A stretch of DNA of 64,000 nt from an uncultured Owenweeksia sp. Lineage in GTDB: Bacteria; Bacteroidota; Bacteroidia; Flavobacteriales; Schleiferiaceae. Positions 1 through 64,000 of the stretch are shown here, one piece after another (the first letter of the stretch is position 1; every line of letters begins with the position of its first letter). The stretch lies in assembly GCA_937146805.1 (NCBI GenBank), contig CAKZRR010000057.1:1-64000 (forward strand), in the 5' to 3' direction. The notes below the pieces were generated by a model that made no database searches, had not been told where the DNA came from, and saw only the letters and a list, made by a program, of their open reading frames with translations. The position numbers were made by a program, and so were the translations under genes.

Positions 1-212
1 CGGAGAATGAAGCCAAGTTAAAGCCTTTAATGGGCAACTATAGAATCAATGAAAAGTCAGTGCGTAAGTTGTTTTTAGAAGACGGAAAAGTTTTTTCCCA
101 ACGTGATGACGGTCATAAATTTCCGGTTATACCTATGGCGAATAATGGTTTTTATTATGAAGGCTCGCTCACTTATTTTTTATTGAAAAAGATGCATAAG
201 GTAATCAAGTGA
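1..212 (+). CDS. C-terminal end of a truncated gene (hydrolase accessory-domain-like)
   Basis: An open frame runs in from before the window (codons from base 3) and stops at 212, giving about 69 C-terminal residues. The pattern of short beta-strand segments (GNYRI, then KLFLEDGKVFSQRDDG, then FYYEGSLTYF) resembles the small C-terminal beta domain (DUF3471-like) found at the end of many Bacteroidota serine hydrolases and metallopeptidases. No catalytic residue lies in the visible part, so the enzyme cannot be identified. An internal ATG at 30 exists but the frame is open upstream of it, so I read this as a gene cut by the window edge. Confidence 0.5.
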   Translation, partial: ENEAKLKPLMGNYRINEKSVRKLFLEDGKVFSQRDDGHKFPVIPMANNGFYYEGSLTYFLLKKMHKVIK

Positions 213-337
213 TGAGTTTTTATTCGGGTTTAAGTGATGAGAGGAATAAGGCGGTTAGGGATTAGGGAGGATGGCCAGGCTTATTGTTAATCAAGAATTC
301 TGGCTCGATGTGTTACTTCCAAAAGTGGCAATGAAAG

Positions 338-410
338 ACCTGACCCCAGAAATTTCTTAATCAACAAACCTGACCCGTTATTTTTTATACGCTAAAGTCA
401 GGTTGTTTGA
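338..410. repeat. Clustered CCTGAC repeats and an imperfect hairpin
   Basis: The motif ACCTGACCC occurs directly at 338-346 and 368-376. Its inverted form GTCAGGTT occurs at 397-404. Bases 361-374 and 397-410 pair as a 14-bp inverted repeat with two mismatches around a 22-base loop. It lies between the plus-strand gene end at 212 and the minus-strand fragment end at 420, so it could be a terminator or a scar of an old insertion. No U-tract follows the stem on either strand and no transposase is present, so neither role is established. Confidence 0.35.
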
Positions 411-419
411 AAATGGTTT

Positions 420-926
420 CTAATGATAATCATCGTTTAGTACAGCACTATCGAATTCATCAGAACGTTCATATTCAACTAATAAATCTCTTAAACTACC
501 TCTCCTTATTTTTGGACTAGCTTCAATCATCGCTTTTAAGCATGTCTTTGCTCTTTTAATATTCCCGTATTTATTGTATATCTCTTCGAATAAATATGAG
601 ATATCAGTTTCTTGCGCATACAAACACATAGCGCCAATCCATCTGTCAACAATTGATATTTCAGATAAACTAATATTTCTATTCGTTTTTAACTCTTCCG
701 AAACTAGATGTTCCTGATAACGAAAATGACCAAAGGAGTATTTAGATGTAATAGGATCAATCACTAGGACATTACATGGGTTTATAAGTTCTTCCAAGCA
801 CTCTGCTAACATTTTATTGCTGTAGCTATCTGATAAACTGTTCTTTAGTGCTGTAAGCATTTTTGCTTTTGTTAATGAGAAGCTGGAAACGGGGAAATCT
901 ACATGGGCAGAAAAAGAGCTGCGCAT
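420..926 (-). pseudogene. C-terminal fragment of a NACHT/STAND-type NTPase
   Basis: The frame gives up to 168 residues. Its core contains SFGHFRYQEHLVSEEL, which matches the helical segment after the nucleotide-binding region of NACHT/STAND proteins (the F-x-H-x-x-x-Q-E-x-L pattern). No Walker A or B is present, so only the C-terminal part of such a protein remains. The first 20 or so codons (about 870-926) are antisense to sequence that reads as helicase on the other strand, so the true fragment probably begins near 845-870. Both genes lost their 5' ends at the same point. NACHT proteins often act in signalling or phage defence, but this piece should not function. Confidence 0.5.
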
Positions 927-927
927 T

Positions 928-3522
928 ATGGGTAAAAATGTGTTGCGAGAACAAGCCTTTCAAGCAATTGAAGTACTTAAGCAGTACACCATTAATGATA
1001 TTTTAAATTTTAAAGATCAGCTTATTGCCAAAAGGCAGGTTAAAGAAAAAGACTTGCAACAGGCGGCCGAAAAAGCAATGACCCGTTTACAGCAAATGGG
1101 ATTTAATGCCGGTGACTTTAGTGGTGGCTATGTTTTTAAAATGCTTAGCAAGTTTGCCGGTAAACCGGAGGATGGTAAGAAGGCCAATAACACGATTAGA
1201 AAAATGGCGACTGGTGAAAGCAATCTGGTATCTAAGGCAAAACAAAGAAATTTTGCTTCGGAGTTAGCGGCTCACGAAAACGAGATTCAAGATTTGCTTA
1301 GCAAGTTTGTTTCCTTTTCGGATTTGAATGTAGACGACCTCATACTTTACAACTTAGTCTTAAAGGATTTGAACACCTTGGCGGTGTTAAAAGAAATTGA
1401 GGAAGCTGTAGAAACAGTTAAAGAGGAATCGAACAAATTGCCTATAGGTCAGTTCCAAAAGATTATAAGTGAGAAACTTAAAAAAGAACCAGCTGAGTTT
1501 TTGTTCGAAAAAATGGGCACACGTTATCAGTATTTTTTTATTGATGAATTTCAAGATACCTCCGTATTGCAATGGACTAATATTCTGCCTTTAATCAACA
1601 ATTCGTTGGCCGAAAAAGGATCGGCTATGTTGGTGGGCGACCCAAAACAGTCCATATTTAGATTTAGAGGTGGTGAGGCGGATTTGTTTATTAACATGGT
1701 CAATGGTAACGATAAGAGCAATAAGGTTTTAGCAGGCAAAAAGGAGCTGGAGTTGTACAAGCGAGAGGCCTTTTTGCTACAGGAAAATTATCGGAGCCAC
1801 CGAAATATAGTGGACTTTAATAATGAACTATTTGCCTTAAGCGCAAAGGAAATGAGCCATCCCGATTTTAGCGAAATTTATAAAGCAAGCAATCAGAACA
1901 AAACGAGTAAAGAGGCGGGCTATGTGCGAATGTGTCGATTTGTAAAAGATAAAGAAGCAAATGCCTTAGAGGTTGAGGTACAGGAGGTTTTGAATACTAT
2001 ACAGGATGGTTTGGAGCGAAATTACCAGTTAAAGGATATGGTGATTTTAATGCGAAACTTAACCAGTGCCGAACCTTTGATGCGCGTTTTAATGGGCGAA
2101 GGAATCCCCGTGATCTCAGAAAAAGGTTTGCTGCTTTCCTCTTCAGCCGAGGTACAGACATTGGTAGCTTTTCTTAAAGTTTTGGCTGGTCCGAATACGC
2201 CCATACTGCGCCTTCCTTTTTTGGAGTATTTGTATAAGCAAAAACCAGGGTGTACGGAGGAGGAAGAATTTGTTTTTTTACGGAAATATTGCAATATGCC
2301 TTTTGAAGAGTGGCAACAATGGTTAGAGAATATATTGCCAAACTATAACTATAAGAAAATAGCACAAAGCTCCTTAACAAGAAAACTTTATGTAGTATCC
2401 ATATCACTAGGGATGGACTTGCATAAAAATATTTTTTTAACCGAATTTTTGGACCAGGTAACAGATTTTGAACTACAGAATGGCAATGATCTTACGGAGT
2501 TTTTAAGATTTTACGAGGACAAAATGTTGACTAAAAGTGTGCAAATTCCTGAAGGTATTTCTGCCGTAAGGCTAATGACTATACATAAAAGTAAAGGGCT
2601 CGAGTTCCCTTTTGTATTAGTGCCCAAGGCGGCTTGGAATTTCAGTCCTTTTGGCGAGTATTTTTGGTATTCAACCGAAGAGTTGGGTTGTGATATTTCT
2701 TTGCCTGTTTTGGTTAAAGCAAAAGAACTGGAAAGTAGTTATAACGTATACAATTTTAGTAGTTTAAACTATATACATAAATCAGAGTTTGACAGCTTAA
2801 ATTTGCTGTATGTTGCTTGCACAAGAGCAGTTGAGGAGCTTCATATAATTTATACCGAATCAAGGTCATCGGCTTCTAAAGCAGAGGGACTATTGAATAA
2901 TACGCAAAGGTTTTTAGATACTATCTATTTTAGAAAGGAAGGAGAAGATGTTAAAGAATGGGGTGTAAAATTGATAAAGGAATTAGGGGTAGAAGAGAGT
3001 GCCGTTGAGGAGCCCAAAAGTTACTGTTTGGGTGTACCTTGGGAACCAGTAAGGGTAACGGGAGATGTGCCAGTTCATTGGGCCCAAGGTGAAAAAGAGG
3101 CTTTAAAAAGAGGTAAGTGGATGCATAAAGTTTTGGCAGATATTTATACCATTGATGATGTGGGTACGGCTTATGAAAGTGCTGAAAAAACGTTTAACGG
3201 AAATACGGAAGAAATGGAACTGTTGCGGGATACGCTTGAAAAGGTAGTGACTCATTCGGAGCTTTCGCGCTTTTTTGCACCTGGTTTGCAGGTAATTAAT
3301 GAGCAAGAGATTTTATTACCACAGGGACAAATAAGGGTGCCAGACAGAGTGGTGTTAGAGGGGAATAAAACCCATGTAATTGACTACAAAACGGGTGTAC
3401 CCGATAAGAAATACCGCTTACAGGTTGATAATTACCAAGGCTTACTCCGCCAAATGGGTTATGAATCAGGGGATTCGGTGTTGGTGTATTTGGACGAGGA
3501 TATGCTCGTGGAAAAATGGTGA
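928..3522 (+). CDS. AddA/RecB-like helicase-nuclease, N-terminally truncated
   Basis: This 864-aa protein has the UvrD-family helicase motifs from motif II onward: DEFQDT (residues 206-211), [15 protein letters not shown] (237-251), ENYRSH, a [10 protein letters not shown] motif V and a YVACTRA motif VI. A C-terminal RecB-type nuclease domain follows, with the DYKTG catalytic motif and a downstream QVDNYQG. Full-length Bacteroidota AddA-like proteins are about 1,040 aa and start with a Walker A (ASAGSGKT-type) segment; here it is absent. The frame stays open upstream of the ATG to about 826 and looks helicase-like from about 871, so the gene lost roughly 165 residues at a junction with the NACHT fragment. 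Nuclease residues are intact but ATP hydrolysis should be lost. The family processes double-strand breaks. Confidence 0.82.
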
Positions 3523-3554
3523 TAATAGAAGCAAAATGGGCGCTAATACTCTAT

Positions 3555-3562
3555 TATATTTG
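3555..3562 (+). promoter_or_regulatory. Bacteroidota -7 promoter element for kbl
   Basis: TATATTTG matches the Bacteroidota -7 consensus TAnnTTTG. It lies 30 bases before the kbl ATG at 3593. No clear TTG sits about 20 bases upstream, so the promoter is weak or partial. Confidence 0.45.
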
Positions 3563-3592
3563 TGCTCCATCAAAACACTAAAGCAATTAGAT

Positions 3593-4780
3593 ATGTACGG
3601 TAAAATTCAAAACCATTTAAAGCAAGAGCTGGCCAATATTAAGGCAGAAGGACTTTTTAAGTCGGAGCGAATTATTGAGGGCGAGCAGGGAGCTGAGATT
3701 CTGGTAAATGGTGAAACGGTTTTGAATTTTTGCGCCAATAACTACTTAGGCTTATCGTCACATCCACGTGTAATTGAAGCTGCCAAGGCTGCAATGGATA
3801 CACATGGTTTTGGAATGTCATCTGTTCGCTTTATTTGTGGTACACAGGATATTCACAAGGAATTGGAACAGAAAATTGCAGACTTTTTAGGTACGGAAGA
3901 CACTATACTTTATGCCGCTGCTTTTGATGCCAATGGGGGTGTTTTTGAACCTTTACTAACGGCCGAAGATGCTATTATATCCGATTCTCTTAACCACGCC
4001 TCTATTATTGATGGTGTAAGGCTATGTAAAGCACAGCGCTATCGTTATCAGAACAATGATATGGCTGATTTAGAGGCCAAACTGATTGAAGCCAAGGATA
4101 CCGCTCGTTTTAAGATTATTGTTACCGATGGTGTGTTTTCAATGGATGGTTATGTGGCACAATTGGATAAAATTTGCGACTTAGCAGATAAGTACGATGC
4201 CTTGGTGATGGTAGATGAGTGCCACGCAAGCGGTTTTATTGGTAAAACCGGAAGGGGCACTCACGAGTTGAAAAATGTATTAGGAAGAATAGATATTATT
4301 ACCGGTACCCTTGGCAAAGCCTTAGGTGGCGCTATGGGCGGATTTACCTCTGGCCGTAAAGAAATTGTGGAGATGCTTCGTCAGCGTTCGCGCCCTTATT
4401 TATTTTCAAACTCCTTGGCTCCAGCCATTGTTGGCGCTTCTAATGCCGTATTTGATTTGTTGAGCGAGAGCACCGGTTTACGCGATAAGTTAGAAGACAA
4501 CGTAAATTATTTTAAGAAGGGAATTAAAGCAGCTGGCTTTGATATTAAAGATGGCGATTCGGCCATTGTACCTATTATGCTTTACGATGCCGCTTTATCG
4601 CAGCAGTTTGCCAATAAACTGTTAGACGAAGGCATTTACGTAATCGGTTTCTTTTACCCTGTGGTGCCCAAAGAGCAGGCACGTATTAGAGTTCAGTTGA
4701 GTGCAGCACATCAAACCGCACATTTAGATAAAGCAGTAGCTGCCTTTACCAAGGTGGGCAAAGAGCTAGGGGTTATTTAA
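3593..4780 (+). CDS. kbl: Glycine C-acetyltransferase (2-amino-3-ketobutyrate CoA ligase)
   Basis: This PLP enzyme of the alpha-oxoamine synthase family interconverts 2-amino-3-oxobutyrate plus CoA and glycine plus acetyl-CoA, in threonine breakdown. The 395-aa length is that of the family. Visible motifs are the N-terminal [14 protein letters not shown], the substrate-binding region around [18 protein letters not shown] (the PLP ring-stacking/aspartate region) and [10 protein letters not shown] with the PLP lysine near residue 242. The frame is open 71 codons upstream, but that part has no family resemblance and overlaps the helicase gene. The ATG at 3593 gives the standard N-terminus (MYGKIQNHL) and has a -7 element just ahead. 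It stands alone, with its own promoter. Confidence 0.95.
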
Positions 4781-4839
4781 AATTGCCGTAGGTTTTAAAC
4801 ACCTATTTCTATTTTAGTTAGATGTACCTTCATTTTGTA

Positions 4840-4871
4840 TTGCAACCTAATTAAATTGGGTGCTACCTTTG
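4840..4871 (+). promoter_or_regulatory. Promoter for arginine decarboxylase
   Basis: TTG at 4840-4842 and TACCTTTG at 4864-4871 are 21 bases apart. This fits the Bacteroidota TTG/TAnnTTTG promoter, 39 bases before the ATG at 4911. Confidence 0.5.
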
Positions 4872-4910
4872 CTGTCCAACTAAGTTGCTTGGCGCGATAA
4901 TTTCAAACAG

Positions 4911-6308
4911 ATGAAGAATAAGTATCTCGATTTAATTGACCAATCTTTTGATTGGCCTCAAGAGGAATTTGAGCTAGGAGCAGATGATAACTCGTTGATG
5001 TGGAACGGGGTAAATCTGATGGAAATAATTAAACAGTATGGCACTCCGCTAAAGCTTACGTATTTGCCTAAAATTAGCGATCAAATTGAAAAAGCTAAAC
5101 GTCTGTTTAATGTAGCCATGGCAAAGGTGGACTACCAAGGCAGCTACCATTATTGCTATTGTACCAAAAGTTCACATTTTAGTTTTGTGCTAGAAGAAGC
5201 TCTTAAAAACAGCATTCATCTTGAGACCTCCTCTGCCTTTGATATTAATATTATTGAGGTACTACATGAGCAGGGGAAAGTTCAAACGGATCAGTATATA
5301 GTATGCAATGGCTACAAAAAAGACAGTTATATAGATAACATGGCGCGCCTTTTAAATAAGGGGTTCACTAACCTTATACCTGTAATAGATAATAAGAACG
5401 AACTGGACTTGATGGAGTCCAAGTTTAGTAAACCAACTAAGTTGGCTATTCGAATTGCTTCAGAGGAAGAGCCGAAGTTTGAGTTTTATACATCGCGATT
5501 GGGTATTGGTTACAAGGATATTGTGCCGTACTACAAATCCAAAATTCAAGGAAACAAGAACTTTGAGTTAAAAATGCTGCACTTTTTTATTAATACGGGA
5601 ATAAAGGATAACGCGTACTACTGGAGTGAGTTGATGAAGTGTGTAAACGTGTATGTAGCCTTAAAAAAGATTTGTCCCACATTAGATAGTTTGAATATTG
5701 GTGGTGGCTTTCCCATAAAAAATAGCTTGAGTTTTGACTACGATTACGATTACATGGCGGAGGAAATTATTTCTCAAATAAAACAGGTGTGTAATACACA
5801 AGGCGTTGAAGAACCACATATTTTTACGGAATTTGGGTCGTTTACCGTGGGCGAAAGTGGCGCTACACTGTTCTCTATTTTAGATCAAAAACAGCAAAAC
5901 GATCGCGAAAACTGGAGCATGATTGATGGTTCGTTTATGACGGCCTTACCAGATAGTTGGGCTATCAATAAGCGTTTTGTAATGTTGGCTATTAATCGTT
6001 GGAAACAACCCTACCAAAGGGTATTATTAGGTGGGCTTACTTGTGATAGCGATGACTACTATAATAGTGAGCAACACGCCAATGCCATTTACCTGCCAAC
6101 GTTTAAAAAAGACGAAACGCAATATGTGGGCTTTTTTAATACGGGAGCCTATCAAGAAAGCTTGGGAGGCTATGGCGGAATACAACATTGTTTAACGCCC
6201 GCTCCAAAGCACGTGGTAATTGAACGTACCGAGTTAGGAGAGTTAAAAACGAGACTTTTTGCTAAGGAGCAGAGCCATAAATCTATGATGAAGGTGCTGG
6301 GTTATTAG
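4911..6308 (+). CDS. speA: Arginine decarboxylase (alanine racemase-fold, PLP)
   Basis: This 465-aa protein is a Bacteroidota-type PLP decarboxylase of fold type III. The PLP lysine is in YCYCTKSSHF (about residue 86). IGGGFP provides the phosphate-binding glycines, and TEFGSFTVGESG marks the conserved C-terminal barrel region. It is expected to convert arginine to agmatine, the first step of putrescine synthesis. The next gene, 39 bases downstream, is a deoxyhypusine-synthase-like polyamine enzyme, and an agmatinase lies at 13,978; together they support arginine over ornithine or carboxynorspermidine as substrate. Substrate choice is inferred from context, not from residues I can assign. Confidence 0.85.
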   Translation: MKNKYLDLIDQSFDWPQEEFELGADDNSLMWNGVNLMEIIKQYGTPLKLTYLPKISDQIEKAKRLFNVAMAKVDYQGSYHYCYCTKSSHFSFVLEEALKNSIHLETSSAFDINIIEVLHEQGKVQTDQYIVCNGYKKDSYIDNMARLLNKGFTNLIPVIDNKNELDLMESKFSKPTKLAIRIASEEEPKFEFYTSRLGIGYKDIVPYYKSKIQGNKNFELKMLHFFINTGIKDNAYYWSELMKCVNVYVALKKICPTLDSLNIGGGFPIKNSLSFDYDYDYMAEEIISQIKQVCNTQGVEEPHIFTEFGSFTVGESGATLFSILDQKQQNDRENWSMIDGSFMTALPDSWAINKRFVMLAINRWKQPYQRVLLGGLTCDSDDYYNSEQHANAIYLPTFKKDETQYVGFFNTGAYQESLGGYGGIQHCLTPAPKHVVIERTELGELKTRLFAKEQSHKSMMKVLGY

Positions 6309-6347
6309 CACTTAATAATCAGAATGTAACAGTAAATAATTATTTTT

Positions 6348-7319
6348 ATGAAAGGCCCCGTATCTCAATTTATTGAACAAAACTTTTTGCATTTTAACGC
6401 GGCTAGCATTGTTGATGCTGCTAAAGGTTATGAAGCTCATTTACTGGAAGGGGGCAAAATGCTGATTAGTTTGGCCGGAGCCATGAGTACTGCTGAGTTG
6501 GGAATTAGTTTGGCTGAAATGATTCGCCAGGATAAGGTGCAGATAATTAGTTGCACTGGGGCTAATTTGGAGGAGGATATTATGAACTTGGTAGCTCATA
6601 AAAGTTATAAAAGAGTGCCTCACTACCGCGACTTAAGTCCGATTGAGGAACGTGAGCTATTAGATGAGGGTTTTAATCGGGTTACCGACACCTGTATCCC
6701 TGAAGAGGAGGCGTTTAGGCGTTTGCAAAAACACATTGAAAAAATTTGGAAGGACGCAGAGGCAAAGGGCGAGCGCTTTTTACCGCATGAATATATGTAC
6801 CAAATGCTGACCAGCGGAGTGTTGGAGCAGTACTACGAAATAGAACCTAGAAATAGTTGGATGTTGGCGGCAGCAGAGAAAAACCTACCTATAATTTGCC
6901 CAGGTTGGGAGGATAGCACAATGGGTAACATTTTTGCCTCTTACTGTATTAAGGGCAAATTAAAGGCAAGTACGGTAAAAAGTGGTATTGAGTACATGAC
7001 CTACTTAGCCGATTGGTACAGGCAGAATTCTGCTGGTAAAGGGCTTGGCTTTTTTCAAATTGGAGGAGGTATAGCCGGTGATTTTCCAATTTGTGTGGTG
7101 CCTATGTTATATCAAGATTTAGAAATGACCGATATTCCTTTTTGGAGTTATTTTTGCCAGATATCAGATTCTACAACTAGCTATGGTTCCTACTCGGGAG
7201 CTGTACCTAACGAGAAAATAACCTGGGGAAAGCTGGATGTTGACACCCCAAAATTCATAATAGAATCAGATGCTACTATTGTTGCTCCCCTGATTTTCGC
7301 TTGGCTTTTAAATTTTTAA
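6348..7319 (+). CDS. Deoxyhypusine synthase-family polyamine enzyme
   Basis: The 323-aa protein has the NAD-binding and aminobutyl-transfer features of the deoxyhypusine synthase family. SLAGAMSTAELG is N-terminal, SCTGANLEEDI follows, then GGGIAGDFPI. A C-terminal AVPNEKITWGKL carries the lysine (about residue 295) that forms the enzyme-imine intermediate. Bacteria have no eIF5A, and bacterial members are thought to move an aminobutyl group between polyamines (homospermidine-type synthesis). It follows arginine decarboxylase by 39 bases in a likely operon. The product (homospermidine or other) cannot be decided from sequence alone. Confidence 0.85.
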   Translation: MKGPVSQFIEQNFLHFNAASIVDAAKGYEAHLLEGGKMLISLAGAMSTAELGISLAEMIRQDKVQIISCTGANLEEDIMNLVAHKSYKRVPHYRDLSPIEERELLDEGFNRVTDTCIPEEEAFRRLQKHIEKIWKDAEAKGERFLPHEYMYQMLTSGVLEQYYEIEPRNSWMLAAAEKNLPIICPGWEDSTMGNIFASYCIKGKLKASTVKSGIEYMTYLADWYRQNSAGKGLGFFQIGGGIAGDFPICVVPMLYQDLEMTDIPFWSYFCQISDSTTSYGSYSGAVPNEKITWGKLDVDTPKFIIESDATIVAPLIFAWLLNF

Positions 7320-7581
7320 TCATCTGGGAAGCATCATTATGAGACAGACTCTACAACCTCAAAAGAGTGTCATAATTTATTAAGGGATTTGGGGGTAAGG
7401 TAATTAGCGTCCACGACCTTGTTTGTTTTAAAATGGGTGTTTGGTTTCATTTGTGTCTTTTTTTTGCAAGAAGAAAAATCAATAATACATTAGCAGGGTT
7501 AGCTGTATACTAAGAAATTAGTCATTTCTGATATTTCTTGATATCGGAAGAACGATATAGAATCAACAAAATGAACAATTT

Positions 7582-8250
7582 ATGAATCAAAAATGGACTT
7601 TTAACCTTGTGGCCTTAGTGCTAATATTCTTAGGAAAAACGACCTATGCTCAAAACGAAATTTCGGTTTCTTTAGGTTATGAAGTCCCCATGGGAAACTT
7701 AACTTGGGTCTACTCCCCTACCACAAGCTATAATGTTTCTTATTACAATATAAATTATTCCCGAGGGGAAATGGATCTGGCAGCCGGGCTAAACTTGGGT
7801 TACTACAAATTTACAACCGATAAAGACACCTTAAATTATACGGCACTTAGCGGTTTGAAAGCAGTAGGAGGGTTTAGCGATTATACGATGTTCATGTTAT
7901 CAGGAGGTTTGAAATTTATACTTGAGGTGAGCGATGACGTGGAATTTGCTTTTGGATTGGATGTAGGCTATTACTATGGTAAGTTCGAGTATTATATTAT
8001 GGACTCTAATCAAAACTCAAGAGGTGTTGACATCGAAGGGCGCTTCACAATGGCCCCAAAAATTAGTCTCGGGTATAACCTTAGTGAAGAGCTTAATCTT
8101 TTTGTACAAGGCAGATACAATCTCTGCATCCGTTTAAACCCAGCTATTGATGGTGTTCCCTCAAGGAAATTGGATTACGAGGGTTATAGAAACTTCGGAA
8201 CTTTTGAAAAAACATTCTCCATTATCGTTGGTATAGGTTATAGATGGTGA
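7582..8250 (+). CDS. Outer-membrane beta-barrel protein, small porin-like
   Basis: The 222-aa protein has a clear signal peptide (LVALVLIFLGKTTYAQ, cleavage before NEIS) followed by alternating strands rich in Tyr and Gly. It ends in the outer-membrane pattern IVGIGYRW with a terminal aromatic residue. This matches the OmpA-like/porin-family beta-barrels annotated widely in Bacteroidota. It stands alone between convergent and divergent neighbours, with 262 bases of AT-rich sequence upstream where I see no clear TAnnTTTG promoter. Specific function is unknown. Confidence 0.65.
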   Translation: MNQKWTFNLVALVLIFLGKTTYAQNEISVSLGYEVPMGNLTWVYSPTTSYNVSYYNINYSRGEMDLAAGLNLGYYKFTTDKDTLNYTALSGLKAVGGFSDYTMFMLSGGLKFILEVSDDVEFAFGLDVGYYYGKFEYYIMDSNQNSRGVDIEGRFTMAPKISLGYNLSEELNLFVQGRYNLCIRLNPAIDGVPSRKLDYEGYRNFGTFEKTFSIIVGIGYRW

Positions 8251-8305
8251 GACGACTAACGGGAAATTGCAACAAAAGCTATTTCTGAAACTTTTGGTTT
8301 GTAAG

Positions 8306-9415
8306 CTAAGCTGCCGCCTTTCTATCATAACTTCCCGTTCCTAATTTATGAAGCAAAGAAAAGTGACTTTTTAGAGCATCATAAAAGGTTTTATGTTGGT
8401 AATAAGGTACCTCAAATTCTTTTGCCGTATCCTTAACAATTTGTGAAATTCCGCGATAATGGATGTGGCAAATATTTGGAAACAAGTGATGCTCAATTTG
8501 GTAATTAAGACCTCCAACAAACCAAGAAAACCAACGGCTTTTATTGGCAAAATTTGAGGTTGTGCGTAACTGGTGAATGGCCCAATTATTTTCCATGGTA
8601 CCAGAAGTAGCTGGAGTAAAAAAGTCTGTTTCTTCAATAACGTGCGCAGGTTGAAAGATTAGTGCTAAAAACAGACCGGACCCAAACTGCATAAAAACAA
8701 AGCCTAAAGTGATTTGCCACCAAGGTAAATCAACGATTAAAATAGGCAATACCAAGGTAAGTATTAGATACCAAGTTTTATGAAAAGTAATGTGTGTTAG
8801 GGCTTTTTTAAAGCTTAAGCCTTGCGTTTTTAAAAGGTTTTTTCGGTTGTAACGAAACACTTGGTCAATATCTTTAGCTACCAACCAGTACAATGTCATA
8901 ATGCCATAAAATAAGGGGGCATAAAAAGCTTGAAAACGGTTGGCCCATTTACGTTTTTGGTTAGGCGACATGCGGATTACTGGGTTGGTAATATCTTCAT
9001 CCATTTCGGTTACGTTGGTAAAAGAATGGTGTAATACGTTGTGTTGAATCTTCCAATTTACATGATAGGCTCCTAAAAAGTTGAGTAAAAAACCCAATGC
9101 GTTATTTACTTTTTGATTTTTGGAATACGAACCATGATTCGCATCGTGCATTATACTCAAACCAATGCCCGACATTCCTAAACTCATTAAAGTCCACATT
9201 AGCATTACGCCCCAAAAAGAGGAGACTACCGTGGTAAGCATTAACACAAGCGGGGTAAAGTAAAGCAAAATCATAAAGGCCGTTTTAACCTTCATTTGGC
9301 CATTAGCATGACGAGAAATTTTATTCTCCTTGAAATAGCCGGAAACTCTTTTGCGTAGTTCTTGTACAAACTCAGGTTTATCTTGGGTATTGAACTTTAA
9401 CGAAGGCATGCTCAT
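8306..9415 (-). CDS. Membrane fatty acid desaturase (acyl-CoA/linoleoyl-CoA type)
   Basis: The 369-aa protein carries the three histidine boxes of front-end membrane desaturases: HDANH (H90-H94), HNVLHH (H125-H130) and QIEHHLFPNICH near residue 310. These ligate the di-iron centre. Hydrophobic segments lie around residues 45-90, 150-185 and 210-245. No cytochrome b5 domain is fused, so electrons must come from a separate carrier. It introduces double bonds into membrane fatty acids, which suits adaptation to cold or marine conditions. Regioselectivity cannot be told from sequence. It is monocistronic. Confidence 0.9.
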   Translation of the reverse strand: MSMPSLKFNTQDKPEFVQELRKRVSGYFKENKISRHANGQMKVKTAFMILLYFTPLVLMLTTVVSSFWGVMLMWTLMSLGMSGIGLSIMHDANHGSYSKNQKVNNALGFLLNFLGAYHVNWKIQHNVLHHSFTNVTEMDEDITNPVIRMSPNQKRKWANRFQAFYAPLFYGIMTLYWLVAKDIDQVFRYNRKNLLKTQGLSFKKALTHITFHKTWYLILTLVLPILIVDLPWWQITLGFVFMQFGSGLFLALIFQPAHVIEETDFFTPATSGTMENNWAIHQLRTTSNFANKSRWFSWFVGGLNYQIEHHLFPNICHIHYRGISQIVKDTAKEFEVPYYQHKTFYDALKSHFSLLHKLGTGSYDRKAAA

Positions 9416-9635
9416 ATAGAAATGTGCTTTTAAAAATTTGTCGAAGTTAAGCTAAAATTGAAAGGGAGAAAGGAACTACACCTTAGTAATGGTAGGGCGG
9501 TGAAGCCCTTGTTAAAACTAGCCTTAAACCCTTTAGAGTGGCTCGTTGTTTATCTTTTTGTTTTTACAGATTAGCCACTCCAAATTTGATTGGTGAAAAT
9601 GTAAATTGGCAATGAATGGCTTAAAAATGGCCTAT

Positions 9636-10196
9636 CTAGAAACGTTTGGTGTATTTATGACAGTAAGGTATACCTCCAGATTTACCGTAGTAATCTTGAT
9701 GGCGGTCATCTATTTCGCTGTAAAATACACTAGCGGGGCTTAGCTCAGTGGCCACTTTATATCCTTTATCCGATAAGACCTTGATTATTTTTTCAGCAAT
9801 AGCTTTCTGCTCTTCGTTTACATAAAAAATAGCTGATCTATATTGTTCTCCTATGTCTGGACCTTGGCGGTTTATCTGAGTAGGATCGTGGGTTTCAAAA
9901 AATACCTTAAGTAAGGTTTCGTAGCTTGTAAGTTTTGGGTCAAAAATCACCTCCACGGTTTCGGCATGACCAGTTCTTCCGGTACAGACCTCTTTATAGC
10001 TAGGGTTTTTAATGTGACCACCAGTGTATCCCACTGTAGTGGAAATTACCCCTTTAACTTTTTGTAAATGATACTCAGTGCCCCAGTAGCAACCAGAAGC
10101 GAACAATGCTCTTTCCATTTTTTGATAGTTTTTTTGAGTTTGTGCTGCAATAGATAGACTGAGTAGTAGGCTGAATAAGAGACTTATTTTTTTCAT
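9636..10196 (-). CDS. msrA: Peptide-methionine (S)-S-oxide reductase MsrA, exported
   Basis: MsrA repairs methionine-S-sulfoxide in proteins. I take the ATG at 10,196, giving 186 aa with a signal peptide (ISLLFSLLLSLSIAAQ), over the longer frame start at 10,244. The catalytic cysteine is C36 in GCYWG, where the family usually has GCFWG. Downstream family segments include VGYTGGHIKNPSY, GHAETVEV and the HDPTQINRQGPDIGEQYRS block. The signal peptide implies a periplasmic or cell-surface role. It lies downstream of asd on the same strand (55-base gap). Confidence 0.92.
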   Translation of the reverse strand: MKKISLLFSLLLSLSIAAQTQKNYQKMERALFASGCYWGTEYHLQKVKGVISTTVGYTGGHIKNPSYKEVCTGRTGHAETVEVIFDPKLTSYETLLKVFFETHDPTQINRQGPDIGEQYRSAIFYVNEEQKAIAEKIIKVLSDKGYKVATELSPASVFYSEIDDRHQDYYGKSGGIPYCHKYTKRF

Positions 10197-10251
10197 GCTA
10201 ATATTTTTCCACCGTATCGCAATTTTTAGGCCATTAAACAGCACTTTTATT

Positions 10252-11226
10252 TTACTGGAGGTGCTCCATAATTTGTACCGCGTTGGTGGCAGCTCCTTTT
10301 CGGAGATTGTCAGCTACTATCCAGCAATTTAAGGTGTTTATTTGACTTAAGTCTCTTCTAATTCTACCCACAAACACATCATCCTTACCCCGTGCAAACC
10401 GAGGCATGGGGTAGGTGTTGGTTTCGTTAAAATCTTGCACAGTAATTCCAGGAGTATTGGCAAGCAGCTTGCGTACATCGCTAGTGTTAAATTCATTGGC
10501 AAATTCAATATTTACACTTTCCGAATGGCCGCCCTCAACAGGAACCCGAACAGCTGTTGCAGTTACTTCTACTTTGTCGTCTGCTAATATTTTTTTGGTT
10601 TCATTGGTCAGTTTCATCTCCTCTTTAGTGTAGCCATTGTCTAAAAAGTCATCGCAATGTGGCAAACAATTTTTGTCAATAGGGTAGGGGTAGGCCATTT
10701 CACCTGGGCTACCATTTCGCTCGTTATTTAATTGATTAATAGCTTTAACTCCCGTGCCACTAATACTTTGGTAGGTGCTTACCACCACCCTTTTTATTCG
10801 ATATTTATCGTGTAAAGGTTTTAGCACCATTACCAATTGTATGGTAGAGCAGTTGGGGTTGGCTATAATTTTATCGGTTGGTTTAAGGGCATTCCCATTA
10901 ATTTCGGGTACAATTAATTTTTTGCTTGCATCCATTCTCCAGGCAGATGAGTTATCAATGACTGTAGTTCCCACAGCCGCAAATTTTTCCGCCCATGCTA
11001 AGGAGGTACTTCCACCAGCTGAAAAAATAGCGAAGTCTGGTTGGGCTTTTAAAGCATTATCCAAGCCAATTACGGTGTAGGTTTTATTTAGAAAGTTAAT
11101 TTTTTTACCCACTGATTTTTCGCTGGCTACCAGTAACAATTCATCAAACCGAACCTGCCTTTCTGCAAGTACCTTCATCATTTCCTGCCCCACCATTCCG
11201 GTGGCTCCAACTAGTGCAATTTTCAT
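10252..11226 (-). CDS. asd: Aspartate-semialdehyde dehydrogenase
   Basis: The 324-aa enzyme reduces aspartyl phosphate to aspartate semialdehyde with NADPH, the branch point to lysine/diaminopimelate, threonine and methionine. The N-terminal GATGMVGQ is the NADP-binding loop. The nucleophile is C126 in NPNCST. SISGTG and the VEGGHSESV region give the substrate-binding and base residues. Length and motif order are those of the family. A weak CAAAATTA (minus-strand TAATTTTG) at 11,277-11,284 could be its -7 element. It is divergent from the lamin-tail gene starting at 11,303. Confidence 0.95.
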   Translation of the reverse strand: MKIALVGATGMVGQEMMKVLAERQVRFDELLLVASEKSVGKKINFLNKTYTVIGLDNALKAQPDFAIFSAGGSTSLAWAEKFAAVGTTVIDNSSAWRMDASKKLIVPEINGNALKPTDKIIANPNCSTIQLVMVLKPLHDKYRIKRVVVSTYQSISGTGVKAINQLNNERNGSPGEMAYPYPIDKNCLPHCDDFLDNGYTKEEMKLTNETKKILADDKVEVTATAVRVPVEGGHSESVNIEFANEFNTSDVRKLLANTPGITVQDFNETNTYPMPRFARGKDDVFVGRIRRDLSQINTLNCWIVADNLRKGAATNAVQIMEHLQ

Positions 11227-11302
11227 TTTTTCAAAAAAATTAATTGTAAATGGCCGCTAAACCGTATTTTGAAACACAAAATTAGCTCTATTTGCGATTG
11301 AC

Positions 11303-13903
11303 ATGTACAAGCTTTTAATTTTCTTTTTGATCCCTTTTTGGGGATGGTCACAAACCACCATTTCAGACGATTTTTCGGATGGTGATTTTATGAGTAATCC
11401 TGCTTGGGAGGGAGATACGGCACGTTTTGAAGTAGATAGTAATTTCGAATTGCATTTAAAAGATGTAGTCGCAGGTCAAAGTTATTTAAGTACGGCAAGC
11501 CCATTAATTTATAAAACTAACTGGGAGTTTTTGGTTAAAATGGCTTTTAATCCTTCTACCAGTAATTATTGTCGTGTATATTTAGTCAGCAACCAAGCTA
11601 ATGTATCCGGTAATGTTAATGGTTATTATGTTAGGTTAGGTGGCTCTTCGGCCGATAGAATATCATTGTATAAACAGAATGGAACTAGCTCAGTATTACT
11701 AGCCGAAAGTACGGATGACTGGCTAGATGAAAGTGAGGTTAATGTGCGTATTAGTGTAAACCGAGATAGTTTGGGTTTATGGTCGCTAAGTGCGGATACG
11801 GCAGGTGGAACGAACTATGTTTTGTTAGATACAGTTACAGATGTAACGTACAATCAGAGTAGCTATTTTGGTATTTTGTGTAAATACACTTCTACCCGAT
11901 CAGATAAATTCTTTTTTGATGATATATTAATTTCGGGAACGGTGTTGGTGGATACTGTAGCCCCTATTTTGCAAGGTGTTACGGTTGTAAACGATACCAC
12001 TTTGCATGTTGCGTTTTCGGAATTAGTGACGCAAGCTTCATCTCAAGACATTGCAAATTTTGAAATACTACCCGATCAAGGTTTGCCACTTTTGGCCAGG
12101 CGATTAAGCGTTAATAAAACCAGCGTGGAACTGAGCCTGCCTTCCACTTTGCAATCAAAAAAATTATATCAATTACTTGTAAACGGTGTACGAGATACAG
12201 CAGGAAATAAAGCCATCGACACTTTGGACTTTAGCTTTTTTGAACCGGAGGAGGGAGATTTGGTGATAAATGAATTGATGGTAGATCCATTGCCTGTAAT
12301 TGGTATCCCAACCAATGCATTGCCCGAACGGGAATATATAGAGTTACACAATCGCACGCAGGTACCGGTAAATTTGGAGGGGTGGACTTTAAGAATAGGA
12401 ACAACTGAGAAGCCAATTCCGAGCTATACTATAGCACCAAATGGTTTTGTGGTATTAACAAAAGATGCGGGTGTCAGCGAATTTCCGAGTTCTATAGATG
12501 TTCTAGGAATGGATATTTCTGAAACGGCTTTAACTAATAGCGGAAAAACCGTTCAACTATTAGGGCCAAAAGGCCAATTGGTTTTTGGAGTTAGTTATAC
12601 AGATGATTGGTATGCCGATAATAACAAGGATAACGGAGGATGGGCCTTAGAGCAGGTAGATCCGGATAATATTTGCGGAGGAATTGATAATTGGAAGGCA
12701 TCAATAGCAGTTATAGGGGGTACTCCGGGAGCAACAAACAGCGTATATGGTGTAAACCCCGATACTACAAACCCAGTATTGCAACGTTTGGCAATTGCGG
12801 GCGATAGTGCGGTGACACTTTTTTTTAGTGAGCGAGTAGAGCCTAACCTGCTATTGGATTTGGATAACTACTGGCTGAATCCATTGATAGAAGTGGCCTC
12901 TGTGGAGATTGAGGAGCCCTATAGAAACAAGATTAAACTGGTGTTTAAGACCCAAATTACGTCCGAGCAGGTTTACAAACTTAGCTTAAAGGAATGGCCT
13001 ACCGATTGTAGCTTGAACGAGACAAAACGAGACACCTTGATTTTTGCTATTCCTAGCGAACCAATAATTGGTGACTTGCTATTAAGTGAGGTGCTTTTTA
13101 ACCCCAAAAGTGGAGGTTCTGATTTTATAGAAATTTACAATAACTCGGATAAGCTATTTGACCTTAGTAAATTACGTTTTTCGAATTGGGATGCAGAGCT
13201 TGAGGAAATGGTTGATGCGGAACAGCTAACAGAACTTGGCTTTTTGTTAGAACCACATGGCTATTATGCTTTTTGCACCGATAAAATTTATTTGCAAAAT
13301 AATTACATTTTAAAAGATCCAGATAATGTTCTAGAGGTGGAAGACTTACCAAGTATGAATGATGACGAAGGAAGTATAGCTATTGGTACGGCTGGTCTGG
13401 AAGTATTAGATTATTTGGAGTATAGCCAAGGTTGGCATTTGGCTTTTATAAAGGATGAAGAAGGAATAAGCTTGGAAAGGAGAGACTTTGCAGCAGAAAC
13501 GAACCGAAAAGATAATTGGCAAAGCGCAGCAGCCGCTGCTGGTTTTGCTACACCTGGATATGAAAACAGCCAATACGTGCAAGTGGTGTATGGTGCTGAG
13601 CTTACATTAAGCTCAAAGGTGTTTTCGCCTAATTTAGATGGTTACCAAGACGTTCTTACCCTCTCCTATCAATTCAAAACTGCTAATAATGTGGTATCGG
13701 CATCGGTTTGGACAAGTACAGGAATGAAACTAGTGGATTTGCGAGATAAAGAAACGGTAGGTCAAAAAGGATTTATTACTTGGGATGGGTCGGATGAAAA
13801 AGGAGCGCTACAAACCAGTGGAATTTATATTATTGTTTTTGAATATTTTAATGCGAATGGTGAAAATGAGATTCAGCGGAAAAGTGTTGTATTGAGCAGG
13901 TAA
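11303..13903 (+). CDS. Secreted lamin-tail-domain protein with FlgD-like C-terminal domain
   Basis: The 866-aa protein starts with a signal peptide (LLIFFLIPFWGWSQ). Domain order: an N-terminal jellyroll-like segment (about 20-210), a Big_5/SbsA-type Ig domain beginning DTVAPILQG (about 215-315), a first lamin-tail domain (DLVINELMVDP, EYIELHN; about 320-480), a second Ig segment, and a second lamin-tail domain (LLLSEVLFNP, DFIEIYNN; about 595-760). The C-terminal FSPNLDGYQD...SGIYIIVFEYF segment is of the FlgD/gliding-motility-associated type. Such proteins are exported to the cell surface in Bacteroidota, probably by type IX secretion. Ligand and role are unknown. Confidence 0.8.
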   Translation: MYKLLIFFLIPFWGWSQTTISDDFSDGDFMSNPAWEGDTARFEVDSNFELHLKDVVAGQSYLSTASPLIYKTNWEFLVKMAFNPSTSNYCRVYLVSNQANVSGNVNGYYVRLGGSSADRISLYKQNGTSSVLLAESTDDWLDESEVNVRISVNRDSLGLWSLSADTAGGTNYVLLDTVTDVTYNQSSYFGILCKYTSTRSDKFFFDDILISGTVLVDTVAPILQGVTVVNDTTLHVAFSELVTQASSQDIANFEILPDQGLPLLARRLSVNKTSVELSLPSTLQSKKLYQLLVNGVRDTAGNKAIDTLDFSFFEPEEGDLVINELMVDPLPVIGIPTNALPEREYIELHNRTQVPVNLEGWTLRIGTTEKPIPSYTIAPNGFVVLTKDAGVSEFPSSIDVLGMDISETALTNSGKTVQLLGPKGQLVFGVSYTDDWYADNNKDNGGWALEQVDPDNICGGIDNWKASIAVIGGTPGATNSVYGVNPDTTNPVLQRLAIAGDSAVTLFFSERVEPNLLLDLDNYWLNPLIEVASVEIEEPYRNKIKLVFKTQITSEQVYKLSLKEWPTDCSLNETKRDTLIFAIPSEPIIGDLLLSEVLFNPKSGGSDFIEIYNNSDKLFDLSKLRFSNWDAELEEMVDAEQLTELGFLLEPHGYYAFCTDKIYLQNNYILKDPDNVLEVEDLPSMNDDEGSIAIGTAGLEVLDYLEYSQGWHLAFIKDEEGISLERRDFAAETNRKDNWQSAAAAAGFATPGYENSQYVQVVYGAELTLSSKVFSPNLDGYQDVLTLSYQFKTANNVVSASVWTSTGMKLVDLRDKETVGQKGFITWDGSDEKGALQTSGIYIIVFEYFNANGENEIQRKSVVLSR

Positions 13904-13977
13904 CCGTTTTTCTCCAATGTTGCTGCCTTTTCAAACAGGCGGTTTATATTTTTAGATACCCACACTAAAATTGCGAC

Positions 13978-15006
13978 ATGAATAAGCAAGACAAGATAAA
14001 TGCTTTTGACCCTAATGGCGCGTCATTAAACAGCAGTCTTTTTGGTTTGCCATTTACAGACGAAGAGAGTGAAGCTTGGGTACTACCAGTACCTTGGGAG
14101 GTAACGGTAAGCTATGGCGAAGGCGCAGCTAAAGGACCAAGAGCTATTTTGGAGGCCTCTAAACAAGTTGATTTGTTTGATAGTATACTCGAAAATGCCT
14201 GGCATAAAGGTGTTTACATGTTAAAGGAAGATCCGTATACGGTAGATTTAAACAATAGTTTAAAGAATAAGGCGAAAGAGTACATTGAAGCTGGAAATCA
14301 AGAGGCTGACTTAGTGTTAAATCAGATTAATCAGGATACTCGAAAAATGCAAGAGTTGCTAGAGCAAAGGTGTCATTCGGCTTTGGCTAAAAATAAACGA
14401 CTTATTATTTTAGGAGGAGATCACAGCGTACCACTGGCTTACTTAAGGGTCTTGGCTAAGTTTCATGGGTCGTTTGGTGTTTTGCAAATAGATGCCCATG
14501 CCGATTTACGTAAGGCATACGAAGGATTCGAGTTTTCGCACGCTTCCATTATGCACAATGCTTTAGAGTTAAATGAGTTAACTAAACTAGTGCAGGTAGG
14601 TATTAGAGATTATTGTGAAGAGGAAAACAATAGAATACAAACGAGTCCAAATCGAATATCAACTTTTTTTGACCGTACGTTAAAAAATGAGCAGTACCAA
14701 GGGATTACTTGGGATGAACAATGTGATAATATTGTAGCAGAGTTGCCACAAAAAGTATATATAAGTTTTGATATTGATGGATTGGACCCTAAATTATGTC
14801 CAAATACAGGAACCCCTGTGGCAGGAGGATTTGAAACAGAGGAGGTGTTGTATTTACTGGAAAAAGTGGCTCGATCTGGGAGAGAGATTGTTGGGATGGA
14901 TTTATGTGAGGTAGTACCAGGAGATGATGATTGGGATGCTAACGTTGCGGCTCGTTTGATTTATCGAATGGCAAATATATGGGCACTTAATGCCAGCTTA
15001 CTCTAA
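13978..15006 (+). CDS. speB: Agmatinase / ureohydrolase family
   Basis: The 342-aa protein has the binuclear-manganese motifs of the arginase superfamily: GGDHS, DAHADLR and SFDIDGLDP. Agmatinase would cleave agmatine to putrescine and urea, the step after the arginine decarboxylase at 4,911. The sequence could also be arginase or formimidoylglutamase; the polyamine genes nearby favour agmatinase. Downstream, 36 bases after its stop, began the exonuclease gene now split by the transposon, so the two may once have been co-transcribed. Confidence 0.87.
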   Translation: MNKQDKINAFDPNGASLNSSLFGLPFTDEESEAWVLPVPWEVTVSYGEGAAKGPRAILEASKQVDLFDSILENAWHKGVYMLKEDPYTVDLNNSLKNKAKEYIEAGNQEADLVLNQINQDTRKMQELLEQRCHSALAKNKRLIILGGDHSVPLAYLRVLAKFHGSFGVLQIDAHADLRKAYEGFEFSHASIMHNALELNELTKLVQVGIRDYCEEENNRIQTSPNRISTFFDRTLKNEQYQGITWDEQCDNIVAELPQKVYISFDIDGLDPKLCPNTGTPVAGGFETEEVLYLLEKVARSGREIVGMDLCEVVPGDDDWDANVAARLIYRMANIWALNASLL

Positions 15007-15042
15007 ATTACTACCTTACGGTTTTAAGCCAAAACCCATTGT

Positions 15043-15073
15043 ATGTCAGCACCCATTAACATTAATAAAATAT
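15043..15073 (+). pseudogene. 5' fragment of the transposon-split 3'-5' exonuclease gene
   Basis: The ATG at 15,043 opens a frame encoding MSAPININ that runs into the transposon. Removing the element and one copy of the 8-bp duplication joins it in frame to the segment at 18,929, restoring the usual family N-terminus (KILFLDIETV follows directly). It lies 36 bases after speB. This is the only copy of the start codon of that gene. Confidence 0.85.
15066..15073. repeat. Target-site duplication, left copy
   Basis: TAAAATAT lies immediately outside the left inverted repeat and is identical to 18,921-18,928 outside the right one. Eight bases is the duplication length of IS1595-family elements. 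A ninth base does not match. Confidence 0.93.
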
Positions 15074-15099
15074 GGTAACTATATACTTGTTTACACTAA
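15074..15099 (+). repeat. Left terminal inverted repeat of the transposon
   Basis: A 26-bp repeat beginning GGTAACTATATAC is a perfect reverse complement of 18,895-18,920. The match stops at base 27, so the boundary is sharp. Confidence 0.95.
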
Positions 15100-15104
15100 G
15101 TAAT

Positions 15105-15135
15105 TTGCGTTTTGTGTAATTAACTACTATATTTG
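15105..15135 (+). promoter_or_regulatory. Transposase promoter
   Basis: TTG at 15,105-15,107 and TATATTTG at 15,128-15,135 are 20 bases apart, matching the Bacteroidota promoter. The predicted start of transcription is about 15-20 bases before the ATG at 15,158. The promoter lies just inside the left inverted repeat. Confidence 0.6.
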
Positions 15136-15157
15136 TAGTGTAATAATCGACATCACT

Positions 15158-16078
15158 ATGGTCAACACTACAGAATTTAACAGCATCATAGAGCTTTTAC
15201 AAGCTTTCCCAGACGAGCAATCTTGTATTGACCATCTTGAAAAACTACGATGGAACGGTAATGTAGTTTCACCGTTCGATTCATCATCTACTGTTTACGA
15301 CTGTAAAGGCAACCGCTATAAGTGTAAAAACACAGGTAAGTATTTTAACGTAAAAACAGCTACTCTTTTTGACAATACTAAAGTAGCACTTCAAAAGTGG
15401 TTTTTAGGTATTTGGTTGGTAACTTCTCACAAAAAAGGTATAAGTTCTTTACAGTTAGGGCGCGACTTAAAGGTTACCCAAAAGACTGCTTGGTTTATGT
15501 TACAACGAATTAGAGAGTGCTTTGGCATTGATAATGACGTTAAATTAGACAATGAAGTAGAAGCAGACGAAACTTATGTAGGTGGTAAGAATAAGAACCG
15601 CCACAACTCAAAGAAAGTACCACATTCACAAGGGCGCAGCGCAAAAGACAAAACACCTGTTGTAGGTATGATTGAAAGAAGTGGTAAACTAAAAGCCGTA
15701 AAAGTTGACAATGTGCGCTCCGAAACTCTTACTAGAGAGATAATAAAGAGCGTAAAAGAATCTGCAACCCTATATACTGATGAATGGATGGGATACAAAG
15801 GAGTTTCTAGGATTTACGACCATAGCGTAGTTAAGCATAACCAAGGTCAGTATGTAAATGGTAGAATCCACACGAATACCATAGAAGGGTTCTGGTCACT
15901 TTTAAAGCGTGGAATCTTTGGGGTATATCACTTTACTTCTAAGAAGCACTTACAACGCTACGTTGATGAGTTTGTATTTCGTTACAATAGCAGAAATACA
16001 ACTGAGCAAATTAGATTTGATATACTATTAGGAAATATGGAGCATAGACTAACTTATAAAGAATTGATAAATGATTAG
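15158..16078 (+). CDS. IS1595-family (ISXO2-like) transposase
   Basis: The 306-aa protein has the DDE-type core of the ISXO2-like domain: D137 in VEADETYVGG, D208 in LYTDEWMGYKG, and N240/E243 in HTNTIEGFWSLLKRG. The N-terminal zinc-ribbon region (residues 25-75) lacks the usual first Cys pair; SPFDSSS stands where CPxCGS is expected, although the downstream KCKNTGKYFNVKT part is kept. Its frame is intact. It catalyses movement of the surrounding element. The stop overlaps the ATG of the next gene by 8 bases, so the two are translated together. Confidence 0.93.
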   Translation: MVNTTEFNSIIELLQAFPDEQSCIDHLEKLRWNGNVVSPFDSSSTVYDCKGNRYKCKNTGKYFNVKTATLFDNTKVALQKWFLGIWLVTSHKKGISSLQLGRDLKVTQKTAWFMLQRIRECFGIDNDVKLDNEVEADETYVGGKNKNRHNSKKVPHSQGRSAKDKTPVVGMIERSGKLKAVKVDNVRSETLTREIIKSVKESATLYTDEWMGYKGVSRIYDHSVVKHNQGQYVNGRIHTNTIEGFWSLLKRGIFGVYHFTSKKHLQRYVDEFVFRYNSRNTTEQIRFDILLGNMEHRLTYKELIND

Positions 16079-17057
16079 GATTAATTTACCTAAAGCAACA
16101 CACCAAGGCGAGCTGGATGTTAATGGTATTTCTATTTCCTGTGCTGTATTAGACAACGGGCAAAGAGTTTTATCAGCTAGAAGTGTAATGGCTTCATTAG
16201 GTAGGAAATGGAAAGGAACCCCTAGCGGTACTGAATTACCTGTTTTTATCAGCGCAAAGAACCTTAAGGATTTCATTAGTAATGAGTTGAAGGTGGTACT
16301 AAACCCTATAAGCTACACCACAATAACAGGTGCTGAAAGTAGTGGTTATAGTGCGGAATTGTTGCCATTAATATGTGATGTTTATATCAGAGCAGAAAAG
16401 AGTGGGGTACTAACTTCAACTCAAATACCAGTAGCCGAGAGAGCATATAAATTACTAAGCGGATTTGCTACAGTAGGTATAATTGCACTTATTGATGAAG
16501 CTACTGGGTATCAGTACGAGCGCGAAAGGGATGAGTTACAAAAAATACTAAAGGCATATATATCTAACGAACTATTACCTTGGCAAAAACAATTTCCTGA
16601 CATATATTACAAAGAGCTTTTTAGACTTAATGGATGGGATTTTACTGTGAATGGTATTAAGAAAAGACCTGGGGTTATAGGTAAATGGACTAATACTCTT
16701 ATCTATGATGAATTACCTGATGGTGTACTTGCTGAGCTTCGTAAAAATACACCCAAAAGCAAGTCAGGCAATTATACAGCTAGGCTACATCAAAGCTTAA
16801 CCACTGATGTTGGCAACCCACACTTAACAGCTCAGATAAATCAAATGATTGTTCTGTTTCAGTTATCTGACAACATGAAGCATATGTGGTCGCAATTCAA
16901 AAAATTAAAGAGCAGAAAACAGGGGCAATTCGAAATACCCTTTAAATTTGACAGACAAGGCCACACAAAGGAGCTTAAGCAAATTGAAACTCAAGCTGAA
17001 CCCAAAGGCTTTGATGTTAAACTAAAACAAGCTTTAGATTATAACCCAAAAGAATAA
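16071..17057 (+). CDS. P63C-domain protein, transposon passenger
   Basis: The 328-aa protein carries a P63C domain at about residues 170-285. The marks are WQKQFPDIYYKELFRLNGW, RPGVIGKWTN, DELPDGVLAELRKNTP, and a YTARLHQSLTTDVGNPHL block before a helical QLSDNM segment. P63C is a phage-type domain often found with antirepressor or KilA-N-like parts; its molecular function is not established. The ATG (16,071) lies inside the transposase stop region, which suggests coupled translation. This could be a transposition partner, a regulator or simply captured phage DNA. Confidence 0.78.
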   Translation: MIRINLPKATHQGELDVNGISISCAVLDNGQRVLSARSVMASLGRKWKGTPSGTELPVFISAKNLKDFISNELKVVLNPISYTTITGAESSGYSAELLPLICDVYIRAEKSGVLTSTQIPVAERAYKLLSGFATVGIIALIDEATGYQYERERDELQKILKAYISNELLPWQKQFPDIYYKELFRLNGWDFTVNGIKKRPGVIGKWTNTLIYDELPDGVLAELRKNTPKSKSGNYTARLHQSLTTDVGNPHLTAQINQMIVLFQLSDNMKHMWSQFKKLKSRKQGQFEIPFKFDRQGHTKELKQIETQAEPKGFDVKLKQALDYNPKE

Positions 17058-17171
17058 CCTTATGGTTGATTATTCGCTTTTACCGACTCAGAAAACTCAT
17101 CAATGGAAATAGATATTTTAGTCCACTAACTAATTTTCAATGAAAAAGAAAAGACGAGAGCGTGTTTTCAG

Positions 17172-17189
17172 TACTTCTAACTAGAAGTA
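17172..17189 (-). terminator. Short hairpin at the end of the toxin-like gene
   Basis: TACTTCT (17,172-17,178) and AGAAGTA (17,183-17,189) form a 7-bp stem with a 4-base loop across the stop codon of the minus-strand operon. There is no strong U-tract, so termination is only possible. It sits between the two convergent gene sets of the transposon. Confidence 0.3.
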
Positions 17190-17774
17190 TAGCATTTCCG
17201 CATCTGGGTTTTTGTACTCATCAGGGTAGACGACCATAAAGTTTCTACAATTCAAAGAGTCTTGATTAACTAAACAGATTTGAACCTCTGGGTGTAAGTT
17301 TACCCTAGCCATTTTCCCAATAGCTAATTGTACAAAATCCTCATAATCCTCATCCGAAACACTAATAAATGAATTTTCTCCATAAGCTCTTATCGCGTCA
17401 TAAGGAAAAGCATCCATTTCTCTGAGGTGTTCAATAATATACGCCACAGTTATTCTTTCATTATTAATCTCGTCATCGTCACACATATCGTGAAATACCT
17501 CTTCGAGCTGTCTTCGATGAGAACCACTACCAAGTAAGTCAAAGCAAGACTCATCAATATCTAATTGTGCAGCACATATCACATATGAACCGTAGCGCGC
17601 TCTAGGCCCCCAATTTTTAGCAAGTAAAATGTCGTCATCCCAAAAATAGTAACCTGTGCCAAGCCAAGCATTTCTTCTTCTAGCTTGATATGGCCCATTG
17701 ATCTCTAAGTCTTCCAAGTGCTGCCCTTGTTCAAACCGATCTTCTAAGGTTTGGTATCCAATTGTCTTGAACAT
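17181..17774 (-). CDS. Putative ADP-ribosyltransferase-fold toxin (TAC operon)
   Basis: The 197-aa protein has the segment NAWLGTGYYFWDDDILLAKNWG (residues 35-56). It resembles the G-x-G-x-Y-F-W/L...A-x-x-W/Y-A/G signature that follows the NAD-binding strand in PARP/DUF3990-type ADP-ribosyltransferases. I cannot assign the complete H/R-Y-E triad with confidence. No signal peptide or membrane helix is visible, so it should act in the cytoplasm. It is the last gene of a three-gene operon, 15 bases after a SecB-like chaperone. In CmdTAC-type systems an ADP-ribosyltransferase toxin is held by an antitoxin that needs a SecB-like chaperone. The toxin call is an inference from the motif and neighbours. 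Confidence 0.5.
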   Translation of the reverse strand: MFKTIGYQTLEDRFEQGQHLEDLEINGPYQARRRNAWLGTGYYFWDDDILLAKNWGPRARYGSYVICAAQLDIDESCFDLLGSGSHRRQLEEVFHDMCDDDEINNERITVAYIIEHLREMDAFPYDAIRAYGENSFISVSDEDYEDFVQLAIGKMARVNLHPEVQICLVNQDSLNCRNFMVVYPDEYKNPDAEMLYF

Positions 17775-17789
17775 AATAAAGAATGCTGA

Positions 17790-18227
17790 TTAAAACTCAG
17801 TGTTTTGCTCTAGCTTTTCTTTAAGAACCGCAAGATTCATGGTTGGGATTATTAAAGGCTTTACGTTTGCTTGCAGGGTAAGGGTGCTGATAAACGCTCT
17901 AACGTAAGGAAACATAATAGCTAGTGCGTTTGAATAGAAATAACTTGGTACATCTTCTTTAGAAGTCAACTCTCTATCAAATACAAAGTTCGCACTCATA
18001 ATTGTTTGTGCTACAACTTCAGGATCAGAGTGCTCTTTCTCGCCAAGAGAAGCGATGAATTGTAAATCTACAAAGCAGGCTCTTTTGTCAGAACTAAAAA
18101 AAGCGGTGGGCATGAAGGATAAATCCAGTTCTAATTTAGACTTAGGAATATCAAAATTTAAGATAGCGTTTTTAAAGTTGTAATCATTGAGGGAAAAGGT
18201 GGCTGCAATAGGTCTGTTGGTGTTCAT
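17790..18227 (-). CDS. SecB-like chaperone (TAC operon)
   Basis: The 145-aa protein has the C-terminal SecB signature: SNALAIMFPYVRAFISTLT followed by PLIIPTMNLAVLKEKLE (residues 99-140), with an N-terminal beta-rich half. General SecB is a proteobacterial export chaperone. Solitary SecB-like genes in other phyla usually belong to toxin-antitoxin-chaperone systems, where the chaperone protects an unstable antitoxin. Its place between a small gene and a toxin-like gene, with 14- and 15-base gaps, fits that role. It is cytoplasmic, with no signal peptide. Confidence 0.8.
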   Translation of the reverse strand: MNTNRPIAATFSLNDYNFKNAILNFDIPKSKLELDLSFMPTAFFSSDKRACFVDLQFIASLGEKEHSDPEVVAQTIMSANFVFDRELTSKEDVPSYFYSNALAIMFPYVRAFISTLTLQANVKPLIIPTMNLAVLKEKLEQNTEF

Positions 18228-18241
18228 TTTTGTGTTTTGGG

Positions 18242-18466
18242 CTAAAATAAAAAAGGCTCCGGATATTCCGAAGCCTTTTTATTATTTTGAGGGGACTCGT
18301 TAATGAGAGGCCTTATTTCATAGTGCATAGAGAATCCACACCTTTCCATGAAGTCAGCAGCCAACGGGCCAACGCTTCCGAATGGTTTGATCTTCTCTCT
18401 CAATGCCTTTAACTCTTTTTTAGAGAGTTGAGTTTTTTTACTCCTATATAATTCCAATAAAGTCAT
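18242..18466 (-). CDS. Small protein, candidate antitoxin (TAC operon)
   Basis: The 74-aa basic protein is not recognised as a known family. Residues 3-27 (ending SKKELKALREKIKPF) look like one or two amphipathic helices; GSVGPLAADFMERCGFSMHYEI follows. The tail ends in a short hydrophobic EYPEPFLF. As the first, smallest gene of the operon it holds the usual antitoxin position. The hydrophobic tail could serve as the chaperone-recognised segment (ChAD) known from SecB-dependent antitoxins. The last codons coincide with a strong terminator hairpin. No helix-turn-helix is evident, so DNA binding is unproven. Confidence 0.55.
   Translation of the reverse strand: MTLLELYRSKKTQLSKKELKALREKIKPFGSVGPLAADFMERCGFSMHYEIRPLINESPQNNKKASEYPEPFLF
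18250..18280 (-). terminator. Intrinsic terminator/attenuator inside the first TAC gene
   Basis: Two 13-base arms (18,250-18,262 and 18,268-18,280) enclose a 5-base loop. In minus-strand RNA all 13 positions pair, one as a U-G wobble, and the stem is followed by a U-rich run. In plus-strand RNA the same position is a C-A mismatch. The hairpin is therefore best formed in the TAC operon transcript. It lies just before the stop codon of the small gene and upstream of the chaperone and toxin, so it probably limits read-through into them. Confidence 0.7.
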
Positions 18467-18616
18467 AAGACGTGATTTTAAATTTTAATACAAGTTAAAC
18501 TAATCTTAACTATTGCGCTAGAACGTGTGTGAGTAACTTTTTCTTCGTGATTCTTCAATTCCTTGTCTGGATACAGTTCTAAACCTTAGTTCAATTTTGT
18601 ATCTTTTTTCTTTTCT

Positions 18617-18637
18617 TTGTTATTATTGACATAACAA
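18617..18637 (-). repeat. Inverted repeat in the TAC leader
   Basis: TTGTTAT (18,617-18,623) and ATAACAA (18,631-18,637) are perfect complements around 7 bases. The repeat lies about 20-40 bases downstream of the predicted transcription start. It could be a second operator or an RNA hairpin. Confidence 0.4.
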
Positions 18638-18663
18638 CAATTTACGGTTTTTCTTTCAGCGCG

Positions 18664-18694
18664 CAAAAGTATATTTATTTCCAAAAGGAAACAA
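18664..18694 (-). promoter_or_regulatory. Promoter of the TAC operon
   Basis: On the minus strand TACTTTTG (18,671-18,664) is preceded at 20 bases by TTG (18,694-18,692). This matches the Bacteroidota TTG-N20-TAnnTTTG form and reads toward the small gene at 18,466. Confidence 0.6.
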
Positions 18695-18708
18695 AAGTGT
18701 TTCCTTTT
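18683..18708. promoter_or_regulatory. Candidate operator over the TAC promoter
   Basis: Perfect 10-base arms AAAAGGAAAC (18,683-18,692) and GTTTCCTTTT (18,699-18,708) flank 6 bases. The palindrome covers the -33 TTG of the operon promoter. A dimeric regulator bound here would block RNA polymerase, which is the usual arrangement in self-regulated toxin-antitoxin operons. Confidence 0.5.
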
Positions 18709-18894
18709 ACGCATGACGAATCTAATAAAATCTCTGGAAATCCAGTATTCCATGTAAAAATTTAACATTGAAAAGCAAGAATAATCTTGCGTAAATTTGA
18801 ATTGGTTGTTTGATTTACAGAGTTATAAATATACAAAATATTATTAAGTATTAAACAAATACTTCGATGAGTGGGTATTCAAAATTTATTACGG

Positions 18895-18920
18895 TTAGTG
18901 TAAACAAGTATATAGTTACC
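18895..18920 (-). repeat. Right terminal inverted repeat of the transposon
   Basis: This 26-bp sequence ends ...TATAGTTACC and is the exact reverse complement of the left repeat at 15,074-15,099. Confidence 0.95.
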
Positions 18921-18928
18921 TAAAATAT
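18921..18928. repeat. Target-site duplication, right copy
   Basis: TAAAATAT directly follows the right inverted repeat and equals 15,066-15,073. Its last bases are also part of the exonuclease codons AAA ATA TTA. Confidence 0.93.
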
Positions 18929-19617
18929 TATTCTTAGATATTGAGACAGTGAGTGCTGTTCCTGATTTTGCAGAATTATCAGAAGACTGGCAACAACTAT
19001 GGGATAATAAAACGAGGTTTCAACGACATGATGTTTCGGCCGAAGAATTTTATCCTCAGCGCGCAGGTGTATTGGCTGAGTTTGGTAAGGTAGTCTGTAT
19101 CTCTTGCGGGTATTTTGTTGAAAATGAAGAAGGAAGACAATTTAGGTTAAGATCTTTTTTTGGAGATGATGAACAGGTTTTGTTATCTGATTTTGCTCAA
19201 GTACTTAAAAACCATTTTGATAAAAAAGCTTTTGTTTTATGCGCCCACAATGGCAAAGAGTTTGACTTTCCTTATGTGGCTCGAAGGATGGTGGTGCATC
19301 AAATACCGTTGCCTAGCAGTTTGGATATTGGAGGGCTTAAGCCTTGGGAGGTGCCGCATCTTGATACGTTAGAAATGTGGAAATTTGGTGACCGAAAAAA
19401 TTACACATCTATAAAATTATTGACGAAACTTTTAGATATTCCCACACCCAAAGATGATATAGATGGCAGCCAAGTTGGCGAGGTGTATTGGGTTGAAAAA
19501 AACCTAGAGCGAATTGTAACCTACTGTGAAAAAGATACTGTCACCGTAGCGCGTTTATATCTGCGTTTAAGCGGAAACGGCAAACTAAATGATGAAGAAA
19601 TCCACTTCCCTGATTAA
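18922..19617 (+). pseudogene. 3'-5' exonuclease (PolB-type DEDD), split by the transposon
   Basis: Codons from 18,922 read KILFLDIETVSAVPDF, the N-terminus of the Bacteroidota predicted PolB-like 3'-5' exonuclease. The DIE of motif I supplies two metal-binding acids. Motif II is around CAHNGKEFDFPYVARR and motif III around VTYCEKDTVTVARL. An in-frame stop (18,913-18,915) inside the transposon end and the lack of an ATG cut this part off from translation. The only nearby start is GTG at 18,949, which would give 222 aa without the catalytic DIE. The original start lies at 15,043. The 3' end overlaps the next gene by 29 bases. The gene is almost certainly inactive. Confidence 0.85.
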
Positions 19618-21274
19618 GAAAAACCTGCTTTCTGTAGCTAATTTAACTATTACTTCAAAGGACAGTTCTTTGGTTAATAATCTCAGTTTTCAATTATTAT
19701 CGGGCGAAACTTTAGCGATTGTTGGAGAATCGGGTTCTGGAAAATCTTTAAGTAGCCTGGCCATTTTGGGCTTGCTGCCTGATGATTTAACAGCTTCTGG
19801 AAAAATTTTGTTTGAGGATAAAAGTTTACTAAACCTTGCGGAATCAGATTACTGTGCCATGCGTGGTAAAGAAATGGCCATGATTTTTCAGGAGCCAATG
19901 ACAGCTCTTAACCCAAGCATGAAGTTAGGTAAGCAAGTGGCTGAAGTTCTATTGCAACACTACTCTATTTCTGCCGAAAAGGCTAAAAATAAGGTGCTGG
20001 CTTTGTTTGAAAAAGTGGAGCTTCCGCGCCCAAAGGAACTTTACAATAGCTACCCACATCAAATTAGCGGTGGACAAAAGCAACGCGTAATGATTGCCAT
20101 GGCGATTGCTTGTAAACCGAAGCTCTTAATAGCCGATGAGCCCACAACGGCATTGGATGCCAGCGTACAAAAAGGAATTTTACTATTACTAAAAAACCTT
20201 TGCAAAGAGTTTGGTATGGCTCTAATATTCATTAGCCATGATTTGGGAGTGGTGCGCCATGTGGCCGATCGGATTTTGGTGATGTATAAAGGAAAACTCA
20301 TTGAATCTAACAGCAGTGAACAGCTGTTTAAAGCACCACAAGAAGCCTATACACGAGGATTGTTGGCTTGCAGACCTACACCCGATACGAGTTTTATACG
20401 TTTGCCAGTGGTAGATGATTTTTTAGATGGTAAACGCCCAAAATTGAAGTTAAGAAGTGCAGAAGCCAAGTTAAGCCAAGCTGAAAAAAGAACCATTGAG
20501 GAGCCACTTTTTGAGGTTGTAGAACTGGACAAAGAGTATAAAGGCAAATCTGGATTTGGAAAAAAAGCCAACACGGTATTGGCGGTTAAGGAGGTTAGCT
20601 TTAAGATATTTGAAGGAGAAAGTCTTGGCTTGGTAGGGGAGTCGGGCTCCGGTAAAACAACACTCGGAAGAATTTTGGTAGGACTGGAAGCAGTTACAAA
20701 AGGAAATATATTTTACAAAGGGAAAGATATTAGTGAATACGGCAAGGCGGATTGGCGCCAGCTACATCGTGAAATACAGATTATTTTTCAAGATCCTTTT
20801 TCATCTTTAAATCCAAGAAAAAAAATTGGAGAAACCTTGATGGAGGTAATGCAAGTACAAAAGAAATTCAATAGAGGAGAAAGGCGGCAGAAGAGCCTAA
20901 CCTTGTTGGAAAAAGTAGGTTTGTTGTCTGAACATTTTGATCGTTATCCACATGAGTTTTCGGGAGGACAACGACAGCGAATTGGTATAGCAAGAGCATT
21001 GGCGGTTAACCCAAAATTTATTGTTTGCGATGAGTCGGTAAGCGCTTTAGATGTTTCAGTGCAGGCGCAGGTACTTAATTTATTAAACGATTTAAAGGAC
21101 GAATATAATTTTACCTACTTGTTTATTTCGCATGACTTGGCGGTGGTGAAATATTTTGCCGATAGAATAGTGGTACTCAAAAACGGAGAGTTAGTAGAGA
21201 AAGGTTATGCCGATCAGGTTTATCAAAACCCCAAAACCACTTATACAACCAGCCTTATTGATGCCAGTTTTTAA
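19589..21274 (+). CDS. Double ABC transporter ATPase (peptide/nickel DppDF type)
   Basis: The 561-aa protein contains two complete ABC ATPase domains. The first has Walker A GESGSGKS (46-53), signature ISGGQKQR (about 160) and Walker B LLIADEPTTALD. The second has Walker A GESGSGKTT (about 350), signature FSGGQRQR (about 457) and Walker B FIVCDESVSALD. This is the fused DppD-DppF layout seen in GsiA and YejF, driving uptake of peptides or similar solutes. No permease or binding protein is encoded nearby. The start (ATGATG at 19,589) overlaps the exonuclease gene, so the transposon may also cut it off from an upstream promoter. Confidence 0.9.
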   Translation: MMKKSTSLIKKNLLSVANLTITSKDSSLVNNLSFQLLSGETLAIVGESGSGKSLSSLAILGLLPDDLTASGKILFEDKSLLNLAESDYCAMRGKEMAMIFQEPMTALNPSMKLGKQVAEVLLQHYSISAEKAKNKVLALFEKVELPRPKELYNSYPHQISGGQKQRVMIAMAIACKPKLLIADEPTTALDASVQKGILLLLKNLCKEFGMALIFISHDLGVVRHVADRILVMYKGKLIESNSSEQLFKAPQEAYTRGLLACRPTPDTSFIRLPVVDDFLDGKRPKLKLRSAEAKLSQAEKRTIEEPLFEVVELDKEYKGKSGFGKKANTVLAVKEVSFKIFEGESLGLVGESGSGKTTLGRILVGLEAVTKGNIFYKGKDISEYGKADWRQLHREIQIIFQDPFSSLNPRKKIGETLMEVMQVQKKFNRGERRQKSLTLLEKVGLLSEHFDRYPHEFSGGQRQRIGIARALAVNPKFIVCDESVSALDVSVQAQVLNLLNDLKDEYNFTYLFISHDLAVVKYFADRIVVLKNGELVEKGYADQVYQNPKTTYTTSLIDASF

Positions 21275-21309
21275 AGTATTTAATTTGGATATTTTAGCAG
21301 TTCAGCATC

Positions 21310-22719
21310 ATGGTTTTTAGCAGCAACCTTTTTATTCTAGCTTTTCTACCCATTTTCTTTTTGGTGTATTATGTGCTGCCCTATCGTTTTAAAAATGCAT
21401 GGGCCCTATTGGCAAGCACGGCCTTTTATGCCTGGGGTGCTCCTTTATTTGTTTTTGTTCTTTTTGCCAGTATTACGCTTGATTTTGCCTTAGTAAAAAG
21501 ACTGAAAAATTCGCTTAAGCCTAAAATTAATTTGTGGGTTGCCATAGTGGCAAACGTTGGTTTGCTGGCCTACTTTAAGTACGCTAACTTTTTTGTAGAG
21601 AACTTTAACAAAGCCCTTGGTAAGGCAGGTTTTGAAGAATTGGGTTGGCTTGAAGTCGCGCTTCCTATCGGTATTTCTTTTTTCACTTTTCAAAAAATAA
21701 GCTATGTTTTGGATGTTTATAGAGGAGTGCGTCCGCCATTAAAAAATTGGCAAGACTACGCTTTGTATGTATTGCTGTTTCCACAGCTTATTGCTGGTCC
21801 CATTGTTAGATACAATGATATTGCGGATGAAATTATTGATCGAAAGAAAAAGATCAACGCGGACAATCGACTATTAGGCTTGTTTCGATTTGCGATAGGG
21901 CTGGGTAAAAAAGTTTTAATAGCCAATGTACTTGGAGCTGAAGCGGACAGAATTTTTGATATACCCCCAAGTTCATTAAATACCACGCAGGCTTGGTATG
22001 GGGCAGTATGTTACACCTTTCAAATTTACTTTGATTTTTCTGGTTATTCTGATATGGCAATAGGCCTTGGAAGAATGATGGGTTTTACTTTTCCGGAGAA
22101 TTTTAATAACCCTTACGTTTCTAAAAGCATAACTGAGTTTTGGCGGAGGTGGCATATCAGTCTTAGCAATTGGATGCGAGACTATCTTTATATTTCTTTA
22201 GGCGGAAATAGAGTATCTGAGCGAAGGCTGTACTTAAACCTTTGGCTGGTTTTCCTGATTTCAGGATTGTGGCATGGTGCAGCTTGGACATTTATTATTT
22301 GGGGTGCTTACCATGGCCTTTTTTTAGTGTTGGAGCGAAAGTTTTTGAGCAAATTGTATAAACGTTTGCCAGCCTTTATTCCTTTAATTATCACATTTAT
22401 TTTGGTGATTTTTGGATGGGTGTTTTTTAGGGCAAGCAGCCTCGAAGCAGCCTTGGTATATATTAAAGCCATGATGGCTTTTAGCTTTGGCGGTTTGGTG
22501 ATTAAACTTTCGGTAAAAACAGCCTTTTTGGTAGCTGCGGCTGGGAGCTTCATGGCTTTGCTACCATCGGTTGAAAAATGGCAGAATCAAGTGCTTTTTA
22601 AAGTACCCGGGTTATTAAAGAGTACTCTAATGGCTGTTTTTACGGGCGTAATATTGGTTATTTGTATTAGCGTTATTGCAGCATCGGGTTTTAATCCTTT
22701 CATCTACTTTAGGTTTTGA
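21310..22719 (+). CDS. MBOAT-family O-acyltransferase (AlgI-like)
   Basis: The 469-aa membrane protein has about ten hydrophobic segments and the MBOAT signature with the catalytic histidine H322 in LWHGAAWTF. DFSGYSDMAIGLGRMMGF and NFNNPYVSKSITEFWRRWHISL are typical of the AlgI/DltB/PatA branch. Such proteins pass an acyl (usually acetyl) group across the membrane to a periplasmic acceptor. The next gene overlaps by 4 bases and encodes an AlgX/AlgJ-like partner. The acceptor, probably a polysaccharide, is unknown. Confidence 0.92.
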   Translation: MVFSSNLFILAFLPIFFLVYYVLPYRFKNAWALLASTAFYAWGAPLFVFVLFASITLDFALVKRLKNSLKPKINLWVAIVANVGLLAYFKYANFFVENFNKALGKAGFEELGWLEVALPIGISFFTFQKISYVLDVYRGVRPPLKNWQDYALYVLLFPQLIAGPIVRYNDIADEIIDRKKKINADNRLLGLFRFAIGLGKKVLIANVLGAEADRIFDIPPSSLNTTQAWYGAVCYTFQIYFDFSGYSDMAIGLGRMMGFTFPENFNNPYVSKSITEFWRRWHISLSNWMRDYLYISLGGNRVSERRLYLNLWLVFLISGLWHGAAWTFIIWGAYHGLFLVLERKFLSKLYKRLPAFIPLIITFILVIFGWVFFRASSLEAALVYIKAMMAFSFGGLVIKLSVKTAFLVAAAGSFMALLPSVEKWQNQVLFKVPGLLKSTLMAVFTGVILVICISVIAASGFNPFIYFRF

Positions 22720-23825
22720 AAGCACTAAAAAACATCTTATTCTGGTTGTTAATGGCAGGTTTGTTAGTGCCCTTAGCACAGCAAGTCATAAATTTTTCAG
22801 AAATAGAGCCACTTTCAGGAGCTTATAATTTGCCCGAAGTGGTAAATTTAAAAAGTGAAACTTGGTTTTCAGGTGAGTTTCAGCAAAAGTACAGCCCCTA
22901 TTACGAGTATAAAATTGGCTTTAGATCAAGCCTAGTGAGATTGCGAAATCAATTGTACTACTGGGCGTACGGGGAATCTACTAATTATGTAGTTATCGGT
23001 AAAGAAAATCAACTGTATGCCTGGAATTACTGGGCTCCTTTTGGTGGATTAGACTTGGTGCCAGATAGCGTGGTAGAATCGAATGTCAATAATTTAAAAT
23101 TACTTGAGGCCAAGTTGAATGAAATGGGAGTTCCCTTGCTTGTAGTAATAGGGGCGAATAAAGCAAGACTTAGTATTTCTCATATGCCTAGTAATTATAA
23201 GGAGGGGGAAACGCTACCGAATAACTATAGGAATTACATTAGCGCGATGTCCAAGGCCAACTTGCCTGTAGTAGACTTTAATGCCGTTTTTAAAGATTTA
23301 AAAAAGGATCATGGCTTAAAGCTTTTCCCTAATACGGGTACGCATTGGTCGGGTTTGGGCATGAGTTTGTGCTTGGATAGTATTTTAGCTTTCGCTAACA
23401 GGAAAAATGCTGATGATTTGGCGCAAGCAAGGGTTATGGGTAGCTTTTTGGCGGATAGTACTCTTGAGTCAGATGTAGATTTGAGTAATGATCTAAACCT
23501 TATTTACCCTTTAAAAACGGAGCGTAATTTATTCGCAAATACGCAGCTAACGAGTGGTCGAAAGGCAAACCTTTTTGTTATTGGAGATAGTTTTTATTGG
23601 AACTTATATCAATTGAATGATTTTTACGCGACAGTAGATTCGAGTAGTCACTATTGGTATTATAACAATACGGATATAGATTTTATTTCAACGCGAGAAG
23701 CGGTAGAAAACTTCGATCCTGTAAAATTGGCCAGTAAGGCCGATGCCGTGGTTATTGTTGCAACAGAAGCCAATTTACATTTATTCCCTTTTGGTTTCCC
23801 TGAAGAGTTTTTGGAGAATTTCTAG
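22716..23825 (+). CDS. AlgX/AlgJ-like SGNH acetyl-transfer partner
   Basis: The 369-aa protein starts at a TTG that overlaps the stop of the MBOAT gene (TTGA). It has one N-terminal membrane anchor (ILFWLLMAGLLVPLA). The SGNH-like catalytic parts are THW at 209-211 and GDS near 290-292 (VIGDSFYW). In AlgJ/AlgX proteins these complete O-acetylation of the periplasmic polymer. A later ATG (residue 13) would delete half the anchor, so TTG is the better start. The stop overlaps the convergent membrane gene in a shared CTAG. Confidence 0.85.
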   Translation: MKALKNILFWLLMAGLLVPLAQQVINFSEIEPLSGAYNLPEVVNLKSETWFSGEFQQKYSPYYEYKIGFRSSLVRLRNQLYYWAYGESTNYVVIGKENQLYAWNYWAPFGGLDLVPDSVVESNVNNLKLLEAKLNEMGVPLLVVIGANKARLSISHMPSNYKEGETLPNNYRNYISAMSKANLPVVDFNAVFKDLKKDHGLKLFPNTGTHWSGLGMSLCLDSILAFANRKNADDLAQARVMGSFLADSTLESDVDLSNDLNLIYPLKTERNLFANTQLTSGRKANLFVIGDSFYWNLYQLNDFYATVDSSSHYWYYNNTDIDFISTREAVENFDPVKLASKADAVVIVATEANLHLFPFGFPEEFLENF

Positions 23826-25150
23826 TCCCATTCTTCGTTGCGCAGCGCCTTGTCATAATCCGGATGGTCTAAATACTTATTGTGGTCCTCTACAAAGCGA
23901 TTGATTAAAAACTGCTTCCAAAACAGCTCCTTACTCATTGATTCATAGTGAATAACGTTTCCTAGATATTGTTTGTTCATAAACCCGCCCCAAAGAGTCA
24001 TAAAAACTATGCTGGCAAAAACAGGAAGCCTAATCCAGTTTTTCCATTTTGCAGAAGCCGTTAAAAATGCTGCTATGCCTAAAGCCATAAAGGGCAAAAA
24101 CTCGATAAGAGGACGGCTACCGAGGCCCCCACCATACCACCAGCACCACCAACTAAAAGTCACCCAAAAAGTGATCAAAAGTGTGGCTATACTGTAAGCA
24201 GCAACTTTCCTCTGTTTTATAAACAAATAAGCAAAGCCAGGAAGCGCAAACCATAAAATAGGGCTGTATACAAACCATCCCTTTCGGTAGCCAAATAGGC
24301 CCTTCCATATTTTAGGATCGGTAAAAAAGAATCCCTCATCGGTATAGGAATAAACCAGCCAGTCACCGGTTATATATTTCCAATAGGTAAACTGGGGCAA
24401 CCATACAATAAATGCCAATACTATGGCTATGGCTATATGTTGAATTACCTTTTTACTGTTTAGAGTTTTCCATTTATGGATAAGAAATAAAGCTGGGAAC
24501 AGCAATGCCATAATATTGGTGGGACGTATTAAAACCAATAACCCAGCAGCTATGCCAATACAAACAACAAAACCCAAGTGTTGATTTTTTAGGTATTTAA
24601 AAAACCAATACAAAATCATGCTAATCAAAGCAAAATTATAAACATGACTCATGGGTTCTACAAGGGTGTAATAGGGAAGGTTACTTCCGCAAAAAATAAG
24701 TAATGCTGTTATAGTTGCAACCTTTTCGCTAAAAAAGAACTGGAGCCAATGGGCTAAAAACCAAAATCCCAATAGCATAAAAACCAAAGCAGAAAGTAAA
24801 AGGGCAAGGCGATAAGGAGCACTAAAGCCATCGGCCGGGTGTTGGTTGCTTAAAGTGGCACAGGCGTGGGCTCCAAAAAAAAACGGGCTGTAAAGCATTG
24901 CTAGGCCTGAAGTCATTTTTATTAAGCTGTGGCCATCTCCAACCACTTTTTGCTTAAGGTGCCTTTCCTCCCATTCTTCTACTGGGTTTTCAAATTTTAA
25001 ATCATCGTAAATAAAAATAGCGGGTAAATAGGAGTAATACAGCGTAACATCCCATTCGATAACGGGCTTTTCTATCCAAAATTTAGAGGTGGCAAATACG
25101 ATTACCAAGCCCAGCGAAAAAATTAAAAATATTTTGTTAAAAAAGCTCAA
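23822..25150 (-). CDS. Multi-pass membrane protein, GT-C glycosyltransferase-like
   Basis: The 442-aa protein has around ten membrane helices. An early periplasmic loop with WDVTLYYSYLPAIF may provide the acidic residue of GT-C mannosyl/arabinosyltransferase-like folds. A Trp-rich stretch (WWCWWYGGG) precedes a LGSRPLIEFLPF motif common in this Bacteroidota family. It would transfer sugars from a polyprenyl phosphate donor, but donor and acceptor are unknown. It is the last gene of a minus-strand run, 6 bases after the CoA-transferase B subunit. Confidence 0.6.
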   Translation of the reverse strand: MSFFNKIFLIFSLGLVIVFATSKFWIEKPVIEWDVTLYYSYLPAIFIYDDLKFENPVEEWEERHLKQKVVGDGHSLIKMTSGLAMLYSPFFFGAHACATLSNQHPADGFSAPYRLALLLSALVFMLLGFWFLAHWLQFFFSEKVATITALLIFCGSNLPYYTLVEPMSHVYNFALISMILYWFFKYLKNQHLGFVVCIGIAAGLLVLIRPTNIMALLFPALFLIHKWKTLNSKKVIQHIAIAIVLAFIVWLPQFTYWKYITGDWLVYSYTDEGFFFTDPKIWKGLFGYRKGWFVYSPILWFALPGFAYLFIKQRKVAAYSIATLLITFWVTFSWWCWWYGGGLGSRPLIEFLPFMALGIAAFLTASAKWKNWIRLPVFASIVFMTLWGGFMNKQYLGNVIHYESMSKELFWKQFLINRFVEDHNKYLDHPDYDKALRNEEWD

Positions 25151-25156
25151 AACCCT

Positions 25157-25816
25157 TTAGGAGAGTTGCATTTCAGGAATATCACCATCCACAATTAAAG
25201 TTCCTTCGGTGGCATTTTTTACTTGCTCTACGGTTACGCCCGGAGCTAATTCTTTTAGCTCAAAACCACGCTCGGTAATTTCTAGCAACGCTAAGTCGGT
25301 AACCACTTTTTTTACACAAGCAACCCCGGTAAGGGGTAAGCTGCAAGCTTTTAATAATTTTGATTGACCAGCTCGGTTTGTATGCATCATGGCTACAATA
25401 ATGTTATCGGCTGATGCCACTAAATCCATAGCGCCTCCCATTCCTTTTACCATTTTACCAGGTATTTTCCAATTGGCAATATCACCACTTTCAGATACTT
25501 CCATGGCGCCTAAAACAGTTAGCTGTACATGTTGGCCTCTAATCATGGCAAAGCTCATGGCCGAATCGAAAAAGGCGGCACCCGGCATAGCCGTAATGGT
25601 TTGTTTCCCTGCATTTATTAAATCGGCATCAACTTCATCTTCATACGGAAAGGGTCCCATACCTAAGATGCCATTCTCCGATTGAAACTCAACCGAAATT
25701 CCCTTAGGAATATAATTGGCTACTAAGGTGGGAATACCAATTCCTAAATTTACATAGTAACCATCTTCGAGTTCTTGAGCTATGCGTTGGGCAATTCCAT
25801 TTTTATCTAAAGCCAT
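25157..25816 (-). CDS. scoB: 3-oxoacid CoA-transferase subunit B
   Basis: The 219-aa subunit has the catalytic glutamate E47 in SENGILGMGP, which forms the glutamyl-CoA intermediate. GIGIPTLVANY and the PGKMVKGMGGAMDLV region are also typical. With subunit A it moves CoA from succinyl-CoA to acetoacetate. Subunit A lies at 27,630, separated by a 1.8-kb membrane-protein gene instead of being adjacent. Substrate may also be butyrate/acetate-type; the SCOT form is usual in flavobacteria. Confidence 0.93.
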   Translation of the reverse strand: MALDKNGIAQRIAQELEDGYYVNLGIGIPTLVANYIPKGISVEFQSENGILGMGPFPYEDEVDADLINAGKQTITAMPGAAFFDSAMSFAMIRGQHVQLTVLGAMEVSESGDIANWKIPGKMVKGMGGAMDLVASADNIIVAMMHTNRAGQSKLLKACSLPLTGVACVKKVVTDLALLEITERGFELKELAPGVTVEQVKNATEGTLIVDGDIPEMQLS

Positions 25817-25827
25817 TGAGTAAAATT

Positions 25828-27618
25828 TTAATGTATGGTGTAAACATGCACCGAACTTTGGTAGCTATTAATTTTTGGCAATGTGTAATTATGCCAAATC
25901 ACGTTTACAAATTTAGCCGATGCAGGCACATTGTACAAGCAATGTTTAAACTGAATTATGCTTTTGCTTTGCCAGTTCTTTTTTTGGAACAAAACATCTA
26001 CCTCCTCGCTTTGTAAAAGTTGTTGTTCGCTGTCGCGGATTTCAATTACTATTGGACAATGATTGGGGGTATTGCTTGCTTCTGCTTTTAGGTTAACATA
26101 TAGCAATAAATTTGTTGATTTTAAAATAGTTATGCTGTCGCTAAGAAGGTTTAGAAAAGGAAAGTCAGAGCAGTTACTTTCTTGATTTTTTTCTGAAAAA
26201 AGAAGTTCAGTTTTAGTATTTGATTGTCTTTTTGCCAACATGGTTCCGTTGGCCTTACTTTCAACAATTATAGAATAGTTATCGTTTAGTTTATCCTGGT
26301 CCTCTTTTTCAAGGATAAGGAGGTCGGCATAACTTAGAGAGTCTATTTTTTCTCGATAACCTAAGGTGCCTAGGGCATTGCCCTGGCTGAGGTTTAAAAA
26401 CTGATAGTTGTGTTTATTAAATAAGATGGATGACTCCAGATGTAGAGGTTCGTCCGTTTTAGCTTGCTCAATAACCATTTGAGTATAATAGTCTTGAGGG
26501 ATTAGTTGCACCTTCCAATTTGGATTGCGAACGGTATTGATATTCCAGCTGAATAGCTGCGAAAAGATGAAAATAGACATGGGGATAACAAACCATTGTA
26601 GCTTTGGTTTTTTATAAAACAACACATCAAGAGCTAGAAAAAAACTGACTGTAAACAGGCATAGGGTTAACAGAAAAGCCCTTTCTACTGGAAGGTTTAC
26701 TCCAAATATTTTCCATTGTATGATATGCGCTAAATAGTTAAGGGAAAATAAGGTGGTAAAAAGGACAAATGGTTTTGCTGTGCTTAGCAAAGATCTGTTT
26801 CGAATGGCTAGCGAAAGCAGCATCACTGTTGGTGCAGTAAAAATTACAAGAGCAATGCCCTCCCCAAAGCTGGACTTAATGTAGAAAAGTGCCGTTAAAA
26901 GCGAGCCCATTTGCTCTAGCAAACCCGCCTGTGTGCCAAAATACAGTTGGTTTTGGTTTTTGAGCTCTAATGCGATTAATACAAAAGGAACCATAACTGA
27001 TAGTTGTAGAAGTGTTTGCAGTATTCCAGCAAGCTTTGCACTTTTCTTAAAAGTAAAGAGCCATGGAAGAGTTACGCAAATAAGATAGATGTTAAGCAAA
27101 CCCAAGTTGGCAGTAAGGGCTAATGCCATTAGCAAACTTGCTTTAAAATTCCACTTTTGGTCGGTATAGATATATAAATAAGTTTGGTATAAGCCAGCAA
27201 ATAGGAAGGCAATAGAGAGCCCGTATCCTCTGGCAAGGGCAAAAAAATCTAGTAAAAACTGGATACTAAAAAGACTTCCCCAAAAAAGCCAACGCAATGG
27301 CCGCTGTTTAATAAGGTTACCAACCTTAAACATTACGTAACTGAATAAGCTAAAGGCAACTACATTAGGTAACCTAAACCAAAAGATGTGATCAAAGCCT
27401 AGTTTGTTTGTAAGCGAGCAAAGCAGCGTGTTTAGTAGGTGATTGTTGGCGGACCACTTGGCGCCAAAAAAAGGTATAAGCTGGTTTAGCTGAACAAAGT
27501 ACAGAAGAGTATAAGCTTCATCATTGGTTACGGGAACCCACCAAGCTCTCAGTGCTAAGTAAAGGGTTATTATTCCAACTAAAATTGCAAAAAGCCAAGA
27601 TTGCCTTAATTTGGGCAT
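25828..27618 (-). CDS. Multi-pass membrane protein, GT-C glycosyltransferase-like
   Basis: The 596-aa protein has about ten helices in the first 420 residues and a soluble C-terminal part. TNDEAYTLLYF after the first helix matches the conserved D-E motif of GT39/GT-C transferases. It sits 12 bases from scoA on one side and 12 bases from scoB on the other, all on one strand. That places it inside the CoA-transferase operon. A functional link with CoA transfer is not obvious; insertion of the gene into the operon is more likely. Confidence 0.6.
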   Translation of the reverse strand: MPKLRQSWLFAILVGIITLYLALRAWWVPVTNDEAYTLLYFVQLNQLIPFFGAKWSANNHLLNTLLCSLTNKLGFDHIFWFRLPNVVAFSLFSYVMFKVGNLIKQRPLRWLFWGSLFSIQFLLDFFALARGYGLSIAFLFAGLYQTYLYIYTDQKWNFKASLLMALALTANLGLLNIYLICVTLPWLFTFKKSAKLAGILQTLLQLSVMVPFVLIALELKNQNQLYFGTQAGLLEQMGSLLTALFYIKSSFGEGIALVIFTAPTVMLLSLAIRNRSLLSTAKPFVLFTTLFSLNYLAHIIQWKIFGVNLPVERAFLLTLCLFTVSFFLALDVLFYKKPKLQWFVIPMSIFIFSQLFSWNINTVRNPNWKVQLIPQDYYTQMVIEQAKTDEPLHLESSILFNKHNYQFLNLSQGNALGTLGYREKIDSLSYADLLILEKEDQDKLNDNYSIIVESKANGTMLAKRQSNTKTELLFSEKNQESNCSDFPFLNLLSDSITILKSTNLLLYVNLKAEASNTPNHCPIVIEIRDSEQQLLQSEEVDVLFQKKNWQSKSIIQFKHCLYNVPASAKFVNVIWHNYTLPKINSYQSSVHVYTIH

Positions 27619-27629
27619 AATGGTGGCTT

Positions 27630-28328
27630 TTATCGTTGACGAACGGTGCGCTGTTCAATTCGCTTTTCGTAGTGGGCGCCTTTAAAAATACGTTGTACAA
27701 AAATACCGGGGGTGTGCACCTCATTGGGGTTTAGCTCACCAGCAGGCACCAGTTCTTCTACTTCGGCCACGGTAATTTTTCCGGCCATAGCCATTAAAGG
27801 ATTAAAATTACGAGAGGTGCCCTTAAAAATAAGGTTACCTGCTTCGTCACCTTTCCAAGCTTTTACAAAGGCAAAATCGGCATTAAAGGCATGCTCTAAA
27901 ATATGGGGCTTACCATTAAATTCGCGAACCTCCTTTCCTTCGGCTACCTCGGTGCCATAGCCTGCTGGGGTAAAAAAGGCAGGAATACCGGCACCAGCCG
28001 CTCGGCAACGTTCGGCTAAGCTACCTTGTGGAATTAAATCTACTTCCAGCTCACCGCTAAGCATCAATTTTTCAAACAAATCGTTTTCGCCTACGTAAGA
28101 AGAAATCATTTTTTTGATTTGCCGCGTTTGAAGCAATAAACCCAAGCCAAAATCATCAACTCCAGCGTTATTGCTAATACAGGTTAAATTAGTGGCGGCA
28201 CTTTTCCGTAAAGCGGCAATACTGTTTTCCGGGATTCCGGATAAACCAAAACCACCCAACATTAAAGTCATGTTATCCTCAATACCTTTAATGGCTATTT
28301 CTGCGTTTTTTACTACTTTCTTTATCAT
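27630..28328 (-). CDS. scoA: 3-oxoacid CoA-transferase subunit A
   Basis: The 232-aa subunit shows the family features: [13 protein letters not shown] near residue 25, [16 protein letters not shown], then [20 protein letters not shown] and [14 protein letters not shown]. It pairs with the B subunit at 25,157 to form the two-subunit succinyl-CoA:3-ketoacid CoA transferase used in ketone or fatty acid breakdown. Start and length agree with the family. It follows PBP1A by 15 bases. Confidence 0.93.
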
Positions 28329-28343
28329 ATTACAGATACTTTC

Positions 28344-30635
28344 TTAGTCAAACTCGTTATTGGGTGCATTAAATTGTGTCTGGCTACTGTCTTTTTCGTT
28401 TTGAAAAATGTTGCAATTCAACTCCATAGAAATTTCTTCCAATGGTTTTTCAAAGTCTTCTAGGCTGATGTTTAGGTTTTTATCATTGTAACAGCTTTTC
28501 ATATACTGGCCCCAAACAGGTAAAGCTATGGTGGCACCTTGGCCAAATACAACACTGCCAAAATGAGCTGCGCGATCTTCGCAGCCACCCCAAACAGCTG
28601 TGATTAAATTTGGTACTAAACCCATAAACCAGCCATCGGAGTTGTTTTGAGTGGTGCCGGTTTTACCAGCAATGGGGTTGGTAAACTCATAGGGGAAACC
28701 TGTTACTACTTCTTTTGGAGTGCTCGTCCAGGTAGAGCGAAGGCGAGCTCCAGTACCGGTTTGGGTTACACCTTTCAGTAAATCTAACACTATATAGGCG
28801 TCTTCTTCGCTCATCACCTCGTTTGTCAACGGACTAAATTCTTGTAAAATCACTCCGTTTTTATCCTCTATGCGGGTAATCATAATGGGCTCGGTGTAAA
28901 CACCTTTATTAGCAAAGGTGGTATAGGACCCAGCCATCTCATAAACCGATAAATCAACAGTACCTAGTGCTATAGAAGGCTGCAAATCTATTTCAGATTT
29001 AATGCCCATTTCGTTGGCTAAACGTGCCACGGGCTCGGGTCCTACTTGGCGCATAAGGTAGGTAGTTACCGTATTTACACTGTTTGCAAGGGCGTGTTTT
29101 AGTGTATAAACACCTCCGTATTTACCATCTGAGTTTTTGGGGCACCAATCATCCAATAAGCCAAATTTTCCTTTTTCGATACAAGTAATTACGTTGGGCA
29201 CCTGAAAACATGGCGAATAGTGCTTTTGCTTAATAGCCGTGGCATATACAAAAGGCTTAAAGGTAGAGCCTACTTGACGCTTACCCTGTTTTACGTGGTC
29301 GTATTTAAAGTGTTTGTAGTTAATACCGCCAACCCAAGCTTTTACAAATCCGGTTTGGGGTTCTACGGAAATAAGTCCGCAATTGTAAAAGTGTTTGTAG
29401 TAGCGAATGGAATCCAACGGACTTAAAACGGTATCGATATCACCGTTCCATGAAAATACAGTCATGGGAATGGGCGTTTCAAAAACTTCATCTATTTCCG
29501 AACGGCTCAGGCCTTTCTTTTTTAAGCCACGGTAGCGTTGTGTACGTTTTTTGGCTTGTGTAAGTAATCGATCAATTTGATCCTCATCTAAATTATGAAA
29601 AGGTGCTTGTTTGCGCTTTTTTTCTTGTTTAAAAAAGGTGCGCTGTAAATTTTTAAAATGCTTTTTTACAGCACTTTCTGCATAAGCTTGCATACGAGAG
29701 TCGAGGGTGGAGTAAATTTTTAAACCATCCGTGTAAATATTGTATTCACTCCCATCTGGTTTGGGGTTTTCCTTTACCCATGTTTTAAGGTAAGCTCTTA
29801 AATACTCTCTAAAATAAGGTGCCGATCCATCTAGATGGCTTTCACGATTAAAGCTATAGGCAAGCCCTAGCTTACCAAGGGAGTCTTTCGTTTCTTGGTT
29901 TATAAGCTCATTACGCAACAGCTGCCCATACACAGTGTTTCTTCGACCAACCATTCTAAGAGAGTCACGCTTTGGGTTGTAGTATGAAGGGTTTTTAGCC
30001 ATTCCTACTAAAATAGCGGCTTGGTCTATTGTTAAACTATCGGGTGTGGTGGCAAAATAAATTTTAGCAGCCGAATGAATTCCAACGGCTTGGTACAAAA
30101 AATCAAATTGATTAAAGTACATGGCAATAACTTCTTGCTTGGTGTATTTGCGCTCTAATCTTACAGAGATAATCCACTCTTGGATTTTTTGAATGATACG
30201 TTCTGGCAAACTACGGGCTGGTTCATGAAAAAGTTGCTTCGCTAACTGCTGCGTAATGGTGCTACCACCACCATCTTTTCCAAGTTTGGCAACGGCTCGG
30301 ACCAGTGCTTCAAAGTCAATTCCGCAGTGGTCATAGTAGCGTTCATCTTCGGTGGCAACCAAAGTATTTACCAAAATAGGAGCCAACTCATGAAAGTCGG
30401 TATGTGTACGATTTTCCTTGTAAAATTTCCCTAAAATTTTCCCGTCTGCGGTAATAATTTGGCTGGCTAAATTGCTCTTGGGGTTTTCAATTTCTTCGAA
30501 AGTGGGCAGGGCACCAAAAAGGCCGTATGCTGTAAGTGTGATAAACAGGGACACACTTAAAATGCCGCCAATTATCAAAATCCAAAACCATTTTACGTAG
30601 CCTCCAAAGTTGTTTTTTTCTTTCTTTTTTGCCAT
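28344..30635 (-). CDS. Penicillin-binding protein 1A (GT51 plus transpeptidase)
   Basis: The 763-aa bifunctional peptidoglycan synthase has one N-terminal membrane helix (17-40). The glycosyltransferase domain carries E96 in EDERYYDH and the STITQQLAKQLF motif. The transpeptidase domain has S457-x-x-K460 (GSTFKPF), an SVN triad member and K658-T-G (AGKTGTTQN). It polymerises and crosslinks cell wall in the periplasm. It lies between gldH and scoA on the minus strand, one base after gldH's stop, and is likely co-transcribed with gldH and ricT. Confidence 0.95.
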   Translation of the reverse strand: MAKKKEKNNFGGYVKWFWILIIGGILSVSLFITLTAYGLFGALPTFEEIENPKSNLASQIITADGKILGKFYKENRTHTDFHELAPILVNTLVATEDERYYDHCGIDFEALVRAVAKLGKDGGGSTITQQLAKQLFHEPARSLPERIIQKIQEWIISVRLERKYTKQEVIAMYFNQFDFLYQAVGIHSAAKIYFATTPDSLTIDQAAILVGMAKNPSYYNPKRDSLRMVGRRNTVYGQLLRNELINQETKDSLGKLGLAYSFNRESHLDGSAPYFREYLRAYLKTWVKENPKPDGSEYNIYTDGLKIYSTLDSRMQAYAESAVKKHFKNLQRTFFKQEKKRKQAPFHNLDEDQIDRLLTQAKKRTQRYRGLKKKGLSRSEIDEVFETPIPMTVFSWNGDIDTVLSPLDSIRYYKHFYNCGLISVEPQTGFVKAWVGGINYKHFKYDHVKQGKRQVGSTFKPFVYATAIKQKHYSPCFQVPNVITCIEKGKFGLLDDWCPKNSDGKYGGVYTLKHALANSVNTVTTYLMRQVGPEPVARLANEMGIKSEIDLQPSIALGTVDLSVYEMAGSYTTFANKGVYTEPIMITRIEDKNGVILQEFSPLTNEVMSEEDAYIVLDLLKGVTQTGTGARLRSTWTSTPKEVVTGFPYEFTNPIAGKTGTTQNNSDGWFMGLVPNLITAVWGGCEDRAAHFGSVVFGQGATIALPVWGQYMKSCYNDKNLNISLEDFEKPLEEISMELNCNIFQNEKDSSQTQFNAPNNEFD

Positions 30636-30636
30636 G

Positions 30637-31113
30637 TTACTCTTCCTCTTTTAATTTAAAAATTCCGAGCCCAATGTCTTTTACGCCAAGCAAATTAGTG
30701 GTACGCATGGCTTGTTGAAAAGTAAAAGTGTACGTACCTGCATGATTGAATCGAAGGTAACCTTGTTTAAACGGCCAAGTATTGGTTTTTAGTTCACCCA
30801 CTCCTTTACCCAACCATTTTCCATAGTCATCCGCTAAAAAAAACTCAGCGGTATCGCCAAATTCTTTACCTCTTTTAGAGGTTACTTCTCTAAAAAGATA
30901 AATATTTTTAAACGGGTAATCATCCGTGTTTCTCAGGTACCAAACTACTTGGTAGGCGGCTAAAGTGTCGGTTATATCCACATCAAAAGTAACCGCGCTA
31001 TCTTGATGCCATTGCTCAGCCGATACGCGTTGATAGCTTTCGTACATGGGTTGGTTGCCACACGAAGCCAGTAATAGAATGACCCCTATAAGGCTAAGAC
31101 TTTTTGGCATCAT
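30637..31113 (-). CDS. gldH: Gliding motility lipoprotein GldH
   Basis: I start at the ATG at 31,113 (158 aa), which gives a lipoprotein signal peptide ending LLLASCGN with Cys as the lipidated residue. The longer frame start at 31,233 would add about 40 lysine-rich residues that only mirror the end of ricT. The body, beginning near YQRVSAEQWHQDS with FDVDITDTLAAYQVVWYLRN, is the GldH pattern. GldH supports gliding and T9SS function at the cell envelope. The gene overlaps ricT by 20 bases. Confidence 0.88.
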   Translation of the reverse strand: MMPKSLSLIGVILLLASCGNQPMYESYQRVSAEQWHQDSAVTFDVDITDTLAAYQVVWYLRNTDDYPFKNIYLFREVTSKRGKEFGDTAEFFLADDYGKWLGKGVGELKTNTWPFKQGYLRFNHAGTYTFTFQQAMRTTNLLGVKDIGLGIFKLKEEE

Positions 31114-32263
31114 TTTGAGGCTTATTAGGATTGCGCCTGCGTTTTTTTGCATTGGTGTTCCTTTTCTTTTTGTTTTTTCCTTTGTTTTTTGTGTCAAATC
31201 TTGTGATACTTTCTTGCTCAATAACACTTTCAAAGCTGGGCTCTTTTTCTACGCTAATGACATACTCCTCCAAACCATCGGGTAATTCGCCCTTCTTATT
31301 TTTGGCTAGTATTTCATTTGCTTTTTCTACTGGGATCATTATCCAATCCGAATAATTTTCGCGGTAGGCGTACCAAACAAAGCCCTTAAAAATGTCCATT
31401 TTTTGATAAACGGCTTCTCCTTTTTTGGTTTTTAAAACCAAATTAGTGTCCGGAAACTCTTTAAGAGCCTCTACGTAAGTATCTAACTCGTAATTGAGGC
31501 AGCATTTTAATTTACCACATTGGCCTGCCAATTTTTGTGGATTTAGCGCCAATTGCTGGTATCGTGCGGCAGCGGTATTTACGGATCTAAAATCGGTAAG
31601 CCAAGTAGAGCAGCATAACTCACGGCCACAAGACCCAATGCCACCTACGCGCCCGGCTTCTTGCCTAGCTCCTATTTGGCGCATTTCTACACGCACCTTA
31701 AATTCCCCGGCCAATACTCTAATGAGTTCTCTAAAATCTACGCGTTCATCAGCCGTGTAATAAAAAATGGCTTTGTTTCCATCGCCTTGATATTCTACAT
31801 CGCTAATTTTCATTTTCAAAGCAAGGTTGCCCGCCAAAACTCGGCTGCGTATCATGGTTTCGGTTTCCTTTTCGCGGGCTTTATGCCAGATGTCAATATC
31901 GCGTTGGTTGGCTTTTCGGTATATTTTTTTAACCTCTGCTTTCGCAAGATTGATACTTTTTTGCTTCATTTGAAGACGAACCAACTCTCCGGTAAGCGAA
32001 ACACGGCCAATGTCATGACCCGGTGATGCTTCTACAGCAATCACATCATTTAGGTAAACCGATACATCTTTTTCGTTTTTAAAAAACTCCTTACGGCCAT
32101 TTTTAAATCGAACCTCTATATATTCAAAAGACTTATTATTAGGTTGTTGCATGTTTCCTAGCCAGTCAAAAACAGTTAGTTTATCACAACTGCCCGTGCC
32201 ACAAGAACCATTACTTTTACATCCTTTAGGAAGCCCACTTGTACTACAATTTGTGCATCCCAT
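31094..32263 (-). CDS. ricT: RicT/YaaT-like PSP1-domain protein
   Basis: The 389-aa protein has a Cys-rich N-terminus (GCTNCSTSGLPKGCKSNGSC) and the PSP1 domain. The Cys cluster GIGSCGRELCCSTWL plus QCGKLKCCLNYE matches the RicT family, whose B. subtilis member binds Fe-S clusters and acts with RNase Y. The C-terminal 40 residues are a Lys/Arg-rich tail (KNKGKNKKKRNT). Upstream, CAAAGATA at 32,322-32,329 (minus-strand TATCTTTG) is a likely -7 element. It heads the ricT-gldH-PBP1A-scoA run. Confidence 0.9.
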   Translation of the reverse strand: MGCTNCSTSGLPKGCKSNGSCGTGSCDKLTVFDWLGNMQQPNNKSFEYIEVRFKNGRKEFFKNEKDVSVYLNDVIAVEASPGHDIGRVSLTGELVRLQMKQKSINLAKAEVKKIYRKANQRDIDIWHKAREKETETMIRSRVLAGNLALKMKISDVEYQGDGNKAIFYYTADERVDFRELIRVLAGEFKVRVEMRQIGARQEAGRVGGIGSCGRELCCSTWLTDFRSVNTAAARYQQLALNPQKLAGQCGKLKCCLNYELDTYVEALKEFPDTNLVLKTKKGEAVYQKMDIFKGFVWYAYRENYSDWIMIPVEKANEILAKNKKGELPDGLEEYVISVEKEPSFESVIEQESITRFDTKNKGKNKKKRNTNAKKRRRNPNKPQNDAKKS

Positions 32264-32321
32264 GTATTACGTTTTCATTTTTATTTTTGTGCGGGTAAAT
32301 TACCCTGTTTTTTTGGGTAAG

Positions 32322-32329
32322 CAAAGATA
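32322..32329 (-). promoter_or_regulatory. -7 element upstream of ricT
   Basis: Minus-strand TATCTTTG fits TAnnTTTG, 59 bases before the ricT start codon. I see no well-spaced TTG partner. Confidence 0.35.
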
Positions 32330-32415
32330 TTAATATCCAATAACGAAGATTATTATCCATCAGTATCATTTTTTGGTGGCTAAAACGTTTCACCTCAGCA
32401 AGTAGATTATTTTTC

Positions 32416-34719
32416 ATGAAGAACAAACTGCGTTTAGTCATACTATTCATCCCTTTATTCGGCTTATTACAAGCACAAACCGCCACTCAAATTGGAGTTT
32501 GGCTAGACCATTTGCCTTATAGTAAGGTTACTGATTTGGTTGAAAACGATAATAAGGTGTATTGCGCTACCGAGCAAGGCCTATTTATTTACGATAACCT
32601 GGATAAGAGTATTGTAAGAATGTCAAAGGTAAATGGTCTAAATGACGTTCGGCTAAATTGTTTGGCTTGGTCTGATAAACATCAAATGGTTATTATAGGT
32701 TATAATAATGGTAATATAGATTTGGTACAAGGTGAGGAAGTTACCAATGTACCGGATCTCAGGTTCTCGGGCAATTTTACAGGCTTAAAAAGCATAAACG
32801 AAATTTTGGTGGAAGGGGATACGGCTTATATTTCTACCAACTTTGGGGCTATTACTTATAATTTAGCTACTAACGTGGTTATAGAGACTTTTGTGATTGG
32901 GGAGAACGGTACGGTGCTGGCTATTAATGATTTGGCTATAGGCGGAGATACAGTGTATGCAGCTACATCTCTGGGGTTAATGAGGGCTTACAAAAACTCA
33001 GAGTTGAGTTACTTTTTAAATTGGAAATTGGATAGCGCCATGACGGGCAGCCTAAATCAGGTAGAGTTTTTTGCGGATGGCCCTGTAGTAAACAGACAAT
33101 TTCCTAACAATAAAGATGAGGTTTGGCATAGAGGGAGCAATGGTTGGGAGCATGTAACTAGTATTGAGGAGGGTGGCAATAATGAGGTACGCGTAAGTAA
33201 TGGGTTTTTGGCAGTTAGCAACGGAGGTAGTAGTAAAAGCTTTGACGAGAACTTTACACAGAAACACAATTTTCAAGCGGGGGTGGCTGAAAGTTTTGAG
33301 ATGTTCACCACTTCGGCCGCTGTAGGTGAATCGGATGAGAATTTTTGGGTGGCCACCTCCAATGGTTTGTATTACCACTGGCAATCGCTTTTTAATTTTA
33401 ATGAATTGCCTAATGGCCCTGCCACAAAAAGTGTACAGCAGCTTTTTCATGATGGCAATCGTTTAATTGTTTGTCCGGGAGGAGTTTCTCCGGTTTGGTC
33501 ACCTACCTTTAATAATGACGGATACTTTGAGCTTTCAGATTATTTCTGGACCAATAGATCGAACACCTACTTTGGTGACTACAAAGATATTGTGGCGGTA
33601 GGTGTAGACCCTATTGATCCAAGTCGTTTCTTTTTGTCCAGTTATGGTAACGGAATTTTAGAGTTTAAAGACACCTCTTTGGTACAGCTGCATAATAAGA
33701 CAAGCACCAATGGTGCCATGGCCAGTATTGCGGGTACCGATGAGCATAGAGTTGGGGGTTTTAGTGCGGATGAAAGAGGAAATATTTGGTTTACCAATAG
33801 TAAAACCGATAAGCCTTTGGGTAGGATAGACGCAGACGGCACTATTCAAACCTTTAGTTTAGGGTCTATCGTAAATAGCTCAGACGAGATTAAAAATATC
33901 CTGCACACCACAGGGGAGCAAGTGTGGATTCAGGTTAGAAATAAAGGTATAGCCGTAATTAATGTTGCCAACGAACCTTTTGAAGCAGTTAAGTTAGCGG
34001 CTATTGAAGGAGAAGGTGACTTGCCCACCGAGCGCGTTTTGGCTTTTGCCGAAGATGAAGATGGCGAAATATGGATAGGAACTGATGAAGGCTTGGCAGT
34101 ATTGTACAGCCCTCAAAACATATTTGAGCCCGAACGGAATTACGATGCGCAGATAATTGTAATAGATGAAGATGGCGATGGCAGTGGTGAGCGCGTTTTA
34201 GGCGCAGAAGTGATTAACGATATTGCCATTGACGGTAGCAATAAAAAGTGGTTTGCCACCGAAAATAGTGGTGTGTATTACACCTCCGAAAATGGCAAAG
34301 AACAGATTTACCATTTTACAACAGAAAACAGTCCTTTGCCTAGTAATGTGGTTTTTGATATTGCCATAGATGATGTTACTGGAATGGTGTATTTTGCTAC
34401 AGATCAAGGCATAGTGTCGTTTCAGGGTGGCGCAACCGAAGGAGTAGAGGAACATACGGATGTTTTTGCCTATCCGAACCCAGTGGAGCCTGGTTATACT
34501 GGCCCAATACTTATTAGAGGCTTGGTTACCAATGCGCAGGTTAAAATTACCGATATAGAAGGCAATATAGTTTTTGAAACCATAGCCGAAGGAGGGCAGG
34601 CCTTATGGTCGGGGAATGGGTTTGATGGAAAACGAGTACAGTCAGGTGTTTATCTGACCTTTGTTACGGATGATTTAGGAGCTGCCACGGCCGCTACAAA
34701 AATTATGATTATTAATTAG
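32416..34719 (+). CDS. porZ: Type IX secretion protein PorZ
   Basis: The 767-aa protein starts with a signal peptide (LRLVILFIPLFGLLQAQ) and then WLDHLPYSKVTDLVEN, the PorZ opening. Propeller repeats follow, such as KVYCATEQGLFIYDN and EIWIGTDEGLAVLY. The C-terminal 90 residues (FAYPNPVEPGY to the end) form a T9SS-type sorting domain. PorZ is part of the surface attachment complex that couples cargo to anionic LPS. It is monocistronic, divergent from ricT. Confidence 0.85.
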   Translation: MKNKLRLVILFIPLFGLLQAQTATQIGVWLDHLPYSKVTDLVENDNKVYCATEQGLFIYDNLDKSIVRMSKVNGLNDVRLNCLAWSDKHQMVIIGYNNGNIDLVQGEEVTNVPDLRFSGNFTGLKSINEILVEGDTAYISTNFGAITYNLATNVVIETFVIGENGTVLAINDLAIGGDTVYAATSLGLMRAYKNSELSYFLNWKLDSAMTGSLNQVEFFADGPVVNRQFPNNKDEVWHRGSNGWEHVTSIEEGGNNEVRVSNGFLAVSNGGSSKSFDENFTQKHNFQAGVAESFEMFTTSAAVGESDENFWVATSNGLYYHWQSLFNFNELPNGPATKSVQQLFHDGNRLIVCPGGVSPVWSPTFNNDGYFELSDYFWTNRSNTYFGDYKDIVAVGVDPIDPSRFFLSSYGNGILEFKDTSLVQLHNKTSTNGAMASIAGTDEHRVGGFSADERGNIWFTNSKTDKPLGRIDADGTIQTFSLGSIVNSSDEIKNILHTTGEQVWIQVRNKGIAVINVANEPFEAVKLAAIEGEGDLPTERVLAFAEDEDGEIWIGTDEGLAVLYSPQNIFEPERNYDAQIIVIDEDGDGSGERVLGAEVINDIAIDGSNKKWFATENSGVYYTSENGKEQIYHFTTENSPLPSNVVFDIAIDDVTGMVYFATDQGIVSFQGGATEGVEEHTDVFAYPNPVEPGYTGPILIRGLVTNAQVKITDIEGNIVFETIAEGGQALWSGNGFDGKRVQSGVYLTFVTDDLGAATAATKIMIIN

Positions 34720-34730
34720 TCGGGTCGAAG

Positions 34731-35468
34731 ATGAAACCGATATTATGCACGATGATTTTAACGAGTGTGCTAAGTTGTTCGCAATCTACTAACGAGGTTC
34801 AGAATAATAATGAGCCGAGATCGGAAGTGATTGTTATAGACACAGGAGATTTTTACGTTTATCGAGAGTATTTTCCCAATGATACGCTCAGTTTGGAGGT
34901 TGGAATGAAGGATGACCAAATAACGGGATTCAGAAAATCATACTACTCAAATGGTTCATCGAAAGAAATTGTAAAAATCAAAGGATTCTACCCTACAGAC
35001 TACTGCTGCCCCAATGGACTTTATAAGGTCTTCTATGAAAATGGTGTGTTAAAAGAAATTCACAATAAAGAGAACGGAGAGTATGAGGGTCGAGTAATCT
35101 CATTTGATACTTTAGGTAACAAAAAGGCAGAGTTTCAAGTATTGCAAGGTTTGAGACATGGAATGGCCAAAAGATATTATCCAAATGGAATGGTTAAAGG
35201 AGTCTATGAATATAAACAAGATACATTGACTAAAACCGCTTACACTTTCACGGAAAAAGGAGATTCGCTTAAAAGATACTTTTTGAAGAAAGGTAAAATA
35301 AGCTTCCCGATAACATACTGGAAAGAAGATGGTAGAAGTTTAACTGGAGAATATTATAATAATCAAAATTTTAAGGTAAAGTGGACTTGGCGAGATTCAT
35401 CCCGAAACACTGTAAAGAGTGAGATTGTGGATACCGTAAATGGGCAATTTATAACGCCTCTATTTTAA
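34731..35468 (+). CDS. MORN-repeat (YwqK-like) lipoprotein
   Basis: The 245-aa protein has a short lipoprotein signal ending TSVLSCSQ. The body has repeated MORN-like units built on YYSNGSSKEI, FYENGVLKEIHNKENGEYEG and YYPNGMVKGVYEY. Such proteins are often named YwqK-family antitoxin-like, but no toxin lies nearby, so that label should not be read as function. It follows porZ by 11 bases and may be co-transcribed. It sits on the envelope, role unknown. Confidence 0.65.
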   Translation: MKPILCTMILTSVLSCSQSTNEVQNNNEPRSEVIVIDTGDFYVYREYFPNDTLSLEVGMKDDQITGFRKSYYSNGSSKEIVKIKGFYPTDYCCPNGLYKVFYENGVLKEIHNKENGEYEGRVISFDTLGNKKAEFQVLQGLRHGMAKRYYPNGMVKGVYEYKQDTLTKTAYTFTEKGDSLKRYFLKKGKISFPITYWKEDGRSLTGEYYNNQNFKVKWTWRDSSRNTVKSEIVDTVNGQFITPLF

Positions 35469-35541
35469 GAAGTATCAGTCCTGTTCAAAAATAGAAGTAA
35501 TAGGGCTTTTCACTAAAGAAAAGATCATAACTAACTAAACT

Positions 35542-36261
35542 ATGATTGTAAAGCTGCGAGCCATTGTTTTGGGTCATATAAAGTATGGCGATAGCAGTAG
35601 CATTATTAAGGCCTATACCAGCGAGGGTTTAAAAAGCTTTATAGCAGGTGGAGTTCGTACCAAAAAGGGTCCTTTGCATACAGCTATGTTAATGCCCTTA
35701 ACCTGTCTAAATGTTGTTTGTTATGACTCCAACAAAAGTGCCTTAAAAAGAGTTAAGGAGGCACAAATGGTAAACCCTTATAGAGAGTTGCACTTTAACC
35801 CCATTAAAAGCTGCTTGTCTCTTTTTTTAGCCGAAATGCTCCAACATTGCTTAAAGGAAGAGGAAACCAATCCCGCTCTTTTTGAGTTTCTACAAAATAG
35901 TTTTGAAGCATTGGATGCCATGCAAGTGGAAGTGGGTAATTTCCATTTAAAATTTTTAATGCGCCTTACTGTTTTTTTAGGCTTTGCCCCAGAAGGAAGT
36001 AATGCAAATCAGCCTTATTTTGATCTTCAAAACGGTGTTTATTGCTCAATAGCACCTGTGCATGCATTTTTCTTAGATGTTAATGAGACCATGCTTTGGA
36101 AAAACCTGTATCAATCTACCTTTGAAAATGAGATAACTCTGATTTTGAATCGCGCTAAGCGCCAAAGACTGCTGCAAAGACTGCTGGATTATTATAAATT
36201 ACACCTCAATGATTTTGGAAAATTGCGCACCGTAGAGGTTTTGCAAACAATACTGGACTAG
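35542..36261 (+). CDS. recO: DNA repair protein RecO
   Basis: The 239-aa protein begins with the RecO OB-fold (KLRAIVLGHIKYGDSSSIIKAYTSEGLKSF in two parts) and continues with the alpha-helical C-terminal domain. RecO loads RecA at single-strand gaps with RecR. It lacks the four-Cys zinc site found in some RecO, as is common in Bacteroidota. Its stop overlaps the convergent DUF4837 gene in a shared CTAG. Confidence 0.88.
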   Translation: MIVKLRAIVLGHIKYGDSSSIIKAYTSEGLKSFIAGGVRTKKGPLHTAMLMPLTCLNVVCYDSNKSALKRVKEAQMVNPYRELHFNPIKSCLSLFLAEMLQHCLKEEETNPALFEFLQNSFEALDAMQVEVGNFHLKFLMRLTVFLGFAPEGSNANQPYFDLQNGVYCSIAPVHAFFLDVNETMLWKNLYQSTFENEITLILNRAKRQRLLQRLLDYYKLHLNDFGKLRTVEVLQTILD

Positions 36262-37244
36262 TTAATGAATTCTAGACTTTTTAGAACGGCCTCCAATTCC
36301 AACATAAAATTGCGTTTCTTTAATTCGGGCCCGTAGAAAAAGGCATCAATCGTTACCTTTTGTTGGCTAAGCTCATTGTAAATGGTGTAGCTTAAAAAAG
36401 GACCGCCCATAAAATCGCCTTCGGTACGCCAAAGGCCACGAGTTTCAATAGCAAATTGGTCATCGATTTTAGTGTTATTAAAAACGGGGGGAATAAAATC
36501 TTCCACGCGCATAAAGCTCCCTTCACGTTCTCCTAAAAAATGAATGGCAGTAAGGCTATCCCGCAAGGGTAAAATGCGTTGACCTAAGCTGTATTTATCA
36601 TGGTTAAGCGGTTCAACATGAATAAACAAGCCCTGATCGCTTTTGCGCGATTTATTCCAGAGTACAATTAAATCTTCCTCTTGCTTTTCGATGGAGAATG
36701 ACTGAGGAATACCCATATTAATCCCCTTTTGTTCGAGCCAACCAGGGTTTTTTTGCAAAGCCTTTTTAAAAGATTGCTGCATTAGGCTTACCTCAAAATC
36801 ATGAATATTTTGCGCTATTATTGGCCCCTTGTCATTTATTACTTTTACAAGCTCCTCCTCGGTGGGCGCACTAAAGTAAGCGTAGGTTTGGGGCCGAGCA
36901 AATTGATCTCGGGTTTCGGCTTGCTTGGCTTCCCCTAGCTTTACGTAAATTATGTTTTTGGAGTTTTTAAGTAAGCGATTAAACTCTTTGGGGTTTACCT
37001 GCATTACTCTAAAAATAGACTCTACCTGAGGTAAGCCATCTTGTGCTCTTAAAAAATAACGTTTTACGGCTTCGCCAACGGCTCCACTCCATAAGTAATC
37101 TTCCATTACAACTACTAATTCCAATCGTCCACCGTTACTTTTTGGCAAAGTGCGGTTGTCTGATCCTGTTGGACTTAGGCCTTCGCTTTCGCAAGAACAA
37201 AAAGAGAATAGTAGAGCAAGAAGAAGGTAGTATGGAATGCGCAT
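36258..37244 (-). CDS. DUF4837-family lipoprotein
   Basis: The 328-aa protein has a lipoprotein signal ending LFSFCSCES. The body is the DUF4837 family known only in Bacteroidota: LPKSNGGRLELVVVMEDYLWSG at the start and TEGDFMGGPFLSYTIYNE near the end. It is an envelope protein of unknown function. It follows the MltD gene by 5 bases on the minus strand. Confidence 0.8.
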   Translation of the reverse strand: MRIPYYLLLALLFSFCSCESEGLSPTGSDNRTLPKSNGGRLELVVVMEDYLWSGAVGEAVKRYFLRAQDGLPQVESIFRVMQVNPKEFNRLLKNSKNIIYVKLGEAKQAETRDQFARPQTYAYFSAPTEEELVKVINDKGPIIAQNIHDFEVSLMQQSFKKALQKNPGWLEQKGINMGIPQSFSIEKQEEDLIVLWNKSRKSDQGLFIHVEPLNHDKYSLGQRILPLRDSLTAIHFLGEREGSFMRVEDFIPPVFNNTKIDDQFAIETRGLWRTEGDFMGGPFLSYTIYNELSQQKVTIDAFFYGPELKKRNFMLELEAVLKSLEFIN

Positions 37245-37249
37245 GTAGG

Positions 37250-38785
37250 TTACTGCTGGTATATTTTTAAGCTCATGCCTACTTTTAATCCGCGGGCATT
37301 TTTCATGTTGTTCCAGCCCATAATGTTTTGAGCACTTATACCGGGGTAAGCTTTGGCGATGCTGTAAAACGTTTCGCCTTTTCTTACTTTATGTACAAAG
37401 TGCTTGCCCTTAGCATCGCTGTTGGTTGTGGTGCTTTTTTTAGAGGCCGTTTTGCTACTAGCAGGGGCTTTTCGTGGGTAGATGGCCAAACGTTGTCCTA
37501 CGCGGATGGTGGTTCCACGCATTCCGTTCCATCTTTTAATACTCGAAACAGAAACCCCATATTTTTCAGCAATAGTTCCTAAAACTTCTCCGCTGCGTAC
37601 CTTATGGTACACTTTGTTGTTCATGGCTACCTCTTTGGGAATGGCAGGTTTACGAATTTCAAAATCTTTTTTGGCAAGCGTGTAAATACTGTCTTCATGC
37701 TCAGCAAATAGTCCAATTTTATTGGATGGCAATACCAATTTATAAGGCTTTTTGCTGCGCTTGGGAATTACTTTGTAACGGTAGGCTGGATTTAAAAAAC
37801 TTAACTCCTCTTCGCTAACGTCTAGCAATTTGGTGATTTGGTCAAAGCTCAGTTGTTCCTCCACCGAAATGGTATCCGTACTAAAATAAGATTGCTTTAC
37901 TTCAGTTGGGTAAATCTGATGTTCATCAGAATAATTCATGATGTAGTTTACTGCAATAAAGGCAGGCACATAACCGGCTGTTTCGCGTGGTAAGTAGGGT
38001 CTTATCTCCCAATAACTGCGTTTTCCTCCAGATCGTCTTATGGCTTTATTAACATTACCCGGCCCCGAGTTATAGGCAGCAAGTGCTAAGTTCCAATCAT
38101 CAAAAATACCGTAAAGGGTTTGTAAATATTTGCAAGCCGCTTCAGTAGATTTTAAGGGGTCGTTGCGATCATCTACGTACGAAGTAATGGCCAAGCCGTT
38201 CATTTTGGCAGTACCATACATAAATTGCCATAGGCCTGTAGCGCCTACTCTGCTACGGGCAGCGGGGTTTAGGGCTGATTCTACTATGGCTAGGTATTTA
38301 AGCTCTAAAGGCATATCATATTTATCAAGCATTTCCTCAAACATAGGAAAGTAGTACTCTGCTAAACCCAGCATTTTACTTACCTGCTCGCGTCTTCTCA
38401 CAGCATATACATCAATATAGCGTCTTACTTGGGGCGTAAAGTCTAAATCAAAGGGGGTGGCGGAGTTTAATTTGGCGAGACGCTCTTTGTACACTTCCTC
38501 TTCAAAGCTGGGCACTTTAAAAAGAGAGTCGTTATCTTTAGTAGGTGTTATTTTTTCGCTGATAGATACCTCAGGAAAGAAGGCTTGCTTAATCATGTTA
38601 TCTAAATGAGCTACGTAAGCATCGTCCTCTAACTTAAAGTTAGCTAAACTAAAATGGGCTTGAGTGCTGTCTTTTTTCGGCTCGGTGTCGGTGGCAATCG
38701 CACTAAATAGGGTGGCAAATAGTAGCGCCACGGTGCTTATGATTTTAGTTTTCAAATTGTTGTTTTTTTGATTAGAGAGTGTCAA
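37250..38785 (-). CDS. mltD: Lytic murein transglycosylase MltD-like with two LysM
   Basis: The 511-aa protein has a signal peptide (IISTVALLFATLFSAIA). The SLT domain carries the catalytic Glu E169 in YLAIVESALNP and the GLWQFMYGTA and ALAAYNSGPGNVN motifs. Two LysM domains lie at about 395-438 and 465-509 (KVRSGEVLGTIAEKYGVSV; KVRKGETFYSIAKAYPGIS). It cleaves glycan strands in the periplasm. It is the first gene of a pair with the DUF4837 lipoprotein. Confidence 0.93.
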   Translation of the reverse strand: MTLSNQKNNNLKTKIISTVALLFATLFSAIATDTEPKKDSTQAHFSLANFKLEDDAYVAHLDNMIKQAFFPEVSISEKITPTKDNDSLFKVPSFEEEVYKERLAKLNSATPFDLDFTPQVRRYIDVYAVRRREQVSKMLGLAEYYFPMFEEMLDKYDMPLELKYLAIVESALNPAARSRVGATGLWQFMYGTAKMNGLAITSYVDDRNDPLKSTEAACKYLQTLYGIFDDWNLALAAYNSGPGNVNKAIRRSGGKRSYWEIRPYLPRETAGYVPAFIAVNYIMNYSDEHQIYPTEVKQSYFSTDTISVEEQLSFDQITKLLDVSEEELSFLNPAYRYKVIPKRSKKPYKLVLPSNKIGLFAEHEDSIYTLAKKDFEIRKPAIPKEVAMNNKVYHKVRSGEVLGTIAEKYGVSVSSIKRWNGMRGTTIRVGQRLAIYPRKAPASSKTASKKSTTTNSDAKGKHFVHKVRKGETFYSIAKAYPGISAQNIMGWNNMKNARGLKVGMSLKIYQQ

Positions 38786-38988
38786 ATGTAAAAATAAATT
38801 ATTGGTTTTCAGGGAGGTAACTACCTAAAGTCAGCTAATACGCTATTTGCGTATCTCATGTTTTTCGGCAGGTTTTGCGGTAAAAGAGCTCTTTTTAAAG
38901 CTTTTAGCCACTTAACTTTTCTACATTAAAACGGTCAAAACTTGAAATAAATTTTGCTGAATTTAAGAAAGCAGTAAAAAATTCTTCA

Positions 38989-40413
38989 CTACGCTTTGTT
39001 CATTAACTCGTCCGAGAATTCGAGGAGTTCTTTTTCGGCAAACTTGGCAGCCATAAGCTGAATGCCAAAGGGCATACCATTGCTGTGCTGGCCTATGGGT
39101 AAAGAAATAGCAGGAATACCGCAAATATTGGCTTGCACTGTAAATATGTCTTCGAGATACATTACGGTTGGATCCGTTTTTTCGCGGCCTATATCAAAGG
39201 CTGTACCTGGAGTAGTAGGTGATAGGATGAAATCAAATTTCTGAAAAACTTCATTGGTTTGATCCTGGATAAGTCTTCGGGCCTTTTGAGCCTGCGTATA
39301 ATAAGCATCATAGTAGCCGCTACTTAAAACAAAAGTGCCTAAAACAATTCTCCGCTTTACCTCGTTTCCAAAACCTTCGGTGCGCGAAAGTTTATAGGTG
39401 CTCTCCAAGTCGGTAGCATTTGGGCTACGGTAGCCATAATGTACGCCATCGTAGCGCGCTAGGTTAGAGGAGGCTTCAGCTGTGGTAAGTACGTAGTATA
39501 CCGGTACCAAGTAATCTAGATAAGGAGAGCTTACGGGTTCTACCGTGTGCCCTTCGCTTTTAAGCTTTTCAATTAGCGTATTTACTTCTTGCCTAATTTC
39601 CGGATCAAGTTTATCACTATCAAGACATTCCTTTAAGTAACCAATTTTTTTAGGCGTTGATACGCTGCTATCAAAGTTGCTGGTTTCTATCTTTTTTCTG
39701 CTAAGGGTGCTGTCAAATTCATCAGCGCCCGCCATAATTTCATACATCAAAGCGGTGTCTTTTACCGAATGACTGAAAGGACCAATTTGATCAAAAGAAG
39801 AACCATAAGCAATAAGGCCATGGCGTGAAATACGACCGTAGCTGGGCTTAAATCCAACTACTCCGCAAAAGCTAGCGGGTTGACGTATAGAGCCGCCAGT
39901 GTCGCTGCCAAGTGTGGCAAGGCATAGGTTTGCTGCTACAGCGGTAGCACTACCGCCAGAAGAACCACCAGGAACTTTAGTCTCATTTACTGGATTTAGA
40001 ACCGGCCCGTAAGTAGAAAACTCATTAGATGAACCCATTGCAAATTCATCACAGTTTAACCGGCCAATAATAATGGCGTCTTCTTTTAGTAAACGCTCTA
40101 CGGCTGTTCCGCTAAATAGCGATTCAAAATCGTTTAGAATTTTAGAAGAGGCCGTTAATCCGTGGTCTTTAAAGCATAAATTATCTTTAAGGCCAATAAC
40201 CATTCCGGCCAAGCGGCCAGCCGTTTTGTTTTGTATTTTTTGATCTACTTGTTGGGCTCGAGCTATCGCCTCCTTATCATAAACCTCAATAAAGGCATTT
40301 AGATTTTTACGGGCGTTTATGTTTTGCAAATAATGCTGTACAAGCTTTTCGCAGCTTAAGCTGCCATTATTTAGCTCAATTTTAATTTCGTCAAGCGTGG
40401 TAAACTCCATCAA
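38989..40413 (-). CDS. gatA: Asp/Glu-tRNA amidotransferase subunit A
   Basis: The 474-aa amidase has the Ser-cisSer-Lys triad: K76 in IGLKDNLCFK, the cis-Ser in GGSSGGSATAVA and the nucleophile in GSDTGGSIRQPAS. It releases ammonia from glutamine for conversion of Glu-tRNA(Gln) or Asp-tRNA(Asn). gatB and gatC are not in the window. It follows tatA by 24 bases in a likely operon. Confidence 0.94.
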   Translation of the reverse strand: MMEFTTLDEIKIELNNGSLSCEKLVQHYLQNINARKNLNAFIEVYDKEAIARAQQVDQKIQNKTAGRLAGMVIGLKDNLCFKDHGLTASSKILNDFESLFSGTAVERLLKEDAIIIGRLNCDEFAMGSSNEFSTYGPVLNPVNETKVPGGSSGGSATAVAANLCLATLGSDTGGSIRQPASFCGVVGFKPSYGRISRHGLIAYGSSFDQIGPFSHSVKDTALMYEIMAGADEFDSTLSRKKIETSNFDSSVSTPKKIGYLKECLDSDKLDPEIRQEVNTLIEKLKSEGHTVEPVSSPYLDYLVPVYYVLTTAEASSNLARYDGVHYGYRSPNATDLESTYKLSRTEGFGNEVKRRIVLGTFVLSSGYYDAYYTQAQKARRLIQDQTNEVFQKFDFILSPTTPGTAFDIGREKTDPTVMYLEDIFTVQANICGIPAISLPIGQHSNGMPFGIQLMAAKFAEKELLEFSDELMNKA

Positions 40414-40437
40414 GTAATAAATTGAATTTTTTGAGGA

Positions 40438-40629
40438 CTATTTTTTATCAGAAGAAGAATCTTCCTTGTCTTCCTCTTTAATGGCGTTTTTAAATTCTTT
40501 TACACCGCCACCCAATCCGCGCATGAGTTCGGGAATTTTTCTGCCGCCAAAAAGCAATAACACTGCGGCTACTATAAGCACAATTTGCCAAGGTCCTATC
40601 ATGCCTAAAAGTACGGAAGCAAAATTCAT
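40438..40629 (-). CDS. tatA: Twin-arginine translocase TatA/E
   Basis: The 63-aa protein has one membrane helix (IVLIVAAVLLLFGG) followed by the FGGRKIPELMRGLGGGVKEFK amphipathic hinge typical of TatA, in two parts, and an acidic tail. It forms the Tat pore in the inner membrane. tatC is not present here. It lies directly upstream of gatA. Confidence 0.93.
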   Translation of the reverse strand: MNFASVLLGMIGPWQIVLIVAAVLLLFGGRKIPELMRGLGGGVKEFKNAIKEEDKEDSSSDKK

Positions 40630-40653
40630 AAGAAATGCGTTTTAAAATGAACC

Positions 40654-40661
40654 GCAAAGGT
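40654..40661 (-). promoter_or_regulatory. -7 element for tatA-gatA
   Basis: Minus-strand TACCTTTG matches TAnnTTTG, 25 bases before the tatA start. No clear -33 TTG. Confidence 0.4.
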
Positions 40662-40722
40662 AGAAATTAATGACGGTTAAAAAGATGCGATTTCTAAAAA
40701 GCGAAGCAGTGGTATAGGCTAA

Positions 40723-42087
40723 TTATTTACGGATAAGCCAAGGTTGCGGATCCATCGTTTTTGTTTCTTGCCAAATTTGGAAATGTAGGACTGTTTTTCC
40801 ATCGCTGGGGTCTGTACGGATTAAGCCTATTTCTTGATTGTTACTCACTTTTTGGCCTTTTTTAACTGAGATGGTTTCCAAGTTTTGATAAATAGAAAAA
40901 TAGTTTCCGTGCATTAATATTACAGCATACCCTACAGATGGAATTACCAGAATGTTAGCGACTTCGCCACCAAAGGAGGCACGTGCTTTACTCCCTTTTG
41001 TGGTAGCAATATCAATTCCTTTATAATCAACGGTTACTCCTGGTGCTTCTGGATGGCGTTGAGGTCCATAGCCCCTAACGGTTAGGCCTCTTTCTACTGG
41101 CCAGGGTAAACGACCTTTGTTAGCCGCAAAGTTAGCGGCAAGTTTACTGGCTTCTGGCGTAAGTGCATAAGTCGTTGTTTTAGGAGCGGGTGTCGTAGCT
41201 TTTGCAGGTGCATTGCTTTTGGCGCGCTTGGCCGCAATTATTTTTTGAAGTTGGGTGTTGGTGGTTTTAGTTGTAAAATCGGTACCGTCTCGTAAGTGTA
41301 GTTTGGCTGCTTCTTCTTCTAATTTACCTCTAATAGCTTTGCTTCGTGCAAGTTCTATTTGGGCCGCAATTATTTTTTGGATAGCGCCTTCTAGTTTTTT
41401 GGCTTCTTTTTCTTTTTTCTTAAGATTTTTTGCAATCTCCGACTCTTTGCTTTGAAGGCTTTTCAGAGCCAATTCTTGTTCGTTTTTTTCTCTAACCAAT
41501 TTTTTTTGCTCCAACTGCATTTGCCCTTTAATGGCTTCTTTTTTAACTTTTTGCACGTTTAAGGAGGCTAGTTTTTCTTGCAGTTCTTTTTCTTTTTGTT
41601 GTATTTCCTCTACTTGCTTTCTTCTAAACTCGCTGTACTGTTTTAAGTACTCCATCCGCCTTAGCGCTTGGTTAAAGCTTTGTGAGGAAAGGATAAACAT
41701 TAACCGACTGGTGCTGTTACTGCTTTGACGCGCCTTTCTAATCATTTCGGCATACTCCAACTTTAGTCTGTCTACCTGTTCTTTAAGAGTGTCGGCCTCA
41801 ATTTGCAGCTCTTGCATTTTAATCTCTAATAGCTCTGTTTCTTTATCTAACGTGGCTATTAGGTTTTTACGCAAGCGCAATTTTTGTTCAACCGTTTGCA
41901 CGTTACTCAAAGAAATTTTACGCGTAGCGCGCGTTTCATCCAAAATTTTATTGGCGTACTCTATTTCGTCTAATAACTTTATTTTTTGCTGTTCCAGTCG
42001 TTGTTCATTGGGGTCACTTTGCGCCAACAAACCTATCGCGAAAAGCAATAAAAAAGTAAGGGAGTAAAATTTAGCGCATGGGAGCAT
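40723..42087 (-). CDS. EnvC-like murein hydrolase activator (degenerate M23)
   Basis: The 454-aa protein has a signal peptide and two long coiled coils (about 20-260) rich in EKELQEK and KKKEKEAKKLEG repeats, then an M23/LytM domain at about 330-454. The usual zinc ligands are changed. The first His before the GIDI motif is Tyr (DYKGIDIA), and the last HxH site reads YQNL. Only one His (MHGNYFS) remains in that region. This loss is the mark of EnvC, which activates amidases at division rather than cutting wall itself. The gene overlaps the DUF4292 gene by 17 bases. Confidence 0.88.
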   Translation of the reverse strand: MLPCAKFYSLTFLLLFAIGLLAQSDPNEQRLEQQKIKLLDEIEYANKILDETRATRKISLSNVQTVEQKLRLRKNLIATLDKETELLEIKMQELQIEADTLKEQVDRLKLEYAEMIRKARQSSNSTSRLMFILSSQSFNQALRRMEYLKQYSEFRRKQVEEIQQKEKELQEKLASLNVQKVKKEAIKGQMQLEQKKLVREKNEQELALKSLQSKESEIAKNLKKKEKEAKKLEGAIQKIIAAQIELARSKAIRGKLEEEAAKLHLRDGTDFTTKTTNTQLQKIIAAKRAKSNAPAKATTPAPKTTTYALTPEASKLAANFAANKGRLPWPVERGLTVRGYGPQRHPEAPGVTVDYKGIDIATTKGSKARASFGGEVANILVIPSVGYAVILMHGNYFSIYQNLETISVKKGQKVSNNQEIGLIRTDPSDGKTVLHFQIWQETKTMDPQPWLIRK

Positions 42088-42847
42088 AACTGGATGGTAT
42101 TCGGAATGGGAATTTAATTGACGGGTTGTTTTTCTGTACTTTTTTGATAGTGAGTTTTAAGAAAGCTTTTTCGGAAGACCGATAATTAATTTCAATCTGT
42201 TTAGGGTAAAAAAGTTGCTCACCTTTTTCTACAAAATCAATATTTTTTATTTCAAATTGGTAACCCTCATTGGGCAGCTTAACAAAATGCTGATAGGGCT
42301 TAAAATTGCTGGGGTACAGTTGCAGTTCCATTTGCTGTCTGTTTTGCTCAAAATTGGTATTAACTAGCTGGTAATGTTTTGGAATATACTGTTGTTCGTA
42401 ATCGCTTTCCCAACCATAAAGAAGGTTGGCGCTCAAAATGGCTTGTAATTCGTAAAAGCCAAAGTTTAATCCAATTTGTTCTTTTAGCTCACTAGGTTTA
42501 CCGGTAAAATATTCACGGTTAATTTTTTGAGTCATGGCTACGCTGTCTTTGGTAATCCAGGCGCGAGCTACTTTTATGCCTAAAATAGGATCGGCTAAAT
42601 CAACCCAAATAAGGCTGTCGTTTAATAGGCGAATTTCAAACTTAAAGCTCTGTGAAAAATCCTTGCTTTCGAAACGGCCGTTACCAGTAATCTGAAGCTG
42701 GTCAAATTTATTTTGAGCAGCCATCATTTTTTCCTTTAGCTGCTTTTCCTTTAAGCCCTCAGGAGCACCTTCGGGCAACTTTTTAAAGCTACCACAGCTG
42801 GAAGTAAAAACAACAAGGGTAAGTATGTAGATAACCTTATTCAACAA
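42071..42847 (-). CDS. DUF4292-family lipoprotein
   Basis: The 258-aa protein has a lipoprotein signal ending VFTSSCGS. The body matches the Bacteroidota DUF4292 family (LLNDSLIWVDLADPILGIKVAR; AILSANLLYGW). It looks like a LolA/LolB-type lipid-handling fold. It lies between the TPR and EnvC-like genes, overlapping both, as in many flavobacterial genomes. Function is unknown. Confidence 0.8.
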   Translation of the reverse strand: MLNKVIYILTLVVFTSSCGSFKKLPEGAPEGLKEKQLKEKMMAAQNKFDQLQITGNGRFESKDFSQSFKFEIRLLNDSLIWVDLADPILGIKVARAWITKDSVAMTQKINREYFTGKPSELKEQIGLNFGFYELQAILSANLLYGWESDYEQQYIPKHYQLVNTNFEQNRQQMELQLYPSNFKPYQHFVKLPNEGYQFEIKNIDFVEKGEQLFYPKQIEINYRSSEKAFLKLTIKKVQKNNPSIKFPFRIPSSYAPMR

Positions 42848-44537
42848 GTTTTTGGGTATTTATTTTTTGATCAATTTGAGGAGAGGTATCACCTAATTGC
42901 TTGGCTTTTTTCCACTGTAGTACAGCATCCTCAATGCGTTGATTTTGATATAAAATATCTCCGTAATGTTCCAAAACCTCGCCTGAACTATTTCCTACTC
43001 GGGCTACCACCAATTCCATTACCTCTAGAGCTTTAGTGTAATTTTTTTGTTTGTAAAGCACCCAAGCATAGGTGTCTAAATACACGGGATTGTTGGGCTC
43101 TAGCTGATTGCAGCGCTCGGTGAGCTCTAAGGCACGATCAAGTTTTTCGCCACGTACCGATAGGTAGTAGGCATAGTTATTTAGCATACCCGGATTGTTG
43201 GGAGAAAGGGTTAATGCTTTTTCAAAGTATTGATCGCTTTTTGTGTAATTACTTTGGTTGTTATAGGTTTCGGCCAATTGGCTGTAAAACTGCTGTTTTA
43301 GCGAAGGATTGCCAATAACATAAGGTAAACCCGCTTCTAAATAACCGAGGGCACTTTTATGATTTTGAGCTGCATTATAACCAATTGCCGTAAAAAGGTA
43401 AGGCAGTGGTTGATTTGGGAAAAGCTCCACTGCTTCAGCTCCATTCACAGCAAGCGAATCGTACATCTCAGATTGAACTTCAATCAATAAAATTTGATTC
43501 CAAATATCGTAAAGGTTCCCACCAGGAAGGCTTACGGCACGCTTGTACATTTTTAGCGCTTGTTTATCATCCTTATTTCGGCTCAAAAAATCGCCAAATA
43601 TGGCAAAGGCTTTTGGGTCATTCGGGTTTTGCTCTATCAACACGTTTAACATGCCATAGGTTTCACTTCTAAGCGAAGTATCAAGAGCAGCGGGTTCAAA
43701 TAAAGAAACCAATACACCAATTTTTTTATCCATGTTTAGCTCTGGGCTGTACATGGCAATTTTTAGATGTTCTAACGATTTTTCAAAGTCTCTTTTATCT
43801 CTATAATATTGAGATAAGTCTAAGTGGGGCCTTGGGTCAGATGGTTGTACTTCCATCATTTTATGATACCACTTAATGGCATCTTCCTCTTTTTGATTTA
43901 CCATGAGCATTTGTGCTAGGCTGCCCATATAATCAAGCTGTTTGGGATTGGCTTTAATTAGTTTTTCCATCTCGGCAATAGCCATAGGAAGGTTACCTTG
44001 TTGCAGGTAAATTTGTTTTTTATGATCAGAGATTAATTCATTAATGCCTATTTTGGTTTCCAAAATAGTAAGGCGATCCAGTGCTTTATCAAAGTCCTTT
44101 TTACGCAAATAAGCGTTGGTGAGTTCTAACTGGTAATCTACGTTGTTAGAATCTAGCAGAACTAACTTTTCAAAGGTCTCAATGGTTTGGTCAAAACTAC
44201 CGTAGCTACGATATACAGAGGCCAAGGCTGCTAAAAACCACTTATTTTCAGGATCTATTTCTACTGCCTTTTCGGCAAAAGAAATAGCCTCTAAACCTTG
44301 TTCAGAAAGCCCATATATTTGAGCCAACTCGTAACATACCGTGGCGTTGGCGGGGTTTTGTTCGTGTAATTGTATAAACAACTGTAAGGCTTTTTCGGGG
44401 TTACCCAAATTTTTCTCCTTTTCAGCCGAAAAAAACACTTCGTTAAAGCGAGCTCTTTCTTTTGCAGAAAGCGGGTCGTTTTGAGCCGAAACTCCAAACA
44501 ACCCACCTAAAAATACTAGTATAAAAAGCAGTCTCAA
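42837..44537 (-). CDS. Exported tetratricopeptide-repeat protein
   Basis: The start is best placed at the TTG at 44,537, giving 566 aa with a clean signal peptide (RLLFILVFLGGLFGVSAQ). The ATGs at 44,609 and 44,588 would precede it with 16-24 extra residues overlapping the upstream gene. At least ten TPR units follow, e.g. NATVCYELAQIYGLSEQGLEA and NNPGMLNNYAYYLSVRGEK. It is periplasmic or outer-membrane associated and probably a scaffold. It starts one base after the nucleotidyltransferase stop. Confidence 0.82.
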   Translation of the reverse strand: MRLLFILVFLGGLFGVSAQNDPLSAKERARFNEVFFSAEKEKNLGNPEKALQLFIQLHEQNPANATVCYELAQIYGLSEQGLEAISFAEKAVEIDPENKWFLAALASVYRSYGSFDQTIETFEKLVLLDSNNVDYQLELTNAYLRKKDFDKALDRLTILETKIGINELISDHKKQIYLQQGNLPMAIAEMEKLIKANPKQLDYMGSLAQMLMVNQKEEDAIKWYHKMMEVQPSDPRPHLDLSQYYRDKRDFEKSLEHLKIAMYSPELNMDKKIGVLVSLFEPAALDTSLRSETYGMLNVLIEQNPNDPKAFAIFGDFLSRNKDDKQALKMYKRAVSLPGGNLYDIWNQILLIEVQSEMYDSLAVNGAEAVELFPNQPLPYLFTAIGYNAAQNHKSALGYLEAGLPYVIGNPSLKQQFYSQLAETYNNQSNYTKSDQYFEKALTLSPNNPGMLNNYAYYLSVRGEKLDRALELTERCNQLEPNNPVYLDTYAWVLYKQKNYTKALEVMELVVARVGNSSGEVLEHYGDILYQNQRIEDAVLQWKKAKQLGDTSPQIDQKINTQKLVE

Positions 44538-44538
44538 A

Positions 44539-45543
44539 TTAATCGAGCGTGCTGTAATCTCCGATACTAACGGATTTGAATTGACCATTAAATGAGGCTT
44601 TGTTTCCAATCATTGAGTTGGTAAGGTTGGCATTAAGCACTTGGCTTTCGTTTTGTATAATGGAGTTGTTTATAGTACTGTTTTCAACAACGCTATCACT
44701 ACCTACACTTACCAATGGACCTACCGTACTGTTTTTAATAACGGCTCCTTTGGCAATATAGCATGGAGCAATTATTTGTGAGTTTTCAATAGTAGCCTCT
44801 GGGTGTACTAATTCTTCATCGTGTTGTACAAAACCTAATACCTTGCCATTGGTTTCTACTGTTACATTTTTATTTCCGCAATCCATCCACTCATTTACAG
44901 TACCTGATGTAAACTTGCAGCCTTTGGCTTTCATGTTTTCTAAGGCATTGGTAATTTGATATTCCCCTTTTTCTTTAATGTCATTGTCAATAAGGTATTG
45001 CAATTCATTACGTAAAAAGTCCCCATCATTAAAGTAATAAATACCAATAATGGCCTCATCCGAAACAAAGGTGTCTGGTTTCTCTATAAAGTCCGTAATG
45101 TAGCCTTCCGTATCCTTTTTTACCACGCCAAAAGCGCTGGGGTCTTCTACTTTTTTGGTCCAGATTACACCATCTACGGTAGTATCTAACGTAAAATCGG
45201 CTCTAAAAAGAGTATCGGCAAAAGCGACTACACAATTACCACTTATTGATGGAGCTGCGCATAAAATGGCATGAGCTGTTCCAAGGGGTTCTTCTTGTTG
45301 ATACACACTTCCTTTGGCACCTAAGTTTTCGGCAATTTGCTTTAGTTGGGCTTCGGTTTCCGATCCAAAATCGCCTGTAATAAAGGCTATTTCATCTACC
45401 TTCTGGTCGCATACTTTTACGATATCCTCCACTAATCGTTGTACAATGGGTTTTCCTACAATGGGGATTAAAGGTTTAGGAATGGTAAGGGTGTGCGGAC
45501 GAAGACGGCTGCCTCTACCCGCCATGGGTACAATAATTTTCAT
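44539..45543 (-). CDS. Sugar-phosphate nucleotidyltransferase
   Basis: The 334-aa protein opens with the nucleotidyl-transfer motif PMAGRGSRLRPHTLTIPKPL (phosphate loop plus K). The C-terminal third is a left-handed beta-helix with hexapeptide-like repeats (AVIKNSTVGPLVSVGSDSVV). It makes an NDP-sugar, probably dTDP- or UDP-glucose-type, for surface polysaccharide. The gene lies between dut and the TPR gene. Confidence 0.85.
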   Translation of the reverse strand: MKIIVPMAGRGSRLRPHTLTIPKPLIPIVGKPIVQRLVEDIVKVCDQKVDEIAFITGDFGSETEAQLKQIAENLGAKGSVYQQEEPLGTAHAILCAAPSISGNCVVAFADTLFRADFTLDTTVDGVIWTKKVEDPSAFGVVKKDTEGYITDFIEKPDTFVSDEAIIGIYYFNDGDFLRNELQYLIDNDIKEKGEYQITNALENMKAKGCKFTSGTVNEWMDCGNKNVTVETNGKVLGFVQHDEELVHPEATIENSQIIAPCYIAKGAVIKNSTVGPLVSVGSDSVVENSTINNSIIQNESQVLNANLTNSMIGNKASFNGQFKSVSIGDYSTLD

Positions 45544-45575
45544 TTTTTTTATACATTTTTGGTTGGCAATTGGCG

Positions 45576-45583
45576 CAAAAGTA
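45576..45583 (-). promoter_or_regulatory. -7 element for the nucleotidyltransferase gene
   Basis: Minus-strand TACTTTTG matches TAnnTTTG in the 74-base gap after dut. It could give a second promoter inside the array. No clear TTG partner. Confidence 0.3.
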
Positions 45584-45617
45584 CGCCTTATTTAAAGTTA
45601 TTAGTTAAGTACGATAA

Positions 45618-46061
45618 TCAGTTTTTTCCTGTACTCCCAAAGCCTCCAATTCCACGATCGGTAGTTTCTAAATTTTGGGTTGGTTCCCATTCAATTTGGG
45701 TGTAACTAGCTACTACCAATTGAGCAATTCGCTCACCGGGGTTTACTGTTACTTCTTGGTTGGATAGGTTTACCAAAATCACTCCAATTTCACCGCGATA
45801 ATCTGAATCTATTGTGCCTGGTGTATTGAGCACGGTAAGCCCTTGTTTTAGAGCCATGCCGCTACGCGGGCGTACCTGCGCTTCGTAACCTTGTGGTAAA
45901 GCGATGCTCAATCCTGTTTTAACAAGGCTTCGCTCCAATGGTTTTAAAAGTAAAGGCTCGCTCAATTGGGCGGTTAAATCCATCCCTGCAGATCCTTCGG
46001 TTTTGTATTGAGGTAGGCCAGTAGCCGTGTTTATTACAGGAACCTTTATTTTATTTGTCAT
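45618..46061 (-). CDS. dut: dUTP diphosphatase
   Basis: The 147-aa trimeric dUTPase has all five motifs: [18 protein letters not shown], the uracil-binding [13 protein letters not shown], the PGERIAQLV motif and the C-terminal [10 protein letters not shown]. It removes dUTP and supplies dUMP. It overlaps the flippase gene by 11 bases. Confidence 0.96.
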
Positions 46062-47526
46062 GTTTCAATAGTTTTTGGATATCCTTTTTTTCAAGGAGGT
46101 AAAGTAAAAGCAGGTAGGTTAAAACGATAGCACTACTGGCCAAAAAGTTTTCACGCAAGTGGGCAAAACTTAAGTAAGCTAGAGCAATGCCACTTAGTAA
46201 GTAGGTAAAAATACGGGCAATGGGGTATGGCGTATGGTAATGTTTTTGGTTAAGATAGTAGGCGTAGGCGGTCATACTGGCATACGAAAGTAGAGTAGCA
46301 ATGGCAGCTCCTAAAATCTCGTATTTTGGAATTAATAGAAGGTTTAAACCAACAGTAACGGCAAAGCCAGTAAAGGTAATGTAAGCGCCATACCTGGTTT
46401 TGTCTTCTAGTTTGTACCAAATGTTGAGGTTCATGTTAATACCTACCAACAAGTTGGCAAAAAGTAACAGCGGTGCAAGGTAAAGCCCCTCCCAATATTT
46501 GGGGTCAATAAAAATTTTAACCACATCTATAAAACAAACTAAGCCCACAAAAATCACGGATTGAAAGAGTGTAAAAAACTTGAGTATTTGTGCGTACATT
46601 TTTTTCGGATTCTCTTCTTTGGCTTGCGCAAAAAAGAAAGGTTCGGCAGCAAAGCGAAAGGCTTGAATAAACATCATCATAAAAGTGGCAATTTTGTAAT
46701 TGGCACCATACATGGCAATTTCTTCAAAGGCTCTGCCTTCGGGTAATAAATACTTTAAAAATTGGCGATCCAGCATTTCGTTGGCAATACCTGCAAAGCC
46801 CGCAATTACTAGAGGTGTGGCATACAACAAGTATTTTTTTTCTAATGACCAATTTAAGCGGAAGCTAAAGCCTTTAAACGTAGGCAGAAGCAATAGAAGC
46901 ATAACCCCGTTAGCAATAATATTAGCTATAAAAATATAGGCAACTCCCCATTCGGGGTGATAAATTTGTTGGATAAAACTGGTTAGAATATCCTTAGAAA
47001 TAAGCCAAGGACAAATCGAAAAAATAAAAACATTGAGCAGTACAAAAATTAGTATTTGGCTTATGCGGATGCTCACGAATTTAAGCGCCTTATTTTGAGC
47101 TCTAAGCTTGGCAAAGGGAACAGCGGCAATGGCATCCATCATTACAATAAGCACCATATATATGGGGTACTCTGGATGTTCCTCGTACTTCATTATGCCG
47201 GCAACTTGTGGCAAAAAGAGCAGCATGAGTAATATAAAAACCAGTGATATGGAAAGAACAGGGAATAGCGTATGACTGAAAATTTGATTGCCTTGTTGGG
47301 CGTTTTCTTTCTTAGAAAAAAACCGAAAGAAGGTGGTCTCCATTCCAAAAGTGAAAATCACCATTAAAAAGGCAATGAGGGAGTAAATATCACTATTAAC
47401 ACCATAATCAAACTTACTTAAAGCGGTAGTGTGGATGGGTGTTAAAAAAAAATTTAGAAAGCGCCCCAAAATACTGCTGAGGCCATAGATGGCGGTTTGT
47501 CCGGCAAGTTTTTTGAGTATTGACAT
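46051..47526 (-). CDS. Oligosaccharide flippase (Wzx-like)
   Basis: The 491-aa membrane protein has about twelve to fourteen helices and the conserved N-terminal [20 protein letters not shown] of polysaccharide-biosynthesis flippases. It would move lipid-linked sugars across the inner membrane. It heads the array flippase-dut-nucleotidyltransferase-TPR-DUF4292-EnvC-like. Confidence 0.88.
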
Positions 47527-47655
47527 TTATGAGTTTTGGGCTAGTAAATTTAATAGGCTAGTGGCCTAAATTACCAAGGGCAGGGCAGAGTTCTTAACGA
47601 AGTAATTCACCTTTTAGCGTATAAAATTTACTGCTTTAACCGCTTGCATTAGTAG

Positions 47656-47663
47656 TATATTTG
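47656..47663 (+). promoter_or_regulatory. -7 element for the M28 peptidase gene
   Basis: TATATTTG matches TAnnTTTG, 26 bases before the ATG at 47,690. Confidence 0.45.
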
Positions 47664-47689
47664 AGCACTTTTTAAAATTAAAAATTAGG

Positions 47690-49366
47690 ATGCGCATATT
47701 TTTTCTTTCTGCACTGGTATTGGCCAGTTGTGTTGGTTTTGGTCAAAAGGAATGTTTTACACCGCTGCCAAATGCGGTTGAGCGTTTATCTACAGACCTT
47801 AAGTATTTATCATCTGACAAGTTAGAAGGGCGTGCGCCAGGTGAAGAGGGAGGAAATTTGGCAGCCTATTATATCGCTAATCAATTTTCTAGATTAGAAT
47901 TACCGGGTGTGTGGCGCGGTGATTTTTTACAACCATTTGAGGTGCCCGTTGATGCCGTTTTTGGAATAGATAACGTCCTCTCATTTGATGAAAATGAGTT
48001 AAAATTAAACGAAGATTATTACCCAACTCGGTTTACCATTAATGGCGAAGTCAAGGGAGAGGCTGTTTATGTAAAGTACGGAATGGTGGCTTCGGAAATA
48101 AATTATGATGATTATAAGAAATTAAAGCCGAAGAAATTGGAAGGGAAAATATTTGTGATGGATGTTTCCTCTCCTGATGGTATTCACCCGCATTCGGCTT
48201 ATTTAAAGTATCACGATTTGGGAGACCGCATTACAATGGCTAAAGAAAAGGGAGCTATAGCCGTGGTTTTGGTGAATATGGATGGAAGTGCAAATGATAT
48301 AGCGCCCACCTTTAAAACATTGCAAAGCAAGGGCTTGCCAGTGGTGTTTGTAACTAATAATGAAATGGCCAAAAAATTAAAAAAGGCAAAAAATATTGAC
48401 TTGCAAACGGAGGTGACCGAAAAAAAGATTACCACTTATAATGTAGCTGCTCACCTAGATAATGGCGCTAAAAAAACAGTGATTATTGGGGCGCATTATG
48501 ATCATCTAGGTTTTGGTAATCGCAGCTCATTAGCGGCTGATAAGGGCAAGGTTATTCATAATGGTGCAGATGATAATGCCAGCGGTACGGCTGCTTTAAT
48601 AGAGATAGCACGGAACATTGCTAAAAACAAAGAGGTTTTTAAAGCACACAATTATGTTTTTGTGGCCTTTTCGGCAGAAGAAATGGGTTTGCTGGGCTCA
48701 GATTACTTTGTGGACAGCTATGAGCATATTAAGGATATTAAGTATATGCTGAATATGGATATGGTGGGTCGTTTAGAGGATATGGTATTGGCCGTAAACG
48801 GAGTAGGCACTTCGGGAATTTGGAGAAAATTAGTGGAAGACAGCAAATGTTCGGAAATAAAGGTGAAGACATCTCTTAGCGGAGTTGGGCCTTCCGACCA
48901 CACTAATTTTTATTATAAAGACATTCCCGTTTTACACTTTTTTACCGGTACCCATAGCGATTACCATAAACCGAGTGATGATTTTGAAAAACTAAATATA
49001 AAAGGCGAAGCGCAGGTAGTAGATTTTATTTTGCAGGTTATTTACAAGAGTCAAAGACATAGGGATATGCTTTTTGCCAAAACTACCGAAGCGTCTTCAG
49101 CCGCACCCAAGTTTAGTGTTACTTTAGGTGTAATGCCAGATTACATGTATGAAGGCGAAGGCATGCGAATAGACGGTGTTAATGATGGAAAACCCGCCCA
49201 AAAAGCCGGTTTGATCACTGGTGATGTGGTGATACAACTAGGTGATGTAAAGGTGGTTGATATGATGAGTTATATGAAAGCTTTAGGTCAGTTTAAAAAG
49301 GGCGATAACGCTAAAGTAGTAGTAAAAAGAGGGAAGGAAAAAGTAACCAAAGAAGTAAAATTTTAA
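47690..49366 (+). CDS. Exported M28 metallopeptidase with PA and PDZ domains
   Basis: The 558-aa protein has a signal peptide (IFFLSALVLASCVGFGQ). A PA-type insert lies at about 110-230. The M28 catalytic core has H269 in GAHYDHLGF, then HNGADDNASGTAAL with the metal-bridging Asp, and FSAEEMGLLGS with the catalytic Glu. A C-terminal PDZ domain (about 475-555) carries AGLITGDVVIQLGD. It is an aminopeptidase of the periplasm or surface. The gpsA gene follows within 12 bases. Confidence 0.9.
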   Translation: MRIFFLSALVLASCVGFGQKECFTPLPNAVERLSTDLKYLSSDKLEGRAPGEEGGNLAAYYIANQFSRLELPGVWRGDFLQPFEVPVDAVFGIDNVLSFDENELKLNEDYYPTRFTINGEVKGEAVYVKYGMVASEINYDDYKKLKPKKLEGKIFVMDVSSPDGIHPHSAYLKYHDLGDRITMAKEKGAIAVVLVNMDGSANDIAPTFKTLQSKGLPVVFVTNNEMAKKLKKAKNIDLQTEVTEKKITTYNVAAHLDNGAKKTVIIGAHYDHLGFGNRSSLAADKGKVIHNGADDNASGTAALIEIARNIAKNKEVFKAHNYVFVAFSAEEMGLLGSDYFVDSYEHIKDIKYMLNMDMVGRLEDMVLAVNGVGTSGIWRKLVEDSKCSEIKVKTSLSGVGPSDHTNFYYKDIPVLHFFTGTHSDYHKPSDDFEKLNIKGEAQVVDFILQVIYKSQRHRDMLFAKTTEASSAAPKFSVTLGVMPDYMYEGEGMRIDGVNDGKPAQKAGLITGDVVIQLGDVKVVDMMSYMKALGQFKKGDNAKVVVKRGKEKVTKEVKF

Positions 49367-49377
49367 GATTGCAAAAC

Positions 49378-50361
49378 ATGAAAATTGCGGTAGTAGGAGG
49401 TGGTAGCTGGGCCACGGCCTTAGTAAAAATGTTGACGGAAAATTGCGACTATGTGGGTTGGTGGATGCGCGATGAAGACAGCGTTTTACATATTAAAAAG
49501 TACCACCACAACCCAAGGTATTTAAGTTCGGTAGAACTGCATACCGAGCGTATTGATATCACCACCGACTTTAATCACATAGTAGAACAAGCAGATTACT
49601 TAGTGTTTGCCGTTCCTTCTGCATTTTTAAAAAATGCGCTGGAAGGTTTAACGGTGTCCTTAAAAGATAAGGTGATTTTTAGCGCCATTAAGGGCATTGT
49701 ACCCAATGATAATTTGATTGTAGGCGAATTTTTCAATCAAAAATACGAAGTGCCTTTGCAAAATATTGGGGTAATAACAGGGCCATGTCATGCTGAGGAG
49801 GTAGCGCTCGAACGTCTGTCCTACCTCACGGTAGCCTGTATGGATGAAGACCATGCCGAGAACTTAACAGCCATGCTTAAAGGACCATTTATCAAGGTTA
49901 CCATTACCGATGATATTTACGGGACTGAGTACGCTGCAGTTTTAAAAAACATATATGCTTTAGCAGCGGGTATTTGTCATGGCTTGGGTTATGGCGATAA
50001 CTTTCAGGCGGTATTGGTAAGCAATGCCATTAGAGAGATGAAGCGTTTTATAAAAGCGGTACATCCTATTAAAAGAGATATTAATGATTCGGCCTACTTA
50101 GGCGATTTATTGGTAACCGCCTATTCACAGTTTAGTAGAAATAGAACCTTTGGAAACATGATTGGAAAGGGGTATACCGTGCGATCGGCAATGTTAGAAA
50201 TGAGCATGGTGGCGGAAGGCTACTATGCCTCCGAGCTGGTGCGTATGCTATGTAAAGAAAATGAGGTAAAAATGCCTATTTCTAATGCCGTTTACAAAAT
50301 ACTCTACGAAGGCAAAAATCCCAAAAAAGTGATTAAAAAACTTACAGAGCGTTTAAATTAA
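49378..50361 (+). CDS. gpsA: Glycerol-3-phosphate dehydrogenase (NAD(P)+)
   Basis: The 327-aa enzyme has the N-terminal Rossmann loop VVGGGSWATAL, FAVPSAFLKNAL, GPCHAEEV and the catalytic lysine in AAVLKNIYALAAG. It makes sn-glycerol-3-phosphate for phospholipids. I prefer the ATG at 49,378 over an in-frame TTG nine bases upstream. Confidence 0.95.
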   Translation: MKIAVVGGGSWATALVKMLTENCDYVGWWMRDEDSVLHIKKYHHNPRYLSSVELHTERIDITTDFNHIVEQADYLVFAVPSAFLKNALEGLTVSLKDKVIFSAIKGIVPNDNLIVGEFFNQKYEVPLQNIGVITGPCHAEEVALERLSYLTVACMDEDHAENLTAMLKGPFIKVTITDDIYGTEYAAVLKNIYALAAGICHGLGYGDNFQAVLVSNAIREMKRFIKAVHPIKRDINDSAYLGDLLVTAYSQFSRNRTFGNMIGKGYTVRSAMLEMSMVAEGYYASELVRMLCKENEVKMPISNAVYKILYEGKNPKKVIKKLTERLN

Positions 50362-50440
50362 GGCCGCTTTCGCGGAATGTGTTTAGAACCTAAAAGCACT
50401 TTTTTGCTTAGATTAACGCCTTCATTCAGTAAGGCAAAAA

Positions 50441-51133
50441 ATGGCAGAGCAAACCAAGAAAATTACATCCAACGAAGGTTTTCCTTTTATATCATTACAC
50501 TTTGATCATCAGCCTATAAAAAAGGTATTGGAGGCAAGTAATAAGTTTTTACATGAAATGGAGCTGCGAAGATCGGTGCGCCATTTTTCGGATAAAGAAA
50601 TCCCAAAAGAGGTAATTGAGGGTTTAATAAAAACGGCCAGTACCGCACCCAGTGGAGCCAATAAACAACCGTGGACATTTGTAGCCATTTCTAACCCTGC
50701 TATTAAGGCTAAAATTAGAGCGGCCGCTGAACAAGAGGAACGTGAGTTTTACGAAAATAGAGCCACTGAAGAGTGGCTAAGCGATTTGGCGCCCTTAGGA
50801 ACCGATTGGTCTAAACCCTTTTTAGAAACCGCTCCTTGGCTTATCGTTGTTTTTAAGCAAGCCTACAATCAACTAGAAGAAACCAAAAGCAAAAATTATT
50901 ACGTTCAAGAGTCAGTGGGTATTGCTTGTGGCTTTTTAATTGCCGCTATTCACCAAGTGGGTTTGGCCACCTTAACGCACACGCCAAGCCCTATGAATTT
51001 TTTAACGGAGATACTTGAACGACCTTCTAATGAAAAGCCCTTTTTGCTGCTCCCAGTAGGCTACCCAGCTAATGAATGCATTGTGCCGGATATTGCGCGT
51101 AAAGAATTGGACGAGGTGAGTGTTTTTATTTAG
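50441..51133 (+). CDS. Nitroreductase-family oxidoreductase
   Basis: The 230-aa protein is of the FMN-dependent nitroreductase type: RRSVRHFSDKEIP near residue 45 (FMN phosphate binding), STAPSGANKQPWTF and the C-terminal LLLPVGYPANE. It may act on quinones, nitro compounds or, as in the BluB/IYD branch, halogenated tyrosines. The substrate cannot be decided. The stop overlaps the convergent LamG gene by four bases. Confidence 0.88.
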   Translation: MAEQTKKITSNEGFPFISLHFDHQPIKKVLEASNKFLHEMELRRSVRHFSDKEIPKEVIEGLIKTASTAPSGANKQPWTFVAISNPAIKAKIRAAAEQEEREFYENRATEEWLSDLAPLGTDWSKPFLETAPWLIVVFKQAYNQLEETKSKNYYVQESVGIACGFLIAAIHQVGLATLTHTPSPMNFLTEILERPSNEKPFLLLPVGYPANECIVPDIARKELDEVSVFI

Positions 51134-52902
51134 GGTGAAAGAATACTAATAGGCTCTACGACCACACGATACTCACAGTTTACTTTTACAAAGTAATTCC
51201 CAGGAGGTAGTTGGTTTACATCCAATGTTTTTACCTCAGAAGCATTAGAGTTTAGTTGGCTGCTAATTAAAGTTTGCCCGCTTCTATCAATAATTTCCAC
51301 AGTTCCTTTGATGGGTTGCAATCCCAAATTTTCAATTTTAAGTTGGCCCTGATCTACTAAAGTCGGGTATACTTTTACTTCTTCCAAAACAGGAACTTCG
51401 CGCAACCGCAAGGTGCCTCTCGTAATTTCAATATAGCGTGGTTCCGTTGCCTCTAAACCCGATTGCGTTTTCACGGTCCACTTATAATAGCGCGTGTGGC
51501 CCTGTGGCATGGAGATAAAATTTAACAGGCTGTCAAGCTTAGCATAGCTTATTGTAAAAACAGAATCTTTACCACCATTGTTAGACGGTTGATTTACTTG
51601 TGAAGGATTAAAACTTCCAGTTACTTTATCCAAGTGCCATTCAAATCGTTCTGAACTTTTAAGACCCGGGTTTTGCCATTTAAAAGTAGCAGTTTGGGCA
51701 CTCCAGCCTTGTAAAACTAGCTGACTACTATCAGCTGGCGATTTTAAACCAAACACCACTTGCGGTGCACTACTACTCAAAATATATTGCTTGGATCCCG
51801 TAGCTGGATACGAAATATTGGTTCCTATGGTGGTGGTGGTGGCTTCTTTCCAAAGACCGGTGCCGCTTTTGTAAGCTAACTTTAGGGCGTTGGCACTAAT
51901 AACTCCCGGGTAGCCGTTAAAGTTATAATCAATTTGGTGACCTTGACTGCTGCCGCTTTGAAAAACACCCCAGTAGCGTTTATTCATTAAACTAAAATGG
52001 TTTACGGGTGGCGTAGTATCTAAATGAGCTCCATCGGTATGGTATAAAAACATGCCATCGGGGGTTCCAGTTACATTGCTTAAAGTCATGCTGTCTCCAT
52101 CCATGTGTGCTATGCTTAAAGTGGTGCCTGTCCAGTTTGCCGGAAAGGCATAAACAGCGGTATCGCCCACATGTGCGGTAGAAGCTTCCCAGGTGGGGGC
52201 AGGAGTGCTCAACGTTCCATTAAAACTATTGCTACTCTTATCGGCAGTGGTGGTTCCAGTAAACTCGTCCATAGGATAGTAGGCAACCAAGCCAGTCTCA
52301 TTTCCATTAAGGGTTTGACACATACGGCTTCTAATATCGCTTAGGCTTAAAGCTTGATTCCAAATTCTAACTTCTTCAATTGATCCGTCAAATTCGCGAG
52401 TTTGGGCGGACTCAGCCATACGACCAATACGCAATGGCCCAGTAGAAACCTTTATGGTTCCCGAAAAATTACTAGAACCAACTTCTTCGCCATCAACATA
52501 TACCTTTAAAACGCTACCGTTGTAGGTGCCCACCACATGGTGCCACTTATTGGTGCCTAATACAGCAGGAGAAATAACTTCTTTCCAGCTAGAGGTGGTA
52601 GAGGCGATGTTAAAGGAGAGTTTTCCGCCATCTCCGCAACGCAAAACATACCCTTCTTCGCCATTTCCTCCCGTCCAGCGGTCGGTGCTTACTATGGAGT
52701 TTATCCAAGAAGTGTTGCCAAAAGTTTTGGCGTAAATCCAAGCTTCAACACTAATATTAGTAGAAGGATTAAGAGCGGTATTATGAGGGATCTCTACATA
52801 TTTTATCCCGCTAGAAAAATCTAAACAGGCATGAGCACCATTTTGAGAAAGGCTAAAAAGAGACGAAAAACAAGCTAAAAGCAGGAAGTAATTTTTTTTC
52901 AT
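51130..52902 (-). CDS. Secreted LamG-domain protein with T9SS sorting tail
   Basis: I start at the ATG at 52,902 (590 aa), since the 12 residues before it do not form a signal peptide; after it YFLLLACFSSLFSLSQ does. A LamG-like jellyroll (about 20-215) shows SVEAWIYAKTFGN, HHVVGTYNGSVLKVYVDGEEVG and FDGSIEEVRIWNQALSL. The C-terminal 80 residues (VKVYPTLVDQGQLKIENLG) are a type A T9SS sorting domain. It is exported to the surface and may bind sugars. Confidence 0.83.
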   Translation of the reverse strand: MKKNYFLLLACFSSLFSLSQNGAHACLDFSSGIKYVEIPHNTALNPSTNISVEAWIYAKTFGNTSWINSIVSTDRWTGGNGEEGYVLRCGDGGKLSFNIASTTSSWKEVISPAVLGTNKWHHVVGTYNGSVLKVYVDGEEVGSSNFSGTIKVSTGPLRIGRMAESAQTREFDGSIEEVRIWNQALSLSDIRSRMCQTLNGNETGLVAYYPMDEFTGTTTADKSSNSFNGTLSTPAPTWEASTAHVGDTAVYAFPANWTGTTLSIAHMDGDSMTLSNVTGTPDGMFLYHTDGAHLDTTPPVNHFSLMNKRYWGVFQSGSSQGHQIDYNFNGYPGVISANALKLAYKSGTGLWKEATTTTIGTNISYPATGSKQYILSSSAPQVVFGLKSPADSSQLVLQGWSAQTATFKWQNPGLKSSERFEWHLDKVTGSFNPSQVNQPSNNGGKDSVFTISYAKLDSLLNFISMPQGHTRYYKWTVKTQSGLEATEPRYIEITRGTLRLREVPVLEEVKVYPTLVDQGQLKIENLGLQPIKGTVEIIDRSGQTLISSQLNSNASEVKTLDVNQLPPGNYFVKVNCEYRVVVEPISILSP

Positions 52903-52980
52903 ACACCGGAAAAATGAAGATTTCGCCCAAATGTACAAAACAGATTGCCAACATTTTAACTTTTAACAGTCATACAAATG

Positions 52981-53544
52981 TTATACTAAACCGTACTTAG
53001 AAAAAAGCTTTTTTCGCATAGGCGCAATGCCATAGCTATGCTTTGAAATATGACGTAATGCTAGGCCATCTAGCATGGTTAATAAATAAATGGCCTCCCC
53101 TTGGGCATCTTTAAATTGGAGTTGAAGAAACAGTTCTTCAAAAGCCTTTTCCCACAAAGAAATATTAGCATCTAATAGCTTTAGTACCTCGCTAGCATGC
53201 TGACCTTGTAAATGCAAAAAAAGGGAGAAGCGTTTGATGTATGTTTGATGCTGAATGTAATCTAAAAAAAGATCAATAAGTCTTTTTAAGTTTTCCTTTG
53301 GCGGTGCCTGATTATCCCAGTTAGCTGGTTTTATTTGATCTAGACTTACGGTTTTAAGCACCTCAAGTAAAAGATCTTCTTTATTTCTATAATAATGATA
53401 CATCAAGCCCTTAGAAATGCCTGCATTTTTGGCAATCATGGAGATACTCGTTTCCTGATAACCGTGCGTAGCAAAAAGCTTAAATGCGGTTTGAAAAATA
53501 ACCGATTTCGTGTCTCTTTCCGGTGATGATGGGTTAGATTGCAT
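52981..53544 (-). CDS. TetR-family transcriptional regulator
   Basis: The 187-aa protein has the TetR helix-turn-helix: FQTAFKLFATHGYQETSISM and IAKNAGISKGLMYHYYRNKE (residues about 18-58). The C-terminal ligand-binding part is not specific. It lies 18 bases downstream of the Crp/Fnr gene on the same strand. The target genes are unknown. Confidence 0.9.
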   Translation of the reverse strand: MQSNPSSPERDTKSVIFQTAFKLFATHGYQETSISMIAKNAGISKGLMYHYYRNKEDLLLEVLKTVSLDQIKPANWDNQAPPKENLKRLIDLFLDYIQHQTYIKRFSLFLHLQGQHASEVLKLLDANISLWEKAFEELFLQLQFKDAQGEAIYLLTMLDGLALRHISKHSYGIAPMRKKLFSKYGLV

Positions 53545-53562
53545 ATCCGCAAGTTAGTAAAA

Positions 53563-54237
53563 CTAAAATGCAGACAAATCTTTAACAACTATTGACTTTC
53601 TATCAAATTCGATAAGTTGCTCTTCTCTAAGTTCGTTGAGGGTGGTAGTTACAGTTTGTCTAGAGGTGCCAATAAGGTTTGCAATATTTTTGTGTGTATA
53701 AAAATGATCAATTTTTAAATATTCTCCTTCTTTCTCTCCCTTTTCAAGGGCTAATTCCTTAATAAAATCCATTAATCTAGATCGAACATCTTTAAAAACG
53801 AGGTTGTCTATTCTGCGTTCAAGCTTTTTGAGTCTAAAACCTAGCCATTTGTATATTTTAAAGGTAAACTCTTGGTTGTCTTTCATGAGGTCAAAAACTT
53901 GATCCACTTTTAAAGGGCAAAGCGTGGTGTTTTCGTCCATGGCCTCCGCAATTTCAGTTCTTTTCTCTTCGCCAAGTAAGGCCAGTTCGCCAAACATTTC
54001 GCCTTTACCCAATATGGCGCGTACCACTTCATCTCCATTCTCGCTGTAGTTTAATATACGCACCTTGCCGGAGGCTATTAGGTACATAGTGGAGGCAGGA
54101 TCGTCCGTAAAGTAGACGGTTTCTCCTTTTTCAAAATGTTTGTAGTGTTCATTTTGCTGCTCGCGGGCTTGCAGCTTATTGGGGCACATTACCTGAAACA
54201 GGTTAACGTCATCCAAAAGCCAAAATTGATTCTTCAT
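53563..54237 (-). CDS. Crp/Fnr-family transcriptional regulator
   Basis: The 224-aa protein has an N-terminal cyclic-nucleotide-binding fold (TMYLIASGKVRIL, GKGEMFGELALLGEE) and a C-terminal winged helix with HKNIANLIGTSRQTVTTTLN. No Cys cluster for Fe-S binding is present, so it is not a classic Fnr. It has its own promoter (54,292-54,321). Confidence 0.92.
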   Translation of the reverse strand: MKNQFWLLDDVNLFQVMCPNKLQAREQQNEHYKHFEKGETVYFTDDPASTMYLIASGKVRILNYSENGDEVVRAILGKGEMFGELALLGEEKRTEIAEAMDENTTLCPLKVDQVFDLMKDNQEFTFKIYKWLGFRLKKLERRIDNLVFKDVRSRLMDFIKELALEKGEKEGEYLKIDHFYTHKNIANLIGTSRQTVTTTLNELREEQLIEFDRKSIVVKDLSAF

Positions 54238-54584
54238 AGGGGTAAAAGTAATTAAGGGATAAAAGCACCATTAAAGGTAGTGTTAGTACATCAAATATAA
54301 AACCAATTTGCTTGTTACAACATTGATTGCTTTAATTCAATATGGATTGATAGGTATCGCGATAATTTTATATATGATAACTATTTATAAAACAATATTT
54401 TAATATTATTTACTTTAATGTAAAGTATAAATAAAAGCAATCTAGGCACAAAATAATCTAAAGAGTGGATGTAACAGTTTGATTATAATAGCAATATGTT
54501 TAATGATGTGCTATACTAGTAAATATATAGATGAACCTATGACATTTGATTAGAAAGCTTGAAATGATAAATAAATTAAGCAAC
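54238..54584. other. AT-rich intergenic region upstream of the Crp/Fnr gene
   Basis: This 347-base stretch lies between the Crp/Fnr start and the patatin gene's end. It holds the promoter at 54,292-54,321. The rest is very AT-rich and shows no ORF or RNA gene that I can recognise. Confidence 0.5.
54292..54321 (-). promoter_or_regulatory. Promoter of the Crp/Fnr gene
   Basis: Minus-strand TATATTTG (54,299-54,292) has TTG at 54,321-54,319, 19 bases away. This is the Bacteroidota consensus, 55 bases before the start codon. Confidence 0.6.
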
Positions 54585-56762
54585 TCAAAACCAGAAGCCT
54601 AAATTAATGTAGCTGTATATTTCGGAATGATTGGTGCTTTTTATAACGTGCAACTCAATAGGGCCTAAGGCACTATTAAAACCATAACCAAGTGCGTAAC
54701 CATCTAATATTACGCTACTTTCAATTATGTTTTGAAAGCTGTCTTCCAATTTCCCCCAATTACCTTTGACTAAAATGTAGTGGTTTTTAACAATCTCGAA
54801 GTTAGCATCTATTCGAACGACTAAAGTATTGTTTCCAATAAGCTCCATATACCGATACCCAAGAAAAGGCTGGATGGCATTAATGTAGTTTTGACCAAGG
54901 CTGCCTGCCAGGCTATTAAATGGATAATCAGGTGTTTCACCTATTGAGTTAAAAGTACGAATGCTAGGAACAAGTGTAAGTTTTTGATAAAGCGGTATAA
55001 CCTGCTTTAATTTAAATTGAAAGGTAGTGGTAGGTGGGTAAAAGTTTTGAAAATTTTGGTATCGTGAAATGAGTTCTGTTTTAAAGTAAACCTGTGAACC
55101 GCGCTTGGGGTAGTTGGCATTATCAAGATTATCGAAGTCTAAAAGCGCAAAGTAATTGATGTATTTTCTAAAAGAATCATCAAATGGTGTAATCGCCAAA
55201 TCTTGTGATAGTTCTACGCCCTCCAACTTAACTCCTCCTGCAATGGCAATTTGATCTTTAAAAGTAGATTGAAGATAAATTTCGGCCGAATAATCAAAGA
55301 AGTTGAGCTGAGTGGTAGGAGCAGCTTTTTCATAAAGCCTGGTTTTAAAACGGTTGGCTTTTAGCCTAATACCTGGCGAGGGAATAAGGCCTTTATCAAT
55401 GTAAAAGTTGAGCTCACCCCGAGGGCTTTGACCTATGGCCATGTCTAAATTAAGCTTGGTGTTTTTGATTAAAACATTTCGTTTTGAAAAATTAAGAAGA
55501 AGTGCAGTTTTAAAATCATCATCATAATGCAAACCTATTTTAAACTCAGCTAAAGACTGCTTTTCATCTACCTTTAAATGAAGGATATATCCTTTATTAT
55601 TTGGAGTTAAATTGTAACTGATGTGTTTGTAATATCCTGACCCATAGAGCTGGTCAATGCCTTTGTTAATTTTTTCAATATTGACTTCCCTATCAATTTT
55701 CACATTTAGTTTTCCAAGAATATAGGAGGGTTGGGTGGTTTGATTCCCTTCTATAGTTATATCACTTAACCAAAAATTGGAAAGGGGGATGGCTTCCTGT
55801 TTTTGATTTTTTGAAGCAGGTTGTGATTCGGCTAGTTGCTCTAATTTGGCCAGCTGCAAACGAGCGGCTTCTTCTCCAGCAATAAGCAGTTTGTCAAACT
55901 GATCGAAGGAAGTAATGCTGGCGCCCTCTAAATTAGGCTTTATATGTACATCGGTAGCGGCTAATTGCTCTTCATAATCTTTGGCATTAACAAAAGAGGC
56001 TGTTTGCTCTAATATTGCCATCATAGAACCAAGCTCCTCTTTGCTGTATAATAAATCTTGTACATCTATGCCAATCACGTGCTTTACGCCCTTCTTCTTT
56101 AGCTCCAGCACCGGGTAATTGTTTACCAAGCCGCCATCGCTGTAAAGCGTATCGTTAACGTAAAATGGAGTAAATAAGGAGGGGAAAGCAGAGCTGGCTC
56201 GTAAAGCATGGGCTAAATTGCCTTTTTCAAAAACTTTTAATTCTCCATTTTCCAGATTGGTGGCTACACATAAAAAGGGAATAGGGAATTCACGAAAATT
56301 TTTAAATTGATAGGATTGTTGGGTTAAATAGTTGAGCTCTTTTAAAATATATTGAGCGTAATTTAATGCACCAGGTAGAGCAATTTTTTTATTTGAAACA
56401 GGGAAAGTAAGAAGATATTTGCTGTCTGATTTTCGATCGTAATAACCCAAACGATTTCTTGGGATTTCGTTTGTAAGTAGCGCATCCCAATCAATTCTCC
56501 TAAATTCATCTTCAATCTGTTGTGCGCTATAACCTAAAGCATACAATGACCCTATTATGGCACCCATACTGGTGCCGGATATGTAATCTATTTGAAGGCC
56601 AGATTCTTCAATTACTTTTAAAACTCCAATTTGAGCAATGCATTTTGCGCCTCCCCCACTAAACACTAAACCCACGTTTTGTGTAGTATCTTTAGTAAGA
56701 TTTTGTGAACGAGCGGCAAATCCTATAAGTAGAACAAAAAATAGGGAAATACTTTTTTTCAC
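54585..56762 (-). CDS. Patatin-like phospholipase fused to a POTRA and outer-membrane barrel
   Basis: The 725-aa protein has a signal peptide (ISLFFVLLIGFAARSQ), a patatin domain (about 28-300) and a C-terminal barrel. The oxyanion hole is GGGAKCIAQIG, the nucleophile S65 is in SGTSMG and the acid is in SDGGLVNNYP. A POTRA-like segment follows (about 330-400). The last 300 residues are beta-barrel and end in NLGFWF. This layout is that of PlpD-type (type Vd) autotransporter lipases and their Bacteroidota relatives. It lies 4 bases after uvrC. Confidence 0.9.
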   Translation of the reverse strand: MKKSISLFFVLLIGFAARSQNLTKDTTQNVGLVFSGGGAKCIAQIGVLKVIEESGLQIDYISGTSMGAIIGSLYALGYSAQQIEDEFRRIDWDALLTNEIPRNRLGYYDRKSDSKYLLTFPVSNKKIALPGALNYAQYILKELNYLTQQSYQFKNFREFPIPFLCVATNLENGELKVFEKGNLAHALRASSAFPSLFTPFYVNDTLYSDGGLVNNYPVLELKKKGVKHVIGIDVQDLLYSKEELGSMMAILEQTASFVNAKDYEEQLAATDVHIKPNLEGASITSFDQFDKLLIAGEEAARLQLAKLEQLAESQPASKNQKQEAIPLSNFWLSDITIEGNQTTQPSYILGKLNVKIDREVNIEKINKGIDQLYGSGYYKHISYNLTPNNKGYILHLKVDEKQSLAEFKIGLHYDDDFKTALLLNFSKRNVLIKNTKLNLDMAIGQSPRGELNFYIDKGLIPSPGIRLKANRFKTRLYEKAAPTTQLNFFDYSAEIYLQSTFKDQIAIAGGVKLEGVELSQDLAITPFDDSFRKYINYFALLDFDNLDNANYPKRGSQVYFKTELISRYQNFQNFYPPTTTFQFKLKQVIPLYQKLTLVPSIRTFNSIGETPDYPFNSLAGSLGQNYINAIQPFLGYRYMELIGNNTLVVRIDANFEIVKNHYILVKGNWGKLEDSFQNIIESSVILDGYALGYGFNSALGPIELHVIKSTNHSEIYSYINLGFWF

Positions 56763-56766
56763 AGGC

Positions 56767-58566
56767 TTAGCTGTTGCTTTTAAAATGGTTATAAATTTTA
56801 CGTGCCTTGTCGATTCCTATTACGCTTTCAAGGTCGTTGAGGTTGGCACTTTTTACCTTTTTTACGGATTTAAACTTACGAAGTAATTCCTTTACAGTTG
56901 CTGGGCCAATACCTTTTATTTCATCTAGCTCAGATTTAAAGGTGCTATTACTTCTTTGTTTGCGGTGGTGAGTTATTCCAAAGCGGTGGGCTTCATCTCG
57001 CAGCCGTTGAATTACTTTTAGCGTTTCGGAGCGTTTATCTAGGTACAGTGGGTAGGGGTCGTTAGGAAAATAAATTTCTTCCAACCTCTTGGCAATCCCC
57101 AATATGGCAATTTTGCCTCGTAAGCCTAATGTTTCTAGCGCTTTTAAGGCAGAGCTAAGTTGGCCTTTGCCTCCGTCAATTACAATCAGTTGTGGCAAGG
57201 GTTTTTCTTCATCTAACAACCTGCGGTAGCGCCTATGTACGGCTTCTTCCATACTGGCAAAGTCATCTGGCCCCACCACCGTTTTTATGTTAAAATGACG
57301 GTAATCAGATTTACTTGGTTTGCCATTTTTAAAAACTACACAGGCTGCGACTGGGTTGGTACCTTGTATATTGGAATTGTCAAAACACTCTATATGTCTG
57401 GGCTCTTCTTGCAAGCGTAGATCTAGTTTCATTTGTGCCATAATACGGTTGGCGTGTCTATCCGGATCTACAATTTGTTCGTGTTTTAGTTTCTCTAACC
57501 TAAAGTATTTGGCATTTTTAAGACTAAGCTCTACCAAGTGGCGCTTATCTCCTTTCTGCGGTACTACCATTTTTAGCTCTGGAAAGTTGGTAGCAATACC
57601 GTGTGATAGATAAAGTTCTTTAGAGGTAGATTGAAATAGTGTGCGAATTTCAGGAATGCTCATTTCAAGAATTTCTTCTGGCGTTTCGTCTAGTTTTTTC
57701 TTTAGCTCTACCGTATGAGATTGCAGCACGGCACCATCAATTATCTTTAGGTAGTTAACATAGGCATACTCAGCATCGTTGAGCACTGAAAACACATCTA
57801 CGTTGGTAATAGTTGGGTGCACAACGGTAGATTTTGCTTGATATTTTTCTACTAACTCAATTTTTTCTTTGAGCTTTTGCGCCTCTTCAAACTCCAGATT
57901 TTCGGCCAGTGCTGCCATCTGTTTTTGCAGCATTATTTTTACCGCATTCAGGTTTCCCTTTATCAAGTTTCGGGCGGCAGCTACATCCAGTAGGTAATCT
58001 TCTTCATTTTGACGGTCCTCGCAAGGGCCTAAACATTTACCGATGTGGTATTCTAAGCAAATTCTAAACTTTTGTTGGCTCACATTTTCATGCGAAAGCG
58101 TTAGTTTACAGGTACGGATGTGGTACAATTGGCGAATAAGTTCTAGCACCGTGCGCATTACCTTTACAGAGGCATAAGGACCAAAATACTCGGAGCCATC
58201 CTTAGCTAAAATTCGTGTGGAGAATATGCGAGGAAAACGTTCTTTTTTGATGCAAATCCAAGGGTATGTTTTATCGTCTTTTAACTGAATATTATACCGC
58301 GGCTGATATTCTTTAATCAGGTTGTTTTCCAGTAATAACGCATCAAACTCGGTTTCAGTTACTATAATTTTTAAGTCCTCAATTTTTTTAACCAGTAGGT
58401 AGGTTTTGGCAGAATCATGCTTTTTAGTGAAGTAAGAGGATACCCTTTTTTTAAGGTCTTTGGCTTTACCTATATAAATGATTTTCCCTTCCTTATCCAA
58501 ATGTTGGTACACCCCTGGGCTATTGGGTAAGGTTTTTAGGATGTTCTTTATTTTGTCAGAGGCCAT
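56767..58566 (-). CDS. uvrC: Excinuclease ABC subunit C
   Basis: The 599-aa protein has the N-terminal GIY-YIG nuclease (PNSPGVYQHLDKEGKIIYIGKAK), the central Cys cluster (RTCKLTLSH...KCLGPCEDRQNEEDY), a UVR motif, the RNase H-like C-terminal nuclease (IECFDNSNIQGTNPVAACVVF; LIVIDGGKGQLSSAL) and tandem helix-hairpin-helix (LDEIKGIGPATVKELL). It makes both incisions in nucleotide excision repair. Confidence 0.96.
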   Translation of the reverse strand: MASDKIKNILKTLPNSPGVYQHLDKEGKIIYIGKAKDLKKRVSSYFTKKHDSAKTYLLVKKIEDLKIIVTETEFDALLLENNLIKEYQPRYNIQLKDDKTYPWICIKKERFPRIFSTRILAKDGSEYFGPYASVKVMRTVLELIRQLYHIRTCKLTLSHENVSQQKFRICLEYHIGKCLGPCEDRQNEEDYLLDVAAARNLIKGNLNAVKIMLQKQMAALAENLEFEEAQKLKEKIELVEKYQAKSTVVHPTITNVDVFSVLNDAEYAYVNYLKIIDGAVLQSHTVELKKKLDETPEEILEMSIPEIRTLFQSTSKELYLSHGIATNFPELKMVVPQKGDKRHLVELSLKNAKYFRLEKLKHEQIVDPDRHANRIMAQMKLDLRLQEEPRHIECFDNSNIQGTNPVAACVVFKNGKPSKSDYRHFNIKTVVGPDDFASMEEAVHRRYRRLLDEEKPLPQLIVIDGGKGQLSSALKALETLGLRGKIAILGIAKRLEEIYFPNDPYPLYLDKRSETLKVIQRLRDEAHRFGITHHRKQRSNSTFKSELDEIKGIGPATVKELLRKFKSVKKVKSANLNDLESVIGIDKARKIYNHFKSNS

Positions 58567-58594
58567 TAGGCAAAAATAGTTATCCTTGTGGCTT

Positions 58595-58978
58595 ATGATT
58601 AAGGTAGCCTGTGCAATTATTAAAAATAATAACCACTATTTGTTGGCTAAACGCTCAGCTAGTATGGAACATCCTGAACATTGGGAGTTTCCTGGCGGCA
58701 AAATATTATCGCACGAAAGTGCTAAACAGGCCATAATGCGTGAAATTAAAGAAGAGTTGAATGCCTTGGTAAGACCTATAAAAATGGAGGAGCCATTGCA
58801 CTGGGTTTACCCGAATAAAGAAATTGAATTAATAGCGGTACACTGTGAGTTACTATCTAAAAAGATAGAACTGACTGAACACGCAGCATGGCAGTGGATG
58901 ACGGCTGAGGAGTTAGAAGACTGTCAGCTTTTAGAAGCGGATAGAGCTTTATTTCAACAAATTACCAGTTCGTCTTAA
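58595..58978 (+). CDS. MutT-like Nudix (d)NTP pyrophosphohydrolase
   Basis: The 127-aa protein has a full Nudix box, GGKILSHESAKQAIMREIKEEL, here in parts: GGKILSHESAKQA then REIKEEL. WEFPGG precedes it. It probably cleans oxidised nucleotides. I use the ATG at 58,595; a TTG nine bases earlier is possible. The 3' end overlaps the convergent serine hydrolase by 17 bases. Confidence 0.9.
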   Translation: MIKVACAIIKNNNHYLLAKRSASMEHPEHWEFPGGKILSHESAKQAIMREIKEELNALVRPIKMEEPLHWVYPNKEIELIAVHCELLSKKIELTEHAAWQWMTAEELEDCQLLEADRALFQQITSSS

Positions 58979-60101
58979 GTACTTCTTCTACAATTACCTT
59001 AAAGTCTTTAGGGTGGTGGTTTTCATTGGCCAAGCGTTTATGGCCTAGTCTACAAATCACCATTTCTTTTTCGGGAATTACAATAATGTACTGGCCACCA
59101 ATTCCGCGCAAATAAAACACTGGCATACCTTGTTGCGATCGATATAGCCAAAATGAATAGCCGTAATAGGAAGCGAGCTGCCCGGTGGTGGCTATTTTTA
59201 CAAATGCAGAATCAATGAGTTGGTTTCCTTTCCAGTTTCCTTGGCGCAACAACAATTGCCCAATACGTGCAAAATCTCGAGCATTGGAGTTAAATCCTGC
59301 ATAAGCTATTTCGGTTCCATCGGCTTTGTCTAGCAGCCAAAGTGCATTTTCTTCTGCACCTATTGGGTTCCAAAGCATTTCCTGGGCATACTCAGCCAAA
59401 GGCCTACCTGTTGCATTAATAACCGCCATACCCAATAATTGTGTGGCGCCACTTTGGTAGCTGTATTTTTCTTGAGGTGGTTGATTTACAGTAACCTTGG
59501 TAAGCATTGTTTGACTAATATCACTTCCGTAGTAGGATTGAGCCGTAATATCAAAAGGGTTTGAGTATTGCTCGTTCCAACTAAGGCCGGCCGACATGGT
59601 GGCCAACCCCGAAAGGCGCAACTCGCCTGAGTACTCACCTCCTAAACCGGGTAAATATTTTGCTACATCATCATCCCAATCTCTAAAATGGCCATGCTGA
59701 ATAGCTATTTGTGTAAGCATAGTGGTAATGCTCTTTGCCATGCTAAAACTGTTAGAGTGTGATTGTGCATTGTAACCATCCCAGTATTCTTCAAAAATTA
59801 AGGAGTCGTTTTTGGCTACAACAAAGGCCACCGTACCTAGTTTTTGAAGCAAATTATGTAAGCTATCACTAATTTTTACTTCGTTAAAGTTTGGAGAGAT
59901 AGGCCAAGGCTGTCCTTCGCGGGCTTCAATGATTCGGGTGTCAAACTCTTGCCAATCAGCAATGTGAGGGCCTGTTTCACCCATTAGGTAGGTAGCGCGT
60001 AGTGCCTTCCAAAAGTGGTTGTTCCCGGTTAAGGCAATGGTGAGTGCCCCTAAACCCAGGATGATAATGAGCACTAAAAAAAAGCGAAAAAGGTATTTCA
60101 T
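58962..60101 (-). CDS. Serine hydrolase (beta-lactamase/PBP-like class C fold)
   Basis: The 379-aa protein has one N-terminal membrane segment (LFRFFLVLIIILGLGAL). The catalytic motif is S120-x-x-K123 (SFSMAKS), with YSYQSG as the Y-x-N/S motif region. Class-C-type serine hydrolases of this kind act as D-aminopeptidases, esterases or unknown peptidases. Beta-lactamase activity should not be assumed. It is envelope-associated and alone. Confidence 0.88.
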   Translation of the reverse strand: MKYLFRFFLVLIIILGLGALTIALTGNNHFWKALRATYLMGETGPHIADWQEFDTRIIEAREGQPWPISPNFNEVKISDSLHNLLQKLGTVAFVVAKNDSLIFEEYWDGYNAQSHSNSFSMAKSITTMLTQIAIQHGHFRDWDDDVAKYLPGLGGEYSGELRLSGLATMSAGLSWNEQYSNPFDITAQSYYGSDISQTMLTKVTVNQPPQEKYSYQSGATQLLGMAVINATGRPLAEYAQEMLWNPIGAEENALWLLDKADGTEIAYAGFNSNARDFARIGQLLLRQGNWKGNQLIDSAFVKIATTGQLASYYGYSFWLYRSQQGMPVFYLRGIGGQYIIVIPEKEMVICRLGHKRLANENHHPKDFKVIVEEVLKTNW

Positions 60102-60305
60102 AGGTGAGCAAATATGTGCCCTTAAAAGTAGTAAAATAGCAATGGAAGAGGAGCGCCCATTTTAACAGGTAATAAACCTAAAAAATGACGCTCCATCCAC
60201 CTAACAAACCTCCCTTGATTAGTTTAGTTATTTTTTGAGAATACCGATTTTGTAAATATATGATCGTGCTGCGTTATCTCTTTAATGCGTGCAGTATCGT
60301 AAAAT

Positions 60306-61454
60306 CTACATTACCAATAACCTGTTACCTGTAAAATTAAATTGATCCCATTTAGCTAATGGGTGAAAGTTAGCGGCTTGCATATCTCTAAAGATTCTTT
60401 CAAGCGTGTTTCCCTTATAAAAACTTGCGCCACCTGCTACTTCCATAGCTTCGCGCACTAGGGTTTGGCAAGCATCTACTACATTGGTTTTTAAACTCAA
60501 CATTTCGATGGAGTTATCCTTATCAAGTTTAAATTGAAAGTTATCCGTAATGTTTACCATAGCCTTATATTGAGCTTGGGCGGCTACTAATTGATTGTTT
60601 AATTTTCCGATCATGGCAGGTATGTGGCTTTTTTCATCTCTCATTTTTTTGGCTTTGTTTAAGGCCAGCTCAAAAGCTTTTTCGGCCATACCTACATAGC
60701 ACGACATGATAAGAGGCATAGCAATAGACAATACAAGGTTCCATACTGGGTGGTAAGCATCTCTATCACGTTGTAAGGCGATAGCATTTTTAGGAATAAA
60801 AACATTTTCAAAGACGATGGCTTGAGAACCGGTTCCTCTCATTCCCATTACATTCCAGTCGTTTTTTAGTGAAACGCCCGAAGCGTTTAATGCCACCGGA
60901 AAGTGCAATACCTTCCAGGTGCCATCCTCTGCTATTAAGGGTGCGCTGGTAACAGCTACATTACCAACGGCTGATTGGCTAGCAAAATGCTTTTGAGCCG
61001 AAAAGAGATAACCTCCTTCCGTTGGCTTTAGTTCTCCATTAGACCCCAACCAGTCTCGAGCTCCGGTGCTTACCAAAACAATTTGATTGGAGACTACTTT
61101 CTCTAAAGTGGCTTGACCTTCTCCTTTGTGTATATACTTATAAACAGTGGCGGCCACCAAGTGCTGATGCATGGAAAGAGCAAGTGCGGTAGAGCCACAG
61201 TATTGGGCTATAATGCGTAAGCAATTGGCCATTTCGGTATGGCTCATGCCACCACCACCGAGCTCTGATGGAACAAGTGCGGAGAAGAAACCTTCTTCTT
61301 TTAACTCATCATAATTTGTTGATACAAAGGATCCCTCCACATCATGTGTGTGAGCCCTTTTTTCGAATTCTTTACCAAGCTTGTGGCACATGGCGGCCCA
61401 ATTTTTTGGAGTTTTTTCAACTTTTATTGAGCCACTAGTTTTTGTTGTAATCAT
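60306..61454 (-). CDS. Acyl-CoA dehydrogenase-family flavoprotein
   Basis: Starting at the ATG at 61,454, the protein has 382 aa. ACAD-fold segments are YDELKEEGFFSALVPSELGG, GSTALALSMHQHLVA, WNVMGMRGTGSQAIVFENV and AMEVAGGASFYKGNTLERIF. The usual catalytic-Glu motif YEGT near the C-terminus is absent; RDMQAANFHPL stands there instead. This is typical of the monooxygenase-like branch (DszC/SfnC type). It follows mddA by 20 bases, so it may act on an organosulfur compound. The substrate is inferred. Confidence 0.8.
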   Translation of the reverse strand: MITTKTSGSIKVEKTPKNWAAMCHKLGKEFEKRAHTHDVEGSFVSTNYDELKEEGFFSALVPSELGGGGMSHTEMANCLRIIAQYCGSTALALSMHQHLVAATVYKYIHKGEGQATLEKVVSNQIVLVSTGARDWLGSNGELKPTEGGYLFSAQKHFASQSAVGNVAVTSAPLIAEDGTWKVLHFPVALNASGVSLKNDWNVMGMRGTGSQAIVFENVFIPKNAIALQRDRDAYHPVWNLVLSIAMPLIMSCYVGMAEKAFELALNKAKKMRDEKSHIPAMIGKLNNQLVAAQAQYKAMVNITDNFQFKLDKDNSIEMLSLKTNVVDACQTLVREAMEVAGGASFYKGNTLERIFRDMQAANFHPLAKWDQFNFTGNRLLVM

Positions 61455-61474
61455 AGTTAGGGTTTTTTGTTTAG

Positions 61475-62203
61475 TTACTTTGAAAAGGGAACAAACATGG
61501 GAGTTTGTTTGCGGTATTGATTGTATTGGGATCCAAATTCTTTCTCCATATCTTTTTCCTCGAAAAGAGTGCCGATAATAAAGTACATGCTTAGGGCAAG
61601 AGCAAAAATCAAGTGAGTTACACTCATATTGGGCGTTGCCCACAGACCTACAATACCGCCAAAATAAAGGGGATGTCTTACTATTTTGTAAAAGCCTTTA
61701 ACTCTAAAATGCAAGGGAGTATATGGTTTGCCAGTTAATTCAAAATAGGTTTGACGCAAGCCAAATAGATCAAAATGATTTATTTGAAAAGTGCTAATGA
61801 ATAGAATAGACCATCCAATAAAGAATAGAATGTAAAGCGTGATGTAGCCAAAGGAATCTGCGGGTACTTGCCAAATTATTCCACCAATGGGCTCCCATTG
61901 GTGCACTAAAAAGCTAAGTAGAAGCCCAGAAACCAGAACAAAAGTGCTGCGCTCAACCGGAGCGGGTATAACCGAGGAAATCCATTTCTTGAATTTAGGA
62001 CGAGCCATAATACTATGCTGTAATCCAAAAAGGGCGACCAATCCCAAGTTTTTAAGTAGAGCTATCCACCAAGGAAGGTTGGGATCTCTGTCAATAGAGA
62101 TTTCGGGAATTAGGTTACTCGTTGATAAAATCCAAAAAAGTAAGGCAGCAAATCCAACAGCATAAGCCACTATTGAATAGGAAAACATAATTGTCTTTTT
62201 CAT
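61475..62203 (-). CDS. mddA: Methanethiol S-methyltransferase (MddA-like)
   Basis: The 242-aa membrane protein has five or six helices and the NnrU/isoprenylcysteine-methyltransferase-like C-terminus: FRVKGFYKIVRHPLYFGGIVG and LFEEKDMEKEFGSQYNQYRK. The N-terminal LFGLQHSIMARPKFKKW is typical of MddA. MddA makes dimethyl sulfide from methanethiol and S-adenosylmethionine. The closely related NnrU-like proteins cannot be excluded. It heads an operon with an ACAD-like gene and is divergent in control from the AraC gene upstream. Confidence 0.75.
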   Translation of the reverse strand: MKKTIMFSYSIVAYAVGFAALLFWILSTSNLIPEISIDRDPNLPWWIALLKNLGLVALFGLQHSIMARPKFKKWISSVIPAPVERSTFVLVSGLLLSFLVHQWEPIGGIIWQVPADSFGYITLYILFFIGWSILFISTFQINHFDLFGLRQTYFELTGKPYTPLHFRVKGFYKIVRHPLYFGGIVGLWATPNMSVTHLIFALALSMYFIIGTLFEEKDMEKEFGSQYNQYRKQTPMFVPFSK

Positions 62204-62221
62204 AGTTAATTAATTTTGAGG

Positions 62222-62289
62222 CAAAAATATCAGGCCGATAGGGCGCCGAGTTTTCTATTTGGCTCAAAAAATTATCTATAAAGCTCAAA
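62222..62289 (-). promoter_or_regulatory. mddA promoter region with AraC-type direct repeats
   Basis: Minus-strand TATTTTTG at 62,229-62,222 fits the -7 consensus. Upstream lie direct repeats GCTCAAA at 62,262-62,268 and 62,283-62,289, 21 bases apart (two helical turns), the spacing of AraC half-sites. They sit just behind the expected -33 position. Confidence 0.4.
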
Positions 62290-62302
62290 GTGATGAATAA
62301 AG

Positions 62303-63172
62303 TTAGCCCGCTATTTTTTCACTTTTGTACTGACTAGGGGTTAGCCCGAAGTGTTCCTTAAAGAGTTTGTTAAAATGTGAAACGTTTCGGAACCCGCATT
62401 CAAAGCACACTTCGCTCATGTTTAGCTCAGAAGAAATTAATAGGCTACGGGCATATTGTAACCGTTTGCTATTGAGCCAGTTTCGGGGGGTATCATTGTA
62501 CTTTTTCTTAAAATCACGTTTAAAGGTGGCCAGGCTTCGTCCGCTAAGCCGTGCGTACTCATCCATATCTAAATCGAAATGAAAATTCTTTTGCATTACT
62601 GTATCTAGATCTGTTTTGGAAGTTTGATGGAGCGTGTTGAGCCAGCAAAGGAGATTTCGGTTGGCAGGATCAATAGCGATAAGGTTTAGCAGTTCTTTTA
62701 CCTTAAGATTTACTAATTCGGTGCTTATTTTTTCGCTTTGTTGGAGGTAGTTAAATACGGTAAAATATAAACTTTCGAGTAGGGGCGTATGGGGTATTTC
62801 AAAGACTTGCTCTCGCGGTACACCCGGCTTTGGAATTTTTGGAACACTGGTATTCTCTTCAATAAAGTTACGCAAATAATCATCCGATAAAAAGAAAAGA
62901 AGCACGCTGGATTCTTCATCAAAGTATTGCTTGGTGTTATACACACCTTTACGTAGTAATAGGGAGTTCCCTGTGGTGGCACTATATGTTTTGTCCACGG
63001 CAGTCCAGTCTTTACGCCCGTTTAGCACATAGCATAATACATTGGCTTCCGTCCATAATTTAAAGTCCTCGGCCTTTATGGGATTTTTGAATTCTACAAA
63101 AACACAACCATCGCCTATCAGTTTTCTGTTGGTGTAATGATCTCTAAAGTGTTCGTATAAATCAACAATCAT
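62303..63172 (-). CDS. AraC-family transcriptional regulator
   Basis: The 289-aa protein (ATG at 63,172; a TTG at 63,196 is possible) has two C-terminal helix-turn-helix units. They are marked by YARLSGRSLATFKRDFKKKY and then VCFECGFRNVSHFNKLFKEH, followed by GLTPSQYK. The N-terminal sensing half resembles those that bind small molecules but gives no specific match. It lies upstream of mddA on the same strand and likely controls it through the GCTCAAA repeats. Confidence 0.92.
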   Translation of the reverse strand: MIVDLYEHFRDHYTNRKLIGDGCVFVEFKNPIKAEDFKLWTEANVLCYVLNGRKDWTAVDKTYSATTGNSLLLRKGVYNTKQYFDEESSVLLFFLSDDYLRNFIEENTSVPKIPKPGVPREQVFEIPHTPLLESLYFTVFNYLQQSEKISTELVNLKVKELLNLIAIDPANRNLLCWLNTLHQTSKTDLDTVMQKNFHFDLDMDEYARLSGRSLATFKRDFKKKYNDTPRNWLNSKRLQYARSLLISSELNMSEVCFECGFRNVSHFNKLFKEHFGLTPSQYKSEKIAG

Positions 63173-63215
63173 GGTAAGGATGCAGTTATCCTTCAAAGTT
63201 ACAAATTACGAAGCA

Positions 63216-63935
63216 TTAGCTTATCGGCTTGACTTCAAACAGTTCTTCAAAATAAAGTTTGGTTTTATCGGCTACTTCTTGCATCGGAACATGGTGGCCA
63301 ACTTCTTGCGCCAATGAAGTGACTTTTTTGTTGGCAATACCACAGGGTACAATATGATTAAAATAGCTGAGGTTGGTGTTTACATTAAAGGCCCAACCAT
63401 GCATGGTAACCCAACGGCTGGCACGAAGGCCTAAGGCTAAAATTTTCCGAGCCTTTGGAGTACCAACATCCAACCAAACGCCCGTTTCGGTGTTAGATCG
63501 CTCACCTTTAAGGTTATAAAAAGCCATTACTTTTATGAAAACTTCTTCTAGCAAACGAAGGTAGCGGTGCACATCGGTAAAAAAATGTTCTAAGTCTAAA
63601 ATAGGATAGCCCACCAATTGACCTGGGCCATGATAGGTAATATCGCCACCTCTGTTTATTTGATAAAATTGAGCTTCTAATTGCTGAAGCTTAGCTTGAT
63701 CTATCAGTAGATTGGATTTTTTGCCATTTTTACCCAAGGTATAAGTATGCGGGTGTTCACATAAAAGCAAATGATTTTGGATAGACTTTTGCTGGGCTAA
63801 AGGAGTATGGCGGTTGTTGAGTTTTTGACCAAGGATGGCGTCAAAAAGCTCCTTTTGCAGGTCCCAAGCGGCTTTGTAATCAATTAACCCTAAATCTTTA
63901 AAGTGTACTTTTTTTACTGCGGCAGTTTTGATAAT
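63216..63935 (-). CDS. lipB: Lipoyl(octanoyl) transferase
   Basis: LipB moves octanoyl from acyl carrier protein to lipoyl domains. The catalytic Cys is in HIVPCGI with the lysine in KKVTSLAQ, and GRGGDI-type INRGGDITYHGPGQLV gives the substrate loop. Family sequence continues upstream of the TTG at 63,770: VHFKDLGLIDYKAAW is encoded in frame. No ATG, GTG or TTG precedes it before the stop; an ATT at 63,935 is the most reasonable start (239 aa), overlapping the upstream gene by 22 bases. The next best start, TTG at 63,770, would delete about 55 conserved residues. Confidence 0.88.
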   Translation of the reverse strand: MIKTAAVKKVHFKDLGLIDYKAAWDLQKELFDAILGQKLNNRHTPLAQQKSIQNHLLLCEHPHTYTLGKNGKKSNLLIDQAKLQQLEAQFYQINRGGDITYHGPGQLVGYPILDLEHFFTDVHRYLRLLEEVFIKVMAFYNLKGERSNTETGVWLDVGTPKARKILALGLRASRWVTMHGWAFNVNTNLSYFNHIVPCGIANKKVTSLAQEVGHHVPMQEVADKTKLYFEELFEVKPIS

Positions 63936-64000
63936 TCGGCCTTTAGCAAGTCAATAGATTTGATGTCCATAATATCTACCGCATTAATTTCGGATAGGTA
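63914..64000 (-). CDS. C-terminal end of a gene cut by the window edge
   Basis: The frame enters from the right edge and stops at 63,914 after 28 residues (ending KSIDLLKAELSKLPQ). The family cannot be recognised from this short tail. It overlaps the extended lipB frame by 22 bases, so it is probably translated just before it. Confidence 0.5.
   Translation of the reverse strand, partial: YLSEINAVDIMDIKSIDLLKAELSKLPQ

Follow-up and report, generated by a model that had tools for sequence, protein, structure and literature searches.

The left end of contig C57 in this genome carries the larger part of an ordinary addA gene that is split in two and lacks about 198 bp; no novel type of enzyme is involved. 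The smaller, N-terminal piece lies at the right end of another contig, C37; the two pieces preserve a conserved gene order, are separated by a gap of 66 residues and run into unrelated DNA past each break. As to how the gene came to be split, we give an even chance to interruption in the cell of the addA of a sodA(-)-addA(+)-kbl(+) locus by accessory DNA. This reading is slightly favoured over chimerism of the assembly or library because it needs a single event to account for the two breaks and the missing 198 bp. The probabilities worded here and below are judgements and were not computed.

The window, that is the whole 64,000-nucleotide stretch analysed, comprises bases 1-64000 of contig C57 (66,960 bp), so that window base 1, the first base of the contig, is a contig end. 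The genome (G000) is a draft of 58 contigs and 3.16 Mb that is 98.9% complete, with a shortest contig of at least 1,033 bases. The features at the left of the window are as follows.

1..870, no strand: unrelated tail of C57, 34.7% GC against 39.2% for the window, with no second copy in the genome
3..212, plus strand: last 69 aa of a gene whose beginning lies beyond the contig start, with no Pfam support
420..869, minus strand: 149 aa, probably from the C-terminal part of a NACHT/STAND protein, with the 5' side cut by the join
862..871, no strand: join at which AddA coding sequence meets unrelated DNA, with homology running from FVNEK (868-882) or one to two codons earlier
868..3522, plus strand: C-terminal part of AddA, about 883 residues, covering the UvrD-like helicase downstream of motif I and on through the PD-(D/E)XK-like domain
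3593..4780, plus strand: kbl (glycine C-acetyltransferase / 2-amino-3-ketobutyrate CoA ligase-like), which is the conserved neighbour of addA on its right

The plus-strand frame through 871 remains open until the stop codon at 3520-3522, giving an open frame of 898 aa. Its match to PF00580 starts at profile position 86, which motif I precedes, and motif I (Walker A) is absent from the C57 piece, as the first-pass annotation had reported for this frame. Further along are a UvrD_C match (PF13361, E 4.4e-27) and a PD-(D/E)XK nuclease-like domain (PDDEXK_1, PF12705, 24.8 bits against a cut-off of 22). The NCBIfam matches of the piece, to the PRK13909 RecB-like helicase, addA_Gpos and recB, all fall below the curated cut-offs, and those of the intact homologue in the same-genus genome G002 do likewise. 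Strong matches to the C-terminal part were found in 56 of the 59 relatives searched, mostly in frames of at least 1,000 aa. When relatives whose frames are about 1,050 aa long are aligned to it, the match starts at residue 1-3 of the frame at 871, which places the start of AddA homology at about 862-871. The earlier reading of coding sequence upstream of the ATG at 928 is thereby borne out, since homology continues to the break, and this ATG is simply the first one in the fragment, not the native start.

The missing N-terminus, with its Walker A, is found at C37:73498-~73837, at the right end of that contig and beside sodA. In a search of the genome with the N-terminus of the G002 protein, C37:73531-73836 matched residues 20-120 with an E-value of 1.7e-29 and 52% identity, and the piece holds an intact Walker A, NASAGAGKT; the same query also gave weak matches in other open frames. 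At about 73837 the frame is broken by unrelated DNA, in which some 35 bp are followed by a glycosyltransferase-61 (GT61) gene on the minus strand (PF04577, E 1.5e-21) and then by the end of another gene, before C37 stops at 74869. Measured against the six relatives aligned, all of which have a full-length frame with Walker A, the gap between the two pieces is in every case exactly 66 residues (198 bp), and once these are counted the length of the gene matches that of AddA. The missing residues turned up nowhere else in the genome: the N-terminal query includes them, and its match, those weak ones aside, stopped at residue 120. Neither piece contains a stop or a frameshift. Identity to the G002 protein is 54% for the N-terminal and 39% for the C-terminal piece; the N-terminal part is also the better conserved between the relatives themselves, so this contrast is what would be expected if the two pieces belong to one gene.

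Gene order, too, connects the two contig ends. In G002, where the locus lies on a single contig, the order is sodA(-), addA(+, 1065 aa), kbl(+). sodA adjoins addA in G001, G002, G003, G015, G019 and G029, and kbl follows it in G002, G015, G019 and G029. All three same-genus genomes have one full-length addA adjoining sodA, with kbl next wherever the stretch compared reaches that far, and from this shared order it follows that the right end of C37 and the left end of C57 were once one locus. The partner subunit AddB is encoded at C38:92586-93422 in a frame of 955 aa, is 49% identical to its G002 homologue over 782 aa and, judged on its sequence, looks intact.

On the other side of the join, the first-pass annotation had placed NACHT-type sequence on the minus strand. 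The frame at 420-869 is there; it has no curated-family match and a weak match to a protein of this kind. Among relatives in the phylum, the best (G481/L194, E 2.1e-4, 27% identity) carries a NACHT domain (PF05729, E 1e-7, over the Pfam cut-off) N-terminal to the matching stretch, in which YSFGHLSFQEHL aligns with YSFGHFRYQEHL of the fragment. Another distant relative in the phylum, L196, shows by eye a P-loop and a DGLDE motif, and in both cases the fragment aligns C-terminal to the NACHT domain with identities of about 25-27%. The weak match thus makes 420-869 a probable C-terminal fragment of a NACHT protein. The NACHT NTPase domain with its P-loop is absent from the fragment, and the 5' part is not on C57. 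No second copy of the fragment was found in the genome or in 198 relatives, and no continuation of it was identified elsewhere in the genome. The claim that both genes are cut at one point holds, addA and the NACHT fragment each ending at the join at about 862-871; of the two N-termini that were to be sought elsewhere, that of AddA was recovered on C37 and the NACHT 5' part was not found.

The short frame at 3..212 is possibly a serine-hydrolase C-terminal domain, a reading that drew no support from Pfam or from the four PF00144 genes of this genome with which it was compared. A search for the other part of either the NACHT gene or a hydrolase gene, broken off at a different contig end, found no PF05729 or PF00144 match that runs off a dead end. 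Between the stop of this first gene and the NACHT fragment, window positions 335-400 contain repeated CCTGACCC motifs with an inverted copy, AACCTGAC...GTCAGGTT, whose predicted hairpin is barely better than those of shuffled sequences (z -1.55).

Beyond each addA break there are 0.87-1.05 kb of unrelated DNA and then the contig end. The two tails are nearly equal in GC content (34.7% and 35.3% against 39%, in the 2nd-4th percentile of the window), both carry intact coding frames, their genes are mostly absent from relatives, and their DNA is unique in the assembly save for one diverged stretch. This stretch is the last 137 bp of C37, which is 78% identical to C20:9941-10077, the end of a complete 534-aa gene; the matching part of C37 is C37:74740-74869 (L044:8741-8870). 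The C20 gene adjoins a gene for an ArsR-type regulator, and its protein, which has no Pfam match, presumably resembles PLP-dependent cystathionine-synthase-like enzymes. As the kbl genes of this genome and G002 diverge to the same degree (77% identity), the C37 tail may come from another species of the genus, or from an old paralogue. A foreign origin cannot be argued from composition, the tails being AT-rich with a normal tetranucleotide make-up. A mobile-element origin was also set aside: plasmids, phages and viral contigs yielded no relative of the NACHT fragment, plasmids none of the GT61 gene, and viral contigs no instance of the junction. A literature search found nothing bearing on the join.

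The state of the contig ends sets the background for both tails. In an end comparison of the readable contigs, with seven short ones of 1.0-2.3 kb that read entirely as N left out (C12, C23, C30, C31, C40, C49 and C56), about two thirds of the ends showed exact 77-base overlaps, as a de Bruijn assembly at k=77 leaves behind. The right tip of C37 and the left tip of C57 overlap no other readable contig end; about 33 ends are in the same position, so the unanchored state of these tips is not special by itself. Dead tips as a class are not AT-rich. The right tip of C43 (C43:125037-126293, L153:2742-3998), likewise unanchored, departs from G002 synteny over its last 1.3-1.5 kb within an open frame and with no gene visibly broken, a single case that says little. 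Elsewhere the terminal 60-77 bases or so are common to ends 2L, 9L, 16L, 17L, 18R, 20L and 58L, and a second group shares its own (3R, 13L, 21L, 35L, 41R, 44L, 53L and 55L); groups of this kind, with six to eight ends each, point to multi-copy repeats in the genome, probably insertion sequences.

The gene is broken between about codons 112 and 179, with some 112 N-terminal codons, Walker A among them, at the right end of C37 and 883 C-terminal codons at the left end of C57. Were addA interrupted by accessory DNA, one recent event in the sequenced strain or population would have replaced about 198 bp of the gene with AT-rich accessory DNA, whose two ends would be the C37 tail with the GT61 gene and the C57 tail with the NACHT fragment, its middle having been neither assembled nor binned. 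That both tails are coding, similarly low in GC and unique apart from one stretch, with genes mostly absent in relatives, speaks for such an event. Against it, the undecayed addA pieces and apparently intact AddB mean that a real break must be very recent, neither tail is anchored, the tips of C57 and C37 having no 77-base overlap, the end of the C37 tail could come from another species of the genus, and the break cuts through the NACHT fragment, where an intact mobile element would have a whole end. An appreciable chance, short of even, is left to assembly or library chimerism, in which addA is intact in the cell and the tails of C37 and C57 arose from rare chimeric fragments or from DNA of a co-occurring strain or species, the middle 198 bp having gone uncovered or landed in a contig that the genome does not include. 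The position of both tails, each about 1 kb long, at unanchored tips of a 58-contig draft with no contig below 1,033 bases fits this account, as do the same undecayed pieces and AddB, and the 78% identity of the C37 tail end to the resident C20 gene is the divergence expected of a sister-species orthologue. It needs, however, two separate misjoins exactly flanking one 198-bp stretch of ordinary coding sequence in a genome that is 98.9% complete; with about 40% amino acid identity between most species, addA has diverged too far for shared 77-mers to bring about a misjoin, which would leave chimeric molecules as the only means, and no copy of the tail DNA exists elsewhere in the assembly.

The first-pass annotation had offered inversion, deletion or chimerism, and the finding of a chimeric or rearranged join stands. 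A simple deletion fusing two neighbours does not, since the AddA N-terminus survives beside sodA with a different foreign neighbour, the GT61 gene; nor does a clean two-break inversion fit unless 198 bp of addA and the 5' part of the NACHT gene were lost as well. A real inversion or translocation with breakpoints in addA and an accessory locus, leaving the addA pieces far apart, is improbable. It draws on two junctions to different non-addA loci and on breaks inside genes, not at element ends, but a clean two-break event should place the NACHT 5' part beside the GT61 gene, and on C37 just some 35 bp lie between the break and the end of that gene; no continuation of the fragment was identified elsewhere. 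Extra deletions would be needed at both loci. Together with insertion, this makes a real interruption of some kind somewhat better than an even bet. We give next to no credence to the Walker-A-less AddA-like helicase that had been proposed, a genuine variant expressed from the ATG at 928. The frame is long and open and includes a nuclease-like domain, but relatives match it strongly in mostly full-size frames, the aligned full-length relatives possess Walker A, homology reaches past this ATG up to the break, and the detached piece on C37, which supplies the missing Walker A, refutes it.

The main value of the result is that a false annotation is avoided: the frame 928-3522 should not be entered as a Walker-A-less helicase. 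Under interruption by accessory DNA the cell would be without the helicase motor of AddA, which would make AddB an orphan; what is left of AddA at the C-terminal side, its native start and upstream region on another contig, would keep the nuclease-like domain and, without motif I, would neither bind nor hydrolyse ATP, a prediction of function that follows from the known mechanism of AddAB and RecBCD. ATPase activity would be lost only if living cells carry the join. A real interruption would amount to accessory DNA turning a recombination gene into a pseudogene in the ordinary way, and double-strand-break repair might be affected. The fuller version, in which the dominant strain has just lost AddA to an island with defence- and polysaccharide-type genes that replaced the 198 bp and left an orphan AddB and a motor-less nuclease-like remnant, we consider rather unlikely. 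If the join is an artefact, the cell has ordinary AddAB, and if chimerism produced it, bases 1-870 of C57 are a chimeric tip that should not be trusted as part of the genome.

Compared with known systems, the locus resembles the AddA/RecB-like helicases of Bacteroidota in its UvrD N and C domains, PD-(D/E)XK-like C-terminus, length and sodA/kbl order; motif I (on C37), the helicase core, UvrD_C, the nuclease-like domain and AddB are all present, and a single uninterrupted coding sequence is the only feature lacking, the gene being split over two contigs with 66 residues missing. The fragment beside it is like the region C-terminal to the NACHT domain of NACHT/STAND proteins (PF05729) and differs in having no NTPase domain. 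Draft genomes commonly contain genes that are cut off at contig tips, and the present case is like the chimeric tips and disrupted genes of such drafts in that a gene is broken at an unanchored contig end and followed by foreign sequence; it is unlike them in that both halves of one gene are affected, with a 198-bp gap between.
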